NCBI RefSeq assembly: GCF_001654455.1
Contig: NZ_CP015772.1
Coordinates: 5,518,001-5,582,000, forward strand
Direction: 5' to 3'
DNA: 64,000 nt
From: Niabella ginsenosidivorans
GTDB lineage: Bacteria; Bacteroidota; Bacteroidia; Chitinophagales; Chitinophagaceae
Shown here: piece after piece, positions 1-64,000 of the stretch
Position numbering within the stretch: position 1 is the stretch's first letter
Layout: each line of letters opens with the position of its first letter
The notes under the pieces: generated by a model
What the model was told of the DNA's origin: nothing
The model's input: only the letters and a program-made list of their open reading frames with translations
The model's database searches: none
Position numbers and translations under genes: made by a program

Positions 1-227
1 TGCAAAATTTATACCATCCTGCTTAAATTGTATTTAATCAACCAATTATAAGGCTACTTGCCTTTTTTACCTTGACGAAGGATTTGTAAATGCAAATGAA
101 GGCTCTGAACCGGTAAATTAAGAGCAGCTGTAAAGAAGACGCCTTCCCAAAGCCCCGGTAAAATTAATTTATTATTAAGTCTGTATGATCAAATTACTAA
201 AATGGCAGCAGAATAAAAAAATACGGT

Positions 228-235
228 TAGGTTTG
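228..235 (+). promoter_or_regulatory. Candidate -7 box of the two-component operon
   Basis: TAGGTTTG fits the Bacteroidota -7 consensus TAnnTTTG and lies 17 bp before the start codon of the response regulator, so the leader would be only about 10 nt. No clear -33 TTTG is visible at the right distance. The first 227 bases of the window show no gene. Confidence 0.35.
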
Positions 236-252
236 CTTTAAATTTCTGTTAA

Positions 253-924
253 ATGGAGGGCTACAAGATTTTAATTGCAGATGATGAACCGGATATCCTG
301 GATATTCTATCCTATAACCTTATTAAGGAAGGATATCATGTTATTACAGCAAAGGATGGAGACGAGGCTATTGAAAAAGCAAACCAGGAACGCCCGCATC
401 TGATCATCCTGGACATGATGATGCCTAAAAAGACCGGTGTGCAGGTTTGCCAGGTCTTAAGAGCGCAAACTGCTTTTAAAGACACGCTTATTATGTTTCT
501 GACTGCCCTGAATGATGAGTCCACACAGATAAGAGGGCTTGAAACGGGCGCAGATGACTATGTAAGCAAACCCGTAAGCCCCAAAGTATTATCAAGCCGG
601 GTGGCGGCACTTTTGCGGCGCATACATAAGGAAGATTCTAAATCCATTAAAGCGGGTACCATTACTATTGACCCGGAAAAATTTGTGGTTCAGAACGGAG
701 AAAAGGAAATCATTCTGGCAAAAAAGGAATTTGAGTTATTGTACCTGCTGGCATTAAAGCCGGGGCGTGTGTTCCTGAGGAATGAGATCTTAAATGCCAT
801 CTGGGGAAATGACGTTATTGTAGGCGACCGGACCATTGACGTGCACATCAGGAAAATACGGCAAAAGCTGGAAATGGATTGTATCACCACTGTAAAGGGG
901 GTAGGTTATAAGTTTGAGGTGTAA
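253..924 (+). CDS. OmpR/PhoB-type response regulator
   Basis: DNA-binding response regulator of 223 aa, the usual length for the OmpR/PhoB family. The receiver domain (residues about 4-118) has the acidic pair D10/D11, the phospho-acceptor D54 in LIILDMMMP, T84 and K106 (SKPVSP). The winged-helix effector domain (about 130-222) ends with the typical VKGVGYKFEV. The gene is followed after 26 bp by a histidine kinase on the same strand, so the two form one two-component system. The pairing resembles PhoB/PhoR, but nothing in the sequence fixes the signal, so no symbol is given. Confidence 0.93.
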   Translation: MEGYKILIADDEPDILDILSYNLIKEGYHVITAKDGDEAIEKANQERPHLIILDMMMPKKTGVQVCQVLRAQTAFKDTLIMFLTALNDESTQIRGLETGADDYVSKPVSPKVLSSRVAALLRRIHKEDSKSIKAGTITIDPEKFVVQNGEKEIILAKKEFELLYLLALKPGRVFLRNEILNAIWGNDVIVGDRTIDVHIRKIRQKLEMDCITTVKGVGYKFEV

Positions 925-950
925 ATCTCCGGCTGATTAATGAAGCAAAT

Positions 951-2000
951 ATGTTTGACCCTAAAAATCTCTCGCCCCGCAAGGTATCTTTCTATACGGC
1001 CCTGGGTCTTGCAGTTCCGATCAGCCTGATCGATTTTATCATTGAACAGAACTGGAAGCCGGCAATAACCTCTTTTGGCATTATTCTGATAGGAGGGTAC
1101 CTGCTGTTCAGTTTTGTGCTGGAACGGTTTATTTACCGTAAGATCAAGGTGATCTACAAATTTATTTACCAGACAAAGGCCACACGCCGCCAGGAAACCT
1201 ATTATAAGTATATCCTGCCAAAGAAAAGCCTGGATGAAGTGGCTGTTGATGTAGAGAGCTGGGCCCAGGAAAACCAGCAAAAGGTAGCTACGCTGCAGGC
1301 AAATGAAGAATTCCGCCGTGAATTTCTGCAAAATCTTTCGCATGAATTTAAAACTCCGGTTTTTGCAATCCAGAGCTATGTGGAGACCCTCCTGAACGGG
1401 GATAGCGTTGATCCGGTGATCGGCAGGAAGTTTCTGGAAAAAACAGCGGCGAATGTAGAGCGCCTGACCACATTGCTGCAGGATTTGGACGAGATCTCCA
1501 GCCTGGAGCGCGGCGAGATCACTATTGTAAAGCGCAACTTTGTGATCCAGGAACTGCTGAAGGATACTTTTGAAAGTATTTCCATTAAAGCCGAGCAAAA
1601 GCAGATCCATTTCAGCATAAAAAAAGGCTGTGAAGCGCCTATTGTTGTAAATGCAGATAAAGAAAAGATCCGCCAGGTATTATTAAACCTGCTGGAGAAT
1701 GCGATTAAATATGGAAAAACAAGAGGGTCCATTAAGGCGGGTATCTATAAAACAGACGATAAACGGATCCTTGTTGAAATAAGTGATGACGGAGTGGGGA
1801 TTGAGGAAAAAAGCCTGCCAAGGATTTTTGAACGTTTTTTCAGAACGCCAACCGGCAGGAGCATGGATGTTACAGGCAGTGGCCTGGGGCTGGCCATTTG
1901 CAAGCACATCATAGAAGCGCACAAGCAAACCATTCATATACGCAGCACCGAAAATGTGGGCACTACAATCGGCTTTACATTAGATGCCAAAAAGGATTAA
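951..2000 (+). CDS. Membrane sensor histidine kinase, PhoR-like
   Basis: Sensor kinase of 349 aa. Two hydrophobic segments (about residues 15-32 and 37-58) enclose only a very short outer loop, so there is no real periplasmic sensor domain and sensing probably occurs in or near the membrane or through a partner. The HisKA domain carries H131 in LSHEFKTPVFA. The HATPase domain has the N box NLLENAIKYG, G1 DDGVGI, the F box IFERFF and G2 GSGLGLAICK. It is co-transcribed with the upstream response regulator, its likely partner. It ends 15 bp before the convergent ketosynthase gene. Confidence 0.93.
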   Translation: MFDPKNLSPRKVSFYTALGLAVPISLIDFIIEQNWKPAITSFGIILIGGYLLFSFVLERFIYRKIKVIYKFIYQTKATRRQETYYKYILPKKSLDEVAVDVESWAQENQQKVATLQANEEFRREFLQNLSHEFKTPVFAIQSYVETLLNGDSVDPVIGRKFLEKTAANVERLTTLLQDLDEISSLERGEITIVKRNFVIQELLKDTFESISIKAEQKQIHFSIKKGCEAPIVVNADKEKIRQVLLNLLENAIKYGKTRGSIKAGIYKTDDKRILVEISDDGVGIEEKSLPRIFERFFRTPTGRSMDVTGSGLGLAICKHIIEAHKQTIHIRSTENVGTTIGFTLDAKKD

Positions 2001-2014
2001 GGAAACGGCAAGGA

Positions 2015-3220
2015 TCAGTTGTGCACGCTAAAGATCAGCGATGTGCAGTTGCCCCCAAATCCAAAAGAGTTGGACATTACATGACGGAGTTGTTTAGGCT
2101 GATATTCCGGCACAGGTACCAGCCCGGTATTTTCAATAGGCGTTTCAAAATTCAGGGAGGGATAAACCTCCTGGTGGTAAAGGCTCAGGATGCTGAAAAT
2201 GGCTTCTGCGGCACCTGCCGCGCCTAATGTATGGCCGGTATAGGATTTTGTGCTGGCAAATGCGGGAACTGTTTCAAATAACCGTAACATAGCCACGCTT
2301 TCCGTTGCATCATTATTTTCTGTAGCGGTTCCGTGCGCGTTAATAAAATCGATATCGGATGCCTCTAATCCAGCTACCTCTATGGCCGTTTTCATGCACA
2401 AATAAGGGCCGTCTGCATTTTCAGAGGTGGAAGAAGGATGAAAGGCATCATTGCTGTTGCCAAACCCTTTTATTTCCGCATATACTTTTTTATCAGGGGG
2501 AACATCTTCTGCTCTTTCCAGTATGATGAAACCGCCGGCTTCACCAAGGTTCAACCCTTTGCGTGCATTGTCAAACGGACGGCAGGCTTCGGCAGAAAGG
2601 ATCATTAATGAATTAAACCCGTTTACTGTAAATTTTGCCAGGCTGTCTGTGCCGCCAACGATTGCTTTTTTTGCCAGGCCGTTCTTCAGTAACCTTGCCC
2701 CGTACATAATAGCGTTGGCAGATGAGGAGCATGCTGTATTGAATGTATTTACAATTCCTCCTATATTGAAATAGGATTGTAAAAACAAAGTGCTGGCGCT
2801 GTTGGAATAGGCGCTCAGATACGGACTGTCGGATGTTGCTGCTGTCGTATTGGCATCCCTGTACATTTCATCGGTCAGGCACATGCCCCCTACTGTACTG
2901 GCACTGATAAAAGCGGTGGAGCTGTTATGGAGCACTTCCGGAGAAAGCTGTGCATCTGCAATGGCTTCCCCCATCGCTTTCAGCGCAATGAGGTCTGTAC
3001 GGGTTACCTGTGGATATTGCCGGGGCGCTGCCAGGAGTTGCTGTAATTGTTCCGTACTTGTTTTTACTTCGGCAAAGGGCATTGTTTCAGCATATCTTGA
3101 CCGGAAATAACGGGCTTTTCCAATTCCTGAACGACCATTGATCAGTGATTGGCGGTTTTGAGCTACCGAATCGCCGATTGCAGAAATAAGCCCCAACCCG
3201 GTAATTAAAATATTGCTCAA
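2015..3220 (-). CDS. Beta-ketoacyl-ACP synthase (FabF-like, secondary-metabolite type)
   Basis: Condensing enzyme of 401 aa that joins malonyl-ACP to an acyl chain. The thiolase-fold triad is complete: C164 in NTACSSSANA, H296 in NAHGTAT and H330 in YTGHTLGAAG. It is divergent enough from housekeeping FabF that a role in a specialised pathway (for example aryl polyene or flexirubin-type pigments, common in Bacteroidota) is likely; that role is inference. It lies 9 bp downstream of an acyl carrier protein on the same strand, and the pair is presumably one operon. No other polyketide or pigment genes are near. Confidence 0.9.
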   Translation of the reverse strand: MSNILITGLGLISAIGDSVAQNRQSLINGRSGIGKARYFRSRYAETMPFAEVKTSTEQLQQLLAAPRQYPQVTRTDLIALKAMGEAIADAQLSPEVLHNSSTAFISASTVGGMCLTDEMYRDANTTAATSDSPYLSAYSNSASTLFLQSYFNIGGIVNTFNTACSSSANAIMYGARLLKNGLAKKAIVGGTDSLAKFTVNGFNSLMILSAEACRPFDNARKGLNLGEAGGFIILERAEDVPPDKKVYAEIKGFGNSNDAFHPSSTSENADGPYLCMKTAIEVAGLEASDIDFINAHGTATENNDATESVAMLRLFETVPAFASTKSYTGHTLGAAGAAEAIFSILSLYHQEVYPSLNFETPIENTGLVPVPEYQPKQLRHVMSNSFGFGGNCTSLIFSVHN

Positions 3221-3229
3221 AGCAAAAAC

Positions 3230-3493
3230 CTATTTTGTACGGTGTTGTTCAATATATTCTACCATTGTGTTTACGGTAGTTAATATTTTTCTGCCTTCTT
3301 TAGGGTCCTGGATATTGATGCCGTATTCCCTGGAAAGCATTACAATCAGCTCAATGGAATCAATTGAATCCAGTCCAAGGCCCTCACCAAACAGGGGTTC
3401 GTCGTCCTTAATATCTTCAGGCTTCACATTATTCAGGTTCAGAAATTTAATGATCTGTTCCTTTACCTGTTGTTTTAACTGTTCTTTTTCCAT
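3230..3493 (-). CDS. Acyl carrier protein
   Basis: Small acidic protein of 87 aa with the phosphopantetheine attachment site GLDSIDSIEL, the Ser of the DSID core being the modified residue. Length and fold match type II ACPs. It precedes the ketosynthase by 9 bp and most likely delivers its acyl substrate. It differs from a housekeeping AcpP in the DSID motif (AcpP has DSLD) and in lacking a fatty-acid-synthesis neighbourhood, so it is probably a dedicated carrier. Confidence 0.9.
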   Translation of the reverse strand: MEKEQLKQQVKEQIIKFLNLNNVKPEDIKDDEPLFGEGLGLDSIDSIELIVMLSREYGINIQDPKEGRKILTTVNTMVEYIEQHRTK

Positions 3494-3590
3494 CTATGTA
3501 TTTTAATAAAAATAGTTTAAATAGGGATAGCCGGAATAATTAATAATGCTCCGGCCGTACAAATAGGACGATGCTCTTAGGGGTCTGGTT

Positions 3591-4637
3591 CTAGGTAGCA
3601 CTTGTAAATTGTTTTAAAAACCGTATATCATTTTCGCTGAATAAACGGATATCATTGATACCATATTTCAGCATAGCAGGCCGCTCTACACCCATACCAA
3701 AAGCAAAACCGGTATATTTTTCAGGGTCAATACCACAGTTCTGTAATACGTTAGGGTGCACCATACCACATCCCAGGATCTCAACCCAACCTGTCTTTTT
3801 ACAGATATTGCATCCTTTACCGCCACATATAAAACAGCTTACATCCATTTCCGCACTTGGTTCTGTAAAGGGAAAATAAGAGGGGCGGAACCGTACCCGC
3901 ACGTCTTTGCCATACATTTCCTTTACAAAGAAATAAAGTGTCTGCTTCAGATCTGCAAAGGATACGTTCTCATCAATATATAACCCTTCCACCTGGTGAA
4001 AAAAGCAATGACTCCTGGCACTGATGGTTTCATTACGATATACACGGCCGGGACAAATAACCCTGATGGGCAGCTGACCCTTTTCCATTACGCGGATCTG
4101 GGTATTGCTGGTATGGGTACGCAACAACCAGTCAACTGCGGAATTTTCGCCTGCGTCTACATAAAAGGTGTCCTGCATATCGCGGGCGGGATGATGTTCC
4201 GGCATATTCAATGCGGTAAAATTATGCCAGTCGTCTTCAATTTCCGGTCCTTCTGCAACGGCAAAGCCCAGGCGCTGAAATATGGAAATGATTTTATTGC
4301 GCATCAGTGTAATGGGATGCCGGCTGCCCAGGGGCACCGTGTCTCCGGGAAGCGACAGGTCCAGTGTTGTTTTTTCTGCCCCGTTTACGGAGGCGGAAAC
4401 CGCTTCCTTCAGCTCACTGAACTTTGCTTCAGTAAACAGTTTAAATTCATTTAAAAGCTGGCCGGCTTCCTTTTTCTGCTCTGCCGGCACATTTTTCATT
4501 TCGCCCATTACACTCTTTACCAGGCCTTTGGTGCCCAGCCATTTGATACGAAATGCCTCTACAGATGATTCATCCGTAACAGCAAATTCAGCGATCTCTT
4601 TTTTGTAGGCGTCGAGCTTTTGAATCAAATCCTGCAT
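3591..4637 (-). CDS. pheS: Phenylalanyl-tRNA synthetase alpha subunit
   Basis: Class II aminoacyl-tRNA synthetase alpha chain, about 348 aa, which charges tRNA-Phe together with PheT (not in this window). An N-terminal coiled-coil arm (to about residue 90) is followed by the catalytic core with motif 2 RVYRNETISARSHCFFHQVEG and motif 3 GFAFGMGVERPAMLKYGI. It has an internal cysteine cluster (CFICGGKGCNICKK) that could bind zinc, as seen in several Bacteroidota PheS. The frame is open three codons further upstream from a TTG, but the ATG at 4637 (MQDLIQK) is preferred. Confidence 0.96.
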   Translation of the reverse strand: MQDLIQKLDAYKKEIAEFAVTDESSVEAFRIKWLGTKGLVKSVMGEMKNVPAEQKKEAGQLLNEFKLFTEAKFSELKEAVSASVNGAEKTTLDLSLPGDTVPLGSRHPITLMRNKIISIFQRLGFAVAEGPEIEDDWHNFTALNMPEHHPARDMQDTFYVDAGENSAVDWLLRTHTSNTQIRVMEKGQLPIRVICPGRVYRNETISARSHCFFHQVEGLYIDENVSFADLKQTLYFFVKEMYGKDVRVRFRPSYFPFTEPSAEMDVSCFICGGKGCNICKKTGWVEILGCGMVHPNVLQNCGIDPEKYTGFAFGMGVERPAMLKYGINDIRLFSENDIRFLKQFTSAT

Positions 4638-4781
4638 AGCCGGCAAAGATAATAAATACCGAGGGGTAATGCATCGGTAATTTCAGGTAGCAAGAGGGTG
4701 CGTGCTATTTTTGTTTTTTTAAAAAAATGGTGTAGTTTAGAGATAATAATTTGCTAACCAATAACATAAAATGGAGACACC

Positions 4782-5420
4782 ATGCAATTAAAGATTATTC
4801 AGCAAAGAATTTACGAAATAAAAGGACAACGTGTTATGCTTGATTTTGATCTGGCCAGGCTGTACCAGGTTGAGACCAAAAGACTGAAAGAAGCTGTAAG
4901 AAGAAATATAAAACGTTTTCCGGAGGACTTTATGTTTGAGCTTACTAAAACAGAATTCGAGCAATTAAAGGTGCATTTTTCGGATTTCAACCGCGAAAAG
5001 GATCTGAAACCCGCTGCTGGTGCGGATTCTTTAAGGACGCAAATTGCGACCATAAAGAACCCTTCCAAGGCTGATGGGCAGCAGGCGGCTTCAAAAAGAG
5101 GCCGGCACTCAAAATACCTGCCTTTTGCTTTTACTGAGCATGGCGTTACCATGCTGGCATCTGTATTAAACAGCGATAAGGCAATAGAAATGAATATTGT
5201 TATTGTACGGGCTTTTATTGCCTTAAAACAGTTAGCCGTGGAGCATAAGGATTTTATGCAACAGCTGAAAAATCTGAGAACCGAATTACATGAACGTATT
5301 GATGCGCATGACAGCCAGTTAAGCCAGATATATGAAGCATTGGAAAACATGCTGGACGCTGAAGCTGAAAAGAAGGCCAGGGAGGAGGAATGGAAAGCCC
5401 GGAGGCGTATTGGATTTTGA
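4782..5420 (+). CDS. ORF6N-domain protein
   Basis: Protein of 212 aa. Residues about 5-100 match the ORF6N DNA-binding domain known from phage antirepressors and mobile islands: it starts with the characteristic RIYEIKGQRVMLDFDLARLY and continues with TKRLKEAVRRNIKRFPEDFMFEL. A second conserved part (FAFTEHGVTMLASVL) and a C-terminal coiled coil (about 150-210) follow. A TATTTTTG box at 4706-4713 could serve as its promoter. No phage genes lie next to it, so it stands alone between pheS and the tRNA-like RNA gene. Its DNA target is unknown. Confidence 0.85.
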   Translation: MQLKIIQQRIYEIKGQRVMLDFDLARLYQVETKRLKEAVRRNIKRFPEDFMFELTKTEFEQLKVHFSDFNREKDLKPAAGADSLRTQIATIKNPSKADGQQAASKRGRHSKYLPFAFTEHGVTMLASVLNSDKAIEMNIVIVRAFIALKQLAVEHKDFMQQLKNLRTELHERIDAHDSQLSQIYEALENMLDAEAEKKAREEEWKARRRIGF

Positions 5421-5508
5421 ATATGTAACCCACCAGCCGACGGACAGTTAGCCTGTCAGCAAAAGTTTAATGCGGAGCTGCGTACAGTCTGCAGTATCTT
5501 ATTTCAAC

Positions 5509-5540
5509 AAAAAAGCGCTTACACACAGGGGTGTAAGCGC
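5509..5540 (-). terminator. Rho-independent terminator of the tRNA-like RNA
   Basis: A perfect 10-bp stem (5515-5524 with 5531-5540) and a 6-nt loop are followed on the minus strand by six T (5509-5514). It starts nine bases after the discriminator position of the tRNA-like RNA and so should end that transcript. There is no T-run on the plus side, so it is not an obvious terminator for the ORF6N gene. Confidence 0.85.
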
Positions 5541-5548
5541 CTTAAAAG

Positions 5549-5710
5549 CTGTAGGGGGAGGGCTCGAACCTCCACGAGGCAGTTAGCCGTAGCACAAAGT
5601 TTAGTGGTCAATCCTGGTCGTCCTGACGGTCGGCTCTATGCTATGTTTGTCCTGTAATCCTCACCCCCGAGACAAGAGGGCATGTCTGCCAAAAATTTCA
5701 TCACCCCACA
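5549..5710 (-). ncRNA. tRNA-like RNA with a ~90-nt variable region
   Basis: Read on the minus strand, this folds by eye into a complete tRNA body. The 7-bp acceptor stem pairs TGTGGGG (5704-5710) with CCCTACA (5550-5556), with discriminator G at 5549 and no encoded CCA. T8 and G9 are followed by a 3-bp D stem (5699-5701/5682-5684) with GG in its loop (5689-5690). The 5-bp anticodon stem (5676-5680/5664-5668) has the loop TTGTCTC, which puts GTC at the anticodon with an unusual pyrimidine at position 37. The T arm is canonical (5557-5573, TTCGAGC loop). Between the anticodon and T arms lie 90 nt (5574-5663), closed by a 5-bp stem (5659-5663/5575-5579), where a class II tRNA has 10-20 nt. A promoter and a terminator flank it. 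It could be an extreme class II tRNA, a tRNA with an insertion, or a tRNA-derived regulatory RNA. Confidence 0.6.
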
Positions 5711-5746
5711 GTGTAAAGATCTTTGCTTTTTCAGCGTTTGATAGAA

Positions 5747-5779
5747 CAAAAATAGGAATTATCGGGTAGTTATTCCAAA
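5747..5779 (-). promoter_or_regulatory. Promoter of the tRNA-like RNA
   Basis: On the minus strand, TTTG (5776-5779) and TATTTTTG (5747-5754) are separated by 21 bp, an exact match to the Bacteroidota TTTG-N19-21-TAnnTTTG pattern. The predicted start near 5740 leaves a 5' leader of about 30 nt that would have to be trimmed before the acceptor stem. Confidence 0.65.
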
Positions 5780-5863
5780 TATTTCAAGAAAAATTTTGAA
5801 AATATAGAGAATGTTCAAATATTTGCAATAGTTGTTGAATTATTTAAAATCAATACTGGCTAA

Positions 5864-6331
5864 ATGAACAATAAATTGAATCTCGACAAACTGGATCTCC
5901 AGATCATCCAGCACATGATGGAGGATGCTGAGATTTCCTATGCAGATCTTGGTAAGAAACTATTTGTATCCGGCGGCACCATCCATGTGCGTATCAAAAA
6001 GCTGCAAAAGGATGGTATTGTGAAAGGTACAAAATTGAATGCAGATCTAAAGCTGTTGGGTTATGATGTCATTGCTTTTATAGGAATTTACCTGAAGGAA
6101 AGCTCCTTGTATGATTCTGTTGCAAAGGAATTATACAAGCTGAAAGAAGTAGTGCGCCTTAATTACACAACAGGGAATTACAGCATGTTTGCCGAAATTA
6201 TTTGTAAGGATATCAGCGAGTTAAGAACTGTTTTGCATGAAAAGCTGCAAAAAATCAAGGGAATCGAGCGTACAGAAACACTGATTTCTCTCGATGAAAG
6301 CTTTTCAAGGAATGTAAGAGTGCTGGAATAG
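5864..6331 (+). CDS. Lrp/AsnC-family transcriptional regulator
   Basis: Regulator of 155 aa, the standard Lrp/AsnC length. The N-terminal winged helix-turn-helix (about residues 5-62) contains LDLQIIQHMMEDAEISYADLG-type sequence and the recognition region GTIHVRIKKLQKDG. The C-terminal RAM/AsnC ligand-binding domain (about 70-150) has the VVRLNYTTGNYSMFAEIICKD strand pattern. Members respond to amino acids or other small metabolites as octamers. It is transcribed away from the tRNA-like RNA gene, and its neighbours do not show what it controls. Confidence 0.92.
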   Translation: MNNKLNLDKLDLQIIQHMMEDAEISYADLGKKLFVSGGTIHVRIKKLQKDGIVKGTKLNADLKLLGYDVIAFIGIYLKESSLYDSVAKELYKLKEVVRLNYTTGNYSMFAEIICKDISELRTVLHEKLQKIKGIERTETLISLDESFSRNVRVLE

Positions 6332-6392
6332 TTCATAGCTCAGAGTTGATAGTGCCCTTCCTTGGACTATGAACTATAGACCATGAACAGCG

Positions 6393-7478
6393 CTATAGCC
6401 TGCCCCTTACATTTAATGCATCTCTTAACCCGTTGCCAAAGAGATTGAATGCCAATACCAAGATCATGATGGCAAAGCCCGGAGCTAATGCCAGCATTGG
6501 ATTTTGTGTAATAATGAAGTTGTAATTTTCCTTGATCATTAATCCCCAACTGGGCTGTGGAGGCTGTACGCCTACTCCTAAAAAACTTAAGCCTGCTTCT
6601 ATTACGATTGCTGAAGCAAAATTGGCGGCAGCAATAACCAGCACCGGTCCCATGATATTGGGCCAGATATGCCGCATAATGATGCGCATATCCTTAAACC
6701 CCAGGGCCTTTGTAGCCTCAATATATTCCAGTTCCCGTACTGCCAGTACCTGGCCTCTTACCAGGCGCGCCACATTTACCCACATGGTCAGCCCCACGGC
6801 AATGAATACCTGCCAGAAACCTTTGCCCAGCGCCAATGTGATAGCAAATACCAGGAGCAGTGTAGGAATGCTCCAGATCACGTTAATGAACCACATAATC
6901 ACATCATCTGTTCTGCCTCTGTAAAAACCGGCAAGGGAACCTAATACCAGGCCAATGCTGATGGAAATTAAAACAGTGATCATGCCTACGCTTAAACTTA
7001 CGCGCGTGCCCACGATCAGCCTGCTTAAAATATCGCGGCCGTAACTATCCGTCCCCAGCCAGAATTTTTTTGTAACGATAGCATCAGACGCTACCTGTGC
7101 CTTTGAAAAACTCATGCGCTCACTAACGCCTTCATCAATGAATTTATCTACTATAAAGCTGTCCGCAGTTTGCCGCCAGGAATTAATAGGAATATAGTCT
7201 GACTGGTCAGGCCGGCCGCTGATCAACTGCTGTAAAAACCCTGCAGTTGCAGGCGGGTTTTCCTTTTTTATTTTTAAGAAAGTTTGTTGAAATCCTGGTT
7301 TTGAACCGCCAATTTCAAGAATGATACGATTGGAATTGGGAGAAGCGTCCTCTGCAAGAAAATAACAAAAGACCGCAACAAGAATAGAAAAGAGAATGAC
7401 TACCAGGCCAATTACCGCTCCCTTGTTCTTTTTGAGCCGTTGCCAGCCGGGTTGACGGAATATTGAGCGTGATTGCAT
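6393..7478 (-). CDS. OppC/DppC-type peptide ABC transporter permease
   Basis: Inner-membrane permease of about 361 aa with OppC_N and BPD_transp_1 domains. TM1 (VIGLVVILFSILVAVFCYFL) is followed by an unusually long non-membrane region of some 120 residues ending in FWLGTDSYGRDILSRL, then five further TMs. The cytoplasmic EAA loop that contacts the ATPase reads EYIEATKALGFKDMRIIMRHI. The start at 7478 (MQSRSIFRQ) is preferred: the longer frame begins with TTG at 7532 and would overlap the glycosyltransferase gene. No OppB, ATPase or binding-protein gene is adjacent, so its partners must be encoded elsewhere. Confidence 0.92.
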   Translation of the reverse strand: MQSRSIFRQPGWQRLKKNKGAVIGLVVILFSILVAVFCYFLAEDASPNSNRIILEIGGSKPGFQQTFLKIKKENPPATAGFLQQLISGRPDQSDYIPINSWRQTADSFIVDKFIDEGVSERMSFSKAQVASDAIVTKKFWLGTDSYGRDILSRLIVGTRVSLSVGMITVLISISIGLVLGSLAGFYRGRTDDVIMWFINVIWSIPTLLLVFAITLALGKGFWQVFIAVGLTMWVNVARLVRGQVLAVRELEYIEATKALGFKDMRIIMRHIWPNIMGPVLVIAAANFASAIVIEAGLSFLGVGVQPPQPSWGLMIKENYNFIITQNPMLALAPGFAIMILVLAFNLFGNGLRDALNVRGRL

Positions 7479-7507
7479 GGGGATCAAATGTAAGAAAAAC
7501 TTGTATG

Positions 7508-8668
7508 CTATTTCACCACCCTCCCTTTCCATTCGTATTTGCCAAAGCTGCCCAGGAAGCCTGCCAGTATGGTATAACCAATATGCAGCGGCTGAAAGAT
7601 AAAAAAATAACGCAGCAGTTGCCTTTTATCAAAAAAAGAAGCCACGCTGGTTATAAAAGGAAGCTCTGTAAAGGTTTTGGCAATCCAGAACCAAAAGAAA
7701 GCGTAAAAGTAGCACACATTAAAAAAGCTCATAACCAGCAATAACAGAAAGGAGCAGTTAAAAAGGTATACCAAAAGCAGCACACCGAAAATACGTTTGT
7801 CCTCATAACGGGTAGCCTTGCTGGCCCAGCGGATACGCTGGTTAATAAACGCTCTCCACGTAGCAGCGGCAGCTGTTTCTACAATTGCTTCTTTTGATTT
7901 AAGGTATTGGATTTTTTGGGGATGGCGCTTCCAGATCTTGTGCATCAGCAGCATATCATCGCCGGAAGCGATGGTGTCGATGCCTTTAAATCCATTCACT
8001 TCATAAAATGTATCTCTTTTATAAGCAAGATTGGCACCGTTGCACATGGTATGTACATTCTTATATACAGAGGCGCCTGTAATGCCCTGCAGGGTAAGGA
8101 AATCCAATGTCTGGAAAATATAAAGTAACCTGTGCTTCTTTACGGAGGTAGGGGTTGGAATAAGGCTTACCGGTGCTGCAATAAATACGGGGCCTGCCTT
8201 TCTGATGCGTTCCGCATAGCTTTGCAACCATTGGACAGGTACGGTACAGTCGGCATCTGTACATACGATCCACTCCTTTTTTGCAGCGGCAATGCCCGTT
8301 TCGATCGCTTTTTTCTTATAAGAATTAAGAGCATCCTCTTTTAAAGAGATCAGTCTTACGGTAAGTCGCCCCTGGTTTTCTGCCCTGAACTTTTGAACCA
8401 GTGCTGCCGTATGATCTTCCGAATGATCATCAATAACGATTATTTCAACGTATTCCAAAAGATAGGATTGCTTTTTTATTGATTCCAGCAAAGGGAGGAT
8501 CGTTGTGGCTTCATTACGGGCCGGGATGATCACGGAAAAGGTGGGTGCGTCATCCATAGCTTCTTTTCCGGTAATCTGTTCGGGCATCTGCTTCCAGCTT
8601 TTTGTATAAAACCGAATGAGGATACCGTACGCTATCAATAAAATGAATATAATCCCGATCAGCCACAT
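7508..8668 (-). CDS. Membrane glycosyltransferase, family 2
   Basis: Processive-type GT2 enzyme of about 386 aa. After an N-terminal TM helix (WLIGIIFILLIAYGILI) comes the GT-A domain with FSVIIPARNEA, the nucleotide-binding VIDDHSEDHT, the metal-binding DAD of CTDADCTV, the acceptor aspartates GDDML and the QRIRW (QxxRW) motif. C-terminal hydrophobic segments (about residues 290-375) follow. It probably transfers a sugar to a membrane or envelope acceptor; the sugar is unknown. The frame also opens at a TTG at 8725, 7 bp from the upstream hydrolase gene, so translation from there is possible. The hydrolase and this gene look co-transcribed. Confidence 0.9.
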   Translation of the reverse strand: MWLIGIIFILLIAYGILIRFYTKSWKQMPEQITGKEAMDDAPTFSVIIPARNEATTILPLLESIKKQSYLLEYVEIIVIDDHSEDHTAALVQKFRAENQGRLTVRLISLKEDALNSYKKKAIETGIAAAKKEWIVCTDADCTVPVQWLQSYAERIRKAGPVFIAAPVSLIPTPTSVKKHRLLYIFQTLDFLTLQGITGASVYKNVHTMCNGANLAYKRDTFYEVNGFKGIDTIASGDDMLLMHKIWKRHPQKIQYLKSKEAIVETAAAATWRAFINQRIRWASKATRYEDKRIFGVLLLVYLFNCSFLLLLVMSFFNVCYFYAFFWFWIAKTFTELPFITSVASFFDKRQLLRYFFIFQPLHIGYTILAGFLGSFGKYEWKGRVVK

Positions 8669-8732
8669 AGGCAGCAAAACTAATGGTTCTGGATGGTAGT
8701 TGTAAACCGGCCTGAATAAGAACAAAAAGTAA

Positions 8733-9566
8733 TTAAAAGCCTTCCTTTAGAATAGCCTGCACTTCTTTGTTCTGTAACAATCGGTGCCCTGCTTCTACTG
8801 TATGGGTTTGCGCATATGCCCCGGCCCCTTTTACAAAATCAGTACCCCTTTCGGGGGGAATGACCGTGTCATATTTCCCGAAATAGAGGCGTGCGGGTGT
8901 TTGATGCAGAAGGATGCTCTTTTTTATTTGCGCAATACCAGGTTTAAAATAACGAAAGGCGGTCCATACGTTATAAAGCCTTTCCCGTATTCTTTCATCA
9001 TCCAGGTAATGAGCGACAAATTTTTTAATGCCCGTGTTTATAAAACCCAACCGGTTCAACAGTCCTGCCAGTTGTATGAACCACCGGGGGTGCTTCATGG
9101 TAAAGGCAAATAATTTATTGCCGATAAATGTATGAGCGGCGCACCAGTACCAGCAGTTAAATTTTAAACCATCCGGCGCCAGTAACAGCAGTTGTTTGAC
9201 TGCTACCGGGTATTTTTCGTAATAAGCCAGAGCCAGTCTTCCGCCCAGGCTGAATCCCACCAGGCTGAAAGGTGTTTTTGCAGTAAATCCTTCTGTTTCT
9301 AAAATGGCATGTATGATTTCATGGAGATTGACAGGCGTAAAACGGAGACCCTGCTTCCATTGTGTATTGCCGTGAAAAGGGGCGTCCATAGCAATCAGGG
9401 TATAACAATTGGCCGGGTTTTGCAAAACGGCAAACGAATGCGCCGATTCATTAAATCCATGCAGGCAAATGACCGGATGCTTGCCGCTACCGCTGGTACA
9501 ATAGCTGATCAGAGATTGCTGGTATAACAGGCTTTTTTGTTCCAGATATTTTTTGATTATGATCAA
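8733..9566 (-). CDS. Alpha/beta hydrolase
   Basis: Hydrolase of 277 aa with the alpha/beta fold: oxyanion-region motif LHGFNESAHS (about residues 35-44), the nucleophile elbow GFSLGG (GxSxG) and a C-terminal EAGHRLLQ that supplies the catalytic His. The aspartate is probably in FGKYDTVIPP. The substrate cannot be told. No ATG exists before residue 60, so the start must be the TTG at 9566, just outside the divergent MarR promoter region. It shares strand and close spacing with the glycosyltransferase downstream. Confidence 0.88.
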   Translation of the reverse strand: MIIIKKYLEQKSLLYQQSLISYCTSGSGKHPVICLHGFNESAHSFAVLQNPANCYTLIAMDAPFHGNTQWKQGLRFTPVNLHEIIHAILETEGFTAKTPFSLVGFSLGGRLALAYYEKYPVAVKQLLLLAPDGLKFNCWYWCAAHTFIGNKLFAFTMKHPRWFIQLAGLLNRLGFINTGIKKFVAHYLDDERIRERLYNVWTAFRYFKPGIAQIKKSILLHQTPARLYFGKYDTVIPPERGTDFVKGAGAYAQTHTVEAGHRLLQNKEVQAILKEGF

Positions 9567-9596
9567 CGTTAAAATAAAGGATTGTTTTGAAAAATA

Positions 9597-9614
9597 AACT
9601 AACTTTGGTTAGTT
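9597..9614 (+). promoter_or_regulatory. MarR operator overlapping a -7 box
   Basis: Inverted repeat AACTAAC (9597-9603) / GTTAGTT (9608-9614) with a 4-bp spacer. It overlaps TAACTTTG (9600-9607), a perfect TAnnTTTG -7 box 22 bp before the marR ATG. The arrangement suggests that the MarR protein represses its own promoter by blocking sigma-factor access. It is also a candidate site for control of the divergent hydrolase operon. Confidence 0.6.
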
Positions 9615-9628
9615 GTCAAAACAACTAT

Positions 9629-10069
9629 ATGCCAAACAACCAATTTAAAAAGAGTGAGCTGTACAGCTTTATTACCGGTGTAGCCAGTACAGCCATAGCG
9701 CGCAGGCTGCAGAAGAAGTTCAATCAGGCCGATCTGAACCTGACCATTGAACAGTGGAGTGTGCTGTACCATCTATGGAAGGAAGATGGCATCAGCCAGC
9801 AGGATCTTTGCAAGGCCACTTACAGGGATAAGCCAAGCATGACGCGGCTGGTGGATAACCTTGAACGGGCAGGCATGGTAAAAAGGATTCATTCAAAAAC
9901 GGACAGGCGTAAGAACCTGATCTATCTTACGGATAAAGCCAAGGAAATGCAGGACACCTGTTATGGTTTTGCCGAGGAAACGGTTGAAGAAGCGCTGGAA
10001 GGTGTAAGTGAGGAAAAGATCGAGACCTGTAAAGAAGTATTGAAGATCGTATATGAGAACCTGCGGTAG
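9629..10069 (+). CDS. MarR-family transcriptional regulator
   Basis: Winged-helix repressor of about 146 aa. The DNA-binding core (about residues 35-110) contains LTIEQWSVLYHLWKEDG, the recognition helix around QQDLCKATYRDKPSMTRLVD and the wing KRIHSKTDRRKNLIYLT. The open frame extends to a TTG at 9587, but the ATG at 9629 is chosen because the TAACTTTG promoter box lies between the two. The inverted repeat at that promoter is a likely autoregulatory site. The next gene encodes an acyl-CoA dehydrogenase, so the ligand may be an acyl-CoA or fatty acid (inference). Confidence 0.9.
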   Translation: MPNNQFKKSELYSFITGVASTAIARRLQKKFNQADLNLTIEQWSVLYHLWKEDGISQQDLCKATYRDKPSMTRLVDNLERAGMVKRIHSKTDRRKNLIYLTDKAKEMQDTCYGFAEETVEEALEGVSEEKIETCKEVLKIVYENLR

Positions 10070-10158
10070 GCCGGACAGATAATAACAGAAGTATAGGCAT
10101 ATAAACGGCTTTATACTGAAGCTGCAAAAAAATTAAAAACTTTTAAAACAATAACAAA

Positions 10159-11952
10159 ATGAATGCTGCTGTAAACAACGAAGCCATTACAAAAGGCGCA
10201 GAGTGGCTGGTGAAAGAGCAAACCCCGGCTCAGACTTTTATTGCCAATGAGTTTGATGAAGAGCAGTTGATGATCCGGGACCTTTGTACCCAGTTCCTGG
10301 CGGCGGATGTATGGCCGATACTGGATCGCATTGACAGCATGGAGCCGGGATTAATGAAAGCGCTGGTACAAAAAGCCGGAGCGCAGGGGCTTCTAGCCAC
10401 ATCGTTCCCGGAAACGTATGGCGGGTTGGGAAAAGACTTTGTTACTGCTACCATTATAAACGAATACCTGGGGGCTGGTCACTCGTTCTCGGTAGCTATT
10501 GCCGCGCATACCGGAATAGGAACCCTGCCCATTTTATATTTTGGTAATGATGCACAGAAGCAGAAATATATTCCCAAGCTGATCACCGGCGAGTGGACAG
10601 GCGCCTATGGCCTTACAGAGCCTAACAGCGGCAGCGATGCGCTGAGCGCAAAAACAACTGCCCGGCTGAGCGAGGACGGGAAGTTTTATTTGCTGAACGG
10701 GCAAAAATGCTGGATCACCAATGGTGGTTTTGCCGATGTGTATACCATTTTTGCAAAAATAGACGGAGATCAGTTTACCGGTTTTATTGTAGAGCGGGGC
10801 ACCGAAGGGTTTACACAGGGACCTGAAGAGCAAAAAATGGGCATTAAAGGATCGTCTACAGTTCAGCTGTATTTCCAGGATGCCAAAGTGCCGGCAGAGA
10901 ATATATTGGGAGCAATAGGGAAGGGACACAAAATCGCTTTTAATATTCTGAACATTGGTCGCCTGAAGCTTTGCGCGGCTGCATTGGGAGCTGCCCGTAA
11001 GGCATTTGATACAGCTCTGGAATATGCAAAGACCCGTGAGCAGTTTAAACAGCCGATCAGCAATTTTGGGGCCATCAAGCACAAACTGGCAGATATGGCC
11101 ATCGGAATGTTTGCAGCAGAATCTGCCTTATACCGTACCGCAAAATGGATCGATCAGTTTGAAGAAAAACTACTGGCAGATGGAAAACCTTTTAACGAAG
11201 CGCTGCTGGGCGCCGCGGAAGAATATGCCATAGAATGTGCCATGTTGAAGGTGTTTGGAAGTGAACTGCTGGATTTTGTAGTGGATGAAGGGATACAGAT
11301 CCATGGCGGTAACGGCTTCAGTGCTGAATATAATATTTCAAGGGCTTACCGCGACAGCCGCATAAACCGGATTTACGAAGGCACTAATGAGATCAACCGT
11401 TTGCTGATCCTGGACATGACTCTGAAACGTGCCCTGCAGGGGCGTTTGAACCTGATGGGCCCGGCAATGGAAGTGCAGAAGGAATTAATGAGCATTCCTG
11501 ACTTTGGTAATGAAAAAGAGGCGCCTTTTTCGGAAGAGCGCAGGCTGATCGCCAACCTGAAGAAAGCGATCCTGATGGTGGCGGGCGCTGCGGCCCAGAA
11601 ATTAATGACGAAGATCGAAAATGAGCAGGAGATCCTGATGAACATTGCCGATATGGCTATTACTGTATTTCACGCGGAAAGTATGCTGCTGCGCACGATA
11701 AAAGTCAGCGAAACCAAAGGAGCCGCCGCAGCTGCTGACTATACAGCTATGACCGGCGTTTTCCTGTATGATGCAGCTGATCAGGTAAATAAGGCCGGAA
11801 AAGATGCTATAAACGGTTTTGCGGAAGGCGACGAGCAACGCATGATCCTGATGGGGCTGAAGCGTTTTACAAAAGCACAACCCTTTAACAGCAAGGAGGC
11901 GCGCCGGCAGATTGCCGATAAGCTGATCAGTGCAGGGCATTATTGTTTTTAA
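10159..11952 (+). CDS. Acyl-CoA dehydrogenase (long form)
   Basis: FAD enzyme of 597 aa for the first step of fatty-acyl-CoA beta-oxidation. It has the N-terminal domain (about 30-145), the middle beta domain with YGLTEPNSGSDA and KCWITNGG, the C-terminal helical domain with AKTREQFKQPI, and the signature IHGGNGFSAEYNISRAYRDS. The IYEGTNEINR stretch supplies the probable catalytic Glu. An extra C-terminal domain of about 150 residues (from about 440) is typical of the ~600-aa Bacteroidota form. It lies 89 bp after marR on the same strand. Hydroxyacyl-CoA dehydrogenase and thiolase genes, often found next to this form, are absent. Confidence 0.94.
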   Translation: MNAAVNNEAITKGAEWLVKEQTPAQTFIANEFDEEQLMIRDLCTQFLAADVWPILDRIDSMEPGLMKALVQKAGAQGLLATSFPETYGGLGKDFVTATIINEYLGAGHSFSVAIAAHTGIGTLPILYFGNDAQKQKYIPKLITGEWTGAYGLTEPNSGSDALSAKTTARLSEDGKFYLLNGQKCWITNGGFADVYTIFAKIDGDQFTGFIVERGTEGFTQGPEEQKMGIKGSSTVQLYFQDAKVPAENILGAIGKGHKIAFNILNIGRLKLCAAALGAARKAFDTALEYAKTREQFKQPISNFGAIKHKLADMAIGMFAAESALYRTAKWIDQFEEKLLADGKPFNEALLGAAEEYAIECAMLKVFGSELLDFVVDEGIQIHGGNGFSAEYNISRAYRDSRINRIYEGTNEINRLLILDMTLKRALQGRLNLMGPAMEVQKELMSIPDFGNEKEAPFSEERRLIANLKKAILMVAGAAAQKLMTKIENEQEILMNIADMAITVFHAESMLLRTIKVSETKGAAAAADYTAMTGVFLYDAADQVNKAGKDAINGFAEGDEQRMILMGLKRFTKAQPFNSKEARRQIADKLISAGHYCF

Positions 11953-12298
11953 TGATTTTGCAGGATCTTCTGAATAGTGGGTGCAAGACAGGGGGTGGAC
12001 TTCTGTTTAAAATCATCCGTTTTACGCTATTTGCGGCTTTTAAATGGCACCAGATGAAGGTAGTCACCCAGCCTGACGAAGGGCAAGATTACAATCAGGT
12101 CATGCCCGCCTGAACGGAACGGCTACGCTGTACCTACAACTATTTTCTCATATTATCAGGGAGCGTGTAGTAACTGTAATTGTAATTAGCCTTTAGGAGA
12201 CGGGCAAAATATCCGAATTTCGGATAGCTGTAAAGTTGCCTGGGCCTAATCATAGAAATTCTAAAGTCGAGCGTCCCGCCCTCCCGGGTTGGTCAATT

Positions 12299-12414
12299 GT
12301 GGCGGGACACACCACTATATTCTAAAGCTGATAGTAGTGCCCTGCCGGAATTGTGCTGTAACCTTCCGAAATTTCGGAACCGGCTGCCCTTTTTGCGATC
12401 CTTTTTGGGCAAAC
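12299..12414 (+). repeat. Dispersed intergenic repeat A, copy 1
   Basis: About 115 bp that match, in inverted orientation and with mismatches, the sequence at 62581-62675. Shared blocks in the same order include CACCACTATAT, GCTGATAG versus GCCGATAG, AGTGC, GTGCTGTAACC versus GTGCCGTAACC, a CCGAAAT/ATTTCGG hairpin and CCTTTTTGG. Both copies are in gene-free DNA about 50 kb apart. Confidence 0.6.
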
Positions 12415-12757
12415 AAAAAGGATCAGGAATCTCTCTGGTAATACAGAGATCCCCGGCTTCTCCCGCTATCATAGGCTGCGCCCGGGATGACGATTGAAAA
12501 AATTGTCATCCCCTATCAGCTTAAAGGCAACGCTTTTATGAGTGCCTCTGGCTGACAGTGTTCTTTTAATGTTGAAATAGTATAAATGAAAATTTACGTT
12601 TGCCAAAACGCAGGGGATAAATTTTCCTGCTGATGCTCTATCCCGTAACAGTTATTAAAACAGGTCGCGGAGTCATATATTCCTCCTATAATTTATAAAC
12701 TGTTTGAGCGGGCTTTTGCCTTTCAAATTTTTTTTTTTCATATTTCCCGGCTGATTT

Positions 12758-12765
12758 TATCTTTG
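12758..12765 (+). promoter_or_regulatory. Candidate -7 box of the DUF3857 operon
   Basis: TATCTTTG fits TAnnTTTG and lies 20 bp before the ATG at 12785. The -33 region is a T/C-rich tract without a clean TTTG. Confidence 0.4.
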
Positions 12766-12784
12766 TACCGTTTAATTAACTATT

Positions 12785-14803
12785 ATGAGAATAACTTTGC
12801 TTGTTGCGGTGTTATGGACCGCAGCCCTATTCACCGGAACGCTCAATGCCCAGGAAGGCACTAAATTCGGAAAAGTAAGCGCTGCCGATTTTGATGTAAA
12901 AGCACCTGTGATTGACTCTAACACTAATGCTGTTATACTTTCAGACGTAGGTACTTCCAGGATTGAAGGAAATAATAAAGGATGGTTTTCCCTGATCCAT
13001 AAACGCACCACGCGCATTAAAGTGCTGAACAAAAAAGGTTTTGAAGCCGGTAATATCACCATTGGTCTTTATACCTCCGGCAGCACGGAGGATAAACTGA
13101 ATGATTTAAAAGCCATTACCTATAACCTGGAGAACGGCGCAGTGCTGCAGACCCGGCTGGAATCTTCCAACGTGTTTAAGGAAAAGATCAACCGTAACTG
13201 GATCGCCCGGAAATTTACCTTTCCCAATTTAAAAGAAGGATCCATCATTGAATATACGTATACGATCGAATCGGAATACCTGTTCAACCTGCGCCCCTGG
13301 GAGTTTCAGGGAGAATACCCCCGTTTGTTTACGCAATATGCAGTAAGTATTCCGGAATTTTTTCAATATGTATTCTTATCCCAGGGCTATTTTCCGTTAA
13401 AAAATACCAAGAAGGATTATTACAAATCCTATTCGGTTTCAGAATCCAATGGTACACAGGCTACAGAACGCTACTCACTTTCTGGATATGAAACACAGCA
13501 TACCTGGTCTGCTGTAAATGTACCGGCCATAAAGGAAGAGCCATTTACTTCCACGGTAGACAATCATATCGCAAAAATTGACTTTCAGCTTTCCCGGATC
13601 CAGTTCGGTAATAATCCCGCCAAGGATGTTATGGGCAACTGGGCTACCACAAGTGAGCAACTGCTGAAGGAAGAAGATTTTGGAGCACCCATTACCAGGC
13701 CCAATAACTGGCTGAGTGATGATGTAAAAAAAATGACTATGGGAGCGGGTAACAACCTTGAAGCGGCTAAGGCCGTTTATGCTTTTGTAAGAGATAACTT
13801 TACCCGGACACAAAACAGCGGCTGTTATATATCTGATAATACTACCTTAAAGGACGTATTCAGAAAAAAAAGCGGTAATGTAGCTGAAATTAATTTTATG
13901 CTGATCGCTATGTTGCGGCAACTGGGCATTGGCGCCGACCCTGTTTTGCTGAGTACCCGGGATCATGGTTATGCGCATCCGTTTTATCCTTTGCTAAGCA
14001 AATACAATTATTTGATCTGTAGTGCGCAGATCGATGGGCAGACCTATTATCTGGATGCCTCGCAGCCCAGGATGGGCTTTGGTAAACTTCCGTTACAATG
14101 CTATAACGGTTCAGCCTTTATTGTGGCACCCACGCCAAAAAATATTCAGTTTGAGGCAGATTCTTTAAGAGAGGCGAAATCAACCCTGATATTTATTGTT
14201 AACGACGCTGAAGGCAAGGGGCTCACCGGCTCCTACAGCACCACCCCCGGCTATTATGAATCAACACAGATAAGGAATACGCTGGCTTCAAAAGATGAAG
14301 ATGATTATTTTAAGGATGCCGAAAAGGGGTATTCCTTTTCAATGAAATTTTCGAACAAGCATATTGATTCTTTAAAGCAATACGATTACCCTGTTTCTGT
14401 GAAATACAAAATGGATATGAACCTGGGCGATGAAGATATTATCTATCTTAACCCCATGTTCAGCGAAGCAACAAAAAACAACCCGTTTGCATCCGCAGAA
14501 AGAAAATACCCGGTGGAAATGCCTTATAAAATATACGAAGTCTATGTGCTGAATATGGAAGTGCCGAAAGGTTATAAGGTAGATGAATTGCCGAAGTCAA
14601 CACGGGTAATGCTGAATGGCAATGAAGGCGTATTTGAATACATCGTTTCTGCTACTCCTGAAAGAATTATGCTGCAAAGTAAAATTGATATCCGTAAAAC
14701 GGATTTTACCCCGGAAGATTATCAGACGCTTCGCGAATTTTTTGGTCATGTTGCAAAAAAGCACAGCGAGCAGATTGTTTTGAAAAAAATCAAACAGGAA
14801 TGA
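12785..14803 (+). CDS. Exported DUF3857 protein with inactive transglutaminase-like domain
   Basis: Protein of 672 aa with a signal peptide (LLVAVLWTAALFTGTLNAQ), an N-terminal DUF3857 domain (about 50-230) and a transglutaminase-like domain (about 310-430), then a beta-rich C-terminal part. In the transglutaminase-like domain the position of the catalytic Cys is not Cys: the sequence reads KKSGNVAEIN, where active relatives have GDC. The domain is therefore probably a binding or structural module. The next gene, a paralogue with the Cys present, overlaps it by 4 bp (ATGA), so they are translationally coupled and may work as a pair in the periplasm. The process served is not known. Confidence 0.85.
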   Translation: MRITLLVAVLWTAALFTGTLNAQEGTKFGKVSAADFDVKAPVIDSNTNAVILSDVGTSRIEGNNKGWFSLIHKRTTRIKVLNKKGFEAGNITIGLYTSGSTEDKLNDLKAITYNLENGAVLQTRLESSNVFKEKINRNWIARKFTFPNLKEGSIIEYTYTIESEYLFNLRPWEFQGEYPRLFTQYAVSIPEFFQYVFLSQGYFPLKNTKKDYYKSYSVSESNGTQATERYSLSGYETQHTWSAVNVPAIKEEPFTSTVDNHIAKIDFQLSRIQFGNNPAKDVMGNWATTSEQLLKEEDFGAPITRPNNWLSDDVKKMTMGAGNNLEAAKAVYAFVRDNFTRTQNSGCYISDNTTLKDVFRKKSGNVAEINFMLIAMLRQLGIGADPVLLSTRDHGYAHPFYPLLSKYNYLICSAQIDGQTYYLDASQPRMGFGKLPLQCYNGSAFIVAPTPKNIQFEADSLREAKSTLIFIVNDAEGKGLTGSYSTTPGYYESTQIRNTLASKDEDDYFKDAEKGYSFSMKFSNKHIDSLKQYDYPVSVKYKMDMNLGDEDIIYLNPMFSEATKNNPFASAERKYPVEMPYKIYEVYVLNMEVPKGYKVDELPKSTRVMLNGNEGVFEYIVSATPERIMLQSKIDIRKTDFTPEDYQTLREFFGHVAKKHSEQIVLKKIKQE

Positions 14804-16719
14804 AAACGATAGTTGTAAAAAAGTTCTGGATACTGTTAACGGCTGTTCTGGCGGCAACTGTAACGAAAGCAGAATATCCGGTCAGCAGCATTCCGGAAGG
14901 GCTGTTGAAAAAGGCTGATGTTATAAAACGGCTGGACGAAATATATATTACTGTTAGAAACAGCGGCAGGGCCTTTTGCCGCCTGCATTATGTGTATACT
15001 ATTTTAAATGAAGCCGGTAACAGGCATGCAGGCCTGGTGATGGGGTACGATAAGTTTAACGTGATCAATGAAATTTCCGGAGTGCTTTATAATGCGGAAG
15101 GAAAAAAGATCAAAACCGTGAAGAAAAAGGATATCCAGGATGTAAGCGGAACGGATGGCGCTTCCCTGATCACAGATGCCCGTTATAAGGTATATGATTT
15201 CTATTGCAGGGAATACCCGTATACGGTAGAATACGACGTGACTTTTGAAATGAATGGGATCTTTTCATTTCCCGAATGGATGCCCCAAAGCAGGCCCAGG
15301 GTTTCTGTGGAAAGCAGCCGGCTGGTTTTTGATGTTCCTAAAAACTATAAGCTGCGGTACAAAATGTTTCTTTATAACGGGCAACCGGAAATAAAGGATA
15401 ATAAAAACTCCCAGACCTATACCTGGCAGCTTACCAATGTTGCTGCCAGGGCAGAGGAATTGTATGCGCCGGAATGGAACCAGCTGGTAACACGGGTTTT
15501 AACAGCCCCTTCTGATTTTGAGATCGGGGGATATAAAGGAAATATGGATACCTGGCAGAATTTCGGTAAGTTCACCTCCATGCTATATGTCGGCAGGGAC
15601 GTTCTTCCTGAAACTGTTAAGGCAAAAGTGCAGGAGCTGATAAAAGATATAAAAACAGACCGGGAAAAAGTGGGGGTGTTGTACCGTTACATGCAGCAAA
15701 ATTCCCGGTATATCAGCATTCAACTGGGTATAGGTGGCTGGCAGCCCCTGGATGCAGCCTATGTTGCGGAAAAAAAATACGGAGACTGCAAAGCCTTATC
15801 CAATTATATGGTGGCACTCTTAAAAGAAGCCGGTATAAAAGCATACGTGGCGTTAATTATCGGCGGGTCTGATGATAAAGATGTGGTCAGCGATTTTTCC
15901 TCCAACCAGTTCAATCACGCGGTGGTTTGTGTTCCGGCAGATAAAGATTCTATATGGCTGGAGTGCACCAGCCAAACGGTAGAGCCGGGTTATATGGGCA
16001 GCTTTACAGGCAACCGGGAAGCTTTGCTGATTAGTGATATGAACAGCCGGCTGGTCAGAACACCGGTTTATTCCCAATCAAAGAATATTCAGCATCGTGT
16101 AATAGATGCCTCGCTGGATGCCAACGGTAATTTAACCGCATCCGTGGTTACCAACAGTACAGGACTGCTGCAGGACGACCTGCACAGCGTTATTCATGAT
16201 CTTACCAATGAAGAGAAGCAAAAGCGGTTGCGCAACGAATTTTCATTGCCCAACTATGAGATCGGCTCCTTTGTATACAAGGAGGCCGGCAGTAATAATC
16301 TGCCTGCTGTTATTGAGAAAGTGCAGCTGGTTTCAAAGGATTATGCCTCTGTAACGGGGAAGCGCCTGTTTATTAACCCGAATATTCTGTCGAGGCATGG
16401 TGTAAAATTAACGGAAGATGAGCAGCGGCAGAATGAAATTGTATACGAGTATGGTTTCAGAACAGCTGATACCGTTACCATCAAAATTCCTCCCGGTTAT
16501 TCTGTTGAAGCAATGCCCAAACCGGTGCAGATGGATAATGCGTTTGGCACTTATTCCATCCAGTATAGCTATAAGGACGGCATCATTACAATGATCCGCC
16601 GCTATGACCGGAATAGCGGAAGGTTCCCACCAGGTGATTATCAAAAAATGGTAACATTTTACAATGCTGTTTATAAGGCAGACAGGGCAAGGATGGTACT
16701 GGTAAAGGGTGAGGAATGA
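14800..16719 (+). CDS. Exported DUF3857/transglutaminase-like protein
   Basis: Protein of 639 aa. An N-terminal signal peptide (about 1-24) is followed by DUF3857 (about 45-225) and a transglutaminase-like domain with the catalytic Cys in YGDCKALSNYM (C330), the His in NQFNHAVV (H373) and an acidic residue in WLECTS. A C-terminal beta domain follows. Its start overlaps the stop of the preceding DUF3857 gene (ATGA). The domain organisation is frequent in Bacteroidota, where the role is usually unassigned; a periplasmic protease or cross-linking activity is possible. Confidence 0.87.
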   Translation: MKTIVVKKFWILLTAVLAATVTKAEYPVSSIPEGLLKKADVIKRLDEIYITVRNSGRAFCRLHYVYTILNEAGNRHAGLVMGYDKFNVINEISGVLYNAEGKKIKTVKKKDIQDVSGTDGASLITDARYKVYDFYCREYPYTVEYDVTFEMNGIFSFPEWMPQSRPRVSVESSRLVFDVPKNYKLRYKMFLYNGQPEIKDNKNSQTYTWQLTNVAARAEELYAPEWNQLVTRVLTAPSDFEIGGYKGNMDTWQNFGKFTSMLYVGRDVLPETVKAKVQELIKDIKTDREKVGVLYRYMQQNSRYISIQLGIGGWQPLDAAYVAEKKYGDCKALSNYMVALLKEAGIKAYVALIIGGSDDKDVVSDFSSNQFNHAVVCVPADKDSIWLECTSQTVEPGYMGSFTGNREALLISDMNSRLVRTPVYSQSKNIQHRVIDASLDANGNLTASVVTNSTGLLQDDLHSVIHDLTNEEKQKRLRNEFSLPNYEIGSFVYKEAGSNNLPAVIEKVQLVSKDYASVTGKRLFINPNILSRHGVKLTEDEQRQNEIVYEYGFRTADTVTIKIPPGYSVEAMPKPVQMDNAFGTYSIQYSYKDGIITMIRRYDRNSGRFPPGDYQKMVTFYNAVYKADRARMVLVKGEE

Positions 16720-16731
16720 TCTTGATGCGGT

Positions 16732-17748
16732 TCACCTGCCCCCCGGCCATTTAAAGACGGCAGGGCTGTTTTTATACCATGTTCTTTCTCCTGCTAAATC
16801 AGGATTACAGGAGGCGAAAATGACATCCGGGGTATATTGTCCTGCTTCAGCAACAGTGATCTTTTTTGCCCAGGAAGCGCGGTTTACCGGGTTGGCGCCT
16901 GCTCCGTAACTTTTATATTCCCCATAACAGGCGGTTTTTTCATTTTCCGGATTGTTCCAGTTATTCCAGCCTTCCGGAGCAATTGCGGCGGGCATTTCAC
17001 AACTAAGATACACTGTTTTGGCATAGGCTCTCCAGGGTCTTCCCAAAAAGAGCCTGGAAACTTCTGGGCCTGTAATGATCCTGCATTTAATGAATACGAG
17101 CCCGTATTTTTTTCCCCGGCTAGTGCTTGCTGCTGTAATATAAGAATTGGCTTTTGCTTTGATGATACAGTTGTTATAAACAGCGGTGGCGGGACCAAAA
17201 ATGAAATCGGTAGTTCCTTCTATATAACAATTTACAAAATACTGGCGGGCTGTTTCACCGCCATTAAAAATGGTATCCTGGTTGCCAAGGAACCTGCAGT
17301 TCCTGAACAGCGTCTTATCCGCATCCACATATAATGCCAGTGCCTGACCCACCGGTCCGGCTGAATTTTCAAAAGTAATGTTCTCTGCAACAAACCGGTT
17401 TCCGGATATTTTTGCAGTGTAAGATGTGAATGTGCGGATGGTTCCTTTGCCGGCATAATCGTCGAAAGTAATAATGGTGCGGTCAACATCCTGCCCTATA
17501 AAGGTTACATCGGTATTGTTTGCAGGCAGCTCAATCTTTTCTTTATAAATGCCGTTTTTTATATAAAGTGTGATCGGTGCCAGGGGATAGCCCCGCATGG
17601 CATTGATTGCATCCTGTATGCGGGTATAATCCCCGCTGCCATCCTGTGCAACGGTAAACGTATATTTATATTGCTCCGGGTTAGCTGTTTGGGCATTGCC
17701 CCTCCCCATGCAATAAAGCGCTAACAGTATCAGTGTAAATTGCCTCAT
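16732..17748 (-). CDS. Pectin methylesterase, CE8
   Basis: Secreted pectinesterase of 338 aa that removes methyl esters from homogalacturonan. A signal peptide (about 1-19) is followed by the right-handed beta-helix with all family motifs: GQALAL (134-139), QDT with the acid/base D158, DFIFG with the nucleophile D181, and LGRPWR (235-240). It is the last gene of the pectin locus, starting 1 bp after the acetylesterase stop, and ends tail to tail with the DUF3857 gene 12 bp away. Removing methyl esters would prepare the substrate for the pectate lyase encoded two genes upstream. Confidence 0.94.
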   Translation of the reverse strand: MRQFTLILLALYCMGRGNAQTANPEQYKYTFTVAQDGSGDYTRIQDAINAMRGYPLAPITLYIKNGIYKEKIELPANNTDVTFIGQDVDRTIITFDDYAGKGTIRTFTSYTAKISGNRFVAENITFENSAGPVGQALALYVDADKTLFRNCRFLGNQDTIFNGGETARQYFVNCYIEGTTDFIFGPATAVYNNCIIKAKANSYITAASTSRGKKYGLVFIKCRIITGPEVSRLFLGRPWRAYAKTVYLSCEMPAAIAPEGWNNWNNPENEKTACYGEYKSYGAGANPVNRASWAKKITVAEAGQYTPDVIFASCNPDLAGERTWYKNSPAVFKWPGGR

Positions 17749-17749
17749 T

Positions 17750-18505
17750 TTATTTTTTTTCGGATTGATTACTGATATAGGAAGCCAGCTCCGGTATCAG
17801 AATTCTTATCTGGCTTAAAACGATTGCTGCTATTTTTCTTGCACCTAATTCATTAAAATGGGTATCATCTTTCTTACCGTCAGGATAATTAGGATGCTCC
17901 CCGGGCTGCAGATAATTGAACAGCAATTTTGATGATTCTACTCCTAATTGCTGATATAATTGCTGGGACTGCTGATCCAGGTCTATGAGGGGCACATTTT
18001 GTTCTGCAGCTACAGCACGTACAATAGCGGCATATACTTTATGTGTTTCCTCAATTTTCCCTGATGCATCAAATTTCCTTCTTGCTACCGGTGTCAGCAA
18101 AACCGGGTGTGCGCCTTTGTTTATGGTTTCTTTTATATATTGTACCAGGTTATTGCTGAATTCCGTAGTTGTGGTATATGTTTTTTTGGTGGGTACCTCA
18201 TCATTATGACCAAACTGTATTAAAACATAATCACCTTTGCTGATCCTTGCTATTATTGAGTCCCATAACCCTTCCTGCCGGAAAGAACGGGTGCTTCTCC
18301 CGTTCTTTGCGTAGTTATGCACTGTAACGGCGTCATTCCAGAAACCGGCAAAAGGCATTCCCCAGCCCGTTTCAGGATAGGCTTTTGGGTCTTTTATTGC
18401 CATTGTTGAATCGCCTGCAAGAAAAATGGTGATCTTCTTTTTTTGAATAAAGGATGCTGAAAGGATCAGTAATAAAAGGGCTGTAAGCCGCAAGCCATTT
18501 TTCAT
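17750..18505 (-). CDS. Rhamnogalacturonan acetylesterase-like SGNH hydrolase, CE12
   Basis: Exported esterase of 251 aa. A hydrophobic N-terminus (about 3-20) precedes the SGNH fold: block I GDSTMA with the nucleophile S33, block III GHND (99-102) and block V DDTHFNELG with D214 and H216. This set is typical of CE12 enzymes that remove acetyl groups from rhamnogalacturonan or pectin. It lies between the pectate lyase (5 bp) and the pectin methylesterase (1 bp) in one operon, which supports an accessory role in pectin de-esterification. Confidence 0.92.
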   Translation of the reverse strand: MKNGLRLTALLLLILSASFIQKKKITIFLAGDSTMAIKDPKAYPETGWGMPFAGFWNDAVTVHNYAKNGRSTRSFRQEGLWDSIIARISKGDYVLIQFGHNDEVPTKKTYTTTTEFSNNLVQYIKETINKGAHPVLLTPVARRKFDASGKIEETHKVYAAIVRAVAAEQNVPLIDLDQQSQQLYQQLGVESSKLLFNYLQPGEHPNYPDGKKDDTHFNELGARKIAAIVLSQIRILIPELASYISNQSEKK

Positions 18506-18510
18506 TGTGC

Positions 18511-19935
18511 TTATTTTACAAGACTGTTAATATAAACTTCTATATTGGAATAGTTTTTATGAAGGGTAGAAAGGGCAGCATCTTTGGGATCCCCGGGGTT
18601 CAGCCCATGCGTTTTTTCCCAGCTATCCGGGATGCCGTCTTTGTCTGTATCAGCCGGCACAACCCCTTGTTTTAGCGCAGGCCATGCCGAAACTGTTTTT
18701 TCATACGGGGTTCCATGGGGATAATTTCCCTGAACATCAATAAACCGGCCTGTACGGTTTTTTACATCGTTAATGATCCGCTGATCCAGCGTGTCTCTTT
18801 CAGGTAAAAAGGCCCCGGCCTTATCTAAAACGGCTTGGTAAGCGTTGTTTGCGGATTGATAAGGAACCGGCACTACATCAAACGGTTTTTCCATTACAGC
18901 CTGCTGCTTATCGGTTGTTGTACCGTCATTGCCCATCCGGATCCCTTTGTAATTATCCCGGGTTATATCAGCCGCCCCGTCAACATAATTGCCGTTTACA
19001 AAATAGCTGCCAAAAGGAATATTGTCCTTTGCAACTTTATTGGGGTTTACAATGCGGTATTTTACAGAAGCCTTTGTTGAGGGCCCGTATTTAAAATAAT
19101 TGTTTGTGATGTTGTAATGGCCGCCTTCTCCGCCGTAAATAGTATTGATCCCCCAATTGTAAATTACATTATTGGCAAAGTCTGCCAGCTCTGCAGTAGC
19201 GCCTAATCTTACTCCGTTAAACCTTGGATTACGGCTGTTACAATGTGCAAACAGGTTATGGTGTGCACTGAAATGAGCCCCGCCCCAGATGCCGCCATAG
19301 CCATGATGCTCAAAATCCTGATCTCCCTCTTCAAAATGATAGGAATAATTCAATGGCTCGGTAATGATGTTCCATTGCAGGGTAGTGCTGTCGCTTTTAT
19401 AGATGGAGCAAACCTCATCTGTACTCCAGCTCATACTGCAATGGTCAATCAGGATGTTCTTTTTACCGGCACCCCCAAATGCATCATCCGAACCACCCCC
19501 ATCAGTCCTGCCTTTGTTCTGGTACCTGTCGCCCATCCTGAAGCGCAGGAACCGCACAATAATATTGTTGCCCGCTAAAACCACCGGCTGATCTGCCAGG
19601 CAAATGCCGCCGCCCGGTGCTGTTTGCCCTGCAATGGTTTTATTGCCTTTAATGTTGAGCCTGCTTTGCAGGTGGATGGTTCCTGATACGGCAAAAACAA
19701 TGATTGCCGGGTTATTGCCTGTAACTGCTTTGCGGAGGCTGCCTTCCCCATCATCATCCAGGTTGGTAACAATATATACCTTACCACCACGCCCGCCTGT
19801 AGTATATTTACCAAAGCCTTCTGCGCCCGGAAAGGCAATGATTCCTGATGCAGCATCCGTTTTTACCGGCAATGTTTTCTGAGCGCTGCATCCTGTGGCC
19901 AATACGGTACAACAGGTAAAGAATAGTTTTTTCAT
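18511..19935 (-). CDS. Pectate lyase, PL1-like, with calcium-type C-terminal motif
   Basis: Exported lyase of 474 aa. The N-terminus FFTCCTVLATGCSAQ is a signal with a possible lipobox Cys (C16). The beta-helix part starts with AFPGAEGFGKYTTGGRGGKV and NLDDDGEGSLRKAV and contains the conserved SWSTDE and NPRFNGVR stretches typical of the large Bacteroidota PL1 clade. Near the C-terminus is a calcium-binding thrombospondin-3/dockerin-like repeat (DTDKDGIPDSWE). The enzyme cleaves de-esterified polygalacturonate by beta-elimination. It follows susD by 11 bp in the pectin locus. Exact subfamily is uncertain. Confidence 0.9.
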   Translation of the reverse strand: MKKLFFTCCTVLATGCSAQKTLPVKTDAASGIIAFPGAEGFGKYTTGGRGGKVYIVTNLDDDGEGSLRKAVTGNNPAIIVFAVSGTIHLQSRLNIKGNKTIAGQTAPGGGICLADQPVVLAGNNIIVRFLRFRMGDRYQNKGRTDGGGSDDAFGGAGKKNILIDHCSMSWSTDEVCSIYKSDSTTLQWNIITEPLNYSYHFEEGDQDFEHHGYGGIWGGAHFSAHHNLFAHCNSRNPRFNGVRLGATAELADFANNVIYNWGINTIYGGEGGHYNITNNYFKYGPSTKASVKYRIVNPNKVAKDNIPFGSYFVNGNYVDGAADITRDNYKGIRMGNDGTTTDKQQAVMEKPFDVVPVPYQSANNAYQAVLDKAGAFLPERDTLDQRIINDVKNRTGRFIDVQGNYPHGTPYEKTVSAWPALKQGVVPADTDKDGIPDSWEKTHGLNPGDPKDAALSTLHKNYSNIEVYINSLVK

Positions 19936-19946
19936 TTCTTCTTGAG

Positions 19947-21806
19947 TTAATAGCCGGGGTTTTGTACTAAATTTTTGTTGGCATCAATGGCCGGTTGCGG
20001 AATGGGCAATAATTCTGATTTATTAACGGTAAACCCGGTTGCAAACCGGGCAAGGCCTGTTGTATTAATGGCAGCAGTCAACCAGTTGACTTTAGTGGTG
20101 CCTGCCGGTGTGGAGGAAGGTGCTGTATTATAATAGGAGTTTGCCCAGATGGTATGGTCATCTCCTGTTGCTGTTGTTTGATAATACATGTTTTTAGGCA
20201 GTATTGTTGTAAGGCAGTAAGCCGGGTATCCTGCCATATAACTGGGGTTGGCGATGGCTGTATTTGTTGACATGGTTAAAAGATTGGCTTTTGTTTCTGT
20301 AAGCGCAGTGGCCAGCAGGTTCCAGCGGATCAGGTCAAATTTCCTGATCCCTTCTCCACCCAGCTCTAAAGCGCGTTCTCTTACAATATATTTAAAAAAG
20401 TCCGTTTTGCTCAGTCCTGCCGGTACATCAACTGCTGCATTTACGGTGTTTATATTTTTGCCAAATCCCCTTCGCCTTACCCAATTTAAAGCATTGTAGG
20501 CATTTGCGGTTGGCCCATTGCTGATCTCGTTCTCGGCTTCGGCAAACATCAGTAAAACGTCAGCATAACGAAGGAGCTGCCATTTAAGGCTGAGGTATTG
20601 TATGGCATCGTTTGGATCAAAGGACGGATTGGTAACCCAGTCACGCCGGTATTTTCCGTCATTAATGGCTGTAATGGCCTGGCCTATTTTTGTTATACCA
20701 TCGGCAGCAACAAAATAGGGTGCAATCGTTACATCTCTCCTCAGGTCCATCGAATCGAACAAATAGAAATAAGTCGGCAGCGGATTGATGGAGCTGTTCC
20801 CTTTGCCGTTAACACGGGGGCCGTTGTAGTAGCCCAGTTTTGAATCTTCTGCACTGCCGGACCCGGATGCGCTAGCCTGGAATAGCAGTTCGTTATTGGG
20901 ATCCGAAACCGCATGTGCGCAAACCTGGTCTTTCCACAAGGATTTAAAGCTGGGATTTAAGGAATGCTGACCGGATTGAATGATATCATAGGTTTCGTCT
21001 CTTGCAATCTGGTAATATTTTAAATAATCCGTACTGCGTTCCATTGTTTTACTGGCGGGGCGCAGCGCGTAACCTCCCCTGAACAGGGCAATACGCGCCC
21101 TTAATCCTTTTACAGTGCCCTTCGTAATGCGCTCATCTTTGGAATCGCCTATGGCACCAAGATCATTTACCCAGGGAACAAGATCTTCGGCGGTTTTCAG
21201 ATCCTCCAGGAGTCGGTCATAAAGCGAATCGCTGCTGGTTCTGGTGGGGAAAGGATCTTGCAGCGCCTGGTTTTGCGCAGCTGTAAAGTGGGCAGGCAAA
21301 TCGCCCCAGTTACGGATCGCTTCAAAATAAAATTGTGCCCGCAACGTCAGGGCTTCTCCGTACATCCGCTGCAATTGTTTTTTTTGCTGATCTGTTCCAT
21401 TGGTATACAACTCCATTTTAGGAATATAATCGATGCACATATTTGCGTTTTCTATTCCATTGAATAACTGTAAAAAGGGGTTGGTGATCTGGGCATTACC
21501 CGGTGTGCACTGATAACGGGCGATATCCCTGCGATCGTTATCATTACCATTGCCTGTAGGCCCCTGCATTTCATCATTATCCACTGTAAAATACAAACTT
21601 ATCCGGATGCCATACCCATTGTCGCCCATAAGACGGCTGTAAGCGCCAATAAGCGCTGAATAAGCCCCGGGCACATCATTAAATACTTTTGCAGGATCAT
21701 TGGCGGTGATGGGCTGCTGGTCTAAATATTTTTTGCATGAAGGTAGAAGGGTAACCACAGCTATTGCCCCTGCAGCCAGTAAATGATGTATTTTAATATG
21801 TTTCAT
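19947..21806 (-). CDS. SusD/RagB-family surface glycan-binding lipoprotein
   Basis: Lipoprotein of 619 aa that caps the SusC channel and binds oligosaccharide. The signal ends in the lipobox LLPSC (C24). The helical TPR scaffold (about 60-300) and the C-terminal part with QLLRYADVLLMFAEAENE and RERALELGGEGIRKFDLIRW are typical of SusD. It is 17 bp downstream of the susC homologue and 11 bp upstream of the pectate lyase, so its ligand is probably a pectin fragment. Confidence 0.95.
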   Translation of the reverse strand: MKHIKIHHLLAAGAIAVVTLLPSCKKYLDQQPITANDPAKVFNDVPGAYSALIGAYSRLMGDNGYGIRISLYFTVDNDEMQGPTGNGNDNDRRDIARYQCTPGNAQITNPFLQLFNGIENANMCIDYIPKMELYTNGTDQQKKQLQRMYGEALTLRAQFYFEAIRNWGDLPAHFTAAQNQALQDPFPTRTSSDSLYDRLLEDLKTAEDLVPWVNDLGAIGDSKDERITKGTVKGLRARIALFRGGYALRPASKTMERSTDYLKYYQIARDETYDIIQSGQHSLNPSFKSLWKDQVCAHAVSDPNNELLFQASASGSGSAEDSKLGYYNGPRVNGKGNSSINPLPTYFYLFDSMDLRRDVTIAPYFVAADGITKIGQAITAINDGKYRRDWVTNPSFDPNDAIQYLSLKWQLLRYADVLLMFAEAENEISNGPTANAYNALNWVRRRGFGKNINTVNAAVDVPAGLSKTDFFKYIVRERALELGGEGIRKFDLIRWNLLATALTETKANLLTMSTNTAIANPSYMAGYPAYCLTTILPKNMYYQTTATGDDHTIWANSYYNTAPSSTPAGTTKVNWLTAAINTTGLARFATGFTVNKSELLPIPQPAIDANKNLVQNPGY

Positions 21807-21823
21807 CTCGTTGTTTTTTAGCG

Positions 21824-24800
21824 TTAAAAAGTAGCATTGATACCAAAAATGAACATGCGGCTTTTGGGGTAAGCGCTGTAATCCAGCCCGGGCGTTAACC
21901 CGCTTGACCGTACGCTTACTTCAGGATCATACCCGGAGTAACGGGTAAACACGGCCAGGTTATTGGCTGTTAAATAAAGCCTGAGGCTTTTCATTTTAAT
22001 ATTTCTTATGGCCTCTTTGCTAAAAGAATAACCGATTGTGATATTGTTTAACCGGAGGAAGGAGCCGTCTTCAATTGCCCAGGTGGAGGGATAAAAGGCG
22101 CCGCCACCCCTGATGGGCTGCCAGATGGTTGCATTGGCATTCAACGCGGCCAGCTGGTCGGGCGGTATACCATATACGGTTGTGCCATCTGTCCATTGTG
22201 CCGTTTGCCCGTCTGCTGTTACCACTTTCCATCTTCCGGACATTATTGCCAGCATATTGGAATTGCCGGTATAACCATTGGTAAACTCTATTTTATTTGC
22301 ATTGTAAATATCATTGCCGTAACTGAAGTTTACAAAGATGCTGGCATCCCAGTTTTTATAACGGAACTGCTGGTTGAGACCGCCCGTGAATTTCGGGGTA
22401 GGATTACCGATAATTGTGCGGTCATTATTCAGATCAACAACCCCATCGTTATTCAGATCCCTGAATTTAACGGATCCCGGTTGTACCACGCCAATGATCC
22501 CGGCATCGGAAACAACACCGGGTTTAAGCGTATAAACACTGGTGGAAGCGTCATAATTGAAATCGCTTACCTTGTAAAATCCATCATTGACCAGCCCGTA
22601 CATAGCGCCTACAGGAGCTCCTACTTTTTCTATATAATCTGTTGGCTGGCCGGAGACACCCCAGCTGGGCGATGGATAAAAATAGTCCTGGCCCTGTCCA
22701 AGCGCAAGGATCTTATTCTTATTGGAAGAGATATTGAAGTTGGCGTTCCAGGAGAAATCTTTTTTCGTAATGATCGCTGCTGCCAGTTGTATTTCAACCC
22801 CTTTGTTCTGCGTTTTTCCAATGTTCTGCAGCTGTGCAGAATACCCATACGTTAAATCAATAGGAACGCTCAGCAGCAGATCCCTGGAATTGTTGATATA
22901 ATAATCAATACTCAGGTCAATCCTTTTAACCAGGGAAATGTCCAGCCCTATATTCTTATTAACGAGCGCCTCCCATTTAAGGTTGGGGTTCACGAGTGCG
23001 GGGGAGTAGCTGGCGTTTGTATTCTGGTTGTTGACGCTGTAATAATATTTTCCATCCTGGTTAAAGGTGGTGATGTAGAGGTAATCCGCTATACGACTGT
23101 TACCAATAGCACCGTAACCCAACCGCAGCTTTAGATCATCAATGAAGCGTGCGTTCTTCATGAAATTTTCGTTCTTGATTTTCCATGCAAAAGACCCTCC
23201 CGGGAAATAGCCCCACTGATTACCGGGGGCAAATTTTGAAGTTCCGTCTGCACGAACATTCAGCGATAAGAGGTATTTATCCATGAAGCCGTAATTGACC
23301 CTTGTAAAAAAGGAAAGATAGGTTGCCCGTGCTTTATTCAGGGAAGGGTAGCCTACAAAAGGAGTTCCCAGTTCCTGTTGCGAGAAAGCCGTTTCAGGTG
23401 TTGTAAACACCGGGTATTTGCCCACCATGCCAATACCATGGGTTGTTTTGATGTCTACTGTTTCTTCTCCCAAAATAATACTGATGTCGTGTTTGTTATT
23501 GATCTTTTGCAGCGAGTAAGTCAACACGTTTGAATTGATAAATGTGGTGGTTTTGGTAGAATCCAGGTTGATCATGGGCAACCGCCCGTCCTGGATTACA
23601 GCATAGGGCGACAAAGAATCGTAAAACTGCCTGTTGATGACATTATTATAATTATACCCAAAAGTTGTTTTAAAAGAAAGATTTTTTAAAATAGTATAGC
23701 TGGCATAGGCCGTAAGGTTAAAGGCGTCTGTAGTGGCTTTTTTATATTCTGAATTTGCAAGCAATATCGGGTTTACCAGTATTAAGCCATTGCCAACATT
23801 TGGGTCTGCATAGGGATCTTCCGTGTCCAGCGTTTCGTTAGCGCTCAGGAATGGCCTGTATTTAACGGAATTACGCAGCCTGCTGTAAGAACTTCCTGAA
23901 TTGGACGAAACCCCTGCGCCATAAACGGTTTGATTCATATACCGTGTTATGATGCCTGCTTTCAGGTTTTTGGTGATAGTATAATCTGCTTTAAAGTTTA
24001 ACAGGTTGCGGGTATATTTTGAATTGATAACAATGGGCTTTTCATTATTGAATGTATATCCAAAATTATACACGATCTTTTTATTGCCTCCGGAAAGAGC
24101 AAGGTTATGGGTTTGAGTAATGCCGGTTCTACCCAGTACTTCCTTTTGCCAGTCAACCGGTTTTACGTTTTTGTAATTTACCAGGGTATCCCATGTAAAT
24201 CCGAACTGGTCTGCAAAAGTTGTGCTGTCTGAAGAGCTGCCTCTTGAACGTTCCGATTGATAAATAACAAAATCATAAGGCGAAAGGACGTCCAGCGTTT
24301 TGGGTAGTTGTTTGACGCCGATAAATCCGTTGTAAGTTACAGTAGTCCGACCCCGCCTTCCGCTTTTTGTGGTAATTATAACAACCCCATTGGCTCCCCT
24401 GGAACCATAGATGGCTGTTGCGGAAGCATCCTTTAAAACATCAATCGATTGAATATCCTGGGGGGATAGTGTGGATAATGCATTATCCACCTGCACGCCA
24501 TCTACAATGTAAAGCGGACTGTTGTCGCCGGTAATAGAAATACCGCCACGTACCCGCACGTTCACCTCGGCATCAGGAGCACCTTCTGCAGAAGTGGCTG
24601 TAACCCCTGCCAGCCGGCCGTTTAGCGCTTCTGCTGCTGAATTGATTGGGATGTCCTTTAACTGCTTTGCCCCTACAGAAGAAACAGACCCTGTAAGCTC
24701 CTTCCGTTTGACCGTTTGGTACCCTATAACCACCACGTCATCACTGGTAATGATATTTTTTGCAAGGAGGATGTTCTGCTCATTCCCGTTTACCTTTACC

Positions 24801-25045
24801 GTTTGTTCTATAAAACCGGAAGAAGAAAACTGAAGCTCCGCTTCCCTTGCAGCCCGTACAGGAATGGAATAGGTTCCGTCCTGTTTGGTTTGTACTGCTG
24901 TCTGGCTGCCGGTAACTGAAACAGTAACATTAGGAACGGGCTTTCCGTCCTCATCAGTAACCGTTCCGGTAATGATGCGCCCCTGTGCCAGGGCAACCAG
25001 GCTAATCAACTGTAATGAAAGGCATAGAAGCAATACTTTTCTCAT
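21824..25045 (-). CDS. SusC/RagA-family TonB-dependent transporter
   Basis: Outer-membrane transporter of 1073 aa. In order: signal peptide (about 1-20), CarboxypepD_reg-like domain (about 23-95), TonB-box region (DDVVVIGYQTVKRKELTG), plug (about 115-230, with SIDVLKDASATAIYGSRGANG) and the 22-strand barrel ending in FIFGINATF with a terminal Phe. It is the first gene of the minus-strand pectin operon susC-susD-PL1-CE12-CE8 and is expressed away from the LacI regulator. The 204-bp gap in between holds both promoters. Confidence 0.96.
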   Translation of the reverse strand: MRKVLLLCLSLQLISLVALAQGRIITGTVTDEDGKPVPNVTVSVTGSQTAVQTKQDGTYSIPVRAAREAELQFSSSGFIEQTVKVNGNEQNILLAKNIITSDDVVVIGYQTVKRKELTGSVSSVGAKQLKDIPINSAAEALNGRLAGVTATSAEGAPDAEVNVRVRGGISITGDNSPLYIVDGVQVDNALSTLSPQDIQSIDVLKDASATAIYGSRGANGVVIITTKSGRRGRTTVTYNGFIGVKQLPKTLDVLSPYDFVIYQSERSRGSSSDSTTFADQFGFTWDTLVNYKNVKPVDWQKEVLGRTGITQTHNLALSGGNKKIVYNFGYTFNNEKPIVINSKYTRNLLNFKADYTITKNLKAGIITRYMNQTVYGAGVSSNSGSSYSRLRNSVKYRPFLSANETLDTEDPYADPNVGNGLILVNPILLANSEYKKATTDAFNLTAYASYTILKNLSFKTTFGYNYNNVINRQFYDSLSPYAVIQDGRLPMINLDSTKTTTFINSNVLTYSLQKINNKHDISIILGEETVDIKTTHGIGMVGKYPVFTTPETAFSQQELGTPFVGYPSLNKARATYLSFFTRVNYGFMDKYLLSLNVRADGTSKFAPGNQWGYFPGGSFAWKIKNENFMKNARFIDDLKLRLGYGAIGNSRIADYLYITTFNQDGKYYYSVNNQNTNASYSPALVNPNLKWEALVNKNIGLDISLVKRIDLSIDYYINNSRDLLLSVPIDLTYGYSAQLQNIGKTQNKGVEIQLAAAIITKKDFSWNANFNISSNKNKILALGQGQDYFYPSPSWGVSGQPTDYIEKVGAPVGAMYGLVNDGFYKVSDFNYDASTSVYTLKPGVVSDAGIIGVVQPGSVKFRDLNNDGVVDLNNDRTIIGNPTPKFTGGLNQQFRYKNWDASIFVNFSYGNDIYNANKIEFTNGYTGNSNMLAIMSGRWKVVTADGQTAQWTDGTTVYGIPPDQLAALNANATIWQPIRGGGAFYPSTWAIEDGSFLRLNNITIGYSFSKEAIRNIKMKSLRLYLTANNLAVFTRYSGYDPEVSVRSSGLTPGLDYSAYPKSRMFIFGINATF

Positions 25046-25187
25046 TTGCTGAAATTTTAAAAATTGAATAGGTCTGTCAACGTGTTGAAATCGGCCGCAA
25101 ATCGTAATTTCTGTCTATAACATAGCAATCAGTACAATTTTAAAAACATTTTTAAACATTCGCTATTGTTTAGGTATGAATATTTAC

Positions 25188-25198
25188 GCAATCGTTGC
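25188..25198 (+). promoter_or_regulatory. Possible LacI-type operator
   Basis: GCAATCGTTGC is an 11-bp palindrome around a central C with a CG core, of the kind bound by LacI-family proteins. It lies between the divergent susC and lacI-type genes, 52 bp before the regulator start, and could serve both. Only one copy was found in the region. Confidence 0.35.
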
Positions 25199-25249
25199 CG
25201 GAAACGTGCGCATAAAGAGTATCTTCGCAAACAGATAAGGTTTGGTTTT

Positions 25250-26287
25250 ATGAAACTGGGTGCCATTACGATTAAAGATATTGCCAAAGCGCTGGAACTT
25301 TCTGCTTCCACGGTCTCCCGCGCACTGCGCGACAGCCATGAAATAGGTGCTGAAACCAAAAAGCGGATACAGGACTATGCTGCTGCAAACAATTACCGGC
25401 CCAATCTTGCTGCGCTAAGCCTGCGAAAAGGCAGGTCAAAATCTATAGGCATTGTACTGTCCAATGTTGCCAATAATTTTTTCAGCCAGATTATTGATGG
25501 CATTGAATCCATAGCTAACAGCAAGGGCTACAACGTTATCATTACACAAAGCAAGGACTCTGCGGAGCGTGAAAAGATGATCATTAATGATTTATCTGCC
25601 CGCTCCATAGATGGCCTGATTGTATCGCTTGCAGCGGAAACTACCGATTATTCTGTATTTGAAGAACTGAATAATGAAGGGTTGCCGATGGTATTTATTG
25701 ATAGGATCGCAGAATCCATTGAAACGCATAAGGTTGTTGCAGATAACTTTGCTGGGGCTTATGAGGCGGTACGGCATCTTGCCGGCAATGGATATAAGAA
25801 AATTGCCCTTATTGCCAATAACAGAAACCTTTCTATATCAAAGGAGCGGATCGAGGGATGCGTTAAGGCATTTGATGAGCTGGGACTAGAGCAAAGCTCA
25901 GACTGGGTGCGCTTTTGCGCGGCCGGCGGGTCAGACAGGGGCGAAATGGAAAATGTAGTGTCTGCATTACTGTCGATGGAAAACAGGCCGGATGCCATCC
26001 TGACCCTTTCTGATACGCTGTCTCTCAAAACCCTCAGAATGCTTAAGAATAAAAATACAGCTATCCCTGATGATATAGGACTGATGGGATTTTCAAACTT
26101 TAATAATGCAGATTTGCTGGAACCGGCTCTTTCTGTAATTTATCAACCTTCATTTGAAATGGGCTCACTGGCTGCAAAATTGCTGCTCTCGGAAATAGAG
26201 AGCAAACGCCCTGTTACAAAATTTGAGAAACATATTCTTAAAACAAGGATCGTAACCCGTAAAAGTAGTGCCGCTTCTCATTTATAA
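25250..26287 (+). CDS. LacI-family transcriptional regulator
   Basis: Repressor of about 345 aa. The N-terminal helix-turn-helix (ITIKDIAKALELSASTVSRA) with hinge is followed by a periplasmic-binding-protein-like sensor domain (about 60-340; SIGIVLSNVANNFFSQII, FIDRIAESIETHKVV). The frame is open from a TTG at 25166, but the ATG at 25250 (MKLGAITIKDIA) gives the normal LacI N-terminus. It faces the pectin operon and precedes mannonate dehydratase by 43 bp. Control of both by a uronic acid or its derivative is likely (inference). Confidence 0.93.
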   Translation: MKLGAITIKDIAKALELSASTVSRALRDSHEIGAETKKRIQDYAAANNYRPNLAALSLRKGRSKSIGIVLSNVANNFFSQIIDGIESIANSKGYNVIITQSKDSAEREKMIINDLSARSIDGLIVSLAAETTDYSVFEELNNEGLPMVFIDRIAESIETHKVVADNFAGAYEAVRHLAGNGYKKIALIANNRNLSISKERIEGCVKAFDELGLEQSSDWVRFCAAGGSDRGEMENVVSALLSMENRPDAILTLSDTLSLKTLRMLKNKNTAIPDDIGLMGFSNFNNADLLEPALSVIYQPSFEMGSLAAKLLLSEIESKRPVTKFEKHILKTRIVTRKSSAASHL

Positions 26288-26330
26288 AACACTTATTTTT
26301 GGAAGCATCAGTAGTTCAAAAGAATAAAAA

Positions 26331-27509
26331 ATGAATCAGTCACCATTTGCCATGATCCATACCATGCGCTGGTATGGCCCTAATGATCCTGTGAGCCTGG
26401 ATGATATTAAACAGGCCGGTTGCACAGGAGTTGTAACCGCCTTGCATCATATTCCTGTAGGAGCCATCTGGGAAATTGATGAAATCAGTAAAAGAAAAAA
26501 AGAGGTAGAAGATGCCGGTTTAACCTGGGAGGTTATTGAAAGCCTGCCGGTGCATGAAGCTATAAAAAAGCAAAGCGGCAATTACCGGGAGTATATTGAA
26601 AACTATAAGCAAAGTCTTAGGAATGTGGCCGCATGCGGGCTACGGGTGGTTACTTATAATTTTATGCCCATCCTGGACTGGATGCGCACAGACATTAATT
26701 ACACGGTTGCCGATGGCAGCAAGGCTTTGCGGTTTGAAAAACCGGCCTTTATTGCTTTTGATGTATACCTGTTAAAGCGCCCGGGCGCAGAAAATGATTA
26801 TACCGGAGAAGAATTACAGGCCGCCAGGGATTGCCTTGAAAAACTAAGCGATGAGGAAAAAGAAACCCTTTACCGCAATACCTTACTGGGGCTACCAGGC
26901 AGCGAAGAACGTTTTACAGAAGCGGAGATACTTGCGGCGCTGAAAACCTATGAAGCCATTGATGCAAAGAAACTAAAAGAGCACTTGTTTTATTTTCTGC
27001 AGCAGGTGGTTCCCGTTGCTGAGGAGGCCGGTTTAAAAATGGCTATTCACCCGGATGACCCTCCCTTTCCTATATTGGGATTGCCCAGGATCGTAAGCAC
27101 TGAAAAAGATGCAGAAGAGTTAATTAATGCTGCCCCGTCCAAAGCCAACGGGTTGTGCTTCTGCACAGGATCTTACGGAGTAAGGGCCGATAATGATCTG
27201 CCGGGAATGGTAAAACGGCTGGGAGATCATATCCATTTCCTGCACCTGCGCAGTACGAAGAGGGATGCAGCCGGCAATTTTTTTGAAGCGGATCACCTGA
27301 ACGGAGATGTGGATATGTATGAAGTGGTAAAAGAAATTGTAAAAACCATGCGCAGAAGGAAGGTATCCATCCATATGCGGCCGGATCATGGGCACCAGAT
27401 GCTGGATGATCTTAAAAAGACCACTTATCCCGGGTATTCTGCTATAGGCCGGTTGAGAGGTTTGGCAGAATTACGCGGACTGGAGCTGGGTATTCAGCGA
27501 AGTATATAA
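26331..27509 (+). CDS. uxuA: Mannonate dehydratase
   Basis: Enzyme of 392 aa that dehydrates D-mannonate to 2-keto-3-deoxygluconate in hexuronate breakdown. The TIM-barrel family is recognisable from [20 protein letters not shown] and [17 protein letters not shown] near the N-terminus, the metal-site stretches [20 protein letters not shown] and HFLHLRS, and the C-terminal HMRPDHGHQ. It follows the LacI-type regulator and probably belongs to its regulon. UxuA serves the glucuronate branch, whereas pectin mainly yields galacturonate or unsaturated uronates; no other uronate gene is in the window. Confidence 0.94.
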
Positions 27510-27612
27510 GAAATGTGGAACAGGTAACAGGGTTAGTATCTATCCTGCTCCGTGCGGCGTCCTTCATCGCACAATGCTATTGTAGCTCGTTGGCGATATA
27601 CATACTTCTGAC

Positions 27613-27871
27613 TCAGTCCTCATAAAAAGGCTCTTTGGGAAGTTGCTTCAGATGGCGAATGTACCTTTGTTCATCAAAGGGTTTTTGGTGTTTCAGTATC
27701 TCAAACAGTTCTATGGCGACACACTGGCCGATCAGCTGCATGGTCTCAAATTCAGTATAGCCTTCTTTCAATAACCGTTTAAATGTTATTTTTGTTTCTG
27801 GAGGAGTATTGGGCCATCTGGTTTTTAATGATCTCAAAAATATGTTCCCGCATTACTTCATTCTGTTCCAT
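27613..27871 (-). pseudogene. Small conserved-looking protein gene split by a +1 frameshift
   Basis: Two overlapping frames look like one gene. From the ATG at 27871 the first frame reads MEQNEVMREHIFEIIKNQMA and stops at 27779. The second frame, one base on, runs from about 27810 to 27613 (PPETKITFKRLLKEGY and LIGQCVAIELFEILKHQKPF) and has only a TTG start of its own. Joining them near 27806-27811 (around CAATACT) gives a single protein of about 86 aa. The second part is clearly protein-like, with an amphipathic helix pattern. Likely one inserted base; a sequencing error or programmed frameshift cannot be excluded. Function not recognised. Confidence 0.55.
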
Positions 27872-27949
27872 ATAAGCGTTTGTGTTTATTTATTTCCCTG
27901 TGAAATGATATAAAGATCCCGGTATGGACAATGTGCAACAATGCACCTG

Positions 27950-28558
27950 TCATTCCTCCCATTCACCTGCGCCCTGCCGTACCAGCACCATCGTATCACC
28001 GGTAGCATCAATAACGGTTGAAGGGATCATTCCGCCAATGCCCCCGTCTACCACAATATCAACCAGGTTCTGATATTTGTTGTAGATCATTTCCGGATCA
28101 GTATACTCTTCTACCAGCTCACCGGGCAGGGTGGTGCTTAAAATGGGATGCCCCAATTCTTCAATAAGCATGCGGGTAATTTTATTATCCGGTACGCGGA
28201 TGCCCACAGTGTCCTTTTTGCTGTGCAGGATCTTGGGTACCTGCTTGCTGGCGCCCAGGATAAACGTGTAAGGACCGGGCAGGTACTCCTTCATGGTACG
28301 GAATGTAGTATTGGAGATCTGTTTGGCGAAATCGCTCAGATGGCTCAGGTTGGCGCATACAAAGGAAAACTGCGCCTTTTTAGGATCAACCTGCTTGATC
28401 CAGGCGATCCGTTCTATTGCTTTTGTCTGAAAAATATCGCAACCCAAACCATAAATAGTATCTGTAGGATAAACAATAATGCCCCCGGATCTTAAACAGT
28501 CTGCTACCTGTTTAATCAGTCTCGGTTGCGGATCCTTTGGATGAATAGCTATCAGCAT
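27950..28558 (-). CDS. YrdC/Sua5-family threonylcarbamoyl-AMP synthase
   Basis: Protein of 202 aa with the YrdC fold, which makes threonylcarbamoyl-AMP for the t6A modification of tRNAs reading ANN codons. Recognisable parts are the N-terminal LRSGGIIVYPTDTIYGLGCDIF, the basic KKAQFSFVCANLSHLSDFA and the C-terminal STVIDATGDTMVLVRQGAGEW. The length agrees with short-form YrdC/YciO proteins lacking the Sua5 extension. Bacteria can have both TsaC and YciO paralogues, and this KAQFSFVC version is closer to the YciO type, so its direct role in t6A is less sure. Confidence 0.9.
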   Translation of the reverse strand: MLIAIHPKDPQPRLIKQVADCLRSGGIIVYPTDTIYGLGCDIFQTKAIERIAWIKQVDPKKAQFSFVCANLSHLSDFAKQISNTTFRTMKEYLPGPYTFILGASKQVPKILHSKKDTVGIRVPDNKITRMLIEELGHPILSTTLPGELVEEYTDPEMIYNKYQNLVDIVVDGGIGGMIPSTVIDATGDTMVLVRQGAGEWEE

Positions 28559-28768
28559 ATAATAAGTACTGCAAATATCGGGCTAAGTGTTGGGCCCGGC
28601 AATAGGTTTCAATGTTACCTTCAATATTTTTCAGCTGGGAATGTAAAATGTTTAAATAACCAATTTAAAATGAAAAGTGAAGTGGTGTCTTCCCGGGAAC
28701 TGAAAATGACAGGGCAGCCAACAGTATCTCCTTTACTTTTACATTTTATATTCCATATTTCTTATTTT

Positions 28769-29797
28769 CTACTCCTGTATGCTCCATACTTCCTTACCCC
28801 GCAGCAGGGCATCCAGGTCCGGCGTTTTACGGGCTTTGGCATCTTCTAATTGCAGTGCCATCATTTCCTCATAGCAGGGGCGGTCTGTTTCATAAAAAAC
28901 GCCAAAGGGCCTTGGCAGGTGGCCATCCAGTGCCGGGTTATCAAAGATGCGGGTTAATAATTGCGCTTTGAAAATATCTTTTTCATCATGTATCCACAGG
29001 TCATCAGCGCTGTATTCTGCTCCAAGTGTCACTACCTGTGGTTTGAACCCATCCAGGCGGATCCCTTTATTGCCTGCTGCACCAAAGATGAGCGGTTTGC
29101 CATGTTCCACAAAAATAGTTTCTTCCGGCTTGGATCCTTTCTCCGTAAAAATTTCAAAAGCGCCGTCATTAAAAATATTGCAGTTCTGGTAAATTTCCAG
29201 GAAGGAAGCGCCCTTGTGCTGGTGCGTGCGGATCAGCATTGCCTGCAGGTGTTTAGGGTCCCTGTCCATAGTGCGTGCTACAAAAGTAGCATCTGCGCCC
29301 ATTGCCAGGGCAAGGGGATTAAAGGGGTGATCAATGCTGCCAAACGGAGTAGATTTTGTTATCTTCTTCTCTTCTGATGTAGGGGAATATTGTCCTTTGG
29401 TTAGCCCATAGATCTGGTTATTGAACAATAAAATATTTACGTCAAAGTTCCTGCGCAGCAAATGGATGGTATGATTGCCGCCAATGCTCAACCCATCACC
29501 ATCGCCGGTAACGATCCAGATGCTCAGCTCCGGCCTTGTGGCCTTCAGGCCCGATGCAATAGCCGTTGCGCGACCGTGGATGGAGTGCATGCCATAGGTA
29601 TTCATATAATAAGGAAAACGGCTGCTGCACCCGATGCCGGATATAAAAACAATATTTTCTTTAGGCATGTTAAGGCCGGGCATTACCCGTTGCACCTGTG
29701 CCAGTATGGAATAATCGCCACAACCGGGGCACCAGCGAACTTCCTGGTCAGTTGCAAAATCCTTTGCGGTTAAGGCGGGAACTAAAACTTCAGACAT
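28769..29797 (-). CDS. korB: 2-oxoacid:ferredoxin oxidoreductase beta subunit
   Basis: Thiamine-diphosphate-binding beta subunit of 342 aa. It has the Fe-S/ThDP N-terminus (VRWCPGCGDYSILAQ and SGIGCSSRFPYYM) and the ThDP/Mg motif VTGDGDGLSIGGNH, followed by NNQIYGLTKGQ. It oxidises 2-oxoglutarate or a related 2-oxoacid and passes electrons to ferredoxin. The alpha subunit (korA) is usually its neighbour, but the upstream gene here is a divergent cytochrome and the downstream gene is the YrdC protein, so no korA is next to it. It would need to be supplied from elsewhere in the genome. Confidence 0.92.
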   Translation of the reverse strand: MSEVLVPALTAKDFATDQEVRWCPGCGDYSILAQVQRVMPGLNMPKENIVFISGIGCSSRFPYYMNTYGMHSIHGRATAIASGLKATRPELSIWIVTGDGDGLSIGGNHTIHLLRRNFDVNILLFNNQIYGLTKGQYSPTSEEKKITKSTPFGSIDHPFNPLALAMGADATFVARTMDRDPKHLQAMLIRTHQHKGASFLEIYQNCNIFNDGAFEIFTEKGSKPEETIFVEHGKPLIFGAAGNKGIRLDGFKPQVVTLGAEYSADDLWIHDEKDIFKAQLLTRIFDNPALDGHLPRPFGVFYETDRPCYEEMMALQLEDAKARKTPDLDALLRGKEVWSIQE

Positions 29798-29956
29798 CTT
29801 TTAAAAATAATGCGCAAAGGTAATCATTAAAAGCCATTAAAGGGCATTAATAAGTGATGCTAACAGTTGTTATGCCATCGGTACTTCTGCAAAACATTAC
29901 AACTGTTTAATTTGTCAAATTGTAGTACCTTGTCATTAAATTGTAAAATTGAGTCT

Positions 29957-30337
29957 ATGCAGTATAAAAAGATCACCGTGGCATTCACCGCTCTGCTGTT
30001 ATTATTAATGATAGGTGTTTCTTATTCCTTTTACACGCCGCCACATAATTTAAAAGTGCTGCCGCAGGATATTACGCATGAAAAGCTGGACAGCATCATG
30101 CACGGGTTCAATACTTCGCTAGGTGTTAAATGTGATTTTTGCCATGCGAAAAACGGCGATAAGCTGGATTTTGCCTCTGATAACAACCCTGCAAAAGATG
30201 TAGCGCGTAAGATGCTGCTGATGACTATGGAAATCAACAAGAATTATTTTAATACGGATTCCACTATTCACCCTGCCTATTTAAACACAGTAACCTGCAA
30301 TACCTGTCATAAAGGAGATGCTTATCCTGAGCGCTAA
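29957..30337 (+). CDS. Exported di-haem-motif c-type cytochrome (photosynthetic reaction-centre cytochrome-like)
   Basis: Small cytochrome of 126 aa with an uncleaved or cleavable N-terminal hydrophobic segment (about 6-24) and two haem-binding motifs, CDFCH (59-63) and CNTCH (114-118). The stretch MHGFNTSLGVKCDFCH and the helix MLLMTMEINKNYF match the domain family related to photosynthetic reaction-centre cytochrome c subunits, present in many non-photosynthetic Bacteroidota. The start at 29957 is taken because the longer frame begins with a non-signal, Cys-rich sequence. It is divergent from korB. Partner oxidoreductase unknown. Confidence 0.88.
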   Translation: MQYKKITVAFTALLLLLMIGVSYSFYTPPHNLKVLPQDITHEKLDSIMHGFNTSLGVKCDFCHAKNGDKLDFASDNNPAKDVARKMLLMTMEINKNYFNTDSTIHPAYLNTVTCNTCHKGDAYPER

Positions 30338-30392
30338 AAAGATACTAAAACATCCGGAAGCGGATCTGTTTCTACCGGCTTGCTAAAAAAGA

Positions 30393-31115
30393 ATGATGAA
30401 TAGAACCTTCAACAAATGTCTATGGCTTTGGGCTCTTATGCCTGTTTTTATTTTTTCCTGTACAACAGACACCAACAATTGCTTAAGCCGCAAAGAAAAA
30501 GAGCAGGGGTGGGTGTTGCTGTTTGATGGCAGCTCTGCCAGCGGATGGCATTTATACAATAAGAAAAATACAACTGCCGGGTGGATCGTAAAGGATCAGG
30601 CGCTGGCGGTGGATACGGTAAAGAAAACGGAGGTCAATGATCTTGTTTCTGATAAAACGTATACCAATTTTGATTTGCAGTTTGAATGGAAACTGGCCAA
30701 AAACGGAAACAGCGGCGTATTTATAAATGTGCAGGAGCGCCCCGACCTGACCACCGCCTGGGCCTCCGGGCCGGAATACCAACTGCTGGACCCGGCACAT
30801 GCGGATAATGCCATCCCTGTAAAAAAAGCGGGTACCCTTTTTGCGCTGGATGCGCAGAAAACCCCTGCGGCGGCTAAACCTGCGGGCGAGTGGAACCTGT
30901 CCCGCATAAAACAGGTAAATGGGAAGATTGAGTTTTATTTGAACGGGGTATTAACCGTGCAGGAGGATCTTACGGCTCCTGCCTGGCAGGATTCGGTCAG
31001 GCATACACATTTTAAAAACTTTCCTGAATTTGGCAAACATACCAGCGGGCATATTGCATTACAGGACTGGGCCAGCGGGGTTGCCTTCAGGAATATTAAG
31101 ATCAGAGAGCTGTAA
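30393..31115 (+). CDS. DUF1080 lipoprotein (3-keto-disaccharide hydrolase domain)
   Basis: Protein of 240 aa with a lipoprotein signal (LMPVFIFSC, C23) and one DUF1080 domain (about 35-238) of the concanavalin-like fold, with GWVLLFDGSSASGWHLY, NFDLQFEWKLAKNGNSGVF and HIALQDWASGVAFRNIKIREL. Some members hydrolyse 3-keto-glucosides or bind glycans. A start at either of two adjacent ATGs (30393 or 30396) is possible. It follows the cytochrome gene after 55 bp on the same strand. No sugar oxidoreductase gene is nearby. Confidence 0.88.
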   Translation: MMNRTFNKCLWLWALMPVFIFSCTTDTNNCLSRKEKEQGWVLLFDGSSASGWHLYNKKNTTAGWIVKDQALAVDTVKKTEVNDLVSDKTYTNFDLQFEWKLAKNGNSGVFINVQERPDLTTAWASGPEYQLLDPAHADNAIPVKKAGTLFALDAQKTPAAAKPAGEWNLSRIKQVNGKIEFYLNGVLTVQEDLTAPAWQDSVRHTHFKNFPEFGKHTSGHIALQDWASGVAFRNIKIREL

Positions 31116-31350
31116 GAAAATACCAGGGACTGTATTTTTCAGAGCACCTTTTAGCAACGGTTTATTTTATGAGCTAATGATGCTTGTAGCCAGGAACCTT
31201 CCCTGAAATGCAACCGGTCTGAAACAGAAAAATTAAAAAGCCGGACGATTGTGTTTGTGATTAGTAATATAATCTGATAAACTGTAATTCAAATCATTCG
31301 CCATGCAGATTTACCTGTAATGAGCCTGTAACCGCTCCGTTATCAGTCCT

Positions 31351-31388
31351 CCCGACTGCCGCCAAACCGTTTGTTGTGCGCCGTTATT
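31351..31388 (-). repeat. attC-like half-element downstream of the first cassette gene
   Basis: Sequence around GCCAAACCGTTTGTTGTGCG just 3' of the cassette gene ending at 31384. It matches the right arm of the element at 32035-32072 (GCCAAACTCTTGTTGCCGGC) with the same spacing to the end of a gene. No left arm is visible within about 100 bp, so this copy may be truncated where the array joins the chromosome. Confidence 0.5.
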
Positions 31389-31926
31389 TTCGTTTTGCAC
31401 TTAATAGTTTTAAATAGTCCTTTGTTGATGTTAAGAAATCTGTTGCGTCTTCTTGTTTTGTGTCAATATGTTGTTTGTCGCTAAGGATTGTGTCAATTAG
31501 TTTATCATTGTTAAAATAATATCGTCCTTTGAAAACAATGTTCAACTTAGAGTAGTCAAAACTTTGCGTGCCGTCATTGTATTTATATCTGCTTTCTGTT
31601 GAATAAACAAAAATAAGTTTCCCTTTGTCAAGATAATATTCGTTTTGAATAACCTTATTTGAAAGTCCGACCCATTCTATAATTTTTTTCAAAGTGTCAT
31701 TTTTAAAGTATCCTGTCAAGCTACCGCCATTGTCTGTGCCGTGTCCTAAAAATTCTTCAGCATCGACAATAGTTACGGTCTTGTAATTTTTGTAATCATT
31801 AATTTGGTGGAACATATTTTTAATCTGGGTAAGCGTGAGATTTTTGTCTTGCTTACCTTGTCCATAAATTGTTGTCAAAATAAGAAAGCTAAAAATTGTC
31901 AGTACTATGAATTTGTTGAGTGTCAT
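31384..31926 (-). CDS. Exported hypothetical protein, cassette gene
   Basis: Protein of about 180 aa, not recognised. From the ATG at 31926 it has a signal-like N-terminus (FIVLTIFSFLILTTIYG) and a mature part rich in Lys, Asp, Tyr and Asn with alternating beta-strand-like segments (VTIVDAEEFLGHGTDNGG, KLIFVYSTESRYKYNDG). The frame stays open for 27 more codons upstream, but those lie in the attC-like repeat. Its AT content is visibly higher than that of flanking chromosomal genes, and it is bracketed by related palindromic elements at both ends, as an integron cassette gene would be. Confidence 0.7.
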   Translation of the reverse strand: MTLNKFIVLTIFSFLILTTIYGQGKQDKNLTLTQIKNMFHQINDYKNYKTVTIVDAEEFLGHGTDNGGSLTGYFKNDTLKKIIEWVGLSNKVIQNEYYLDKGKLIFVYSTESRYKYNDGTQSFDYSKLNIVFKGRYYFNNDKLIDTILSDKQHIDTKQEDATDFLTSTKDYLKLLSAKRK

Positions 31927-31934
31927 TATTATGG

Positions 31935-32072
31935 CGTGCAACGGTTCGGGGCTTGGCGGTTGGGCGGGATTTTTTGCACTAGCGCTGATATGAAGAACCA
32001 AGCACAAATATAGTAAAAAAGTTCAGGCGAAGCTCTTCGCCCCGCCTGACGCCAAACTCTTGTTGCCGGCAG
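31935..32072 (-). repeat. attC-like imperfect palindrome between cassettes
   Basis: About 138 bp that fold back on themselves. The left arm 31935-31969 (GCAACGGTT, GGGGCTTGGCGGTTGGGCGGG) pairs imperfectly with the right arm 32035-32072 (CCCCGCCTGACGCCAAAC, TTGTTGCCGGC). Near the right arm is a perfect GGCGAAG-CT-CTTCGCC hairpin (32027-32042). The size, the imperfect symmetry and the position directly after the 3' end of a gene resemble integron attC sites. The terminal GTTG motif does not fit the classical GTTRRRY core. Confidence 0.55.
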
Positions 32073-32090
32073 TGTTGTTTTATCTGTTTT

Positions 32091-32615
32091 CTAGCTACCT
32101 GCAAAAGGTGTCCCAAATATTCCAACTGCGAGCTCTGCCCAAACGAGTAAAAAAGCTAATAGAACAATCCCGCAAAATATAATTCTGCCTTTAGTACTTT
32201 TCACTTTTCTTAAAACAAATTCACAAAGCAAGCCCGTTCCTAAAAGTAGAACACCCATTATTACGAAGTCCAGAATTTTCCAGTCAACACCGGTGCTAAA
32301 TTGCATTGCCATTAGTGGGATAAGGAGTAGAGTAGGTACTGCTACCAAAATGAGGATTAATCTTTTGTTTTGTAGTGACATAATTGTTGAGTTTTTATTC
32401 GTTAAATGATAAATATTTCCAACTATAGAAGGTCGAAATAAATGCAGCACTTCTTTGACAAAAATCCATTTTGCCTTTTTCAGTCCATATTTTCCGGAAT
32501 ATTCATGAAATCTCTCAGTCAAGTCGCCTTCAATTTCTTCAAGAAAATCAGGATGGCAAAACCAGCGAAAAAAAACTAATGCAATTCGGGGCGGTTTATT
32601 TTCTGATGGGTTCAT
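32091..32615 (-). CDS. Permease-prefix-domain membrane protein
   Basis: Protein of 174 aa. The first ~75 residues (PPRIALVFFRWFCHPDFLEE, IEGDLTERFHEY) match the permease prefix domain found ahead of FtsX-type ABC permeases in Bacteroidota. About three TM segments follow (LILILVAVPTLLLIPLMAM, ILDFVIMGVLLLGTGLLCEF, IIFCGIVLLAFLLVWAEL). The usual permease module is missing, so it is a short stand-alone form. It starts immediately after the stop of the PadR gene (TAAATG) and should be co-expressed and controlled by it. Both genes make up the second cassette. Confidence 0.8.
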   Translation of the reverse strand: MNPSENKPPRIALVFFRWFCHPDFLEEIEGDLTERFHEYSGKYGLKKAKWIFVKEVLHLFRPSIVGNIYHLTNKNSTIMSLQNKRLILILVAVPTLLLIPLMAMQFSTGVDWKILDFVIMGVLLLGTGLLCEFVLRKVKSTKGRIIFCGIVLLAFLLVWAELAVGIFGTPFAGS

Positions 32616-32960
32616 TTATGAAAATTTGAAAACTACTTTTGGTATTGCGTCCCAAAGAGAATTTCGCTGTGCTCTTGTTCGGTTAAGTATTTGCCTTCCA
32701 CTGGCTGTAATTTCGTATAGCCGTTTTCTTTTCCCTCCTCTGACTTTTGTAGTTTCACCAAATTCTGACTTGACCAAGTCTTTCTCCTCAAGTCTTTTTA
32801 GAACAGTTTGCATTGCACCTAAACTTACTTTTCGGTTAAGCCGGTCTTCAATTTCTGTAATGATGTTTACGCCATAGGCTTCTCCGTTAAGTATTGCGAC
32901 TGTGAGTAAAACGATTTCTTCAAATTCTCCTAAATGAAATTGGCTCATTTTGTCTGACAT
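32616..32960 (-). CDS. PadR-family transcriptional regulator
   Basis: Winged-helix regulator of about 114 aa with the characteristic start FHLGEFEEIVLLTVAILNGE, AYGVNIITEIEDRLNRKVSLGAMQTVLKRLEEKDLV in the recognition region and the wing GGKRKRLYEITASG. An ATG at 32960 or 32948 is likely, since the frame's outermost codon at 32969 is TTG. It is directly followed by the permease-prefix membrane protein, the common PadR partner in Bacteroidota. Its AT-rich surroundings suggest transfer. Confidence 0.88.
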   Translation of the reverse strand: MSDKMSQFHLGEFEEIVLLTVAILNGEAYGVNIITEIEDRLNRKVSLGAMQTVLKRLEEKDLVKSEFGETTKVRGGKRKRLYEITASGRQILNRTRAQRNSLWDAIPKVVFKFS

Positions 32961-33112
32961 TTGCCACAAATGTAGTTATTATTTTTTAAATAAACCATAT
33001 TTGTAGTTAAAATATAAAAAAATTGGTTGACTAAAAATATTTGAAGAGGGTCTCTTTTCGTTTTGAAGTGTCGTGATTAACATTGCAGCCAACTCTCAAA
33101 TAAACGAAGCTT

Positions 33113-33574
33113 TTGTTTGACCTGCCTGTAAAACCTATAGGGGATAAAGCGCTGCAACAAATAAATCCTGTAAATGCCGGCACGTTTAAAAAATTTAGGG
33201 AAACTCTGATATTAAAAGCATACAGTCCGGTAACGCTTAAAACCGATCTTTCCGAGTTTGCGCAACTATTACATGGAATACAAACCAAAATCATTTCTGT
33301 TTGAAGGTCAGTTTGGCGGTCCTTACCATTTACGCAGTGCCCAGGCCGTTTTTAAAAATGCAATGAAGGCCGCGGGTGTCAATAAACAGATAGGTATTCA
33401 CGGTCTGCGGCACAGCTATGTGCCACACATTTATTGGAATATGGAACGGATATATCGTTTATTCAAAAACTGCTGGGGCATAATGATATTAAAACAACGC
33501 TTCGCTACGCGCAGGTGGCTGATCCCGCAATCGCAGCCATAAAATCGCCTCCGGACAGACTAAGCACCGGCTGA
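33113..33574 (+). pseudogene. Decayed IntI-like tyrosine recombinase
   Basis: Three frame-broken pieces of one integrase. The first frame (33113 to about 33265) keeps the core-binding SAM-like part (TFKKFRETLILKAYSPVTLK, EFAQLLH). A jump with loss of about 100-150 codons leads to a second frame (about 33265-33425) with YKPKSFLFEGQFGG and GIHGLRHSY, the HxxR box. After two extra bases at TATGTGCC the reading continues in the first frame as YGTDISFIQKLLGHNDIKTT and LRYAQV (nucleophile Tyr), ending IKSPPDRLSTG at 33574. The SPxD ending resembles integron-type integrases. It lies next to the attC-like cassettes and was perhaps their recombinase. Confidence 0.85.
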
Positions 33575-33593
33575 ATATAATATGTACACTTTC

Positions 33594-36500
33594 TTAGATT
33601 GTTTCTGCCGTACAAAACGCATGCATCTCCTTTAAAAACGCATAAAGGGCCTGCATGGATGGAATGGGGGCTGCAACCAACAGGAATAGTTTGCCGGTTT
33701 GTTTTAACCGGGCCTTATTGGTGCCGGTTTGCACATATTGAATGATCTTTTGGAAAACCCCGGATTCAAAGTAAGGCGAGTCTGGCCGGTTGATGAAATG
33801 GCAACGCAGTGTTTCGTTTTTTAAGGTCATCTTTTCAAAGCCCAGCTCTACTGCCAGCCTGCGGCATTTGATGGTCTCAAAAAGATCGTTCACAGGAACG
33901 GGCACAGGTCCAAAACGGTCCTGCAGCTCCGTATATAGTTCGGCCAGCTCTTCCTCTGATTCGCTGTTGTCTAAACGCTGGTATAAGGAAAGGCGCTCGG
34001 TAATGCTTTCCACATAGTCATCCGGTATAAGGATCTCCAGATCGGTATCAATGGTGCAATCCGTAACAAAATCATCCTGACGACTGATTTCTTCTTTAAA
34101 CAGCTCTTTGAATTGGGTGCGTTTTAGTTCCCGTATGGCTTCATCCAGGATCTTCTGGTAGGTTTCAAAACCGATCTCGGCCATAAACCCGCTTTGTTCC
34201 CCTCCTAACAGGTTCCCTGCTCCGCGAATGTCCAGGTCCCGCATCGCAATCTGGAAGCCGCTTCCCAGCTCACTGTGCTGCTCCAGGGTTTGCAGGCGTT
34301 TTCGTGAATCGGCGGGCAGTGTGCTCATGGGAGGCGCCAGTAAATAACAAAAAGCTTTTTTATTGCTGCGGCCCACGCGCCCTCTTAGCTGGTGCAGGTC
34401 GCTGAGGCCGAAATGATGCGCATTGTTTACGATAATGGTATTCACATTCGGAATATCCACCCCGCTTTCAACAATATTGGTGCAAACCAATACATCATAG
34501 CGATGGTCAATAAAATCCAGAATCTTCTCTTCCAGCTTGGCTCCTTCCATCTGGCCGTGCGCATAGCTTACGGAAAGATCAGGGCAAAGCCCCTGTATCA
34601 TTGCGGCCATCTCGCTCAATCCCGCCACGCGGTTATGGATAAAGAATACCTGTCCGCCACGTTCTGTTTCAAAATAAATAGCATCCCGGATGGCGTCCTC
34701 ATTGTATATCAGCACTTCTGTTTGAATAGGCTGCCGGTTGGGCGGAGGCGTATTAATGATGCTCAGATCCCGGGCGCCCATTAAGGAGAACTGCAGCGTT
34801 CTTGGTATAGGCGTTGCCGTAAGCGTTAAACAATCAATGGTGCTGCGCAGCACTTTTATTTTTTCCTTATGCGCTACGCCAAACTTTTGTTCTTCATCTA
34901 TGATCAGTAATCCCAGGTCTTTAAATTTGACCTCCTTGCCCAGGAGGCCGTGCGTGCCTATCAGAATATCGATCTTTCCTTCTGCCAGTCGCTGTAAGGT
35001 TTCTTTTTTTTCTTTGGAAGATTTAAAGCGGTTCAGGTAGTCCACGGTAACCGGAAACTCTTTCAGCCGGTCGCTGAAGGTTTTAAAATGCTGGAAGGCC
35101 AGGATGGTCGTGGGCACCAGCACTGCGGCCTGTTTCCCGTCTACACAGGTTTTAAAGGCTGCACGGATGGCGATCTCCGTTTTGCCAAAGCCCACATCCC
35201 CGCAAACCAGGCGATCCATGGGCGACCCGGATTCCATGTCCTTTTTTACATCGGCCGATGCCTTGCTCTGGTCCGGCGTGTCTTCATAGATGAACGAAGC
35301 TTCCAGCTCTGTTTGCATGTAATTGTCCGGCGTATGCGCAAATCCTTTCTGGGCCTTGCGTTGCGCATATAGCTGAATAAGGTCAAAGGCAATTTCCTTA
35401 ACCCGGGTCTTTGTTTTTTCCTTTAAGCGGTTCCAGGCGTCGCTGCCTAATTTATTTACCCTGGGCACGCTTCCGTCCTTGCCCGTGTATTTGGCAATTT
35501 TATGCAGGGAATTAATGTTTACATACAGGATATCGCTGTCTTTGTAAAGGATACGTACAGCCTCCTGCGTTTTGCCGTTTATGTCCATTTTCTGCAGCCC
35601 GCTGTAAATGCCTACACCATGATCCATATGCGTAACAAAATCGCCGGGCTGCAGCTCCCGGAGGGTACGCAGCGTAATGGCCTTGTTCTTATTATAGGCC
35701 TGCTTGACTTTGTATTTATGATAGCGCTGGAATATTTCATGATCTGTATAGCAGAGGATCTTCAGATCCTGGTCCGTAAACCCCGAATGAATAGCGGCAG
35801 CCACTGGGTTAAAGACAAGATCGGCTTCCTGGTCATCAAAAATGGATTGCAGCCGCTGTAATTGCTTGGGATTTTCAGAAAAAATATATAAGGCGTACCC
35901 TGTGGTTTCATGCGCCTTCAGGTCTTTAATCAGCAGCTCAAACTGGCGGTTAAAAGCTGGCTGTTCTTTTGTATGGAATTCAAATTCCTGTGTTACAGTG
36001 CCCGGCAGGCGCTCCAGGTGCACCACCGGTCTTGATTGCAGCGCTTCTTCAAAATCCACAGCTTCAATAAAATCTTCCCGGTTTACATTTTTCTTTACCA
36101 GTTTATCGGTTTCGGGGTATTGATCCGGCTCTGTTCCGGCAAATTGTGCCTGCTGCTCCAGGAAATATGTTAAATTTTCCGCATGCTCTTTTAACCGCTC
36201 TGTGCAAAGTGCAGCATCCTGTACCCAGATAGCCGTATTTTCCGGCAGGAACTCAAATAAAGAAACATGTTCTTCTTTCACAAACTGTGTATCCACATTA
36301 GGAATAATGGATACCTGAAGCAGCTTACGCTCGCTTAATTGCGTTTCAGGGTCTATAATACGAATGGAGTCAATGTCGTTACCAAACAGCTCCACGCGAT
36401 AGGGCTTATCGTTCCCGAAGGAATAAATATCCAGGATACCGCCCCGCAACGCAAACTGTCCGGGCTCATACACAAAATCGGTGCGCTCAAAGCCGTATTT

Positions 36501-36989
36501 ATCCAGCTTTAACAGCAGTTCCTCAGTGTTCAGCTGATCTGCCGTTTTCAGATGAATGATGTTTTCAGCAAGCGCAGCGGATACGACCACTTTTTCAAAC
36601 AGCGCGTCCGCGTAGGTCACCAGCACTTTTTTATTGCCGCCACCGGCAAGTTTTGTCAGTGCTTCCGTGCGCAGCATTACGTGCGATGCGTTCAGCAACT
36701 GGTAATTCCTTGCTGTTTTAAAAGAAGAGGGGAAATAAAATATATCGAGTGCCCCGGTTATATTTTCCAGGCTGTTCTGAAAATATGCCGCGTCTTCCGG
36801 TTCGTTCAGAATAATAACGTGGTTGAGCTTTGGCGTATTGGCCATACAGGCGGCTACGATAAACTGGGAGGCGCTGCCATGTACACCGGAAAGGGCCAGA
36901 TGGCCGGGTTGAAGCAAAGAAAGTTCGTTCGCTATTTGTAAACAGCGGGGGTCTTCACTATAAAAATTCTTCAACACTTCCGTTTGCAT
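33594..36989 (-). CDS. mfd: Transcription-repair coupling factor
   Basis: SF2 translocase of about 1131 aa that removes stalled RNA polymerase at lesions and recruits UvrA. Visible modules in order are the UvrB-like N-terminal region, the CarD-type RNA-polymerase interaction domain (GDFVTHMDHGVGIYSGLQ), the RecG-like motor with Walker A GDVGFGKTEIA and DEEQKFG box, the helicase C motifs (HGQMEGAKLEE, VCTNIVESGVDIPN, QLRGRVGRSN), and the C-terminal TRCF domain. ATG at 36989 (MQTEVLKNF) is chosen over a TTG at 37007. It follows the integrase remnant by 19 bp, tail to tail. Confidence 0.97.
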   Translation of the reverse strand: MQTEVLKNFYSEDPRCLQIANELSLLQPGHLALSGVHGSASQFIVAACMANTPKLNHVIILNEPEDAAYFQNSLENITGALDIFYFPSSFKTARNYQLLNASHVMLRTEALTKLAGGGNKKVLVTYADALFEKVVVSAALAENIIHLKTADQLNTEELLLKLDKYGFERTDFVYEPGQFALRGGILDIYSFGNDKPYRVELFGNDIDSIRIIDPETQLSERKLLQVSIIPNVDTQFVKEEHVSLFEFLPENTAIWVQDAALCTERLKEHAENLTYFLEQQAQFAGTEPDQYPETDKLVKKNVNREDFIEAVDFEEALQSRPVVHLERLPGTVTQEFEFHTKEQPAFNRQFELLIKDLKAHETTGYALYIFSENPKQLQRLQSIFDDQEADLVFNPVAAAIHSGFTDQDLKILCYTDHEIFQRYHKYKVKQAYNKNKAITLRTLRELQPGDFVTHMDHGVGIYSGLQKMDINGKTQEAVRILYKDSDILYVNINSLHKIAKYTGKDGSVPRVNKLGSDAWNRLKEKTKTRVKEIAFDLIQLYAQRKAQKGFAHTPDNYMQTELEASFIYEDTPDQSKASADVKKDMESGSPMDRLVCGDVGFGKTEIAIRAAFKTCVDGKQAAVLVPTTILAFQHFKTFSDRLKEFPVTVDYLNRFKSSKEKKETLQRLAEGKIDILIGTHGLLGKEVKFKDLGLLIIDEEQKFGVAHKEKIKVLRSTIDCLTLTATPIPRTLQFSLMGARDLSIINTPPPNRQPIQTEVLIYNEDAIRDAIYFETERGGQVFFIHNRVAGLSEMAAMIQGLCPDLSVSYAHGQMEGAKLEEKILDFIDHRYDVLVCTNIVESGVDIPNVNTIIVNNAHHFGLSDLHQLRGRVGRSNKKAFCYLLAPPMSTLPADSRKRLQTLEQHSELGSGFQIAMRDLDIRGAGNLLGGEQSGFMAEIGFETYQKILDEAIRELKRTQFKELFKEEISRQDDFVTDCTIDTDLEILIPDDYVESITERLSLYQRLDNSESEEELAELYTELQDRFGPVPVPVNDLFETIKCRRLAVELGFEKMTLKNETLRCHFINRPDSPYFESGVFQKIIQYVQTGTNKARLKQTGKLFLLVAAPIPSMQALYAFLKEMHAFCTAETI

Positions 36990-37145
36990 CGGGGCGCAAA
37001 GATACAACGAGTTTTAGAAAATGCAAGAGCTCCTGCTGTATGAAAACCGGTAACGATGCAATGGCATCAATGATCAGCAGACGGATTATTAAAAAATATT
37101 GATCCCGGTGATTGCATACCCACCTGATAAATTGTTTATCTTACA

Positions 37146-38498
37146 ATGCATTATATGCAGGCTTCTTCTCCGTTTATTATTGTACTGGCCCTTTCGGCGG
37201 GCACAGGCCTTATTGTTCTTTTGAGCGCGCGGTACAAAATGCACCCGTTCTTTTCCCTGCTTACAGCCTGCTTTGTTACGGGCTGGCTGGGCGGCCTGGA
37301 GCCGGAGGCCCTGCTTACTGTTATGAAAGAGGGCTTTGGAAAAATAATGAGCTCCCTGGGCTTTATTATTGCCGTGGGCACTGCATTGGGAATGGTATTG
37401 CAGGTGAACGGCGCTACAACAGCAATGGCTAATGCCATTATCAGGCGTGTGGGCAACAAGCGGTCCATTCTTGCTATGAGCCTTACGGGCTTTATTGTTG
37501 GGCTTCCCATTTTCTGCGATTCAGGGTATGTGGTGTTAAACGGCCTGAACCAGTCTATGACCCGCAAAACCGGTATGGGGGTTGCTGCTATGAGCACAGC
37601 AATGGCTACCGGCTTGTATGTGGTACATTGTTTTATTCCGCCTCATCCCGGCATTACCGCTGCTGTGGGCACTTTAAATGCCAGCTTTGGAAAGATAATT
37701 GTTTACGGGTTCCTGGTGGCGGTCCCTGTTATGCTGACCGGTTATTACTGGGCGGTGCGGGCGGGTAAAAAGATTCCCCAGACTGATACAGCAGCGGATA
37801 CTGTTATGGAACAGGCAACCGGTAATAAGCCGCTGCCCCGGGCATTGCCTGCATTTATTCCGGTAATAGTGCCTGTTTTACTGATTGCGCTGAGGGCCCT
37901 TGCCGCCGGTTTTTCTTTTTGGGGAAACGAGATCATTGAGCAGCTCTTAGTCATTGGCGATCCGGCTGTTGCCCTGGTAATCGGGCTCATACTGGCCCTG
38001 TGCATTTCCCCGAAGTGGAAGCCGGGCGAACTGGGAAAACTTATCCACCACGGGTTGGAGAAGGCAGGGGGTATACTGGTAATTATTGGTGCAGGCGGGG
38101 CTTTTGGAATGGTCATTAATGCATTGAAGATACAGGACTACCTGGCAAAAACAGAAGGGCTGCATGCTTTGGGCCTGTTCTTTCCCTTTTTGGTGGCAGT
38201 GATCTTAAAAACGGCGCAGGGCTCTTCCACTGTAGCTGTTCTTACTGCAGCCTCCATCGTGCTGCCTTTTTTGCCCGGGCTGCACCTGGATGGTGAAAAC
38301 GGGCGGGTTATTGCGGTGTTGGCCATGGGCGCGGGATCTATGGCTGTATCTCATGTAAATGATGCCTATTTTTGGGTGATCACCAATTTCTCCGGACAGG
38401 AGTTGAAACAGGTGTTAAGAGTGTATAGCATGGCTACGGTCTTTATGGCCGTTGTGGGCATCCTTTCCGTATATCTTTTGTCATTAATGATCTTGTAA
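37146..38498 (+). CDS. GntP-family gluconate/organic-acid permease
   Basis: Inner-membrane symporter of 450 aa with about 12 hydrophobic segments and GntP-type features: MSSLGFIIAVGTALGMVLQ in the N-terminal half, the GLPIFCDSGYVVL motif, HCFIPPHPGITAAV, and the C-terminal KTAQGSSTVAVLTAASIV and GSMAVSHVNDAYFWVIT. Family members bring in gluconate, glycerate or related sugar acids with protons. The stop is directly followed by the ATG of glycerate kinase (TAAATG), so glycerate or a precursor acid is the likely substrate. A second ATG at 37155 is equally possible. Confidence 0.92.
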   Translation: MHYMQASSPFIIVLALSAGTGLIVLLSARYKMHPFFSLLTACFVTGWLGGLEPEALLTVMKEGFGKIMSSLGFIIAVGTALGMVLQVNGATTAMANAIIRRVGNKRSILAMSLTGFIVGLPIFCDSGYVVLNGLNQSMTRKTGMGVAAMSTAMATGLYVVHCFIPPHPGITAAVGTLNASFGKIIVYGFLVAVPVMLTGYYWAVRAGKKIPQTDTAADTVMEQATGNKPLPRALPAFIPVIVPVLLIALRALAAGFSFWGNEIIEQLLVIGDPAVALVIGLILALCISPKWKPGELGKLIHHGLEKAGGILVIIGAGGAFGMVINALKIQDYLAKTEGLHALGLFFPFLVAVILKTAQGSSTVAVLTAASIVLPFLPGLHLDGENGRVIAVLAMGAGSMAVSHVNDAYFWVITNFSGQELKQVLRVYSMATVFMAVVGILSVYLLSLMIL

Positions 38499-39647
38499 AT
38501 GAAGCTTGTAATAGCCCCCAACGCTTTTAAGAACAGCCTGCCTGCCACAGCGGCAGTTGAAGCCCTGAAAGAAGGCTTGCTGCAGAGTGGTCTTAAAGGT
38601 GAACTGGTTTGCTGCCCCGTGGGAGATGGTGGCGATGGTACGGGAGAACTGTTGCGGCAATTTTTTAAGGCCGAGGTTTTATTGCATAAAGTAAAAGACC
38701 CGTTGGGCAGGATGATAGAAGCGCCCCTCGGATGGATTCCGGAAACAGGAACCGCTATTATTGAAATGGCGGATGCTGCCGGGTTGCGCCTGTTGCAGCC
38801 GGAGGAATATGCTCCGCTATACGCTACTACAGCGGGTTGCGGGCAACTGATAAAAAAGGCGCTTGATAAAGGCGCTGCCGAAATCTTGCTTTGTATTGGC
38901 GGAAGCGCCACGGTAGACGGAGGCACAGGCATTTTAAGTGAACTGGGGATTGTTTTTAAAGACAAGGCCGGCCGGCGTTTGCAACGGTTGCCGGCTGATC
39001 TGCCGCAGCTTTATGGAATAGAGCAGCAGGAGCTGGATCTGCGGGTACTTCAAACCAATATCGTTATACTTTGTGATGTCCAAAACAGGTTGCTGGGCAC
39101 AGATGGCGCGGCGGCTGTTTTTGGACCGCAAAAAGGGGCCACCACCGGGGATGTACTGTTACTGGAAAAAGCGCTTCAGCGGTTCAATAGGGTCACAGAG
39201 CAAACCACTGGTGTTACTATGAATGACCTGGACCACAGCGGTGCTGCGGGTGGTGTGGCCGCAGCGCTCTGTGCTTTTTGCAGGGCAAAGCCTGTGGAGG
39301 GAATCGCTTATTTTTTGGAGAAAATAAATTTTAAGCAGCAGTTAGTGCGGGCGGATTGGGTCGTTACCGGTGAAGGCATTATTGACGGGCAAACGCTGAA
39401 AGGTAAAGCTCCCTTTGGTGTGGCAAAGATGGCAAAGGAGCAGGGCTGTAAGGTGATCGGCGTTGCCGGCAGGGTTCCTGCATCATCTGATAATGTGCTG
39501 GGCAATTATTTTGACCGGCTTCTTTCCATTAATGAAATAGCGGTTCCGCTGGAAGTGGCTATCCGCAACACCAGGATCAATCTGATAAGGGCAGGCATAA
39601 AAATAGGAAAATGGCTCAGGGCGGAAGCCGGTGACAGAAAGGAATGA
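38499..39647 (+). CDS. Glycerate kinase
   Basis: Kinase of 382 aa of the GarK/GlxK family (Pfam Gly_kinase), which phosphorylates D-glycerate, usually at position 2. It starts with KLVIAPNAFKNSLPATAAVEAL and has CPVGDGGDGTGELL, the GGSATVDGGTGILSELG loop and the ending DWVVTGEGIIDGQTLKGKAPFGVAKMA, all typical. The start codon follows the permease stop without a gap, so import and phosphorylation are coupled. The product enters glycolysis as 2-phosphoglycerate. Confidence 0.93.
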   Translation: MKLVIAPNAFKNSLPATAAVEALKEGLLQSGLKGELVCCPVGDGGDGTGELLRQFFKAEVLLHKVKDPLGRMIEAPLGWIPETGTAIIEMADAAGLRLLQPEEYAPLYATTAGCGQLIKKALDKGAAEILLCIGGSATVDGGTGILSELGIVFKDKAGRRLQRLPADLPQLYGIEQQELDLRVLQTNIVILCDVQNRLLGTDGAAAVFGPQKGATTGDVLLLEKALQRFNRVTEQTTGVTMNDLDHSGAAGGVAAALCAFCRAKPVEGIAYFLEKINFKQQLVRADWVVTGEGIIDGQTLKGKAPFGVAKMAKEQGCKVIGVAGRVPASSDNVLGNYFDRLLSINEIAVPLEVAIRNTRINLIRAGIKIGKWLRAEAGDRKE

Positions 39648-39686
39648 CCTGTTTTAGTAAAAAAAGGTATCTTACAAAGAAAAAAG

Positions 39687-40400
39687 ATGCCCCTTACCTG
39701 GCTTAAAGGAACGATTGTAAAAATTATTGAAGAAACGTACAATACCCGCCGGTATTTTATTGAGGTGCCGGAACTGGAGTCTTTTGATTTTGTTGCAGGC
39801 CAGTTTGTTACTATCGATTGCCCGATTCATGAAAAGCCGAATAAGCGCTGGCGCAGCTATTCCATTGCCAGCGCGCCCGATGGTACTAATGTATATGAAC
39901 TGGTGATTGTGCTGGTAGAAGATGGTCTGGCCACACCCTGGATGTTCAGTACCTGGAAGGTGGGGACGGAAATCCTGTTCCGGGGGCCACAGGGAGTATT
40001 TACATTAAAAGAAACGCATTTGCAGAATGATCTGTTTCTGGTTTGTACCGGAACGGGCATTGCTCCGTTCCGGAGCATGCTGCACTGGCTGTTGCGTGAA
40101 AATGTACCTCATAAAACTATTTACCTGATCTATGGATGTCGTTCCCAAAGAGACCTGCTGTATTATGAGGAAATGAAAACGCTGCAACTGGAGTATTTTC
40201 ATTATATCCCCACCCTGTCCAGGGAAGAATGGGAGGGGCGAACGGGCTATGTACATGCTATTTATGAAGAGCACTCGGGCGGGAGGCCCGGCAGCAACTT
40301 TTTTTTATGTGGCTGGAAGAATATGATTGAGGAAGCCCGCCAGCGCATTGTACAGCTGGGTTTTAATAAAAGCGCCATCCATTTTGAGCTGTACGGATAA
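39687..40400 (+). CDS. Ferredoxin/flavodoxin-NADP reductase-type flavoprotein
   Basis: FAD-dependent oxidoreductase of 237 aa with no extra ferredoxin domain. FAD-binding barrel (about 5-100) with RWRSYSIASAP, and a NAD(P)-binding domain with CTGTGIAPFRSML and IYGCRSQRDLLYYEE. It ends with FLCGWKNMIEEARQRIVQLG. This is the single-chain FNR type that passes electrons between NAD(P)H and ferredoxin or a partner oxygenase. It follows glycerate kinase after 39 bp and precedes tRNA-Arg, and shows no functional link to either. Confidence 0.88.
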   Translation: MPLTWLKGTIVKIIEETYNTRRYFIEVPELESFDFVAGQFVTIDCPIHEKPNKRWRSYSIASAPDGTNVYELVIVLVEDGLATPWMFSTWKVGTEILFRGPQGVFTLKETHLQNDLFLVCTGTGIAPFRSMLHWLLRENVPHKTIYLIYGCRSQRDLLYYEEMKTLQLEYFHYIPTLSREEWEGRTGYVHAIYEEHSGGRPGSNFFLCGWKNMIEEARQRIVQLGFNKSAIHFELYG

Positions 40401-40454
40401 GTTATTTTGTTTTAGCCGGTAAAGAGATTCTTTATTATATTTGCCACCCATTTT

Positions 40455-40526
40455 GGCCCGGTAGTTCAATGGATAGAATAGGAGTTTCCTAAACTCTAGA
40501 TACAAGTTCGATTCTTGTCCGGGCTA
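40455..40526 (+). tRNA. tRNA-Arg (anticodon CCU)
   Basis: Complete cloverleaf of 72 nt: acceptor GGCCCGG/CCGGGCT, D stem GTTC/GAAT, anticodon stem GGAGT/ACTCT with loop TTCCTAA (anticodon CCT, codon AGG), T arm ACAAG-TTCGATT-CTTGT, discriminator A, no encoded CCA. Its 3' end doubles as the left attachment site of the integrative element that follows. The tRNA stays intact after integration. Confidence 0.95.
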
Positions 40527-40527
40527 C
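40515..40527 (+). repeat. attL core of the tRNA-Arg element
   Basis: TTGTCCGGGCTAC, the last part of the T stem and the acceptor strand of tRNA-Arg(CCU) plus one base. It recurs exactly at 49870-49882 in the same orientation. Confidence 0.85.
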
Positions 40528-40618
40528 AGTAGATAATTGATAATGAATTAGTTATATAAATTTGTTGTCATTTTTGTTGTTTTTTTTAGTTGGCCTGACC
40601 CTATCAAGAACTCTTAGT

Positions 40619-40840
40619 TTAAAAATCAAACAGTGTTTTGATCTTTACCTCTAACGCCTGACTAAGTGCTACTGCTGTTTTCAAAGTGGGATTTGTGCGG
40701 CCCCTTTCGATTCTGGAGATTGCAGTTTTTTCTACGTTGCATGCCACCGCCAAATCCAGTTGGGACATTTTTCTCCTTTCGCGGAGTTTTTTCACCTTCT
40801 GTCCAAATAATTTTTGATATTCGGTAATGGGCGTTGACAT
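40619..40840 (-). CDS. XRE-family helix-turn-helix regulator
   Basis: Single-domain DNA-binding protein of 73 aa: helix-turn-helix with KVKKLRERRKMSQLDLAVAC and VEKTAISRIERGRTNPTLK. Such small proteins act as repressors of integrative elements. Its start codon is inside a perfect inverted repeat, TTGACAT-TT-ATGTCAA, with a second half-site 37 bp further upstream, so autoregulation is likely. It is the gene nearest attL and reads toward the tRNA. Confidence 0.9.
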   Translation of the reverse strand: MSTPITEYQKLFGQKVKKLRERRKMSQLDLAVACNVEKTAISRIERGRTNPTLKTAVALSQALEVKIKTLFDF

Positions 40841-40849
40841 TTATGTCAA
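40834..40849. promoter_or_regulatory. Candidate operator of the XRE regulator
   Basis: A perfect inverted repeat TTGACAT/ATGTCAA with a 2-bp spacer overlaps the xre start codon. A degenerate copy with an intact ATGTCAA half lies at 40879-40892. The pair sits between xre and the divergent SHOCT-protein gene and could control both. Confidence 0.5.
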
Positions 40850-40999
40850 TGTTATTCATTAAGTTTGCGCATGTGGTAAACATATATGTCAATACCTGAA
40901 TTAATTGCTGCTTGGATGGCCTGTACGATTTACGGATAACCGTAAAATAACCTTAAAACTATCCTTTAAAATTGTCAATCGAAATAAACATATAAGAAA

Positions 41000-41599
41000 A
41001 TGAAACACTTATTCGCAACACTGCCGCTTTTTCTATTTGCTATCTTAGCCCAAAGCCAGGTAACTAATGAATCCTTACAGGGCCTGAAACTAAACGATGC
41101 CAACCGGGCTATAATAAAGGATGGATATACTTTATCCAATGGATGGCACATCCAGCCGGGCGATACCCTGTACTTAGGCAAAGGCACACTCTCTAACAAA
41201 GCTTTTGCGTCTATCTATCAATCTAAGACCAGCTTTGCTGCAATGGGCGGCACTCTTAATGACAAAATGAATGGGCAGAATAGCTTAAAGCCAGGTCAGG
41301 CGACCAGAGTAATTGTAAAACGATTGCAGGTGATAGGTTCCAAAAGAGGTGGATATACGGCAATAGCTGTTGTTGGTGCTGGTATGATCGGGTACAATTA
41401 CTGGGTTGAGTTGGATAATGCGGTGGAATCTGGCGAAGTTAAAACACCTGCTCAATACGCATCATCGAAGCAGACTGAAACGGATAAACCAATCACCAGT
41501 GCTGCTGACGAACTTAAAAAGTATAAAGAATTGTTGGATTCTGGCGCCATCTCAAAAGAGGAGTATGAGGCTGCTAAGAAGAAACTATTAGGTAATTAA
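41000..41599 (+). CDS. Exported protein with C-terminal SHOCT motif
   Basis: Protein of 199 aa. The N-terminus HLFATLPLFLFAILAQSQ is a signal peptide, and a central hydrophobic stretch (GGYTAIAVVGAGMIGYNYW) may be a TM segment or buried strand. The last ~30 residues (YKELLDSGAISKEEYEAAKKKLLGN) are a SHOCT short oligomerisation motif. The middle (LKLNDANRAIIKDGYTLSNG, QPGDTLYLGKGTLSNKAF) is not recognised. It is probably co-transcribed with the next small gene, 20 bp downstream. It is cargo of the element with no obvious role in transfer. Confidence 0.8.
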   Translation: MKHLFATLPLFLFAILAQSQVTNESLQGLKLNDANRAIIKDGYTLSNGWHIQPGDTLYLGKGTLSNKAFASIYQSKTSFAAMGGTLNDKMNGQNSLKPGQATRVIVKRLQVIGSKRGGYTAIAVVGAGMIGYNYWVELDNAVESGEVKTPAQYASSKQTETDKPITSAADELKKYKELLDSGAISKEEYEAAKKKLLGN

Positions 41600-41619
41600 A
41601 ATCTTTTAATACATTTAAT

Positions 41620-41868
41620 ATGGGTCAATATACAGCTCTAACTGTGTTTATAGTCATTATAGGTGGGGTCATTTATTTTTGTTATTCCCGGTATCAAAAT
41701 TTCGCCCGGATACATAAATCTTACTATGCCGCTTTGGAATCAAAAAATAAGGCAGAAGCAATTCGTTATGGACGCAAGTATTATAGCATGACACTAAGAG
41801 GTCGGGATAAATTAACGGCAATAGAAATGAAGATAGCTAATGATCTGAAAATATATGATATAGAATAG
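41620..41868 (+). CDS. Small single-TM protein
   Basis: Hypothetical protein of 82 aa with an N-terminal TM helix (ALTVFIVIIGGVIYFCYSRY) and a basic cytoplasmic tail with helical repeats (YYAALESKNKAEAIRYGRKY). It directly follows the SHOCT gene. Function unknown; a membrane partner of the SHOCT protein is conceivable. Confidence 0.65.
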   Translation: MGQYTALTVFIVIIGGVIYFCYSRYQNFARIHKSYYAALESKNKAEAIRYGRKYYSMTLRGRDKLTAIEMKIANDLKIYDIE

Positions 41869-41885
41869 GAGGTGCATTTAGGAAG

Positions 41886-42095
41886 TCATATTTGTCCCAA
41901 TCGTCTGATAGCATTTTGGATTTGTCTTTCTGAAAAACGTACACCGCTTTGCGCTGCAACTGCTCTTATGGTACGTTCCCAATATGCAGGATTACATTGT
42001 TTTGAATTCCCTACGTATTTATTAGGCAAGCCAAGTGCAACCTTGGCCTTGGAGACAATACAGGGAGACAGTTGTTTATTATTATCGTACCGCAT
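41886..42095 (-). CDS. Very small basic protein downstream of mrr
   Basis: Open frame of 69 aa from the ATG at 42095 (MRYDNNKQLSPCIVSKAKVA). The C-terminal half (NPAYWERTIRAVAAQSG, RFSERQIQNAIRRLGQI) is basic and helix-forming. Its ATG lies one base after the stop of the preceding 55-aa gene, so the two look translationally coupled. Not recognised. The open frame extends upstream through the 55-aa gene in another frame, but that part looks like a shadow. Confidence 0.5.
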   Translation of the reverse strand: MRYDNNKQLSPCIVSKAKVALGLPNKYVGNSKQCNPAYWERTIRAVAAQSGVRFSERQIQNAIRRLGQI

Positions 42096-42096
42096 A

Positions 42097-42264
42097 TTAT
42101 TTGCCGTGTTTACTATTAAAAAATTCTCCCCCATTTTTATCTTCAACATACACTTCACCCTTATCATCAAGACAAACTACAATAGAAATATCCTTATTAG
42201 CCCCAACGAGAACAGTAGTTGAATCAGATACGTTTATCCATCCGTTCTTGGCCTTTTTTTGCAT
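42097..42264 (-). CDS. Very small acidic protein between mrr and a basic mini-protein
   Basis: Open frame of 55 aa from the ATG at 42264 (MQKKAKNGWINVSDSTTVLV) ending DKNGGEFFNSKHGK at 42097. The middle (ISIVVCLDDKGEVYVEDKNG) alternates like a small beta sheet. It starts 20 bp after the Mrr-type nuclease gene on the same strand and ends 1 bp before the next mini-gene. The tight packing and protein-like composition support a real gene. Not recognised; an immunity or regulatory role for the nuclease is possible but is speculation. Confidence 0.5.
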   Translation of the reverse strand: MQKKAKNGWINVSDSTTVLVGANKDISIVVCLDDKGEVYVEDKNGGEFFNSKHGK

Positions 42265-42283
42265 GGTAATATCTTTCTTGAAA

Positions 42284-43309
42284 TTACGTAGTTTTTTTAA
42301 TAACCCATTCAGTAAGCCCGGCCGAGATAGTCAGTTCTGATACCTTATCCACGAGATAAAGATTCACCTTGTTGTCTTCTTGTTCAGGAATTCTATTCAA
42401 CGTAGAAACAAAAGTATGTACCACGTAGAAAAACCTATCATAGTTATTCATCAGCTCAAATTTTTTTAGATAATCCTGAAACTCATGGATGTTGGATTGG
42501 GCTTTAATCTGAACTATAGCCCGTTCCCCGGTAACCGGCGCAAAAAGATCCAGATCTAAGGTCTTTTGTGTTTTACCGGTATCGCTTACCCTTTGCCAGC
42601 CCGCCTGCCGGAAAATCAAATCCACCAAGGTTTCAAAGTCCTTCCATTGCAGGTTTTGGATTAGGAGTGTGAGCTTGGTTTTCAGATTAGCCAACGCCTG
42701 TTCTACTTCCACTACCTCCTGCATTTGCTCCCCGTTGATTTTGGCCAGCGCATACTTGTGTTCAATAACGGAGCAAATAGTGCCCCGAAAGCCCTGTGTT
42801 TTCAAAAGCTTACCGCTAATGTTGCCGGATAGCAGGAGGTTACCGTTGATGTCTTTATCTGACCACGAACCAATAACGGGCCGGGTCTTTGTTTTATCAT
42901 CCCAAAGGGTGATTTCCGGGTTGGAAAAGCACCACCAAAGTTTATTGGCGTAAAAAGTTATCCAAAGCGTATCAGGCCCTTCCTCATAGAATTGCTTTAC
43001 CTGGTTAGTGTGGCTGGTGGCAACGAAAGACTTAGCTCCGGCTTCTGTGGTAAAATAGTTATGTACCTTATCCCATTGCTGGGTTATGCAAAACTGATGA
43101 TCTACCTCCCGGTAACCAAGTCGAAGGGTGTTGTTTTCAATACATTCCTTTTCATACTGGCCAGATTGTCCGAGTTTAATAGAGAGAACCCGTTGCGCGT
43201 AGATTTGTTCCATTCCTTTTAAGCAGTTTAGTAAATCCAAATCTACGGAATTAGCCAATAGAAAAAACCAAGCTCCAAAAATGAATCGGGCCTGATCAGG
43301 AACCTGCAT
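42284..43309 (-). CDS. Mrr-type restriction endonuclease with N-terminal reader-like region
   Basis: Protein of 341 aa. The C-terminal third is an Mrr_cat PD-(D/E)xK nuclease: helix FETLVDLIFRQAGW with E226, TLDLDLFAP with D252/D254, and the QxK motif VQIKAQ (Q267, K269). The N-terminal two thirds hold an aromatic-rich beta region (DTLWITFYANKLWWCFSNPE, RPVIGSWSDKDINGN) that may be a modified-base or DNA reader, by analogy to type IV enzymes. It forms an apparent operon with two mini-genes. A long perfect inverted repeat lies upstream. Possible later start at M33 (MEQIYAQRV). Confidence 0.85.
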   Translation of the reverse strand: MQVPDQARFIFGAWFFLLANSVDLDLLNCLKGMEQIYAQRVLSIKLGQSGQYEKECIENNTLRLGYREVDHQFCITQQWDKVHNYFTTEAGAKSFVATSHTNQVKQFYEEGPDTLWITFYANKLWWCFSNPEITLWDDKTKTRPVIGSWSDKDINGNLLLSGNISGKLLKTQGFRGTICSVIEHKYALAKINGEQMQEVVEVEQALANLKTKLTLLIQNLQWKDFETLVDLIFRQAGWQRVSDTGKTQKTLDLDLFAPVTGERAIVQIKAQSNIHEFQDYLKKFELMNNYDRFFYVVHTFVSTLNRIPEQEDNKVNLYLVDKVSELTISAGLTEWVIKKTT

Positions 43310-43364
43310 AAAAGCGCGTAAAGACGTTTTTATAAAAACCGGTTTTACGGCTTTTATAAACGAA

Positions 43365-43406
43365 TTGCTGGTATAAATGTATGGAAGGGTACATTTATAC
43401 CAGCAA
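43365..43406. repeat. Perfect 17-bp inverted repeat upstream of the Mrr gene
   Basis: Arms 43365-43381 and 43390-43406 (TTGCTGGTATAAATGTA and its complement) are exact with an 8-nt loop. It lies between a terminator and the mrr start, with palindromes AAAACCGGTTTT (43335-43346) and TTTAACCGGTTAAA (43445-43458) on either side. It could be an operator, a recombination site or a bidirectional RNA hairpin. It lacks a T-run of its own. Confidence 0.7.
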
Positions 43407-43407
43407 C

Positions 43408-43435
43408 AAAAAGGGGCCGCCCAAAAGAGCAGCCC
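43408..43435 (-). terminator. Terminator of the element's replication operon
   Basis: On the minus strand, GGGCTGC pairs with GCGGCCC (7 bp with one G-T) and is followed by TTTTT. It lies 26 bp after the stop of the coiled-coil gene and separates that operon from mrr. Confidence 0.7.
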
Positions 43436-43461
43436 GTTCGATTTTTTAACCGGTTAAATTT

Positions 43462-44049
43462 TTATGCATCTAAGTCGGCCAACTGCTTCTGCAGGTTGTC
43501 CAGTTCTTCCTGCCTTTGCTCATCTTCAGCGACCTTTTTTGCTACATCAGGATCCAATCCGGGCTTCTTTTTTAGTTCATTAATTTTTGCCTGTAAGGCT
43601 TCGGCCTCCGCTTGCTTGCGCCGTTGCTGCTCTATGGCCCGCGGCAGTTCGGCAGCAACCCCTTTTTTAACAGCCTCCGCGATAATTTCCTCCTGCGTTT
43701 TAACCGGTTGGTCGAATAGCTGTCGTTCACTTGAGCGCACCTGCATCATCAAGGTCTGATAATCAAAATCAGAGAGGTATGCGCGTTTGCGGGCGTCCAT
43801 TTCACTGGGCCTTTTAGTAAAAGTCTCCCTTTGCAATTCATTGGCGAATTGAAAATTTCCCAGCCATTCCTCCTTCAGCTTTTTGTAGGTGGTTTCAGCC
43901 GCCGTTAGCTTGGCCCGTAATTCAGCTATTTCTTTTACGTTATCTGACTTGGCAGCTGCCAACTTTAGGGTCTGCACGTAAGTCGAGAATGAAGAGAGGT
44001 CGGTGCGCTCGATGTCGGCGCCAACCAAGTTTAAATGTTTCAATTTCAT
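43462..44049 (-). CDS. Coiled-coil hypothetical protein
   Basis: Protein of 195 aa, not recognised. It is mostly helical with two coiled-coil stretches (about 35-65 with EIAELRAKLTAAETTYKKLK; 135-195 with EQQRRKQAEAEALQAKINEL and NLQKQLADLDA). The start MKLKHLNLVGADIERTDL is preceded only by 26 bp to the next gene. It is the last gene of the long minus-strand operon and is followed by a terminator. Phage scaffold- or head-type proteins of similar make-up exist, but nothing here proves it. Confidence 0.75.
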   Translation of the reverse strand: MKLKHLNLVGADIERTDLSSFSTYVQTLKLAAAKSDNVKEIAELRAKLTAAETTYKKLKEEWLGNFQFANELQRETFTKRPSEMDARKRAYLSDFDYQTLMMQVRSSERQLFDQPVKTQEEIIAEAVKKGVAAELPRAIEQQRRKQAEAEALQAKINELKKKPGLDPDVAKKVAEDEQRQEELDNLQKQLADLDA

Positions 44050-44075
44050 TTTGTTGAAAATTTAGTTGTGAAAAA

Positions 44076-44303
44076 TTATTGTTTGCTATTGTTTATTCTG
44101 ATCCGAACTACATTCAGCCCGGGTTCAGGTGCCGGTACAGGTTCATCGTCTATCAAAAAACGGAGCCGTACTGATCCGTCCGGGGCTGTATTAGTCTGTA
44201 GGGGATCTGGTTTATTCATTAATGCCAGTAGCTGATTTGCCTTAGTGATATCGCCCTGCTGTAAGGCTTGCAGGTACTGGGCTTTTAAATGTTTTTTACT
44301 CAT
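44076..44303 (-). CDS. Small hypothetical protein
   Basis: Protein of 75 aa. The N-terminal half is helical and basic (KHLKAQYLQALQQGDITKAN), the C-terminal half beta-like (VRLRFLIDDEPVPAPEPGL). Its start overlaps the stop of the DUF5681-like gene by 8 bp, which supports coupled translation in one operon. Not recognised. Confidence 0.65.
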   Translation of the reverse strand: MSKKHLKAQYLQALQQGDITKANQLLALMNKPDPLQTNTAPDGSVRLRFLIDDEPVPAPEPGLNVVRIRINNSKQ

Positions 44304-44586
44304 TGGTATTAGGATTTAATCGGTCAATAATGGCGTCCAGCACATCCTCATCCAGGTTATTAAAGTCAATTTGTTGTGACATTTTTTGGGGTAAGGCGAA
44401 CTTTAATAGGGACTGGAAAGCTGAAAACTTATCCTTCGGCTCAAGTTCTATCCACGCCCGCTGAAGACCAGATTTATTTTGATTCAGAAACTCCGAAATA
44501 AATAACCTCAGCTCGGTTGTTGTTTTGTTTGGTGTTCCAGGCTTTCGCCCGGCTTCATTTCCTGATTGTCCTTTTTTAAATGGCAT
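44296..44586 (-). CDS. DUF5681-like small protein
   Basis: Protein of 96 aa starting PFKKGQSGNEAGRKPGTPNK, the signature opening of DUF5681-type proteins often found upstream of phage terminase or in mobile elements. A helical body with FQSLLKFALPQKMSQQ follows. Small terminase-like DNA packaging roles are suspected for such proteins. It overlaps the next 75-aa gene by 8 bp. Its presence is the main hint that the element has a phage-satellite lifestyle. Confidence 0.75.
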   Translation of the reverse strand: MPFKKGQSGNEAGRKPGTPNKTTTELRLFISEFLNQNKSGLQRAWIELEPKDKFSAFQSLLKFALPQKMSQQIDFNNLDEDVLDAIIDRLNPNTNE

Positions 44587-44624
44587 AGTATTGTTTTTTT
44601 ATTGTTGTTTTCAATTAAAAATTA

Positions 44625-44724
44625 TTTAAATCAACGGTCGGGGATTAAATTCTGTTTAGATCAACGTAGATTTCTTAAAAAGTATTTAAATCAACGCGGG
44701 ATCTTTAAATTTTATTTAAAACGG
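44625..44724. repeat. Iteron-like repeats with exact 30-bp period
   Basis: TTTAAATCAACG at 44625, TTTAGATCAACG at 44655, TTTAAATCAACG at 44685 and a shortened TTTAAAACGG at 44715, each exactly 30 bp apart in AT-rich DNA. The array fills the gap between the DUF5681-like gene and the 120-aa gene. The regular spacing (about three helical turns) suggests a protein bound on one face, such as a replication initiator or repressor. Confidence 0.7.
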
Positions 44725-45078
44725 ACTGTTATCTACGTTCAGTAACAGATTCAATTTGGGATCCTTTGGTTCAAACACAACCAGCTCATCGCCAGGGATC
44801 TGCTGCATCACAGACTTTAATTCATCCAGTGTGGCCGTTAAAAACATTGGTTGGTCTGGATCACCGGTATCAACTGTGTATCGCCATCCACTTGGATTTT
44901 GTTTTCCTCTATCCAACACGAAACGATACATTGCCGATCGGCTTCTAAACATCCACCGTTCGGAACGGCCATCGTTGTACCCGTAATACAACAGGCATTC
45001 ATGTGTGGTTCCGTATAAGGATCCATTTTGGCCGTCATACCTGATCGTTTCGGGGTCTGCCTTGATTATTTGTGTCAT
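44716..45078 (-). CDS. Hypothetical protein of the mobile element
   Basis: Protein of 120 aa, not recognised. It looks like a mixed alpha/beta domain (ETIRYDGQNGSLYGTTHECL, YYGYNDGRSERWMFRSRSAM, LVVFEPKDPKLNLLLNVD). It lies 12 bp downstream of the Zn/Toprim-like gene in the same operon. Its last codons overlap the iteron array. Confidence 0.65.
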   Translation of the reverse strand: MTQIIKADPETIRYDGQNGSLYGTTHECLLYYGYNDGRSERWMFRSRSAMYRFVLDRGKQNPSGWRYTVDTGDPDQPMFLTATLDELKSVMQQIPGDELVVFEPKDPKLNLLLNVDNSPF

Positions 45079-45090
45079 CGTTTAAATAAT

Positions 45091-46137
45091 TTATCGGTTA
45101 AAAAAATATAGTTTGTTATTTTGGGATGGCTGATCCCAAGCGGCCGGGTAGCCTTCCGGTGTCAGGGCTACTATTGACCCGTCTTTGAGAATTTCAAAAT
45201 CATATTCATCCTGTGGGGAGTTTTTAGACGCTTCCAGGATCTGCTTTTCTTTTTGTAGGGCTTGGTGCTTTTTTTCTTGTTGGGCCTCAAAATCAGCCCA
45301 GGGCGTCTTTAAAAGGAAATCAGCTATATCAAGCCCCGCCTGCTTTTCCGTTGGGGTGCATTTTTTTTCCAACAGGCCTGAAACAGCAATATGTGTACCC
45401 GGTAATGCGGCCCGGATTTCATCGGCTTTCTTATTCCAGGTATCGAAGCCGTTAGCATCTGGGAATAATATTATCCTGCAAGCCCTAACCGGCCTTAATT
45501 TTTCAGTTGTCAGGCCCTGAAGTCCACCACAGGCCATCCAAACGAGGTCGGGGAAGTACATAGAGCAAACAATAGCGCTCTTTTCACTTTCGACCACTGC
45601 CACCGGTTTGTTTTCATCCATTAAGTGCAGACCGAATAGATGCTGGCGTAGTTCGTAATTCGGGATGTTGGCCAGTTTATGAACCCATGTGAATTTTTGT
45701 TTATTTCGCCTGCCGGTTGTGGGATCATAGACCATGATCTTTCCGCCCCTAACAATATTATTACGGCATACCTGCCAAAACACAGTAGCGCCGGGCCAAT
45801 GCTTGCTCGTTCCGATGTTGTAGCGGCGAACCAACCATGCAACTTGATTCGCCGGGAATATCCGTTGCAACCATGAGGTAAAATTATCATCCCCGGTGAG
45901 GGTGCGGTGCATGAGGTTTTTATCTATGTAGGTAACGGCGTCTGGTTTCTTTTTGTTTCCTTCGGGAAACAAGGGTTGACCATTTATCTGATCGGGCAGG
46001 AAGGTTTGGCCGCAGCTGTGGCAATAACCTGCGGTATCATATCCAGTATAAGGAGTAAACTTACCATCGCGGTTGCTACGGCCACAAGGGCATTGTTTCG
46101 CCCGGTACCTATTTTTATCAAATTTCAAATCGCTCAT
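45091..46137 (-). CDS. Zinc-finger/Toprim primase-like protein (DUF6371 type)
   Basis: Protein of 348 aa. N-terminal zinc ribbon (CPCG 16-19 and CHSC 39-42) like DNA primases, followed by a DUF6371-type body and a Toprim-like core (KPVAVVESEKSAIVCSMYF, WMACGGLQGL, IILFPDANGFDTW). Such proteins are standard replication genes in Bacteroidota mobile elements and probably prime or coordinate element replication together with the RecA-fold helicase encoded just upstream. Between the two genes lies an 88-bp gap filled with GTACGCG repeats. Confidence 0.85.
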   Translation of the reverse strand: MSDLKFDKNRYRAKQCPCGRSNRDGKFTPYTGYDTAGYCHSCGQTFLPDQINGQPLFPEGNKKKPDAVTYIDKNLMHRTLTGDDNFTSWLQRIFPANQVAWLVRRYNIGTSKHWPGATVFWQVCRNNIVRGGKIMVYDPTTGRRNKQKFTWVHKLANIPNYELRQHLFGLHLMDENKPVAVVESEKSAIVCSMYFPDLVWMACGGLQGLTTEKLRPVRACRIILFPDANGFDTWNKKADEIRAALPGTHIAVSGLLEKKCTPTEKQAGLDIADFLLKTPWADFEAQQEKKHQALQKEKQILEASKNSPQDEYDFEILKDGSIVALTPEGYPAAWDQPSQNNKLYFFNR

Positions 46138-46154
46138 TGCTCCTATTTTTAGAG

Positions 46155-46224
46155 TTACGTACCGCGTACCTTTACGTACCGCGTACTTGGTACGCGAGGT
46201 ACGCTGGGTACGCGAGGTACGCGC
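46155..46224. repeat. Array of GTACGCG direct and inverted repeats, candidate origin
   Basis: 70 bp made of two direct copies of TACGTACCGCGTAC (46156, 46173), then two direct copies of GGTACGCGAGGTACGC (46189, 46207), the second pair being inverted relative to the first. The whole can form a cruciform. It is between the helicase and primase-like genes. Confidence 0.75.
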
Positions 46225-46225
46225 T

Positions 46226-47260
46226 TTATGTTTTAAACCATTTTCTTACAGCACCTTCCGATACACCCATGCGTCTTCCTATTTCCCGGTTACTTACGCC
46301 CTGTTCGCGTAATACGCGGGCTTCCTCCTTACGGGCGGTAGTGTCTTTTTCTGTTAGGTTTTTCAGGTGCTCAAACTCATTGCCGTATCCAATTAATTCA
46401 AAACGTAGATAATCATCCTTTACTAACTGATATAAGGCCACGTTTTCCAGATCATACCTAAGCTCTCCATCACGAACCTTCACCTGTTTTACATAGCGCA
46501 AATATTTATCCGTAGCGCTCCGGCCAATGGTAAAAACCGAATCCACTAAGTTGGCTTTCATCTTAGAGCCTTGTAGATCGTTTAATTGAATGGGGCGGGT
46601 AGTATCTACCTTCTTATTGTGCTCAATGGCCACAATGGTTATGCCTCGCTCAGCCTTTAAATCGTTTAACCCTTCTAAGATTGGTATTGTAGCTTTTGCA
46701 GTATCGGTATCGCCAGCCGCCAGTTTTGTGAGATTATCAATAAAAACTACCTGTGCGCCGGTACAATCTATTAATGCACTAAGGCTTTGGAGAAAGAACC
46801 CTGTATAGCTTATATCTTTGGGCGCTCTGCGCATACGGCTATATCCTATACGATAAAGTGTTTCAGGCATTTTGTATGCAGCGCCGTTGTCCGAGGTGTA
46901 CCGTTTCTGAAACTGCTTTTTAGAAAGCTCAAGATCAAGAAACAGTACTTTATATCCTTGCTGTGCAATGTGGATTGCCGCCTGCATACATAGGACAGTT
47001 TTCCCTAATCCAGTATCAGCAAAACATATCACCATTTCTCCTTCCTGGATTAAACAATCAAACAGGTAAACAGGATCGGGCATGGATGCAGCTTCCTTAA
47101 TAGCATCGTTTGCAGTTTGCAATTCAAACAGGCCTACATCATTACTGGCGGCGTGATTCTGTATTGCCTCTATTTCCTGCGCTACTATTTCCGGGTAAAT
47201 TGAATTATCTTTGCTGTGTTGTTCTTCCAAAGAATTTACGGCGTGTGTTGTGGTGTTCAT
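46226..47260 (-). CDS. RecA-fold AAA ATPase/helicase (RepA/DnaB-like)
   Basis: Protein of 344 aa with a RecA-like core (about 55-265): Walker A ADTGLGKTVLC with K87, VLFLDLELSKKQF, Walker B QVVFIDNLTKL, and IAIEHNKKVD-type sensor sequence. A C-terminal helix-turn-helix (NREIGRRMGVSEGAVRKWF) could bind repeats at the element's origin. It resembles RepA-type replicative helicases of plasmids and islands. The gene ends 2 bp from the GTACGCG repeat array and is preceded by the excisionase-like gene (9 bp). Confidence 0.87.
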   Translation of the reverse strand: MNTTTHAVNSLEEQHSKDNSIYPEIVAQEIEAIQNHAASNDVGLFELQTANDAIKEAASMPDPVYLFDCLIQEGEMVICFADTGLGKTVLCMQAAIHIAQQGYKVLFLDLELSKKQFQKRYTSDNGAAYKMPETLYRIGYSRMRRAPKDISYTGFFLQSLSALIDCTGAQVVFIDNLTKLAAGDTDTAKATIPILEGLNDLKAERGITIVAIEHNKKVDTTRPIQLNDLQGSKMKANLVDSVFTIGRSATDKYLRYVKQVKVRDGELRYDLENVALYQLVKDDYLRFELIGYGNEFEHLKNLTEKDTTARKEEARVLREQGVSNREIGRRMGVSEGAVRKWFKT

Positions 47261-47269
47261 ACGCCGTTT

Positions 47270-47569
47270 TTATTTTAATTCTGCTTTGGTTTCTTTGACC
47301 GCAGCCATTACTTGGTCACGCAAAAAATATGTACGCCGCCCGACCTTGTGTCGCCGGAGAATTCCTGCTGCATCCCAAGCGTGAACCGTGGGCAGGGATA
47401 TACCAAATTCTTCGGCAACTTCTACCCTCGACATTAATCGTTTTTTGGGTTCGCCTGTTTGCATTACCGCCGATATTTCCGATCTAACCGCCTCCTTTAT
47501 TATACCGGTAAAATCCCCCAGTAGTTTCTCATACGGAACATTTTCGATTTGCATTAAAGTTGTTTGCAT
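47270..47569 (-). CDS. Excisionase-like helix-turn-helix protein
   Basis: Protein of 99 aa. The C-terminal half is a MerR/Xis-type winged helix (SRVEVAEEFGISLPTVHAWD and LRRHKVGRRTYFLRDQV), the pattern of the HTH_17 DNA-binding proteins near integrases. The N-terminal half is helical. It probably serves as recombination directionality factor or regulator of the element. It precedes the helicase by 9 bp. An AT-rich gap of 154 bp separates it from the next upstream gene. Confidence 0.85.
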   Translation of the reverse strand: MQTTLMQIENVPYEKLLGDFTGIIKEAVRSEISAVMQTGEPKKRLMSRVEVAEEFGISLPTVHAWDAAGILRRHKVGRRTYFLRDQVMAAVKETKAELK

Positions 47570-47723
47570 GTTTTTTAATTTGACATCAAAAGTATGTCAA
47601 ACCTTAAAAAGAGGACAAAAACGTTAATTTTATAATACAGCTGAAACCCTTTGCTGTATTAGCTTTCATTGTATTTTACAGGAAATGGAAATGGTAAAAA
47701 CGTTAATTGATAAGCTGAAAACG

Positions 47724-48464
47724 TTAATTGGATTCGTCTTCTTCTGCCATCTTAATAATATTCTTTCTGTATTCAGTTGGTGATTTGTCGGGGTCTTTTA
47801 GGTTTATCGGCTTAAATTGCTGTGCGATACTCGTGGAATACCGGGCTTCAAAAAACCTTCTAATTTTTATGCGTGACACTTTATCGCTGCGTTTCCTGAA
47901 CCAGCGTCTGGCTATAAGTTCGTCTATTAGCAGAGCAATTTCTTTCTTTTTTCCAGGGGCAATCTTTCTTTTAATCAAAAGCTTCCTTTCTGTTAATGCA
48001 CGTTCCAGACGTAGAAAGCAATCCACTTTGGTCGCTATAAATATTTCCTCCAATTCAGCTCTGTCGGGTGTCCAGCCGGTTTCAATTCGATGCAGAAGAT
48101 CTTCCAGCTTAGATATAAAATAATCACTGGTTGCGAGCGATTCAAAAATAGGGTTGGCCTTGTTGGACTTGGACATAAGGATTAACCATCGAACATAATC
48201 CGAACCGTTTATATCTGGGTTTTCATAAAGAAATTCTTCAATGATTTCAACCAGAACATCTGTCCTTGCCACCGCCAATAATCCAGTTGGAATGTCACCA
48301 ATGGGCATTCCCTTATTACCCGATAAAGCGTTTAGCCATTCAAGCTCCTTACCCATAACGCGCTGAGCTAATTCCAAACGGCTGGCTCTTTCTTTCAGTT
48401 GTTCAGGAGTATATTTTTTCTGGAGCCACTGTTCGTATTCCTTATGAAATTTCTCAAACCCCAT
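47724..48464 (-). CDS. Hypothetical protein downstream of the integrase
   Basis: Protein of 246 aa, not recognised. It is predominantly helical and charged (EQLKERASRLELAQRVMGKE, LEEIFIATKVDCFLRLERAL, IALLIDELIARRWFRKRSDK), and its C-terminal region resembles RteC-like proteins of Bacteroidota integrative elements, though the match is weak. Its start overlaps the integrase stop by 11 bp, so they form one transcript. Confidence 0.7.
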   Translation of the reverse strand: MGFEKFHKEYEQWLQKKYTPEQLKERASRLELAQRVMGKELEWLNALSGNKGMPIGDIPTGLLAVARTDVLVEIIEEFLYENPDINGSDYVRWLILMSKSNKANPIFESLATSDYFISKLEDLLHRIETGWTPDRAELEEIFIATKVDCFLRLERALTERKLLIKRKIAPGKKKEIALLIDELIARRWFRKRSDKVSRIKIRRFFEARYSTSIAQQFKPINLKDPDKSPTEYRKNIIKMAEEDESN

Positions 48465-49704
48465 TGTTCATATTTTTAAAGTGTCTTTGCAATACTTGTG
48501 CGTGTTCTTCTTTGGTCAGTCGCAGATAAGCAAGAAAAGCCTTTTCTGTTCTATGACCGGTAATAGCCATAATGCTTGGCACGGGCATTCCACTTAGATA
48601 TGCATTGGTGGCAAAACTGCGGCGGCCTGTATGACTTGAAACCAGCTCGTATTTTGGTTGCTGGATAACGACCCGCTGGGCGCCCTTTACCTCTGTGTAC
48701 TGAACCGTATCAGTAATGCCGACCTGTTTACAAACTGTTTTAACGTGTCGGTTAAACTCCTGGTTGGTCATCACGTTAGGAAAGCCGCCGTACTTATCAA
48801 TAATAGCCTGCAACTGTGCCCGCATAGGTATGACCACCCGCCCGCCGGTCTTGGTCTGAAACAATTCTATACTGCTGCTGGTAATTAAGGCCTGATTTAA
48901 TTGTCCCCAATCACTGAAGCGTAGCCCGGTATAGCAGCCCAGCAGCAATAAATCCCGTACCCGGTCAAAAATACCTTCAAGTTCCGGCTGGTGCAGCTTC
49001 TCAATATCTTGTTCATTCAGGTAGATGGCAAAACTTTCTGTTGGTGTGGCGCTGGCAGCTTTGCCCTTAAAGGCGGGGTTAACCCTTACCCCATGTTCTT
49101 CGGCTGCTTTTAGAAATACCTTCAGCACTGTAAAATGCTTACCTAAGGTGTTTTGATTGTGTTTTTTTACATCCACCATGAAGGTTCTTAACTTGCTGAA
49201 AAAGTTTTTATCAAGGTTTTCAAACGAAAGATTTAAGCCGGTATGTTTTGCAAAATCCTTAAGCAATGCCCGTGTACCAGAATATTTAGCTATCGTCCGG
49301 GGGCTGAGTTTAAGACCGGTATTGGGGTCAATGGTTTTGGGCGCCTCACTGATAAAAAAGTCCAGAAACGACCAGAAGTCAGTAAAAGGCAATTTTTTCC
49401 TGCCGGTAGCTAAGTCTATGGCCTTTTTAAATTTATCCTCAGTCACAGGGTTATTGCTGTTGTCCAGTTGGTGGAATGCGGTTTTGGCGGTAGCCTTTAA
49501 TTTTTCCAGGCTGGCGTTTATGGAAGCATAGTCAGGCTCGGCCAATACAGCCCGTACTTTTTGAGCCTTACTGCTCCATGCTGAGGGGCTTACGTTTTGC
49601 CTGGTAGGATAAACCAACCGTTTGCCATCCCACCTGGCAACCAGATAAACGGGCACTGGTTTTGTTCCCTCGGTTGTTCTGATGTTGAAATTTAGCCTTA
49701 ACAT
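48454..49704 (-). CDS. Tyrosine-type site-specific integrase of the element
   Basis: Integrase of 416 aa, the normal length for Bacteroidota integrative elements. It has an arm-binding N-terminus (about 1-100), a SAM-like core-binding domain (about 105-215) and a catalytic domain with R262 (GCYTGLRFSDW), K285, H358 and R361 (SSHTGRRSFA), H384 (ITGHRTEKA) and nucleophile Y393 (FLAYLRL). All catalytic residues are present, so it should be active. It is 166 bp from the attR core, and repeated TGTTGTCA sequences lie just upstream. Confidence 0.95.
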   Translation of the reverse strand: MLRLNFNIRTTEGTKPVPVYLVARWDGKRLVYPTRQNVSPSAWSSKAQKVRAVLAEPDYASINASLEKLKATAKTAFHQLDNSNNPVTEDKFKKAIDLATGRKKLPFTDFWSFLDFFISEAPKTIDPNTGLKLSPRTIAKYSGTRALLKDFAKHTGLNLSFENLDKNFFSKLRTFMVDVKKHNQNTLGKHFTVLKVFLKAAEEHGVRVNPAFKGKAASATPTESFAIYLNEQDIEKLHQPELEGIFDRVRDLLLLGCYTGLRFSDWGQLNQALITSSSIELFQTKTGGRVVIPMRAQLQAIIDKYGGFPNVMTNQEFNRHVKTVCKQVGITDTVQYTEVKGAQRVVIQQPKYELVSSHTGRRSFATNAYLSGMPVPSIMAITGHRTEKAFLAYLRLTKEEHAQVLQRHFKNMNNGV

Positions 49705-49869
49705 ACGACAAATTTAATTCGTTGTCAGTTCTGTTGTCATTTTTTCTTTACTTATTTTAATTTTATTTTTCTTTTCAGGGATTCAATATCCTTTGAAATG
49801 CAATATGAAAGGGCATTATAGGAGAATTTGAAATTAAGAGGGGTTAAAATGAATTAAGCTAATATAGTT

Positions 49870-49882
49870 TTGTCCGGGCTAC
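49870..49882 (+). repeat. attR core of the tRNA-Arg element
   Basis: Exact copy of TTGTCCGGGCTAC from the tRNA-Arg 3' end, in the same orientation, 9355 bp from attL. The bases before it do not continue the tRNA, as expected for the end distal to the tRNA gene. Confidence 0.85.
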
Positions 49883-50504
49883 TTAACGATATACAATATC
49901 AAATGTATCTCGTCTTTTTAGGCTGCTAACTAATGAAGTGCCAGTAAATTATAGTTTGGTTGCTGGCAGCTCGGTTTTATGCCAAATAAACGCCCTCATT
50001 TTTTACAACAAAAGACATAAAAATAATATAGGAGAAGGTATTAGCTTGCTTTTTCAGTAGCTCGATATTCACTTAAGGGTTTATAGGTGCCTCCCCTTCT
50101 ATAACATCAGGCGATGTGGTAAAAAATCCAATATGATGGAAACCTCCTGAATATTACTTCAAACTAATATTGCAATGGCTCGTTCCATTGATCCGTGGCT
50201 ACATAAATCCGGATGAAAAACTGACCATGCCGTAATGATATCTAATGTAAAACTTTGCAAACCGAGCATACCTGAAAAATGAAAATTACATATTCCAATG
50301 GCGCCATTTTGGCAGTCGGGGTGAATTGTATCTTTGTATTAGGTTATACATAATACATATGCGGGATTTGAAAGATTAGCAGTAGAGACTGTACAAAAAA
50401 TAAATAATGATAATATATTTACAGCGTTTAGAAATAGGTCTGTTCATTTTATAAATGAACGCAAGCGTTTGTTGGAATCTTAACTTTGATCAAATGTTTT
50501 TTTG
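49883..50504. other. Gene-free region between element and sigma factor
   Basis: About 620 bp without a credible gene. AT-rich. It holds a TATCTTTG box near 50329 that has no gene behind it and the TAACTTTG box of the sigma factor. Nothing else recognised. Confidence 0.6.
50481..50488 (+). promoter_or_regulatory. Candidate -7 box of the ECF sigma gene
   Basis: TAACTTTG fits TAnnTTTG. It is 16 bp before the presumed GTG start, so the transcript would have a leader of about 10 nt. Confidence 0.4.
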
Positions 50505-51035
50505 GTGATTGAACAAATAATGAATGGAGATAAAAAGGCTTTTGATGCTTTCTACTGGCAATATGTAGATAAGTTGTTCGGCTATTTCTTCAAAAGGACC
50601 CAATCCCATTTTCACGCAGAGGAGCTTACTCAACTCACCTTTATAAAGTTCTGGGAATATCGCAGTTCCCTTAACCCGGAACTTTCGCCGGATATGCAAT
50701 TGTATTATAAAGCACGCATTACATATATCGACTGGTTACGGAAGGCCGCCACGCAGCGCAGCCTGCTGTCGCAGATTATTGGCCCGGCGTCAGATTCCCC
50801 TGATAATCCCCCGGAAGGATCCGAAAAATATGAACGCGCGCGGATGGCATTGGAGCAGTTGCCGGAAATGCGCAAAAAAGTGCTGACCCTTTTTTACCTG
50901 GAGGGCTATAATTATAAAGAAATAGCCACTTTGCTCGGCATAGCTCCTAAAACGGTGGACAATCATATTTACCAGGGTATTGCCCAACTCAGAAAAATTT
51001 TATTGCTTTTTATTATTTTTTTTCCCAGGCAATAG
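50505..51035 (+). CDS. ECF RNA polymerase sigma factor (FecI-like)
   Basis: Sigma-70 family factor of about 176 aa. Region 2 has AEELTQLTFIKFWEYRSSLN, and region 4 has LPEMRKKVLTLFYLEGYNYK and TVDNHIYQGIAQLRK. No ATG precedes the conserved NGDKKAF motif except one at 50520, so GTG 50505 (or TTG 50502) is likely. It is followed after 35 bp by a FecR anti-sigma factor and then by susC/susD, the standard order for a locus switched on by trans-envelope signalling from the SusC transporter. Confidence 0.92.
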   Translation: MIEQIMNGDKKAFDAFYWQYVDKLFGYFFKRTQSHFHAEELTQLTFIKFWEYRSSLNPELSPDMQLYYKARITYIDWLRKAATQRSLLSQIIGPASDSPDNPPEGSEKYERARMALEQLPEMRKKVLTLFYLEGYNYKEIATLLGIAPKTVDNHIYQGIAQLRKILLLFIIFFPRQ

Positions 51036-51070
51036 GGAAAATGCGCTTTGTGCAACGTTAGTAGTATTAT

Positions 51071-52132
51071 ATGGCAGAAGAAATGGACCCATATCTCATC
51101 CGGAAGTTTTTAAATAATGAGAGTACACCAAAAGAAGCGGAAGCCGTAAGCGCTTTTTTTGAAGCACACCCGGAAGAGCTGGATCAATATTTTGCAATAG
51201 AGGAATGGCAAGATGCTTTAAAAGAAGTTGAGTTAACTAATGAGCGGAAACAGGCCATCAAAAAGATCATTGATAAAAAAGCAGGTATAAACCGCAGTGT
51301 TTTAAAACTTCCGCTGTTCCGGTATGCCGCTGTTGCTGTTTTGCTGCTGGCGGTAGCTATTACTGTGGTTTACGTTGTAATCCCGCGACCGGAGACCGGC
51401 AGGTATGAGCGTTTTGTTATTAATAATCCAACCCTGGCCAATAAAGATACAGTGCTTCCTGATGGTTCACGGGTAATGCTTTTGCCCGGTGCACGCCTCT
51501 CCTATCAATCGGATTTCTTAAAAAAACGATGGGTGACGGTAGAAGAAGGCACGGTACAGTTTGAGGAAAGGAAAATGAATGTGCCTTTTACAGCCTTTGC
51601 ACAGGGAATTGCTACCACTCCCATAGGTACGAAATTTTCCGTTAACAGTGCTCCGGCAATGGAGACCGTAGAAATCATATTGTTAGAGGGAAAAGTAAAA
51701 GTAAATACGGTAAATACGGTCAAAAAAATGAACGAAGTAGTGATGGCCCCGGGCGATAGGCTCTTTATCCGGGTGCGTACAATGTCGGTAATCCTTACGG
51801 GTGTCGGAAAGCAACAGAAGGCAGCACCCCTCCTGAAAAGCGTGCTATCTCCAGCAAAGGAAGCCCCGCCGGCTGATGCTGTATGGACAAATAACGCCAT
51901 CACGTTCTCACAAACGGCATTACCGGTTGTATTTGATAAAATAATGGATAAGTATAATGTACCGATTGTTTATGATAAAGAACAACTATCCCGGTACCAT
52001 TTTACAGGCGCGGTTTATTATAACGATGATATAAACAAACTCTTAAAGAACATTTGTGATGTAAACGGTCTTATGTATAACTATCGAAACGATTCAATAA
52101 TTATAACCAGGAGCTCTGAACCTAATCCGTAA
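51071..52132 (+). CDS. FecR-type anti-sigma factor
   Basis: Protein of 353 aa. Cytoplasmic N-terminal region (about 1-80), one TM segment (YAAVAVLLLAVAITVVYVVI), then the periplasmic FecR domain (about 125-240, with TVLPDGSRVMLLPGARLSY and VNSAPAMETVEIILLEGKV) and a C-terminal DUF4974-like domain (about 270-350, with PVVFDKIMDKYNVPIVYD). It holds the FecI-like sigma until the SusC transporter signals substrate. Confidence 0.93.
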   Translation: MAEEMDPYLIRKFLNNESTPKEAEAVSAFFEAHPEELDQYFAIEEWQDALKEVELTNERKQAIKKIIDKKAGINRSVLKLPLFRYAAVAVLLLAVAITVVYVVIPRPETGRYERFVINNPTLANKDTVLPDGSRVMLLPGARLSYQSDFLKKRWVTVEEGTVQFEERKMNVPFTAFAQGIATTPIGTKFSVNSAPAMETVEIILLEGKVKVNTVNTVKKMNEVVMAPGDRLFIRVRTMSVILTGVGKQQKAAPLLKSVLSPAKEAPPADAVWTNNAITFSQTALPVVFDKIMDKYNVPIVYDKEQLSRYHFTGAVYYNDDINKLLKNICDVNGLMYNYRNDSIIITRSSEPNP

Positions 52133-52239
52133 AAAGAGCAGTATTCACCGATCGGGTTCTTTCCGGGTATTTTGAAGCAAGCTGCTTATATAGCCTGCAG
52201 AGAGAGAAATGCCCCCAAACGGGTGGCAGGCAAAAGTAT

Positions 52240-52260
52240 TGCATCATGAGCAATGATGCA
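52240..52260 (+). promoter_or_regulatory. Hairpin in the susC leader
   Basis: Perfect 8-bp stem TGCATCAT/ATGATGCA with a 5-nt loop in the 169-bp gap between fecR and susC. There is no T-run, so it is not a normal terminator. A role in differential mRNA stability between the regulator pair and the highly expressed susC is possible. Confidence 0.45.
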
Positions 52261-52301
52261 TTTACAGAAGTATTGACTTTTAATTAAAACATACAGTTTA
52301 C

Positions 52302-55300
52302 ATGAAAATGAGAAAAAGACGACTTATGCTTGTCGTACCATTATTACTGCTGTCATTTCCTTTGCTTACTGCTGCTCAGATAAAACCGGGCGGGATTAAC
52401 GGGAAAGTAATAACAGAACAGGGCGATCCCTTAAACGGAGTTACTGTTACACTTATCAATCAAACGAACAGGGAAGGGCGGTTTGCCGTTTCCGATGAAA
52501 ACGGCAATTTTTCATTTGCAAACGTTACGTATAATCAGAAATATACGCTGGTCTTTGAGTATGTAGGATACCAGGCAGATTCAGTAACGCAGTTTTCTGT
52601 AAGAAATGAAAGTGAGAACAATGCCATCGTAATGCGGTTGAAGCCTTCAGATGCAAAATCCGCGCTCAATGAAGTGGTTGTTGTGGGCTATGGTACGCAA
52701 AAGAAAATAAACCTTACAGGGGCTGTTTCCGTTGTAGACGGGGAAGCACTGGCCAACCGCCCGGTTGTAAATGCCACCCAAAGTCTGCAGGGGCTGGTGC
52801 CGGGCTTAAATGTAAGTGTCAACAACAAAGGAGGCACTCCCGGAACCAGTTACAATCTGAACATACGCGGACAGGGGAATTTAAGCAGCTCAGACAACCC
52901 TTATGTACTGGTAGATGGTATGGAAATGTCTTTAAGCGATGTAAATCCCAATGATATAGAAAGTATCTCTGTTTTAAAAGACGCCGCCGCTTCCTCTATT
53001 TACGGAGCCCGGGCTGCTTACGGTGTTATATTGGTCACCACTAAAAAAGGAAGTAAGAACAAGATGTCTTTTAACTATAACGGAAATGTGGGAGTGACAC
53101 ATCCGGCAAAGTTGCCGGATATGGTAAATAGCTATGAGTTTGCGAAATTTTTTAATGCCGGGTGGAAAAATGTAACGGGAAATGTTGAGTACTCAGATGA
53201 AAAACTGGCGCTGCTGGAACAATTTGTCAAAGACCCGACAGGAATGAATCAATGGCCTGAGCAAACCACGAACTGGTTCCTTGTAGAAAATTCTCCGTTG
53301 GGGGTAGGCAACACCAACAATTTCAAACTTCAGTATAAAGACCTGGCATTGAAGCAGGATCATAATCTCAGTGCCACCGGAGGCAACGATAAACAACAGT
53401 ATTATGTTTCCGGAGGCTATTATGATGAGGATGGCCTCCTCCATTATGCTGATATTAATTATAAGAGATACAACCTTAATGCAAGACTTACTTCACAACT
53501 GGCGTCCTGGCTAAAACTGAATCTGAATACAAAATATTCCAACGACAAATCTACGACGCCCTTTGGCGACAATGCCGTAAACGAATCCATGTTCTTTCAT
53601 AACCTGGCAAGAATGCGGCCCACTAACTCGCCTTATGACCTGAACGGGCATTTTACGGAGCTTTCCCAGATCCCTTACCTGCAGTCTGGTTCCGTAAATA
53701 ATAACCAGAATAATAATCTTGGTATACTCAGCGGATTCGAAATACAACCCTTAAAAAACTGGAAAATCTTTGTTGACTACAATTACCGGTTAAACAATAA
53801 TAATAATGAGCAGGCCGCCATTCCTGCCACCATTTACGGGTTAGATGGTACCACCCGATATGAAGCCCGGCAGGAGTTAGCGGTGCCGCTGGGCGGCTCC
53901 TACTACAGGAGCATGACAAAATCGATTTACAACTCCATAAATATTTATTCAAACTATAACCTGAATATCGCCAATACACATCATTTTACCTTTATGGCAG
54001 GTGGGCAGCAAGACAACCTCAAATACTCAAATTTATGGAGTAAGGCAACAGACCTGCTGAACTTCAGTAACCCCGGTCTGGGAACTACCTCCGGGCAAAG
54101 AACCACTGATGAAAGTCGGAACGGATGGGCTACTTTAGGGTTCTTTGGCCGTATCAACTATGATTATAAAGGAAAATACCTGTTTGAAGGCAATGCCCGT
54201 TATGACGGCTCTTCCCGCTTCAGCCCGGATAACCGCTGGGGGTTTTTCCCTTCCGTATCCGTAGGGTATAATATATCAAAGGAACAATTTATGAGCAGCA
54301 CCCGCAACTGGCTCAATATGCTCAAACTAAGGGGCTCCTATGGCTTTCTTGGAAACCAGGCGGGCGCTGCTTTATACACTTTTGCGCAAACGATGTCCAC
54401 ACAACCGCAGGGAAGCTGGTTTTTTCAAAACGGCCGTGAAATGATCATTAATGCGCCCGGCACTTTTAATCCGGATGTAACCTGGGAGAAAATTGAAAGC
54501 GCAGATATTGCCATTGATTTTGGTATGCTGAACAACCGGCTAACCGGTAGCTTCGATGTTTACCAGCGTACTACAAGGGACATGCTGGGGCCAACAGCCA
54601 AACTTGCAGATATGTTTGGCGCCAGTGCACCACAGGCCAATAATGCAACAATGCGCAACAGGGGCTGGGAATTGAGTATCAATTACAATAATAAAATCAA
54701 TAACAATCTGTCCTACTCTGTTGGTGGAATGTTATCAGATTATACCGCCCAGGTGCTTTCCTATCAAAATCCCACCCTGAATGATCCGGCCGGCACCTGG
54801 TATCCCGGCAAAAAGGTAGGGGAGATCTGGGGATATAAAACGGGAGGGTTGATCCAGACCCAGCAAGAGGCGGATGAATACAATAAACTGGACCGCTCCT
54901 ACCTCAGTGGCCAGAACTGGATACCCGGAGATGTAAAATACCTGGACCTCAATAACGACAATAAAATCAACCGGGGCTCCAACAAAATCGGCGATATGGG
55001 AGACCTTAGTGTAATTGGCAACAGCACCCCGCGGTATCAATATGCCCTCAGCGGTTCGCTTACCTGGAAGCATCTGTCTCTTTCCATGTTGTGGCAGGGT
55101 GTGGGAAAACGGGATTATAACCCTGCCGGCAGTGTATATTTCTGGGGCGCAGGGGCTAAGGCACAGGTTACCGTATTCCAGGAGCATCTTGATTACTGGA
55201 CACCTGACAATCCCAATGCGTATTACCCCAATCCTTATATAGGTACCGTGGGGTCTATAGGGCCATATGCCGCCAAGGTAACACAGGCTGCTGACAGGTA

Positions 55301-55541
55301 TATTCAAAACGGGGCCTACCTGCGGTTAAAAAATCTTACACTATCCTATAACATCCCGGGTAATACGGTTTCAAAAATCGGACTTAAAAATGTAACTATT
55401 TATGGCGCCGGAGAGAACCTGCTTACGTTCACTAAGATGGCAAAAATGTTTGATCCCGAAACCGTTTTTGTCTTTAACGAAGGAGGAAAGAACTATGCGC
55501 TTACGCAAACCTTTTCCATCGGGCTGAATGTTTCATTTTAA
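52302..55541 (+). CDS. SusC/RagA-family TonB-dependent transporter
   Basis: Outer-membrane transporter of 1079 aa. Signal peptide (about 1-25), CarboxypepD_reg-like domain (about 30-115, GINGKVITEQGDPLNGVTVT), TonB-box (LNEVVVVGYGTQKKINLTGA), plug with SVLKDAAASSIYGARAAYG, and a barrel ending SIGLNVSF with terminal Phe. No long N-terminal FecA-type signalling (STN) domain precedes the CarboxypepD_reg-like domain, so how it contacts FecR is unclear. It is 24 bp upstream of susD. Confidence 0.96.
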   Translation: MKMRKRRLMLVVPLLLLSFPLLTAAQIKPGGINGKVITEQGDPLNGVTVTLINQTNREGRFAVSDENGNFSFANVTYNQKYTLVFEYVGYQADSVTQFSVRNESENNAIVMRLKPSDAKSALNEVVVVGYGTQKKINLTGAVSVVDGEALANRPVVNATQSLQGLVPGLNVSVNNKGGTPGTSYNLNIRGQGNLSSSDNPYVLVDGMEMSLSDVNPNDIESISVLKDAAASSIYGARAAYGVILVTTKKGSKNKMSFNYNGNVGVTHPAKLPDMVNSYEFAKFFNAGWKNVTGNVEYSDEKLALLEQFVKDPTGMNQWPEQTTNWFLVENSPLGVGNTNNFKLQYKDLALKQDHNLSATGGNDKQQYYVSGGYYDEDGLLHYADINYKRYNLNARLTSQLASWLKLNLNTKYSNDKSTTPFGDNAVNESMFFHNLARMRPTNSPYDLNGHFTELSQIPYLQSGSVNNNQNNNLGILSGFEIQPLKNWKIFVDYNYRLNNNNNEQAAIPATIYGLDGTTRYEARQELAVPLGGSYYRSMTKSIYNSINIYSNYNLNIANTHHFTFMAGGQQDNLKYSNLWSKATDLLNFSNPGLGTTSGQRTTDESRNGWATLGFFGRINYDYKGKYLFEGNARYDGSSRFSPDNRWGFFPSVSVGYNISKEQFMSSTRNWLNMLKLRGSYGFLGNQAGAALYTFAQTMSTQPQGSWFFQNGREMIINAPGTFNPDVTWEKIESADIAIDFGMLNNRLTGSFDVYQRTTRDMLGPTAKLADMFGASAPQANNATMRNRGWELSINYNNKINNNLSYSVGGMLSDYTAQVLSYQNPTLNDPAGTWYPGKKVGEIWGYKTGGLIQTQQEADEYNKLDRSYLSGQNWIPGDVKYLDLNNDNKINRGSNKIGDMGDLSVIGNSTPRYQYALSGSLTWKHLSLSMLWQGVGKRDYNPAGSVYFWGAGAKAQVTVFQEHLDYWTPDNPNAYYPNPYIGTVGSIGPYAAKVTQAADRYIQNGAYLRLKNLTLSYNIPGNTVSKIGLKNVTIYGAGENLLTFTKMAKMFDPETVFVFNEGGKNYALTQTFSIGLNVSF

Positions 55542-55565
55542 CAAGGATCAAAATCGCAATCAACA

Positions 55566-57416
55566 ATGAAGAATTTAAACAGACCTTTTATTATAGCAAT
55601 ACTTTTTGCAACTGTTGCAGGATGTGTTAAGAATCTGGATCTCACTCCGCAGGGGCAGCTTACAACAGCCAATCCATTAGGTTCGGTTCCGGAGCTGCAG
55701 AAGTATATGAACCAGTTTTATGAAGGCACATTTGAAGTGCAGCCGGGAGGATTGGCAGGCACCGGCATTGCATATGACGATCAAAACAGCGACAACCTGG
55801 TTGCAGCGGCGCCTCCTGCATTGATCAATGGCACAAGAGCGCTCAGCGACGCTGCAGCGCTTAGCGAATACACAAAAATAAGGGGCGTAAATTTCGTGTT
55901 TGAAAATATAGGAAACTGTAAGGGTACACAGGCCGACATCAACCATTACCTGGGAGAAGCTTATTTTTTCAGAGCCTATTACTACTTCAGCATGCTGCGT
56001 AAATACGGAGGTGTCACCTGGGTGAACGAGGTGCTGCCGCCGGATAATGAGGTAATGAAAAAGGCAAGGGGCCCCCGTACCCTGATCACTGACTCGATTC
56101 TCTCGGACCTGGACAGAGCAGCATTGTTATTAAAAACCCAGAGCACAAATGGCACCATGCGCATTCACAAGGACTATGCACTGGCATTCAAATCGCGGGT
56201 AGCCTTATTTGAAGGAACCTGGGAAAAATACCATAAAGCTAAAGGAACGCCTTTTTTTACAGCCGGCATTTCCGATGCAAAGATTACCAATTACCTGGAG
56301 CAGGCGCGCGATGCCGCCAAAGCGGTGATCAGTTCATCAAGATGGAGCATTTTCAATACCGGGCAACCGCTTTCTGACTATCAGACGATGTTCATTACAC
56401 AGGATCTGACCGCTAATAAAGAAGTATTGTTTTATAAAAAGTATGACATTACGGTTACACCCTCCGTTGGGCACAGCATTACACGCTACCTGAATACAGG
56501 AGGAGGCAATATCGGTTTATCGTTGTCATTGGTGGATGATTATCTTACCAGGGACGGGAACATCTTTTCAGGAGCAGCACGTGAGAATGCACAGAAAGTG
56601 TATGGCGCTGAACTGGACCCGGCTATCCGTGACCCACGCCTGAGCCAGACAGTGGCCCGGCCCGGAACACGCCTGCGCCCTTTAACGGCCGCCAATATTT
56701 ATATGCCGCCCTTCAGCCCGGTTATTACACAAACAAGCCCTTCCGTGTTATGGGCAAATCCCTCCGGGTTTTCAATGCTTAAGTATGTAGAGGTGGACTG
56801 TCCTATACCAACCGTTGACGGAGAGTTTATGAGCCAGGCTCCTGCCATACAAATGCGCTATGCAGAAGTATTATTAAATTATGCAGAAGCCCTTGCCGAA
56901 TTACAGGGCGCCAATGCGCAGCAGGAAATAGCAACGGTATTGCAGCCATTAAGAGCCCGTGCCGGAATGCCTGCTATCGACTTTTCGAGGGAGTATAACA
57001 CAGATCCTGCCTATCCTTTTAGTAAGTTGTCAGCTACCATACAGGTGGTGCGCAGGGAACGCAGGATTGAGTTTGCCGCAGAAGGTATGCGCATGTTCGA
57101 TATCTTCAGATGGGCTGCTGCAGATGATTTATTGGCAGGGAAACGCCCCCTGGGCACATTATTTATCGGGAGTAATATGGCAGCCGCCAATGTGAAGGGA
57201 GGATACTTTGGAGGAAACCTGGTGTATGACCAATCAACCGGGAACAACCTGTACCTGACCGGTAGCCCGGGCGAAGCAAAACGCTATATGGATCCTTATA
57301 GGAATGTTTGCCCAAACGGGCTGGGGTTCAAATCTTCCAGGGATTATTTAAGCCCCATTAATCAGGATCAGCTTTCGCTTACCGGCGGCAAATGGGAACA
57401 AAATCCGGGATGGTAA
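55566..57416 (+). CDS. SusD/RagB-family surface glycan-binding lipoprotein
   Basis: Lipoprotein of 616 aa with lipobox TVAGC (C20), the helical SusD fold (YLGEAYFFRAYYYFSMLRKY at about 130-150) and the C-terminal part VVRRERRIEFAAEGMRMFDI. Partner of the SusC protein encoded directly upstream. From the neighbouring sulfatase and GH20 the ligand is probably a sulfated N-acetylhexosamine glycan (inference). Confidence 0.95.
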   Translation: MKNLNRPFIIAILFATVAGCVKNLDLTPQGQLTTANPLGSVPELQKYMNQFYEGTFEVQPGGLAGTGIAYDDQNSDNLVAAAPPALINGTRALSDAAALSEYTKIRGVNFVFENIGNCKGTQADINHYLGEAYFFRAYYYFSMLRKYGGVTWVNEVLPPDNEVMKKARGPRTLITDSILSDLDRAALLLKTQSTNGTMRIHKDYALAFKSRVALFEGTWEKYHKAKGTPFFTAGISDAKITNYLEQARDAAKAVISSSRWSIFNTGQPLSDYQTMFITQDLTANKEVLFYKKYDITVTPSVGHSITRYLNTGGGNIGLSLSLVDDYLTRDGNIFSGAARENAQKVYGAELDPAIRDPRLSQTVARPGTRLRPLTAANIYMPPFSPVITQTSPSVLWANPSGFSMLKYVEVDCPIPTVDGEFMSQAPAIQMRYAEVLLNYAEALAELQGANAQQEIATVLQPLRARAGMPAIDFSREYNTDPAYPFSKLSATIQVVRRERRIEFAAEGMRMFDIFRWAAADDLLAGKRPLGTLFIGSNMAAANVKGGYFGGNLVYDQSTGNNLYLTGSPGEAKRYMDPYRNVCPNGLGFKSSRDYLSPINQDQLSLTGGKWEQNPGW

Positions 57417-57450
57417 CAGACATTTATTATACAAACTGAAAAAAAGAATA

Positions 57451-57822
57451 ATGAAAAAGATATATAGCCTGTTCTTTACCTTAGCAATCGTGCTCAGTTT
57501 TTTCGCTTGTAAAAAAGACAAAAATATCAACTACAAACCCGTGGCATCACCTTTCAGCGCACAGTTGGAAACAACGGAAAGCGTTGCCGCTGATGGTGCA
57601 ACCGTCAACGTAATTATAAAGGCCGGAACAGATGGCTGGTGGGTACAGATTCCGTCCTCCGCACCCTGGTGCACTACTACCAGGCCTTATGGAAGCGGAG
57701 ATTTTACGCTGCCGGTTAAAATTGCCGCCAATACTTCCGGCGCTGAAAGAGCGGTGGACGTTATTTTAAACCCAACGTTCCAATTGCCGCCTGTTACGGT
57801 TACGATTCATCAGGCGAAATAA
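57451..57822 (+). CDS. BACON-domain lipoprotein
   Basis: Small surface lipoprotein of 123 aa: lipobox SFFAC (C20) followed by a single BACON-type immunoglobulin-like domain (about 35-122) with GWWVQIPSSAPWCTTTRP and VDVILNPTFQLPPVTVTIHQ. Such proteins act as glycan- or mucin-binding or spacer modules. It follows susD by 34 bp and fits the SusE/F position of the locus. Confidence 0.85.
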   Translation: MKKIYSLFFTLAIVLSFFACKKDKNINYKPVASPFSAQLETTESVAADGATVNVIIKAGTDGWWVQIPSSAPWCTTTRPYGSGDFTLPVKIAANTSGAERAVDVILNPTFQLPPVTVTIHQAK

Positions 57823-57882
57823 TAAAAAGAAATCTTTTGCAGGATCAACAACTTGCTGCATCCTGCATTAATTCTTAAAAAA

Positions 57883-59424
57883 ATGATAATCATGTACAGA
57901 AAATTCCTGGCAATCCTGTTTATGACAATCTGCGCATTTACAAATGCATTTGCGCAGCAACCCAATATCGTAGTGATCATATCGGACGATCATGCGTTCC
58001 AAACCATCAGTGCCTATGGCAGTAAGTTTACAAAAACGCCCAATATTGATCGCCTGGCTAATGAAGGGGCATTGTTTACAAAGGCCTATGTAACAAACTC
58101 CATCTGCGGCCCTGCACGGGCAACTTTTTTAACCGGCAGATACAGCCACGTTAATGGATTCAGGGACAATGAGAACTCCAATTTCAATTTTAACCAGGAT
58201 ATTTTTGTAAAAGATCTTCAGAAGGCGGGCTATCAAACTGCCTGGATCGGCAAAATGCACCTGGGAAACAATACCCCGCAAGGGTTGGATTATTATAATA
58301 TACTACCGGGTCAGGGGCAGTATTATAATCCGGATTTTATTGAAAGCGGTAACGTGCGGAAGCATTATACCGGTTATGTTTCCAACATCATTACAGATCT
58401 TTCCGAACAATGGCTGGATAAAAGGGATCGCTCAAAACCCTTCTGCCTGGTTATTGGTCACAAAGCCACACACAGGACCTGGATGCCGGATCTGCCGGAT
58501 CTGGACAGGTTTGAGGACAAAACCTTTCCGTTGCCCAAGGACTTTTTTGATAGCTATGCAACGCGTAAAGCTGCACAGGTGCAGGATATGACCATTGCCA
58601 AAACGATGATCATGGGGTACGACCTGAAAATGTTTGATAGTGAAGCAAAGGCTGAAAAGGAAGGCTCCATTGCGCGTATGACGCCGGAACAACGTAAAGT
58701 GTTCCTGGAGCATTATAATAAGATCTATGCCGGATTAAAGGCCCGCCCGCTTACGGGTAAAGCACTTACCGAGTGGAAGTATCAACGCTACATGCGCGAC
58801 TATCTGGCCACTGCGGCATCCCTTGACCGGAATATTGGACGCGTACTGGATTATCTGGACAAAAACGATCTTGAAAAAAATACGATTGTCATTTATTTAT
58901 CTGATCAGGGCTTTTACATGGGGGAACATGGATGGTTTGATAAACGGTTTATGTACGAGGAGTCCTTCCGTACGCCGATGGTGATGCGCTATCCGGGGGT
59001 TATCAAGCCCGGTACCCGGATCAATGATTTCATCATGAACCTGGACCTTGCGCCCACCTTACTGGATGCGGGCAGGGCTGTTATTCCTGCCGATATGCAG
59101 GGGCAATCGTTCCTGCCGTTGCTCCGCCATCAAAACTATCAATCGCGGAACGCCATGTATTATCATTATTATGAGAACGGGGAGCATTCCGTATCACCCC
59201 ATTTTGGCATTAAAACCAGACGTTACAAGCTGATCCGTTTTTACAAGCGTGTGGAGAGCTGGGAATTATTTGACCTGGAAAAAGATCCCCGGGAATTGAA
59301 CAACATTTACCACACAGCCCGCGGACAAAAGCTCAGTAAGGGTTTAAAAGAGCAGTTGGCCGCGCTGATTAAAAAATACAGGGACAATGAGGCTCAAATT
59401 ATTTTTGATACGACAATAAACTAG
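57883..59424 (+). CDS. Exported S1-family sulfatase
   Basis: Type I sulfatase of about 513 aa. A signal peptide (LAILFMTICAFTNAFAQ) precedes the metal-site start NIVVIISDDH and the formylglycine motif CGPAR in SICGPARATFLTGRY, the Cys being oxidised by a sulfatase-maturing enzyme not in the window. Later LSDQGFYMGEHGWFDKR adds metal and substrate residues. The sequence resembles sulfatases acting on 6-sulfated GlcNAc or glycosaminoglycans. The start could be ATG 57883 or 57892; the longer frame begins with TTG at 57853. Placed between the BACON protein and GH20, it probably desulfates the oligosaccharide before hexosaminidase attack. Confidence 0.92.
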   Translation: MIIMYRKFLAILFMTICAFTNAFAQQPNIVVIISDDHAFQTISAYGSKFTKTPNIDRLANEGALFTKAYVTNSICGPARATFLTGRYSHVNGFRDNENSNFNFNQDIFVKDLQKAGYQTAWIGKMHLGNNTPQGLDYYNILPGQGQYYNPDFIESGNVRKHYTGYVSNIITDLSEQWLDKRDRSKPFCLVIGHKATHRTWMPDLPDLDRFEDKTFPLPKDFFDSYATRKAAQVQDMTIAKTMIMGYDLKMFDSEAKAEKEGSIARMTPEQRKVFLEHYNKIYAGLKARPLTGKALTEWKYQRYMRDYLATAASLDRNIGRVLDYLDKNDLEKNTIVIYLSDQGFYMGEHGWFDKRFMYEESFRTPMVMRYPGVIKPGTRINDFIMNLDLAPTLLDAGRAVIPADMQGQSFLPLLRHQNYQSRNAMYYHYYENGEHSVSPHFGIKTRRYKLIRFYKRVESWELFDLEKDPRELNNIYHTARGQKLSKGLKEQLAALIKKYRDNEAQIIFDTTIN

Positions 59425-59456
59425 TGTAGGGCATAGCATGAATTTTCATTTGGAAT

Positions 59457-59496
59457 CTCCCATTGTTCCGTGCTTCGGAACGCTGAATTACGCAGG
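59457..59496 (+). repeat. Dispersed hairpin repeat B, copy 1
   Basis: CTCCCATTG then a GTTCCG-TGCT-CGGAAC-type hairpin and CGCTGAATTACGCAG. It recurs inverted at 62941-62984 with a few changes. It lies in the 126-bp gap between the sulfatase and GH20 genes. Confidence 0.6.
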
Positions 59497-59550
59497 TAAG
59501 CAAATCATTCTGCGCTTTTCTGTCAGCATTGCTCATTAATATTCTGTTGA

Positions 59551-61206
59551 ATGAAGTATTGCCCAATTACAAGACTTGCCGGGATGCTTTTTGCGCTACT
59601 GTGCTTTCATTCTGCCCTGCCCGCACAGAACGGAATTAAATTGATTCCCCTACCTGCAATATTGACCGCCAGGGCGGGCTCTTTTATAATTGGGAACAGT
59701 ACTGCACTTGTGTACAACAGCAGGAATGCGCAATTGAAAGCCATTGCCCGTCTTTTCCAGGATCATATTAAAGAATTATCAGGAATAGAACTGAACGCCA
59801 GTTCCGGCAGGGGTTCCGGCTCCCGGATCGTTTTTCATATTGTGCCCGGCGCTGGTTTGGGAAATGAAGGGTATACGCTAAATGTTGCTCGCGGGCAAAT
59901 AGACATTACAGCGGCAACAGCCTCCGGAATATTTTATGGTGTTCAGACCCTGTTGCAAACCCTGCCCGCCATCCGCACCAATGAGCCGCTGCAGGTGCCC
60001 TGCATGTGGGTAAAAGACCGGCCACGCTTTGCCTGGCGGGGTCTTATGCTGGATGTAAGCCGTCATTTCTTTTCACCGGAAATGGTGAAACAGCTTATTG
60101 ATATCATGGCATCTTTCAAAATGAATGTGCTTCACTGGCATTTAACAGATGACCAGGGCTGGCGTATAGAAATAAAAAAGTACCCGCGGCTTACATCTGT
60201 TGGCGCATGGCGCATGGAAAAGGACGAAGCGCTCTTTTACCAAAAAGACACCGCTGCACTGAAAGGCAAACCTTCCTGTAGATATGGCGGGTATTACACC
60301 CGGGAGCAGGTGAAAGACATTATTGCTTATGCGGCATTGCGCAACATTTCCATCGTGCCGGAGATTGAAATGCCCGGTCATTCCGGGGCCGCACTGGCAG
60401 CCTATCCGGAATATTCCTGCTCCGGCACCCCGCAGCCGGTTCCCAATACCCAGCTTTCCGGAAACTTCGATTGGTTTCATTCCAACTATTGCCCCGGCAA
60501 CCCGGCCACTTATACGTTCCTGCAAAATATTCTTACCGAGGTAACTGATCTCTTCCCTTCAAAGTATATTCATATAGGGGGTGATGAGGTAAATAAAAAA
60601 GACTGGAAGACCTGTCCCCGTTGCCAGGCGCTTATGCAAAAAGAACAGCTGAAAACGGAAGAAGCATTGCAAAGTTATTTCATCCGGCGTATGGAGCAGT
60701 TCATCCGCTCCAGGGGCAAAAGATTAATTGGCTGGGAAGAAATACTGGAAGGAGACAGTCTGGCTCCTGATGCCGCCGTTATGAGCTGGATCGGTGAAAA
60801 AAGAGGCATTGAAGCGGCCAGGAAACACCATGCTGTAATTATGTGCCCTGGCAACCCGCTTTATCTCAACCGGCATCAAACAGCCAATAGCCGGTATGAG
60901 GCCCATGCACCCTCCTTCTCTATTAATACATTGGAAAAGGTGTACGCATACGATCCGCTACCGGCCGTACTTTCAACCGGGGAGCAGCAATATGTGCTGG
61001 GCACCCAGGCGGTTCTGTGGACAGAGTTTATCAAATCCGTAGATCAGGTGCAGTATATGCTTTTCCCCCGCTTATGCGCATTAGCAGAGATAGCATGGAC
61101 GCCCCGGGCAAAGCAAGACTTTTGGTCGTTTAAAAAAAGATTAAAACCGAGGCTTACTGCATTTGAACAAACCGGTATCCGCTTTTTCAATAAGGAAAGA
61201 TTTTAA
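59551..61206 (+). CDS. Exported beta-N-acetylhexosaminidase, GH20
   Basis: Enzyme of 551 aa that releases terminal GlcNAc or GalNAc. Signal peptide (about 1-25), GH20b domain (about 28-150), then the TIM barrel with RFAWRGLMLDVSRHFF, VLHWHLTDDQGWRIEIK and the catalytic Asp-Glu pair in YIHIGGDEVNKKDW. It closes the second utilisation locus and probably acts after sulfate removal. Confidence 0.95.
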   Translation: MKYCPITRLAGMLFALLCFHSALPAQNGIKLIPLPAILTARAGSFIIGNSTALVYNSRNAQLKAIARLFQDHIKELSGIELNASSGRGSGSRIVFHIVPGAGLGNEGYTLNVARGQIDITAATASGIFYGVQTLLQTLPAIRTNEPLQVPCMWVKDRPRFAWRGLMLDVSRHFFSPEMVKQLIDIMASFKMNVLHWHLTDDQGWRIEIKKYPRLTSVGAWRMEKDEALFYQKDTAALKGKPSCRYGGYYTREQVKDIIAYAALRNISIVPEIEMPGHSGAALAAYPEYSCSGTPQPVPNTQLSGNFDWFHSNYCPGNPATYTFLQNILTEVTDLFPSKYIHIGGDEVNKKDWKTCPRCQALMQKEQLKTEEALQSYFIRRMEQFIRSRGKRLIGWEEILEGDSLAPDAAVMSWIGEKRGIEAARKHHAVIMCPGNPLYLNRHQTANSRYEAHAPSFSINTLEKVYAYDPLPAVLSTGEQQYVLGTQAVLWTEFIKSVDQVQYMLFPRLCALAEIAWTPRAKQDFWSFKKRLKPRLTAFEQTGIRFFNKERF

Positions 61207-61533
61207 AACGGTAATATCATGGCCGGTTTATTTGGTGGGTGCTTGCTGCTCGTTATTGGTTCTATGCCTTCGCGGGCCACCCTTCAGTTTTCTCTGACAT
61301 CCTGGTAATTCACAGAACTTCAAAAAGCCCTCGGAATCTTTCTTAATTCCGGTTCTCCTCATTTTTTTAGTAAATTGGTTTAAAAATAAATCTCTTGGAA
61401 AATAAACAGCTGTTTTCAACGTTATAATCTTGGGTTAATCATCTGTATTTGTACAGATCTGATAGGGTAAATACCGTGCTTCACGGAATACAGGAGCGCT
61501 TCCCATTGATAACTCTGATCAATTATTCGTTCT
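61207..61533. other. Gene-free gap before the chorismate mutase
   Basis: 327 bp without a convincing gene. It holds a short CCGTG-CTT-CACGG hairpin near 61480. The 63-codon minus-strand frame at 61228-61419 has no supporting features. Confidence 0.55.
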
Positions 61534-61893
61534 ATGATTAAAAAAATAATAGGCAGTGTAAGTATTATTCTCTGCTTCTATACAGGAAAGGTTCAGGCAC
61601 AGGACACCTTAAGCTACTATCGCAAACAGATCGATACACTGGATAAACAACTGGTCGATCTGCTGGGGCAGCGGATGAAGGCCGCACGCGCCATTGGCAT
61701 CTATAAAATGGATCATAAGATCGGGGTCGTTCAATCCGCCCGCTTTGAAGAAGTATTGAAGGCTGCCATTCAGCAAGGCAAGACCCGGCAGCTCTCGGAA
61801 GAATTTATAAGAGCTTTATACAACGATATTCATAAGGAAAGCATACACCAGCAGGAACTGCTGCAGGCTGAAAGAAAGCAGGCTGGAAAATAA
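61534..61893 (+). CDS. Exported AroQ-type chorismate mutase
   Basis: Protein of 119 aa with an N-terminal signal peptide (KIIGSVSIILCFYTGKVQAQ) and an all-helical AroQ domain: YRKQIDTLDKQLVDLLGQRM, ARAIGIYKMDHKIGVVQ, then RFEEVLKAAIQQG. The Arg and Lys residues that hold chorismate are at the expected spacing. The reaction turns chorismate into prephenate, but the export signal places it in the periplasm, as in the AroQ-gamma enzymes of some pathogens. No aromatic amino acid gene is adjacent. Confidence 0.85.
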   Translation: MIKKIIGSVSIILCFYTGKVQAQDTLSYYRKQIDTLDKQLVDLLGQRMKAARAIGIYKMDHKIGVVQSARFEEVLKAAIQQGKTRQLSEEFIRALYNDIHKESIHQQELLQAERKQAGK

Positions 61894-62580
61894 CCTTCGT
61901 TCATTGTGCGATACTATTGGGTTGAACACCGGTACAGCGTTAATAATAGTCAAACATAAAAGGGTAGCATTAGGCTGCAGTAAACAGGTTTATTGAATCC
62001 GGACCTCGGATGACAAAAATGATTGTCATAGCCTGACGAACCATGAGCAGCAATAAAAAAATCACCTCCGAGCGACGTTCAGTCGGGCAGGCCTCGTCAG
62101 GTTGCCAATGACAGATGTGTTATTGTTTTGAAAATCAACCTTTCTTATTGTCATGCCGTTCCGATAATTCGGAATTGTTTCGGCATCTATGTATCGCTCA
62201 CCCGGGCCCTGAAACAGGAGTAGGCCCTGAAATAATCCCGATCGCTAACGAGACCAGGTGACCATAAGCGCGTTTGTCATCACCTCATCCGAACTTTCGG
62301 ATGATTAGGCCCTGTCAAAAAACTGCCAATGACAGATGGAATTATGCATTGAGGACCAATGATACGTTCGTCATCCGAATGTTCGGATCCGAGCGAAGCC
62401 GGGGAGGCTCTGAAATATTGAAGTGTTCGATGATTGAGAAATCCTTCGACTTCTTCCGCTATCGCGGAATGCGCTGCCAATGACACATTTGTAAGTAACT
62501 GATTTGTACTATTCTTTTCGCATCCACATGTATACCTTATTTAAAGCTTCCCTGGTATTTTTTTATTTGTACCTTTTTGC

Positions 62581-62675
62581 TTGTCCAAAAAGGTACCCAA
62601 AAAAGACTCCCGAAATCGGTTACGGCACGATTTCGGGGAGCACTTCTATCGGCTTCAGCATATAGTGGTATGTTT
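62581..62675 (-). repeat. Dispersed intergenic repeat A, copy 2
   Basis: Inverted relative to the copy at 12299-12414. Read on the minus strand it gives CATACCACTATATGCTGAAG, then GCCGATAG, GTGCCGTAACC, a CCGAAATC/GATTTCGG hairpin and CCTTTTTGG in the same order. Confidence 0.6.
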
Positions 62676-62940
62676 CGCTGAAAGCGAAACGCTCAGCTGT
62701 TGAATTGCTATCATTAAGCTGATATAGCCCTACATTTAGAAAACGCTTTCAATTTGAAAGAACAAATAAATACGTCATCGCATCATTGATTTGGGCCACC
62801 AATAATTTACTCAGGGTGACAGTCTACAGTCTGTTATTATTGTTCAGTAGTGGCTGACAGCACTTGTTATTTACCGTATGATGGGTGCATCTTTCCCTAC
62901 CAGCCAAATGGAAGTATGCGGACGGATATAAAAACTACTC

Positions 62941-62984
62941 TGTTCTGCGCTATTCTGCGTTCCGATGCTTCGGAACAGTGGGAG
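62941..62984 (-). repeat. Dispersed hairpin repeat B, copy 2
   Basis: Inverted copy of 59457-59496. On the minus strand it reads CTCCCACTG, then GTTCCGAAGCATCGGAAC and CGCAGAATAGCGCAG. Confidence 0.6.
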
Positions 62985-63061
62985 TTATGAAACAACATGC
63001 CGGCAGGATGGAGCAAGGATTTGCCTGGTTGAAGTTGCTATAAAGCTCCATTCAATTAATG

Positions 63062-63069
63062 TATATTTG
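63062..63069 (+). promoter_or_regulatory. Candidate -7 box of the AraC regulator
   Basis: TATATTTG fits TAnnTTTG and lies 28 bp before the ATG at 63097. It supports that start over the longer frame from 62965, which would begin upstream of this box. Confidence 0.4.
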
Positions 63070-63096
63070 CCGGAAAGAGCACCGCTACGCAAAAAC

Positions 63097-63930
63097 ATGT
63101 TATCTCCCGCAATACAGCATCAGGAATTTGAACCACCCGAAGAGTTACAGGATACCATAAAGTGCTTCTGGTACAACAGAAGGAATACCGGGGCAATACA
63201 AACCGGTTTTGAAGTGCTGCCTGACGGCTATGCTGAAATTATTTTTCATTTCGGAAGCACCTGTAGTGTTTTTTACAATGGGCGCCTGCAGCCGTTACCA
63301 TCCCCGTTTATGATGGGACTGCTGGATCAGCCGGTCCTTTTTTATACAGAAAACCGTTTGGAGATCATTGGTATCCGCTGCTTTCCCTGGGCCGTGTTCG
63401 AGCTGCTCGCACTGCCGCCCGGCAAAGAAGGAGCACGCCTGTTGGAGCATCCGGTTGCCCGGCTTCAATCCCCGCTGGCAAAGCAGGTACAGGCTGGTAA
63501 GATAGATGAAGCGCTGGTTGCTGTAAAACAATATTTCCTGGATGCACGGTCGCGCGTTGCTGCCAACAGTATGCTATTCAAAGCGGGGGTTGCTATGAGA
63601 AAAACAAACGGTACCCTGTCGGTAAGCCAGGTAGCGGCGGCGGCGCATACCACGGTTCGCACGCTGGAAAGGAAGTTCAGGCAATCATCCGGATATACGG
63701 TCAAAGACGTATCCGGCCTGATGCGTTTTGAGCAGGTGCGTAACCGGTTATGGCTTTATCCGGACACCAGCATTGCCGGCCTTGCGCAGGAACTGGACTA
63801 TACGGATCAACCCCACCTGAGCCGGGAGTTCAGGCGCTACAGCGGTACTACCCCCGCGGCATTTGCACGTAAAGCAAGGAAAGAGCAGCAGGCATATTTC
63901 CACAATGATTTTTTTTCCCTGGCAACATAA
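63097..63930 (+). CDS. AraC-family transcriptional regulator
   Basis: Regulator of about 277 aa. The N-terminal part (about 10-150, PPEELQDTIKCFWYNRR and GFEVLPDGYAEIIFHFG) matches the DUF6597-type sensor of Bacteroidota AraC proteins. The C-terminal HTH_18 domain has LSVSQVAAAAHTTVRTLERK and the second helix-turn-helix SIAGLAQELDYTDQPHLSRE plus FRRYSGTTPAAFARKARK. It is probably a stand-alone gene; the ligand and targets are unknown. The window ends 70 bp after it with no further gene visible. Confidence 0.92.
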   Translation: MLSPAIQHQEFEPPEELQDTIKCFWYNRRNTGAIQTGFEVLPDGYAEIIFHFGSTCSVFYNGRLQPLPSPFMMGLLDQPVLFYTENRLEIIGIRCFPWAVFELLALPPGKEGARLLEHPVARLQSPLAKQVQAGKIDEALVAVKQYFLDARSRVAANSMLFKAGVAMRKTNGTLSVSQVAAAAHTTVRTLERKFRQSSGYTVKDVSGLMRFEQVRNRLWLYPDTSIAGLAQELDYTDQPHLSREFRRYSGTTPAAFARKARKEQQAYFHNDFFSLAT

Positions 63931-64000
63931 TAAACCTTCCTTCTTTATTTTTTGTATAGAACTATTTTTTTAGGCCGGGCAGCAGTAACTCCGGTTGAGC

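Follow-up and report, generated by a model that had tools for sequence, protein, structure and literature searches.

The closest described route to asparagine on an RNA is the tRNA-Asn pathway of Deinococcus, Thermus and Bdellovibrio, in which a non-discriminating AspRS places Asp on tRNA-Asn and GatCAB amidates it. In E. coli, asnC is divergent from the asparagine-making gene asnA. The signals for charging and amidation are set out in the part of PMC9976931 that we draw on: Asp identity rests on five strong, evolutionarily conserved determinants (G73, G34, U35, C36 and C38), to which the bacterial set adds G10, and G2-C71 is a minor element; G1-C72 is strictly conserved in bacterial tRNA-Asp; and U1-A72 enables the amidation of Asp-tRNA-Asn, which G1-C72 and U20a block in Asp-tRNA-Asp. 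The portion of PMC4206432 used here describes 18 of 547 genera, Bacteroidetes among them, that have AsnRS, GlnRS and GatCAB without AsnA or AsnB; all 18 have a U1-A72 tRNA-Asn, and a relaxed AspRS acting on tRNA-Asn was proposed for them.

Here we describe an RNA gene of Niabella ginsenosidivorans, found in a 64,000-nucleotide stretch of its genome that we call the window. Strong comparative evidence, all of it from sequences, ties this RNA to asparagine synthesis. We consider it quite likely to be a dedicated, non-decoding carrier tRNA for asparagine biosynthesis, which AspRS would charge with Asp and GatCAB would amidate. We base this reading on a tRNA-Leu-like body, five AspRS determinants, U1-A72 and the loss of U33 and purine 37, and also on linkage to AsnC, co-presence with GatB and a near-mutual exclusion with asparagine synthetases.

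The RNA occupies 5548-5711 on the minus strand (164 nt, from position -1 to C74) and combines a tRNA body with a structured variable arm; its parts, all on the minus strand, are given here in window coordinates. An earlier note on this DNA had recognized an acceptor stem, a D arm with GG, a 5-bp anticodon stem and a T arm with TTCGAGC, and we found each of them. The 5' strand of the acceptor stem (5704-5710, starting U1 G2 U3) pairs with 5556-5550, and the 3' side (5548-5556) carries C71 and A72 followed by G73 and C74. The pyrimidine at -1 (5711) is able to pair with G73. The D arm (5682-5701) has a 3-bp stem and a loop with G18G19, C20 and A20a, and resembles the tRNA-Leu type, as do the model matches described below. 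The anticodon arm (5664-5680) presents a 7-nt loop, UUGUCUC (5669-5675), in which G34, U35 and C36 together with C38 are AspRS determinants. Read as TTGTCTC from 5675 to 5669, this loop places GTC at 34-36 and U at 37, just as the note had reported a GTC next to a pyrimidine; the window copy keeps U33 but, unlike a decoding tRNA, has U37. The T arm (5557-5573) reads GGAGG-TTCGAGC-CCTCC.

The variable region fills the exact gap between the anticodon and T stems (5574-5663), and the earlier count of 90 nt is correct. It contains helices V1 (5662-5659/5579-5576), V2 (5654-5652/5582-5580) and V3 (5644-5637/5596-5589), an internal loop (5651-5645/5588-5583) and a terminal domain with GGAUUGACCAC. 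The RNA also has, as had been claimed, its own promoter and terminator: TTTG-N21-TATTTTTG lies at 5747-5779 (minus strand) and presumably is a promoter of the Bacteroidota type, and a hairpin followed by a T-run, picked out by eye at about 5509-5540 (minus strand), is a putative intrinsic terminator. Divergent from the RNA is a gene for an AsnC-type regulator (5864-6331, plus strand). On the other side, an ORF at 4782-5420 (plus strand) sits between pheS and the RNA; by eye, its product resembles a phage-type ORF6N/antirepressor protein.

Standard annotation passes over this locus. ARAGORN called only a tRNA-Arg in the window and nothing at the RNA; Rfam 15 gave no match at gathering score, and at E≤10 returned five weak, unrelated matches, none of them credible. 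The fold of the single sequence (z -1.3) was not decisive. We rejected tmRNA as a candidate: there was no tmRNA match for the RNA, and the genome has a separate tmRNA. The earlier note had named a match to a different family, or stems without covariation, as evidence against its tRNA reading; no Rfam family emerged, and the stems covary. By blastn, 38 of 59 genomes match at E≤0.01, the window's own included, two of these (G007 and G039) being pieces of 25-33 bases from the upstream part only. The best 30 loci held 32 cores, of which 30, from 28 loci, were aligned; two loci contributed a short and a long copy each, and two loci were excluded. Across these cores the cloverleaf and the three variable-arm helices form standard pairs in 97.5% of cells, against 44-60% in a control with slid partners. 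Double-sided changes occurred at 14 of the 36 pairs, where shuffled alignments gave 6.6. In a second set of 76 distinct rows, 75 of which were absent from the first, 97.4% of cells pair and 25 of the 36 pairs show such changes, every one of the seven helices containing two or more of these pairs; this alignment was made by fitting to the model and is therefore biased in its favour. Eight pairs never vary in that set; those in the acceptor stem are U1-A72 and G2-C71, and acceptor pairs 4-7 vary.

We built a covariance model from the family and searched it over genomes of the order, class and phylum at a cut-off of our choosing (E<1e-20). It recovers the RNA in 171 of 298 genomes of the window's order and in 55 of 381 genomes of the class outside the order (the class set holds 395 genomes, 14 of which belong to the order). 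Among 198 sampled genomes of the phylum, none outside the class scored above 62.4 bits. The listed matches below about 63 bits are 73-90 nt long, and those read by ARAGORN were ordinary tRNAs: tRNA-Leu in 8 of 8 cases at 52-62 bits (six GAG, two CAG) and tRNA-Gln in 3 of 3 at 35-39 bits. Three further matches at 29-32 bits in the loci examined were tRNA-Tyr. Judged from this pattern of scores and from the phylum sample, the family is confined, within the genomes searched here, to this class, and tRNA-Leu is the ordinary tRNA closest to it. The family is real and widespread and, as far as Rfam 15 and the open-licence literature searched show, undescribed.

To describe its anatomy we used 194 distinct sequences of at least 100 nt, left from 210 aligned matches after duplicates and short rows were dropped; one row with a broken loop was omitted from the loop counts (n=193). 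The RNAs are 109-207 nt long (median 155), with a variable region of 38-133 nt (median 84). In that region V1 (4 bp) is followed by an internal loop of 3-5 nt and by V2 (3 bp); a second, conserved internal loop, mostly GAUAAAC / GGCUAA, then leads to V3 and to a tip that varies and often contains UGGGUUGACCAC. The body has cloverleaf stems with G18G19 and a TTCGA T loop, as expected of a tRNA. In the 38 short forms (≤125 nt), V1 is fully paired in 36, V2 in 29, and the internal loop ending in AAA/AA is kept in 37. The earlier note had offered an unusual tRNA and a tRNA with a removable insert as explanations. The tRNA body is real; a removable insert finds no support, as V1, V2 and V3 covary, most short forms keep the base of the arm, and the arm is itself a conserved, structured domain. 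Copy number differs between loci: four (L092, L126, L127 and L169) hold tandem arrays of three to four copies, and at other loci a short and a long form occur together. In one Saprospiraceae genome (G078), two matches to the variable-arm part only (model positions 62-136; L073:1294-1361 and 976-1043) lie near a full copy, and are possibly tip domains in diverged copies, or free-standing.

A pattern scan of named genomes, in which matches were taken without model scoring, found at least 120 stretches; among the matches listed are Chitinophaga pinensis, Niabella defluvii, Dyadobacter, Spirosoma, Cyclobacterium, Algoriphagus, Flavihumibacter, Emticicia, Neolewinella and Saprospiraceae. The RNA also occurs in phages. 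Blastn against phage records gave no match, but a short pattern searched in IMG/VR did find copies, and all 79 of these (L360-L438) score 88-133 bits with the model. The pattern fixes GUCUC, so the anticodon is uninformative in this set; U1-A72 and G73, which lie outside the pattern, are present in 51 of 52 distinct rows of at least 100 nt, one cut-off row having been dropped. GUCUC is missing from a single phage row, which comes from a separate match of 39 bits (L379:9979-10113). Every phage copy differs from all bacterial sequences in the set. We scanned 20 of the 79 stretches: two (L408 and L416) have a tmRNA beside tRNAs, and others have many tRNAs. Some copies lie near such tRNA arrays with a tmRNA (for example L408:10332-10482 and L416:7142-7312). 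Of seven ORFs compared from two of the contigs, six gave good matches to phage families (including endolysin, PhoH and RNA ligase) and one a weak match.

The positions that would govern charging and amidation are nearly invariant. The five AspRS determinants are present almost throughout the family: G34 in 189/193, U35 and C36 in 193/193 each, C38 in 191/193 and G73 in 194/194. The exceptions at position 34 are C34 in G504 and G678, which belong to the same family, and U34 in G641 and G476. The acceptor end carries U1-A72 and G2-C71 in 194/194 each, and A20a is found in 192/194, so that the GatCAB signal is in place and the antideterminants G1-C72 and U20a are absent. In its sequence, therefore, the RNA is a hybrid, with what looks like the anticodon loop of an AspRS substrate on what looks like the acceptor end of a GatCAB substrate. 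Some features count against charging by AspRS. Position 10 is mostly A, with the G of the bacterial set in only 13 of 194, and the G1-C72 pair of tRNA-Asp, to which a part in placing the acceptor end in E. coli AspRS is ascribed, gives way to U1-A72 in all 194. In addition, Y(-1) can pair with G73 in 186 of 194 members, which might hinder charging. The two C34 copies (L109 and L129, in G678 and G504) come with a side observation: G504 also encodes AsnA, as if its RNA were decaying.

We surveyed the neighbours of the RNA in 87 loci of at least 4 kb. The regulator next to it in the window adjoins it in 45 of these loci, spread over 18 families, and the next most frequent protein families occur in at most 6. 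The regulator scores best against AsnC: 166 bits with NCBIfam NF008384, under that model's cut-off of 227, and E 3.6e-32 against PDB 2cg4 (E. coli AsnC), compared to 1e-10 against Lrp (2gqq). Forty-three of the 45 pairs were called divergent automatically, with gaps of 95-264 nt, and the other two (L099 and L177) are also divergent by their coordinates: L099 has a second RNA copy, at 5783, on the opposite side, and in L177 the gene start was misplaced. Adjacency to asnC is not seen in some families (0/30 loci in f18, 0/3 in f19, and 0/1 each in f86, f84 and f24).

Across genomes the RNA is almost never found without asnC. In the order (n=298), 170 genomes have both, one has the RNA only (G133), 40 have asnC only and 87 have neither; in the class outside the order (n=381, asnC taken at E≤1e-38), the corresponding numbers are 54, one (G674, whose RNA lies near a contig start), 24 and 302. 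As these counts run over related genomes, nominal P values overstate the association. G171, tabulated in the order as one of the 40 with asnC only, does have an RNA, which is cut by a contig end. In G446, an asnC-only genome of the class set that we counted as lacking the RNA, a weak 115-nt match (25.8 bits; L200:1269-1383) lies beside asnC and is perhaps a diverged member. We read 39 asnC loci, of which seven come from genomes with the RNA and asnC elsewhere, one is that of G171, and the remaining 31 lack the RNA. In these 31, asnB is divergent from asnC in five (G418, G568, G591, G670 and G682) and an archaeal-type asnA in three (G489, G535 and G645); profiles confirmed one synthetase of each type, and homology searches placed all eight at these positions. 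Upstream of asnC in the remaining 23 lie varied genes, none of them a recognised Asn synthetase.

We compared gene content in 72 genomes, chosen rather than drawn: 40 with the RNA, 18 with asnC and no RNA, and 14 with neither. GatB, taken as the marker of GatCAB, is present in 40/40, 9/18 and 2/14 of these groups, respectively. AsnB (E≤1e-40) is found in 0/40, 10/18 and 0/14, bacterial AsnA in 2/40 (G053 and G504), 6/18 and 1/14, and archaeal-type AsnA in 0/40, 3/18 and 0/14. Any Asn synthetase thus occurs in 2 of 40 genomes with the RNA versus 17 of 18 with asnC alone (Fisher 1.5e-11, a nominal value since the genomes are related and chosen), and the lone synthetase-free genome of the latter group (G041) is 75% complete. 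GatB throughout and a synthetase in only two is the gene content expected of a tRNA-dependent Asn pathway. The window's genome follows suit, with GatB present and none of the three Asn synthetases. AsnRS scored above cut-off in all six RNA-containing genomes scanned, so that Asn-tRNA can be made directly there and GatCAB is not needed for it. A separate observation concerns nine f1 genomes (G017, G021, G027, G033, G068, G114, G183, G224 and G275), in which a search found no RNA, asnC ortholog, GatB or any of the three Asn synthetases; they are possible asparagine auxotrophs.

The alternative that survives best, which we nevertheless consider unlikely, is a regulatory RNA of asparagine homeostasis, that is, an aspartylated or AspRS/GatCAB-binding sensor or decoy in cells that make Asn on tRNA-Asn with a non-discriminating AspRS and GatCAB. 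The AsnC linkage would suit such a role, the identity elements are as compatible with enzyme binding as with catalysis, and the 18 genera with AsnRS, GlnRS, GatCAB and U1-A72 tRNA-Asn but no AsnA or AsnB suggest that route in the portion of PMC4206432 used here; with U1-A72 in all of them, tRNA-Asn may be amidatable in some carriers. However, a decoy needs no joint invariance of the AspRS determinants and U1-A72, and the RNA mostly replaces synthetase genes rather than accompanying them. Moreover, the only bacterial tRNA-Asn found on a contig that carries the RNA (L320, from a Saprospiraceae MAG, with the RNA identified by pattern only) has G1-C72 and, in this single case, should be a poor GatCAB substrate. 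In 40 pieces of 20 kb (800 kb) sampled from another carrier genome (G255), glnS, aspS and tRNA-Asn were not found. The tRNA mimic with a regulatory role that the earlier note had entertained is not the best fit: the genes around the RNA, the gene content of the genomes and the identity elements all favour a role in metabolism, in which the RNA would carry Asp and Asn for asparagine synthesis.

In genomes with the RNA, GatCAB might act on tRNA-Gln as well, and it is conceivable, if very unlikely, that the GatB link reflects tRNA-Gln decoding only and that the function of the RNA is unrelated. Eleven of the RNA-less genomes among the 72 do have GatB. Yet within the window's family GatB follows the RNA (10/10 genomes with it versus 0/13 without), and does so even within one genus: G007, from the genus of the window, has pheS and asnC in the same order with no RNA between them, lacks GatB and has AsnA. 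Decoding of tRNA-Gln would also leave the asnC linkage and the exclusion of Asn synthetases unexplained.

The GUC anticodon and the Asp determinants might suggest an unusual decoding isoacceptor of tRNA-Asp. The earlier note had found the RNA odd as a decoding tRNA, and the family bears this out: of 193 members, 158 have U33, while 26 have C and 9 have G at that position, and only 7 of the 193 have a purine at 37. Among the 160 distinct ordinary tRNAs that ARAGORN called in the window and in the loci examined, those on phage contigs among them, 158 have U33 and 158 have a purine at 37. This loss of U33 and purine 37, compared to ordinary tRNAs, led us to reject a decoding tRNA-Asp, which we regard as extremely unlikely; the wide range in length of the variable region, the patchy distribution, the replacement of G1-C72 by U1-A72 and the presence of an ordinary tRNA-Asp in a carrier (L273, Dyadobacter) also speak against it. 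By its loop, the RNA is probably not a decoder. Neither is it an isoacceptor of tRNA-Leu: in place of a Leu anticodon and A73 it has G34 U35 C36 in 189/193 and G73 in 194/194. The encoded C74 is nothing special, as many ordinary tRNAs in the loci examined also end on it. SerRS does not need the anticodon loop, which is here among the most conserved parts, and the gene context is asparagine rather than serine. A serine-charged class II tRNA or an allo-tRNA-like molecule with another role, suggested by SerRS features (G73, G2-C71 and a long variable arm), has hardly any probability and was rejected, because position 72, C in bacterial Ser identity in the part of PMC9976931 cited, is A in 194/194.

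If the RNA is a carrier tRNA for asparagine biosynthesis, AspRS would load it with Asp, GatCAB would amidate Asp-RNA to Asn-RNA, and Asn would be released as free asparagine, spontaneously or through some further factor, with AsnC tuning the amount of RNA to asparagine supply. An Asn-RNA with an aspartate anticodon would misread Asp codons as Asn and so would have to be kept out of translation; the altered anticodon loop and huge variable arm would bar it from the ribosome. Such an RNA would make unnecessary the relaxed AspRS proposed in the portion of PMC4206432 used here. From the same comparisons, we think a broader history likely, in which a tRNA nearest to tRNA-Leu left translation and became a dedicated biosynthesis cofactor, with signals for Asp charging and GatCAB, control by AsnC, the place of asparagine synthetase in a large part of the class, and a presence in phages as a metabolic RNA gene. 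This would be a tRNA acting only as a metabolic carrier, without decoding, and, with its giant variable arm, an RNA of tRNA origin in place of an enzyme. Asparagine synthesis in the many Bacteroidota that lack asparagine synthetase would thereby be explained; the RNA would also help to account for the retention of GatCAB alongside AsnRS in these genomes and would add a metabolic RNA to phage gene content.

Several known RNAs share parts of this plan. Like tmRNA, the RNA has tRNA-like ends with extra RNA between them, but it keeps an intact anticodon arm. With tRNA-Leu (GAG/CAG), its nearest ordinary relative by model matches, it shares the type of D arm; it differs from it in the GUC anticodon, G73 and the long, structured variable region. 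Long variable arms and unusual acceptor domains are also found in tRNA-Sec, allo-tRNAs and selC*-type tRNAs, which are described as Ser, Cys and Sec tRNAs; the part of PMC7609411 that covers them mentions no Asp set and no link to asnC or GatCAB. The position of the RNA recalls that of asnA in E. coli, since in both an AsnC-type regulator is divergent from its neighbour, in E. coli an asparagine-making gene, an arrangement that some RNA-less relatives keep with asnB or an archaeal-type asnA; the partner here is an RNA rather than an enzyme gene. The closest likeness in proposed chemistry is to the tRNA-Asn pathway, where Asp on a U1-A72 tRNA is likewise amidated by GatCAB, in genomes that have AsnRS and usually no Asn synthetase. 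That pathway uses a decoding tRNA-Asn and a relaxed AspRS, whereas here the same steps would fall to a separate, apparently non-decoding RNA with an Asp anticodon.
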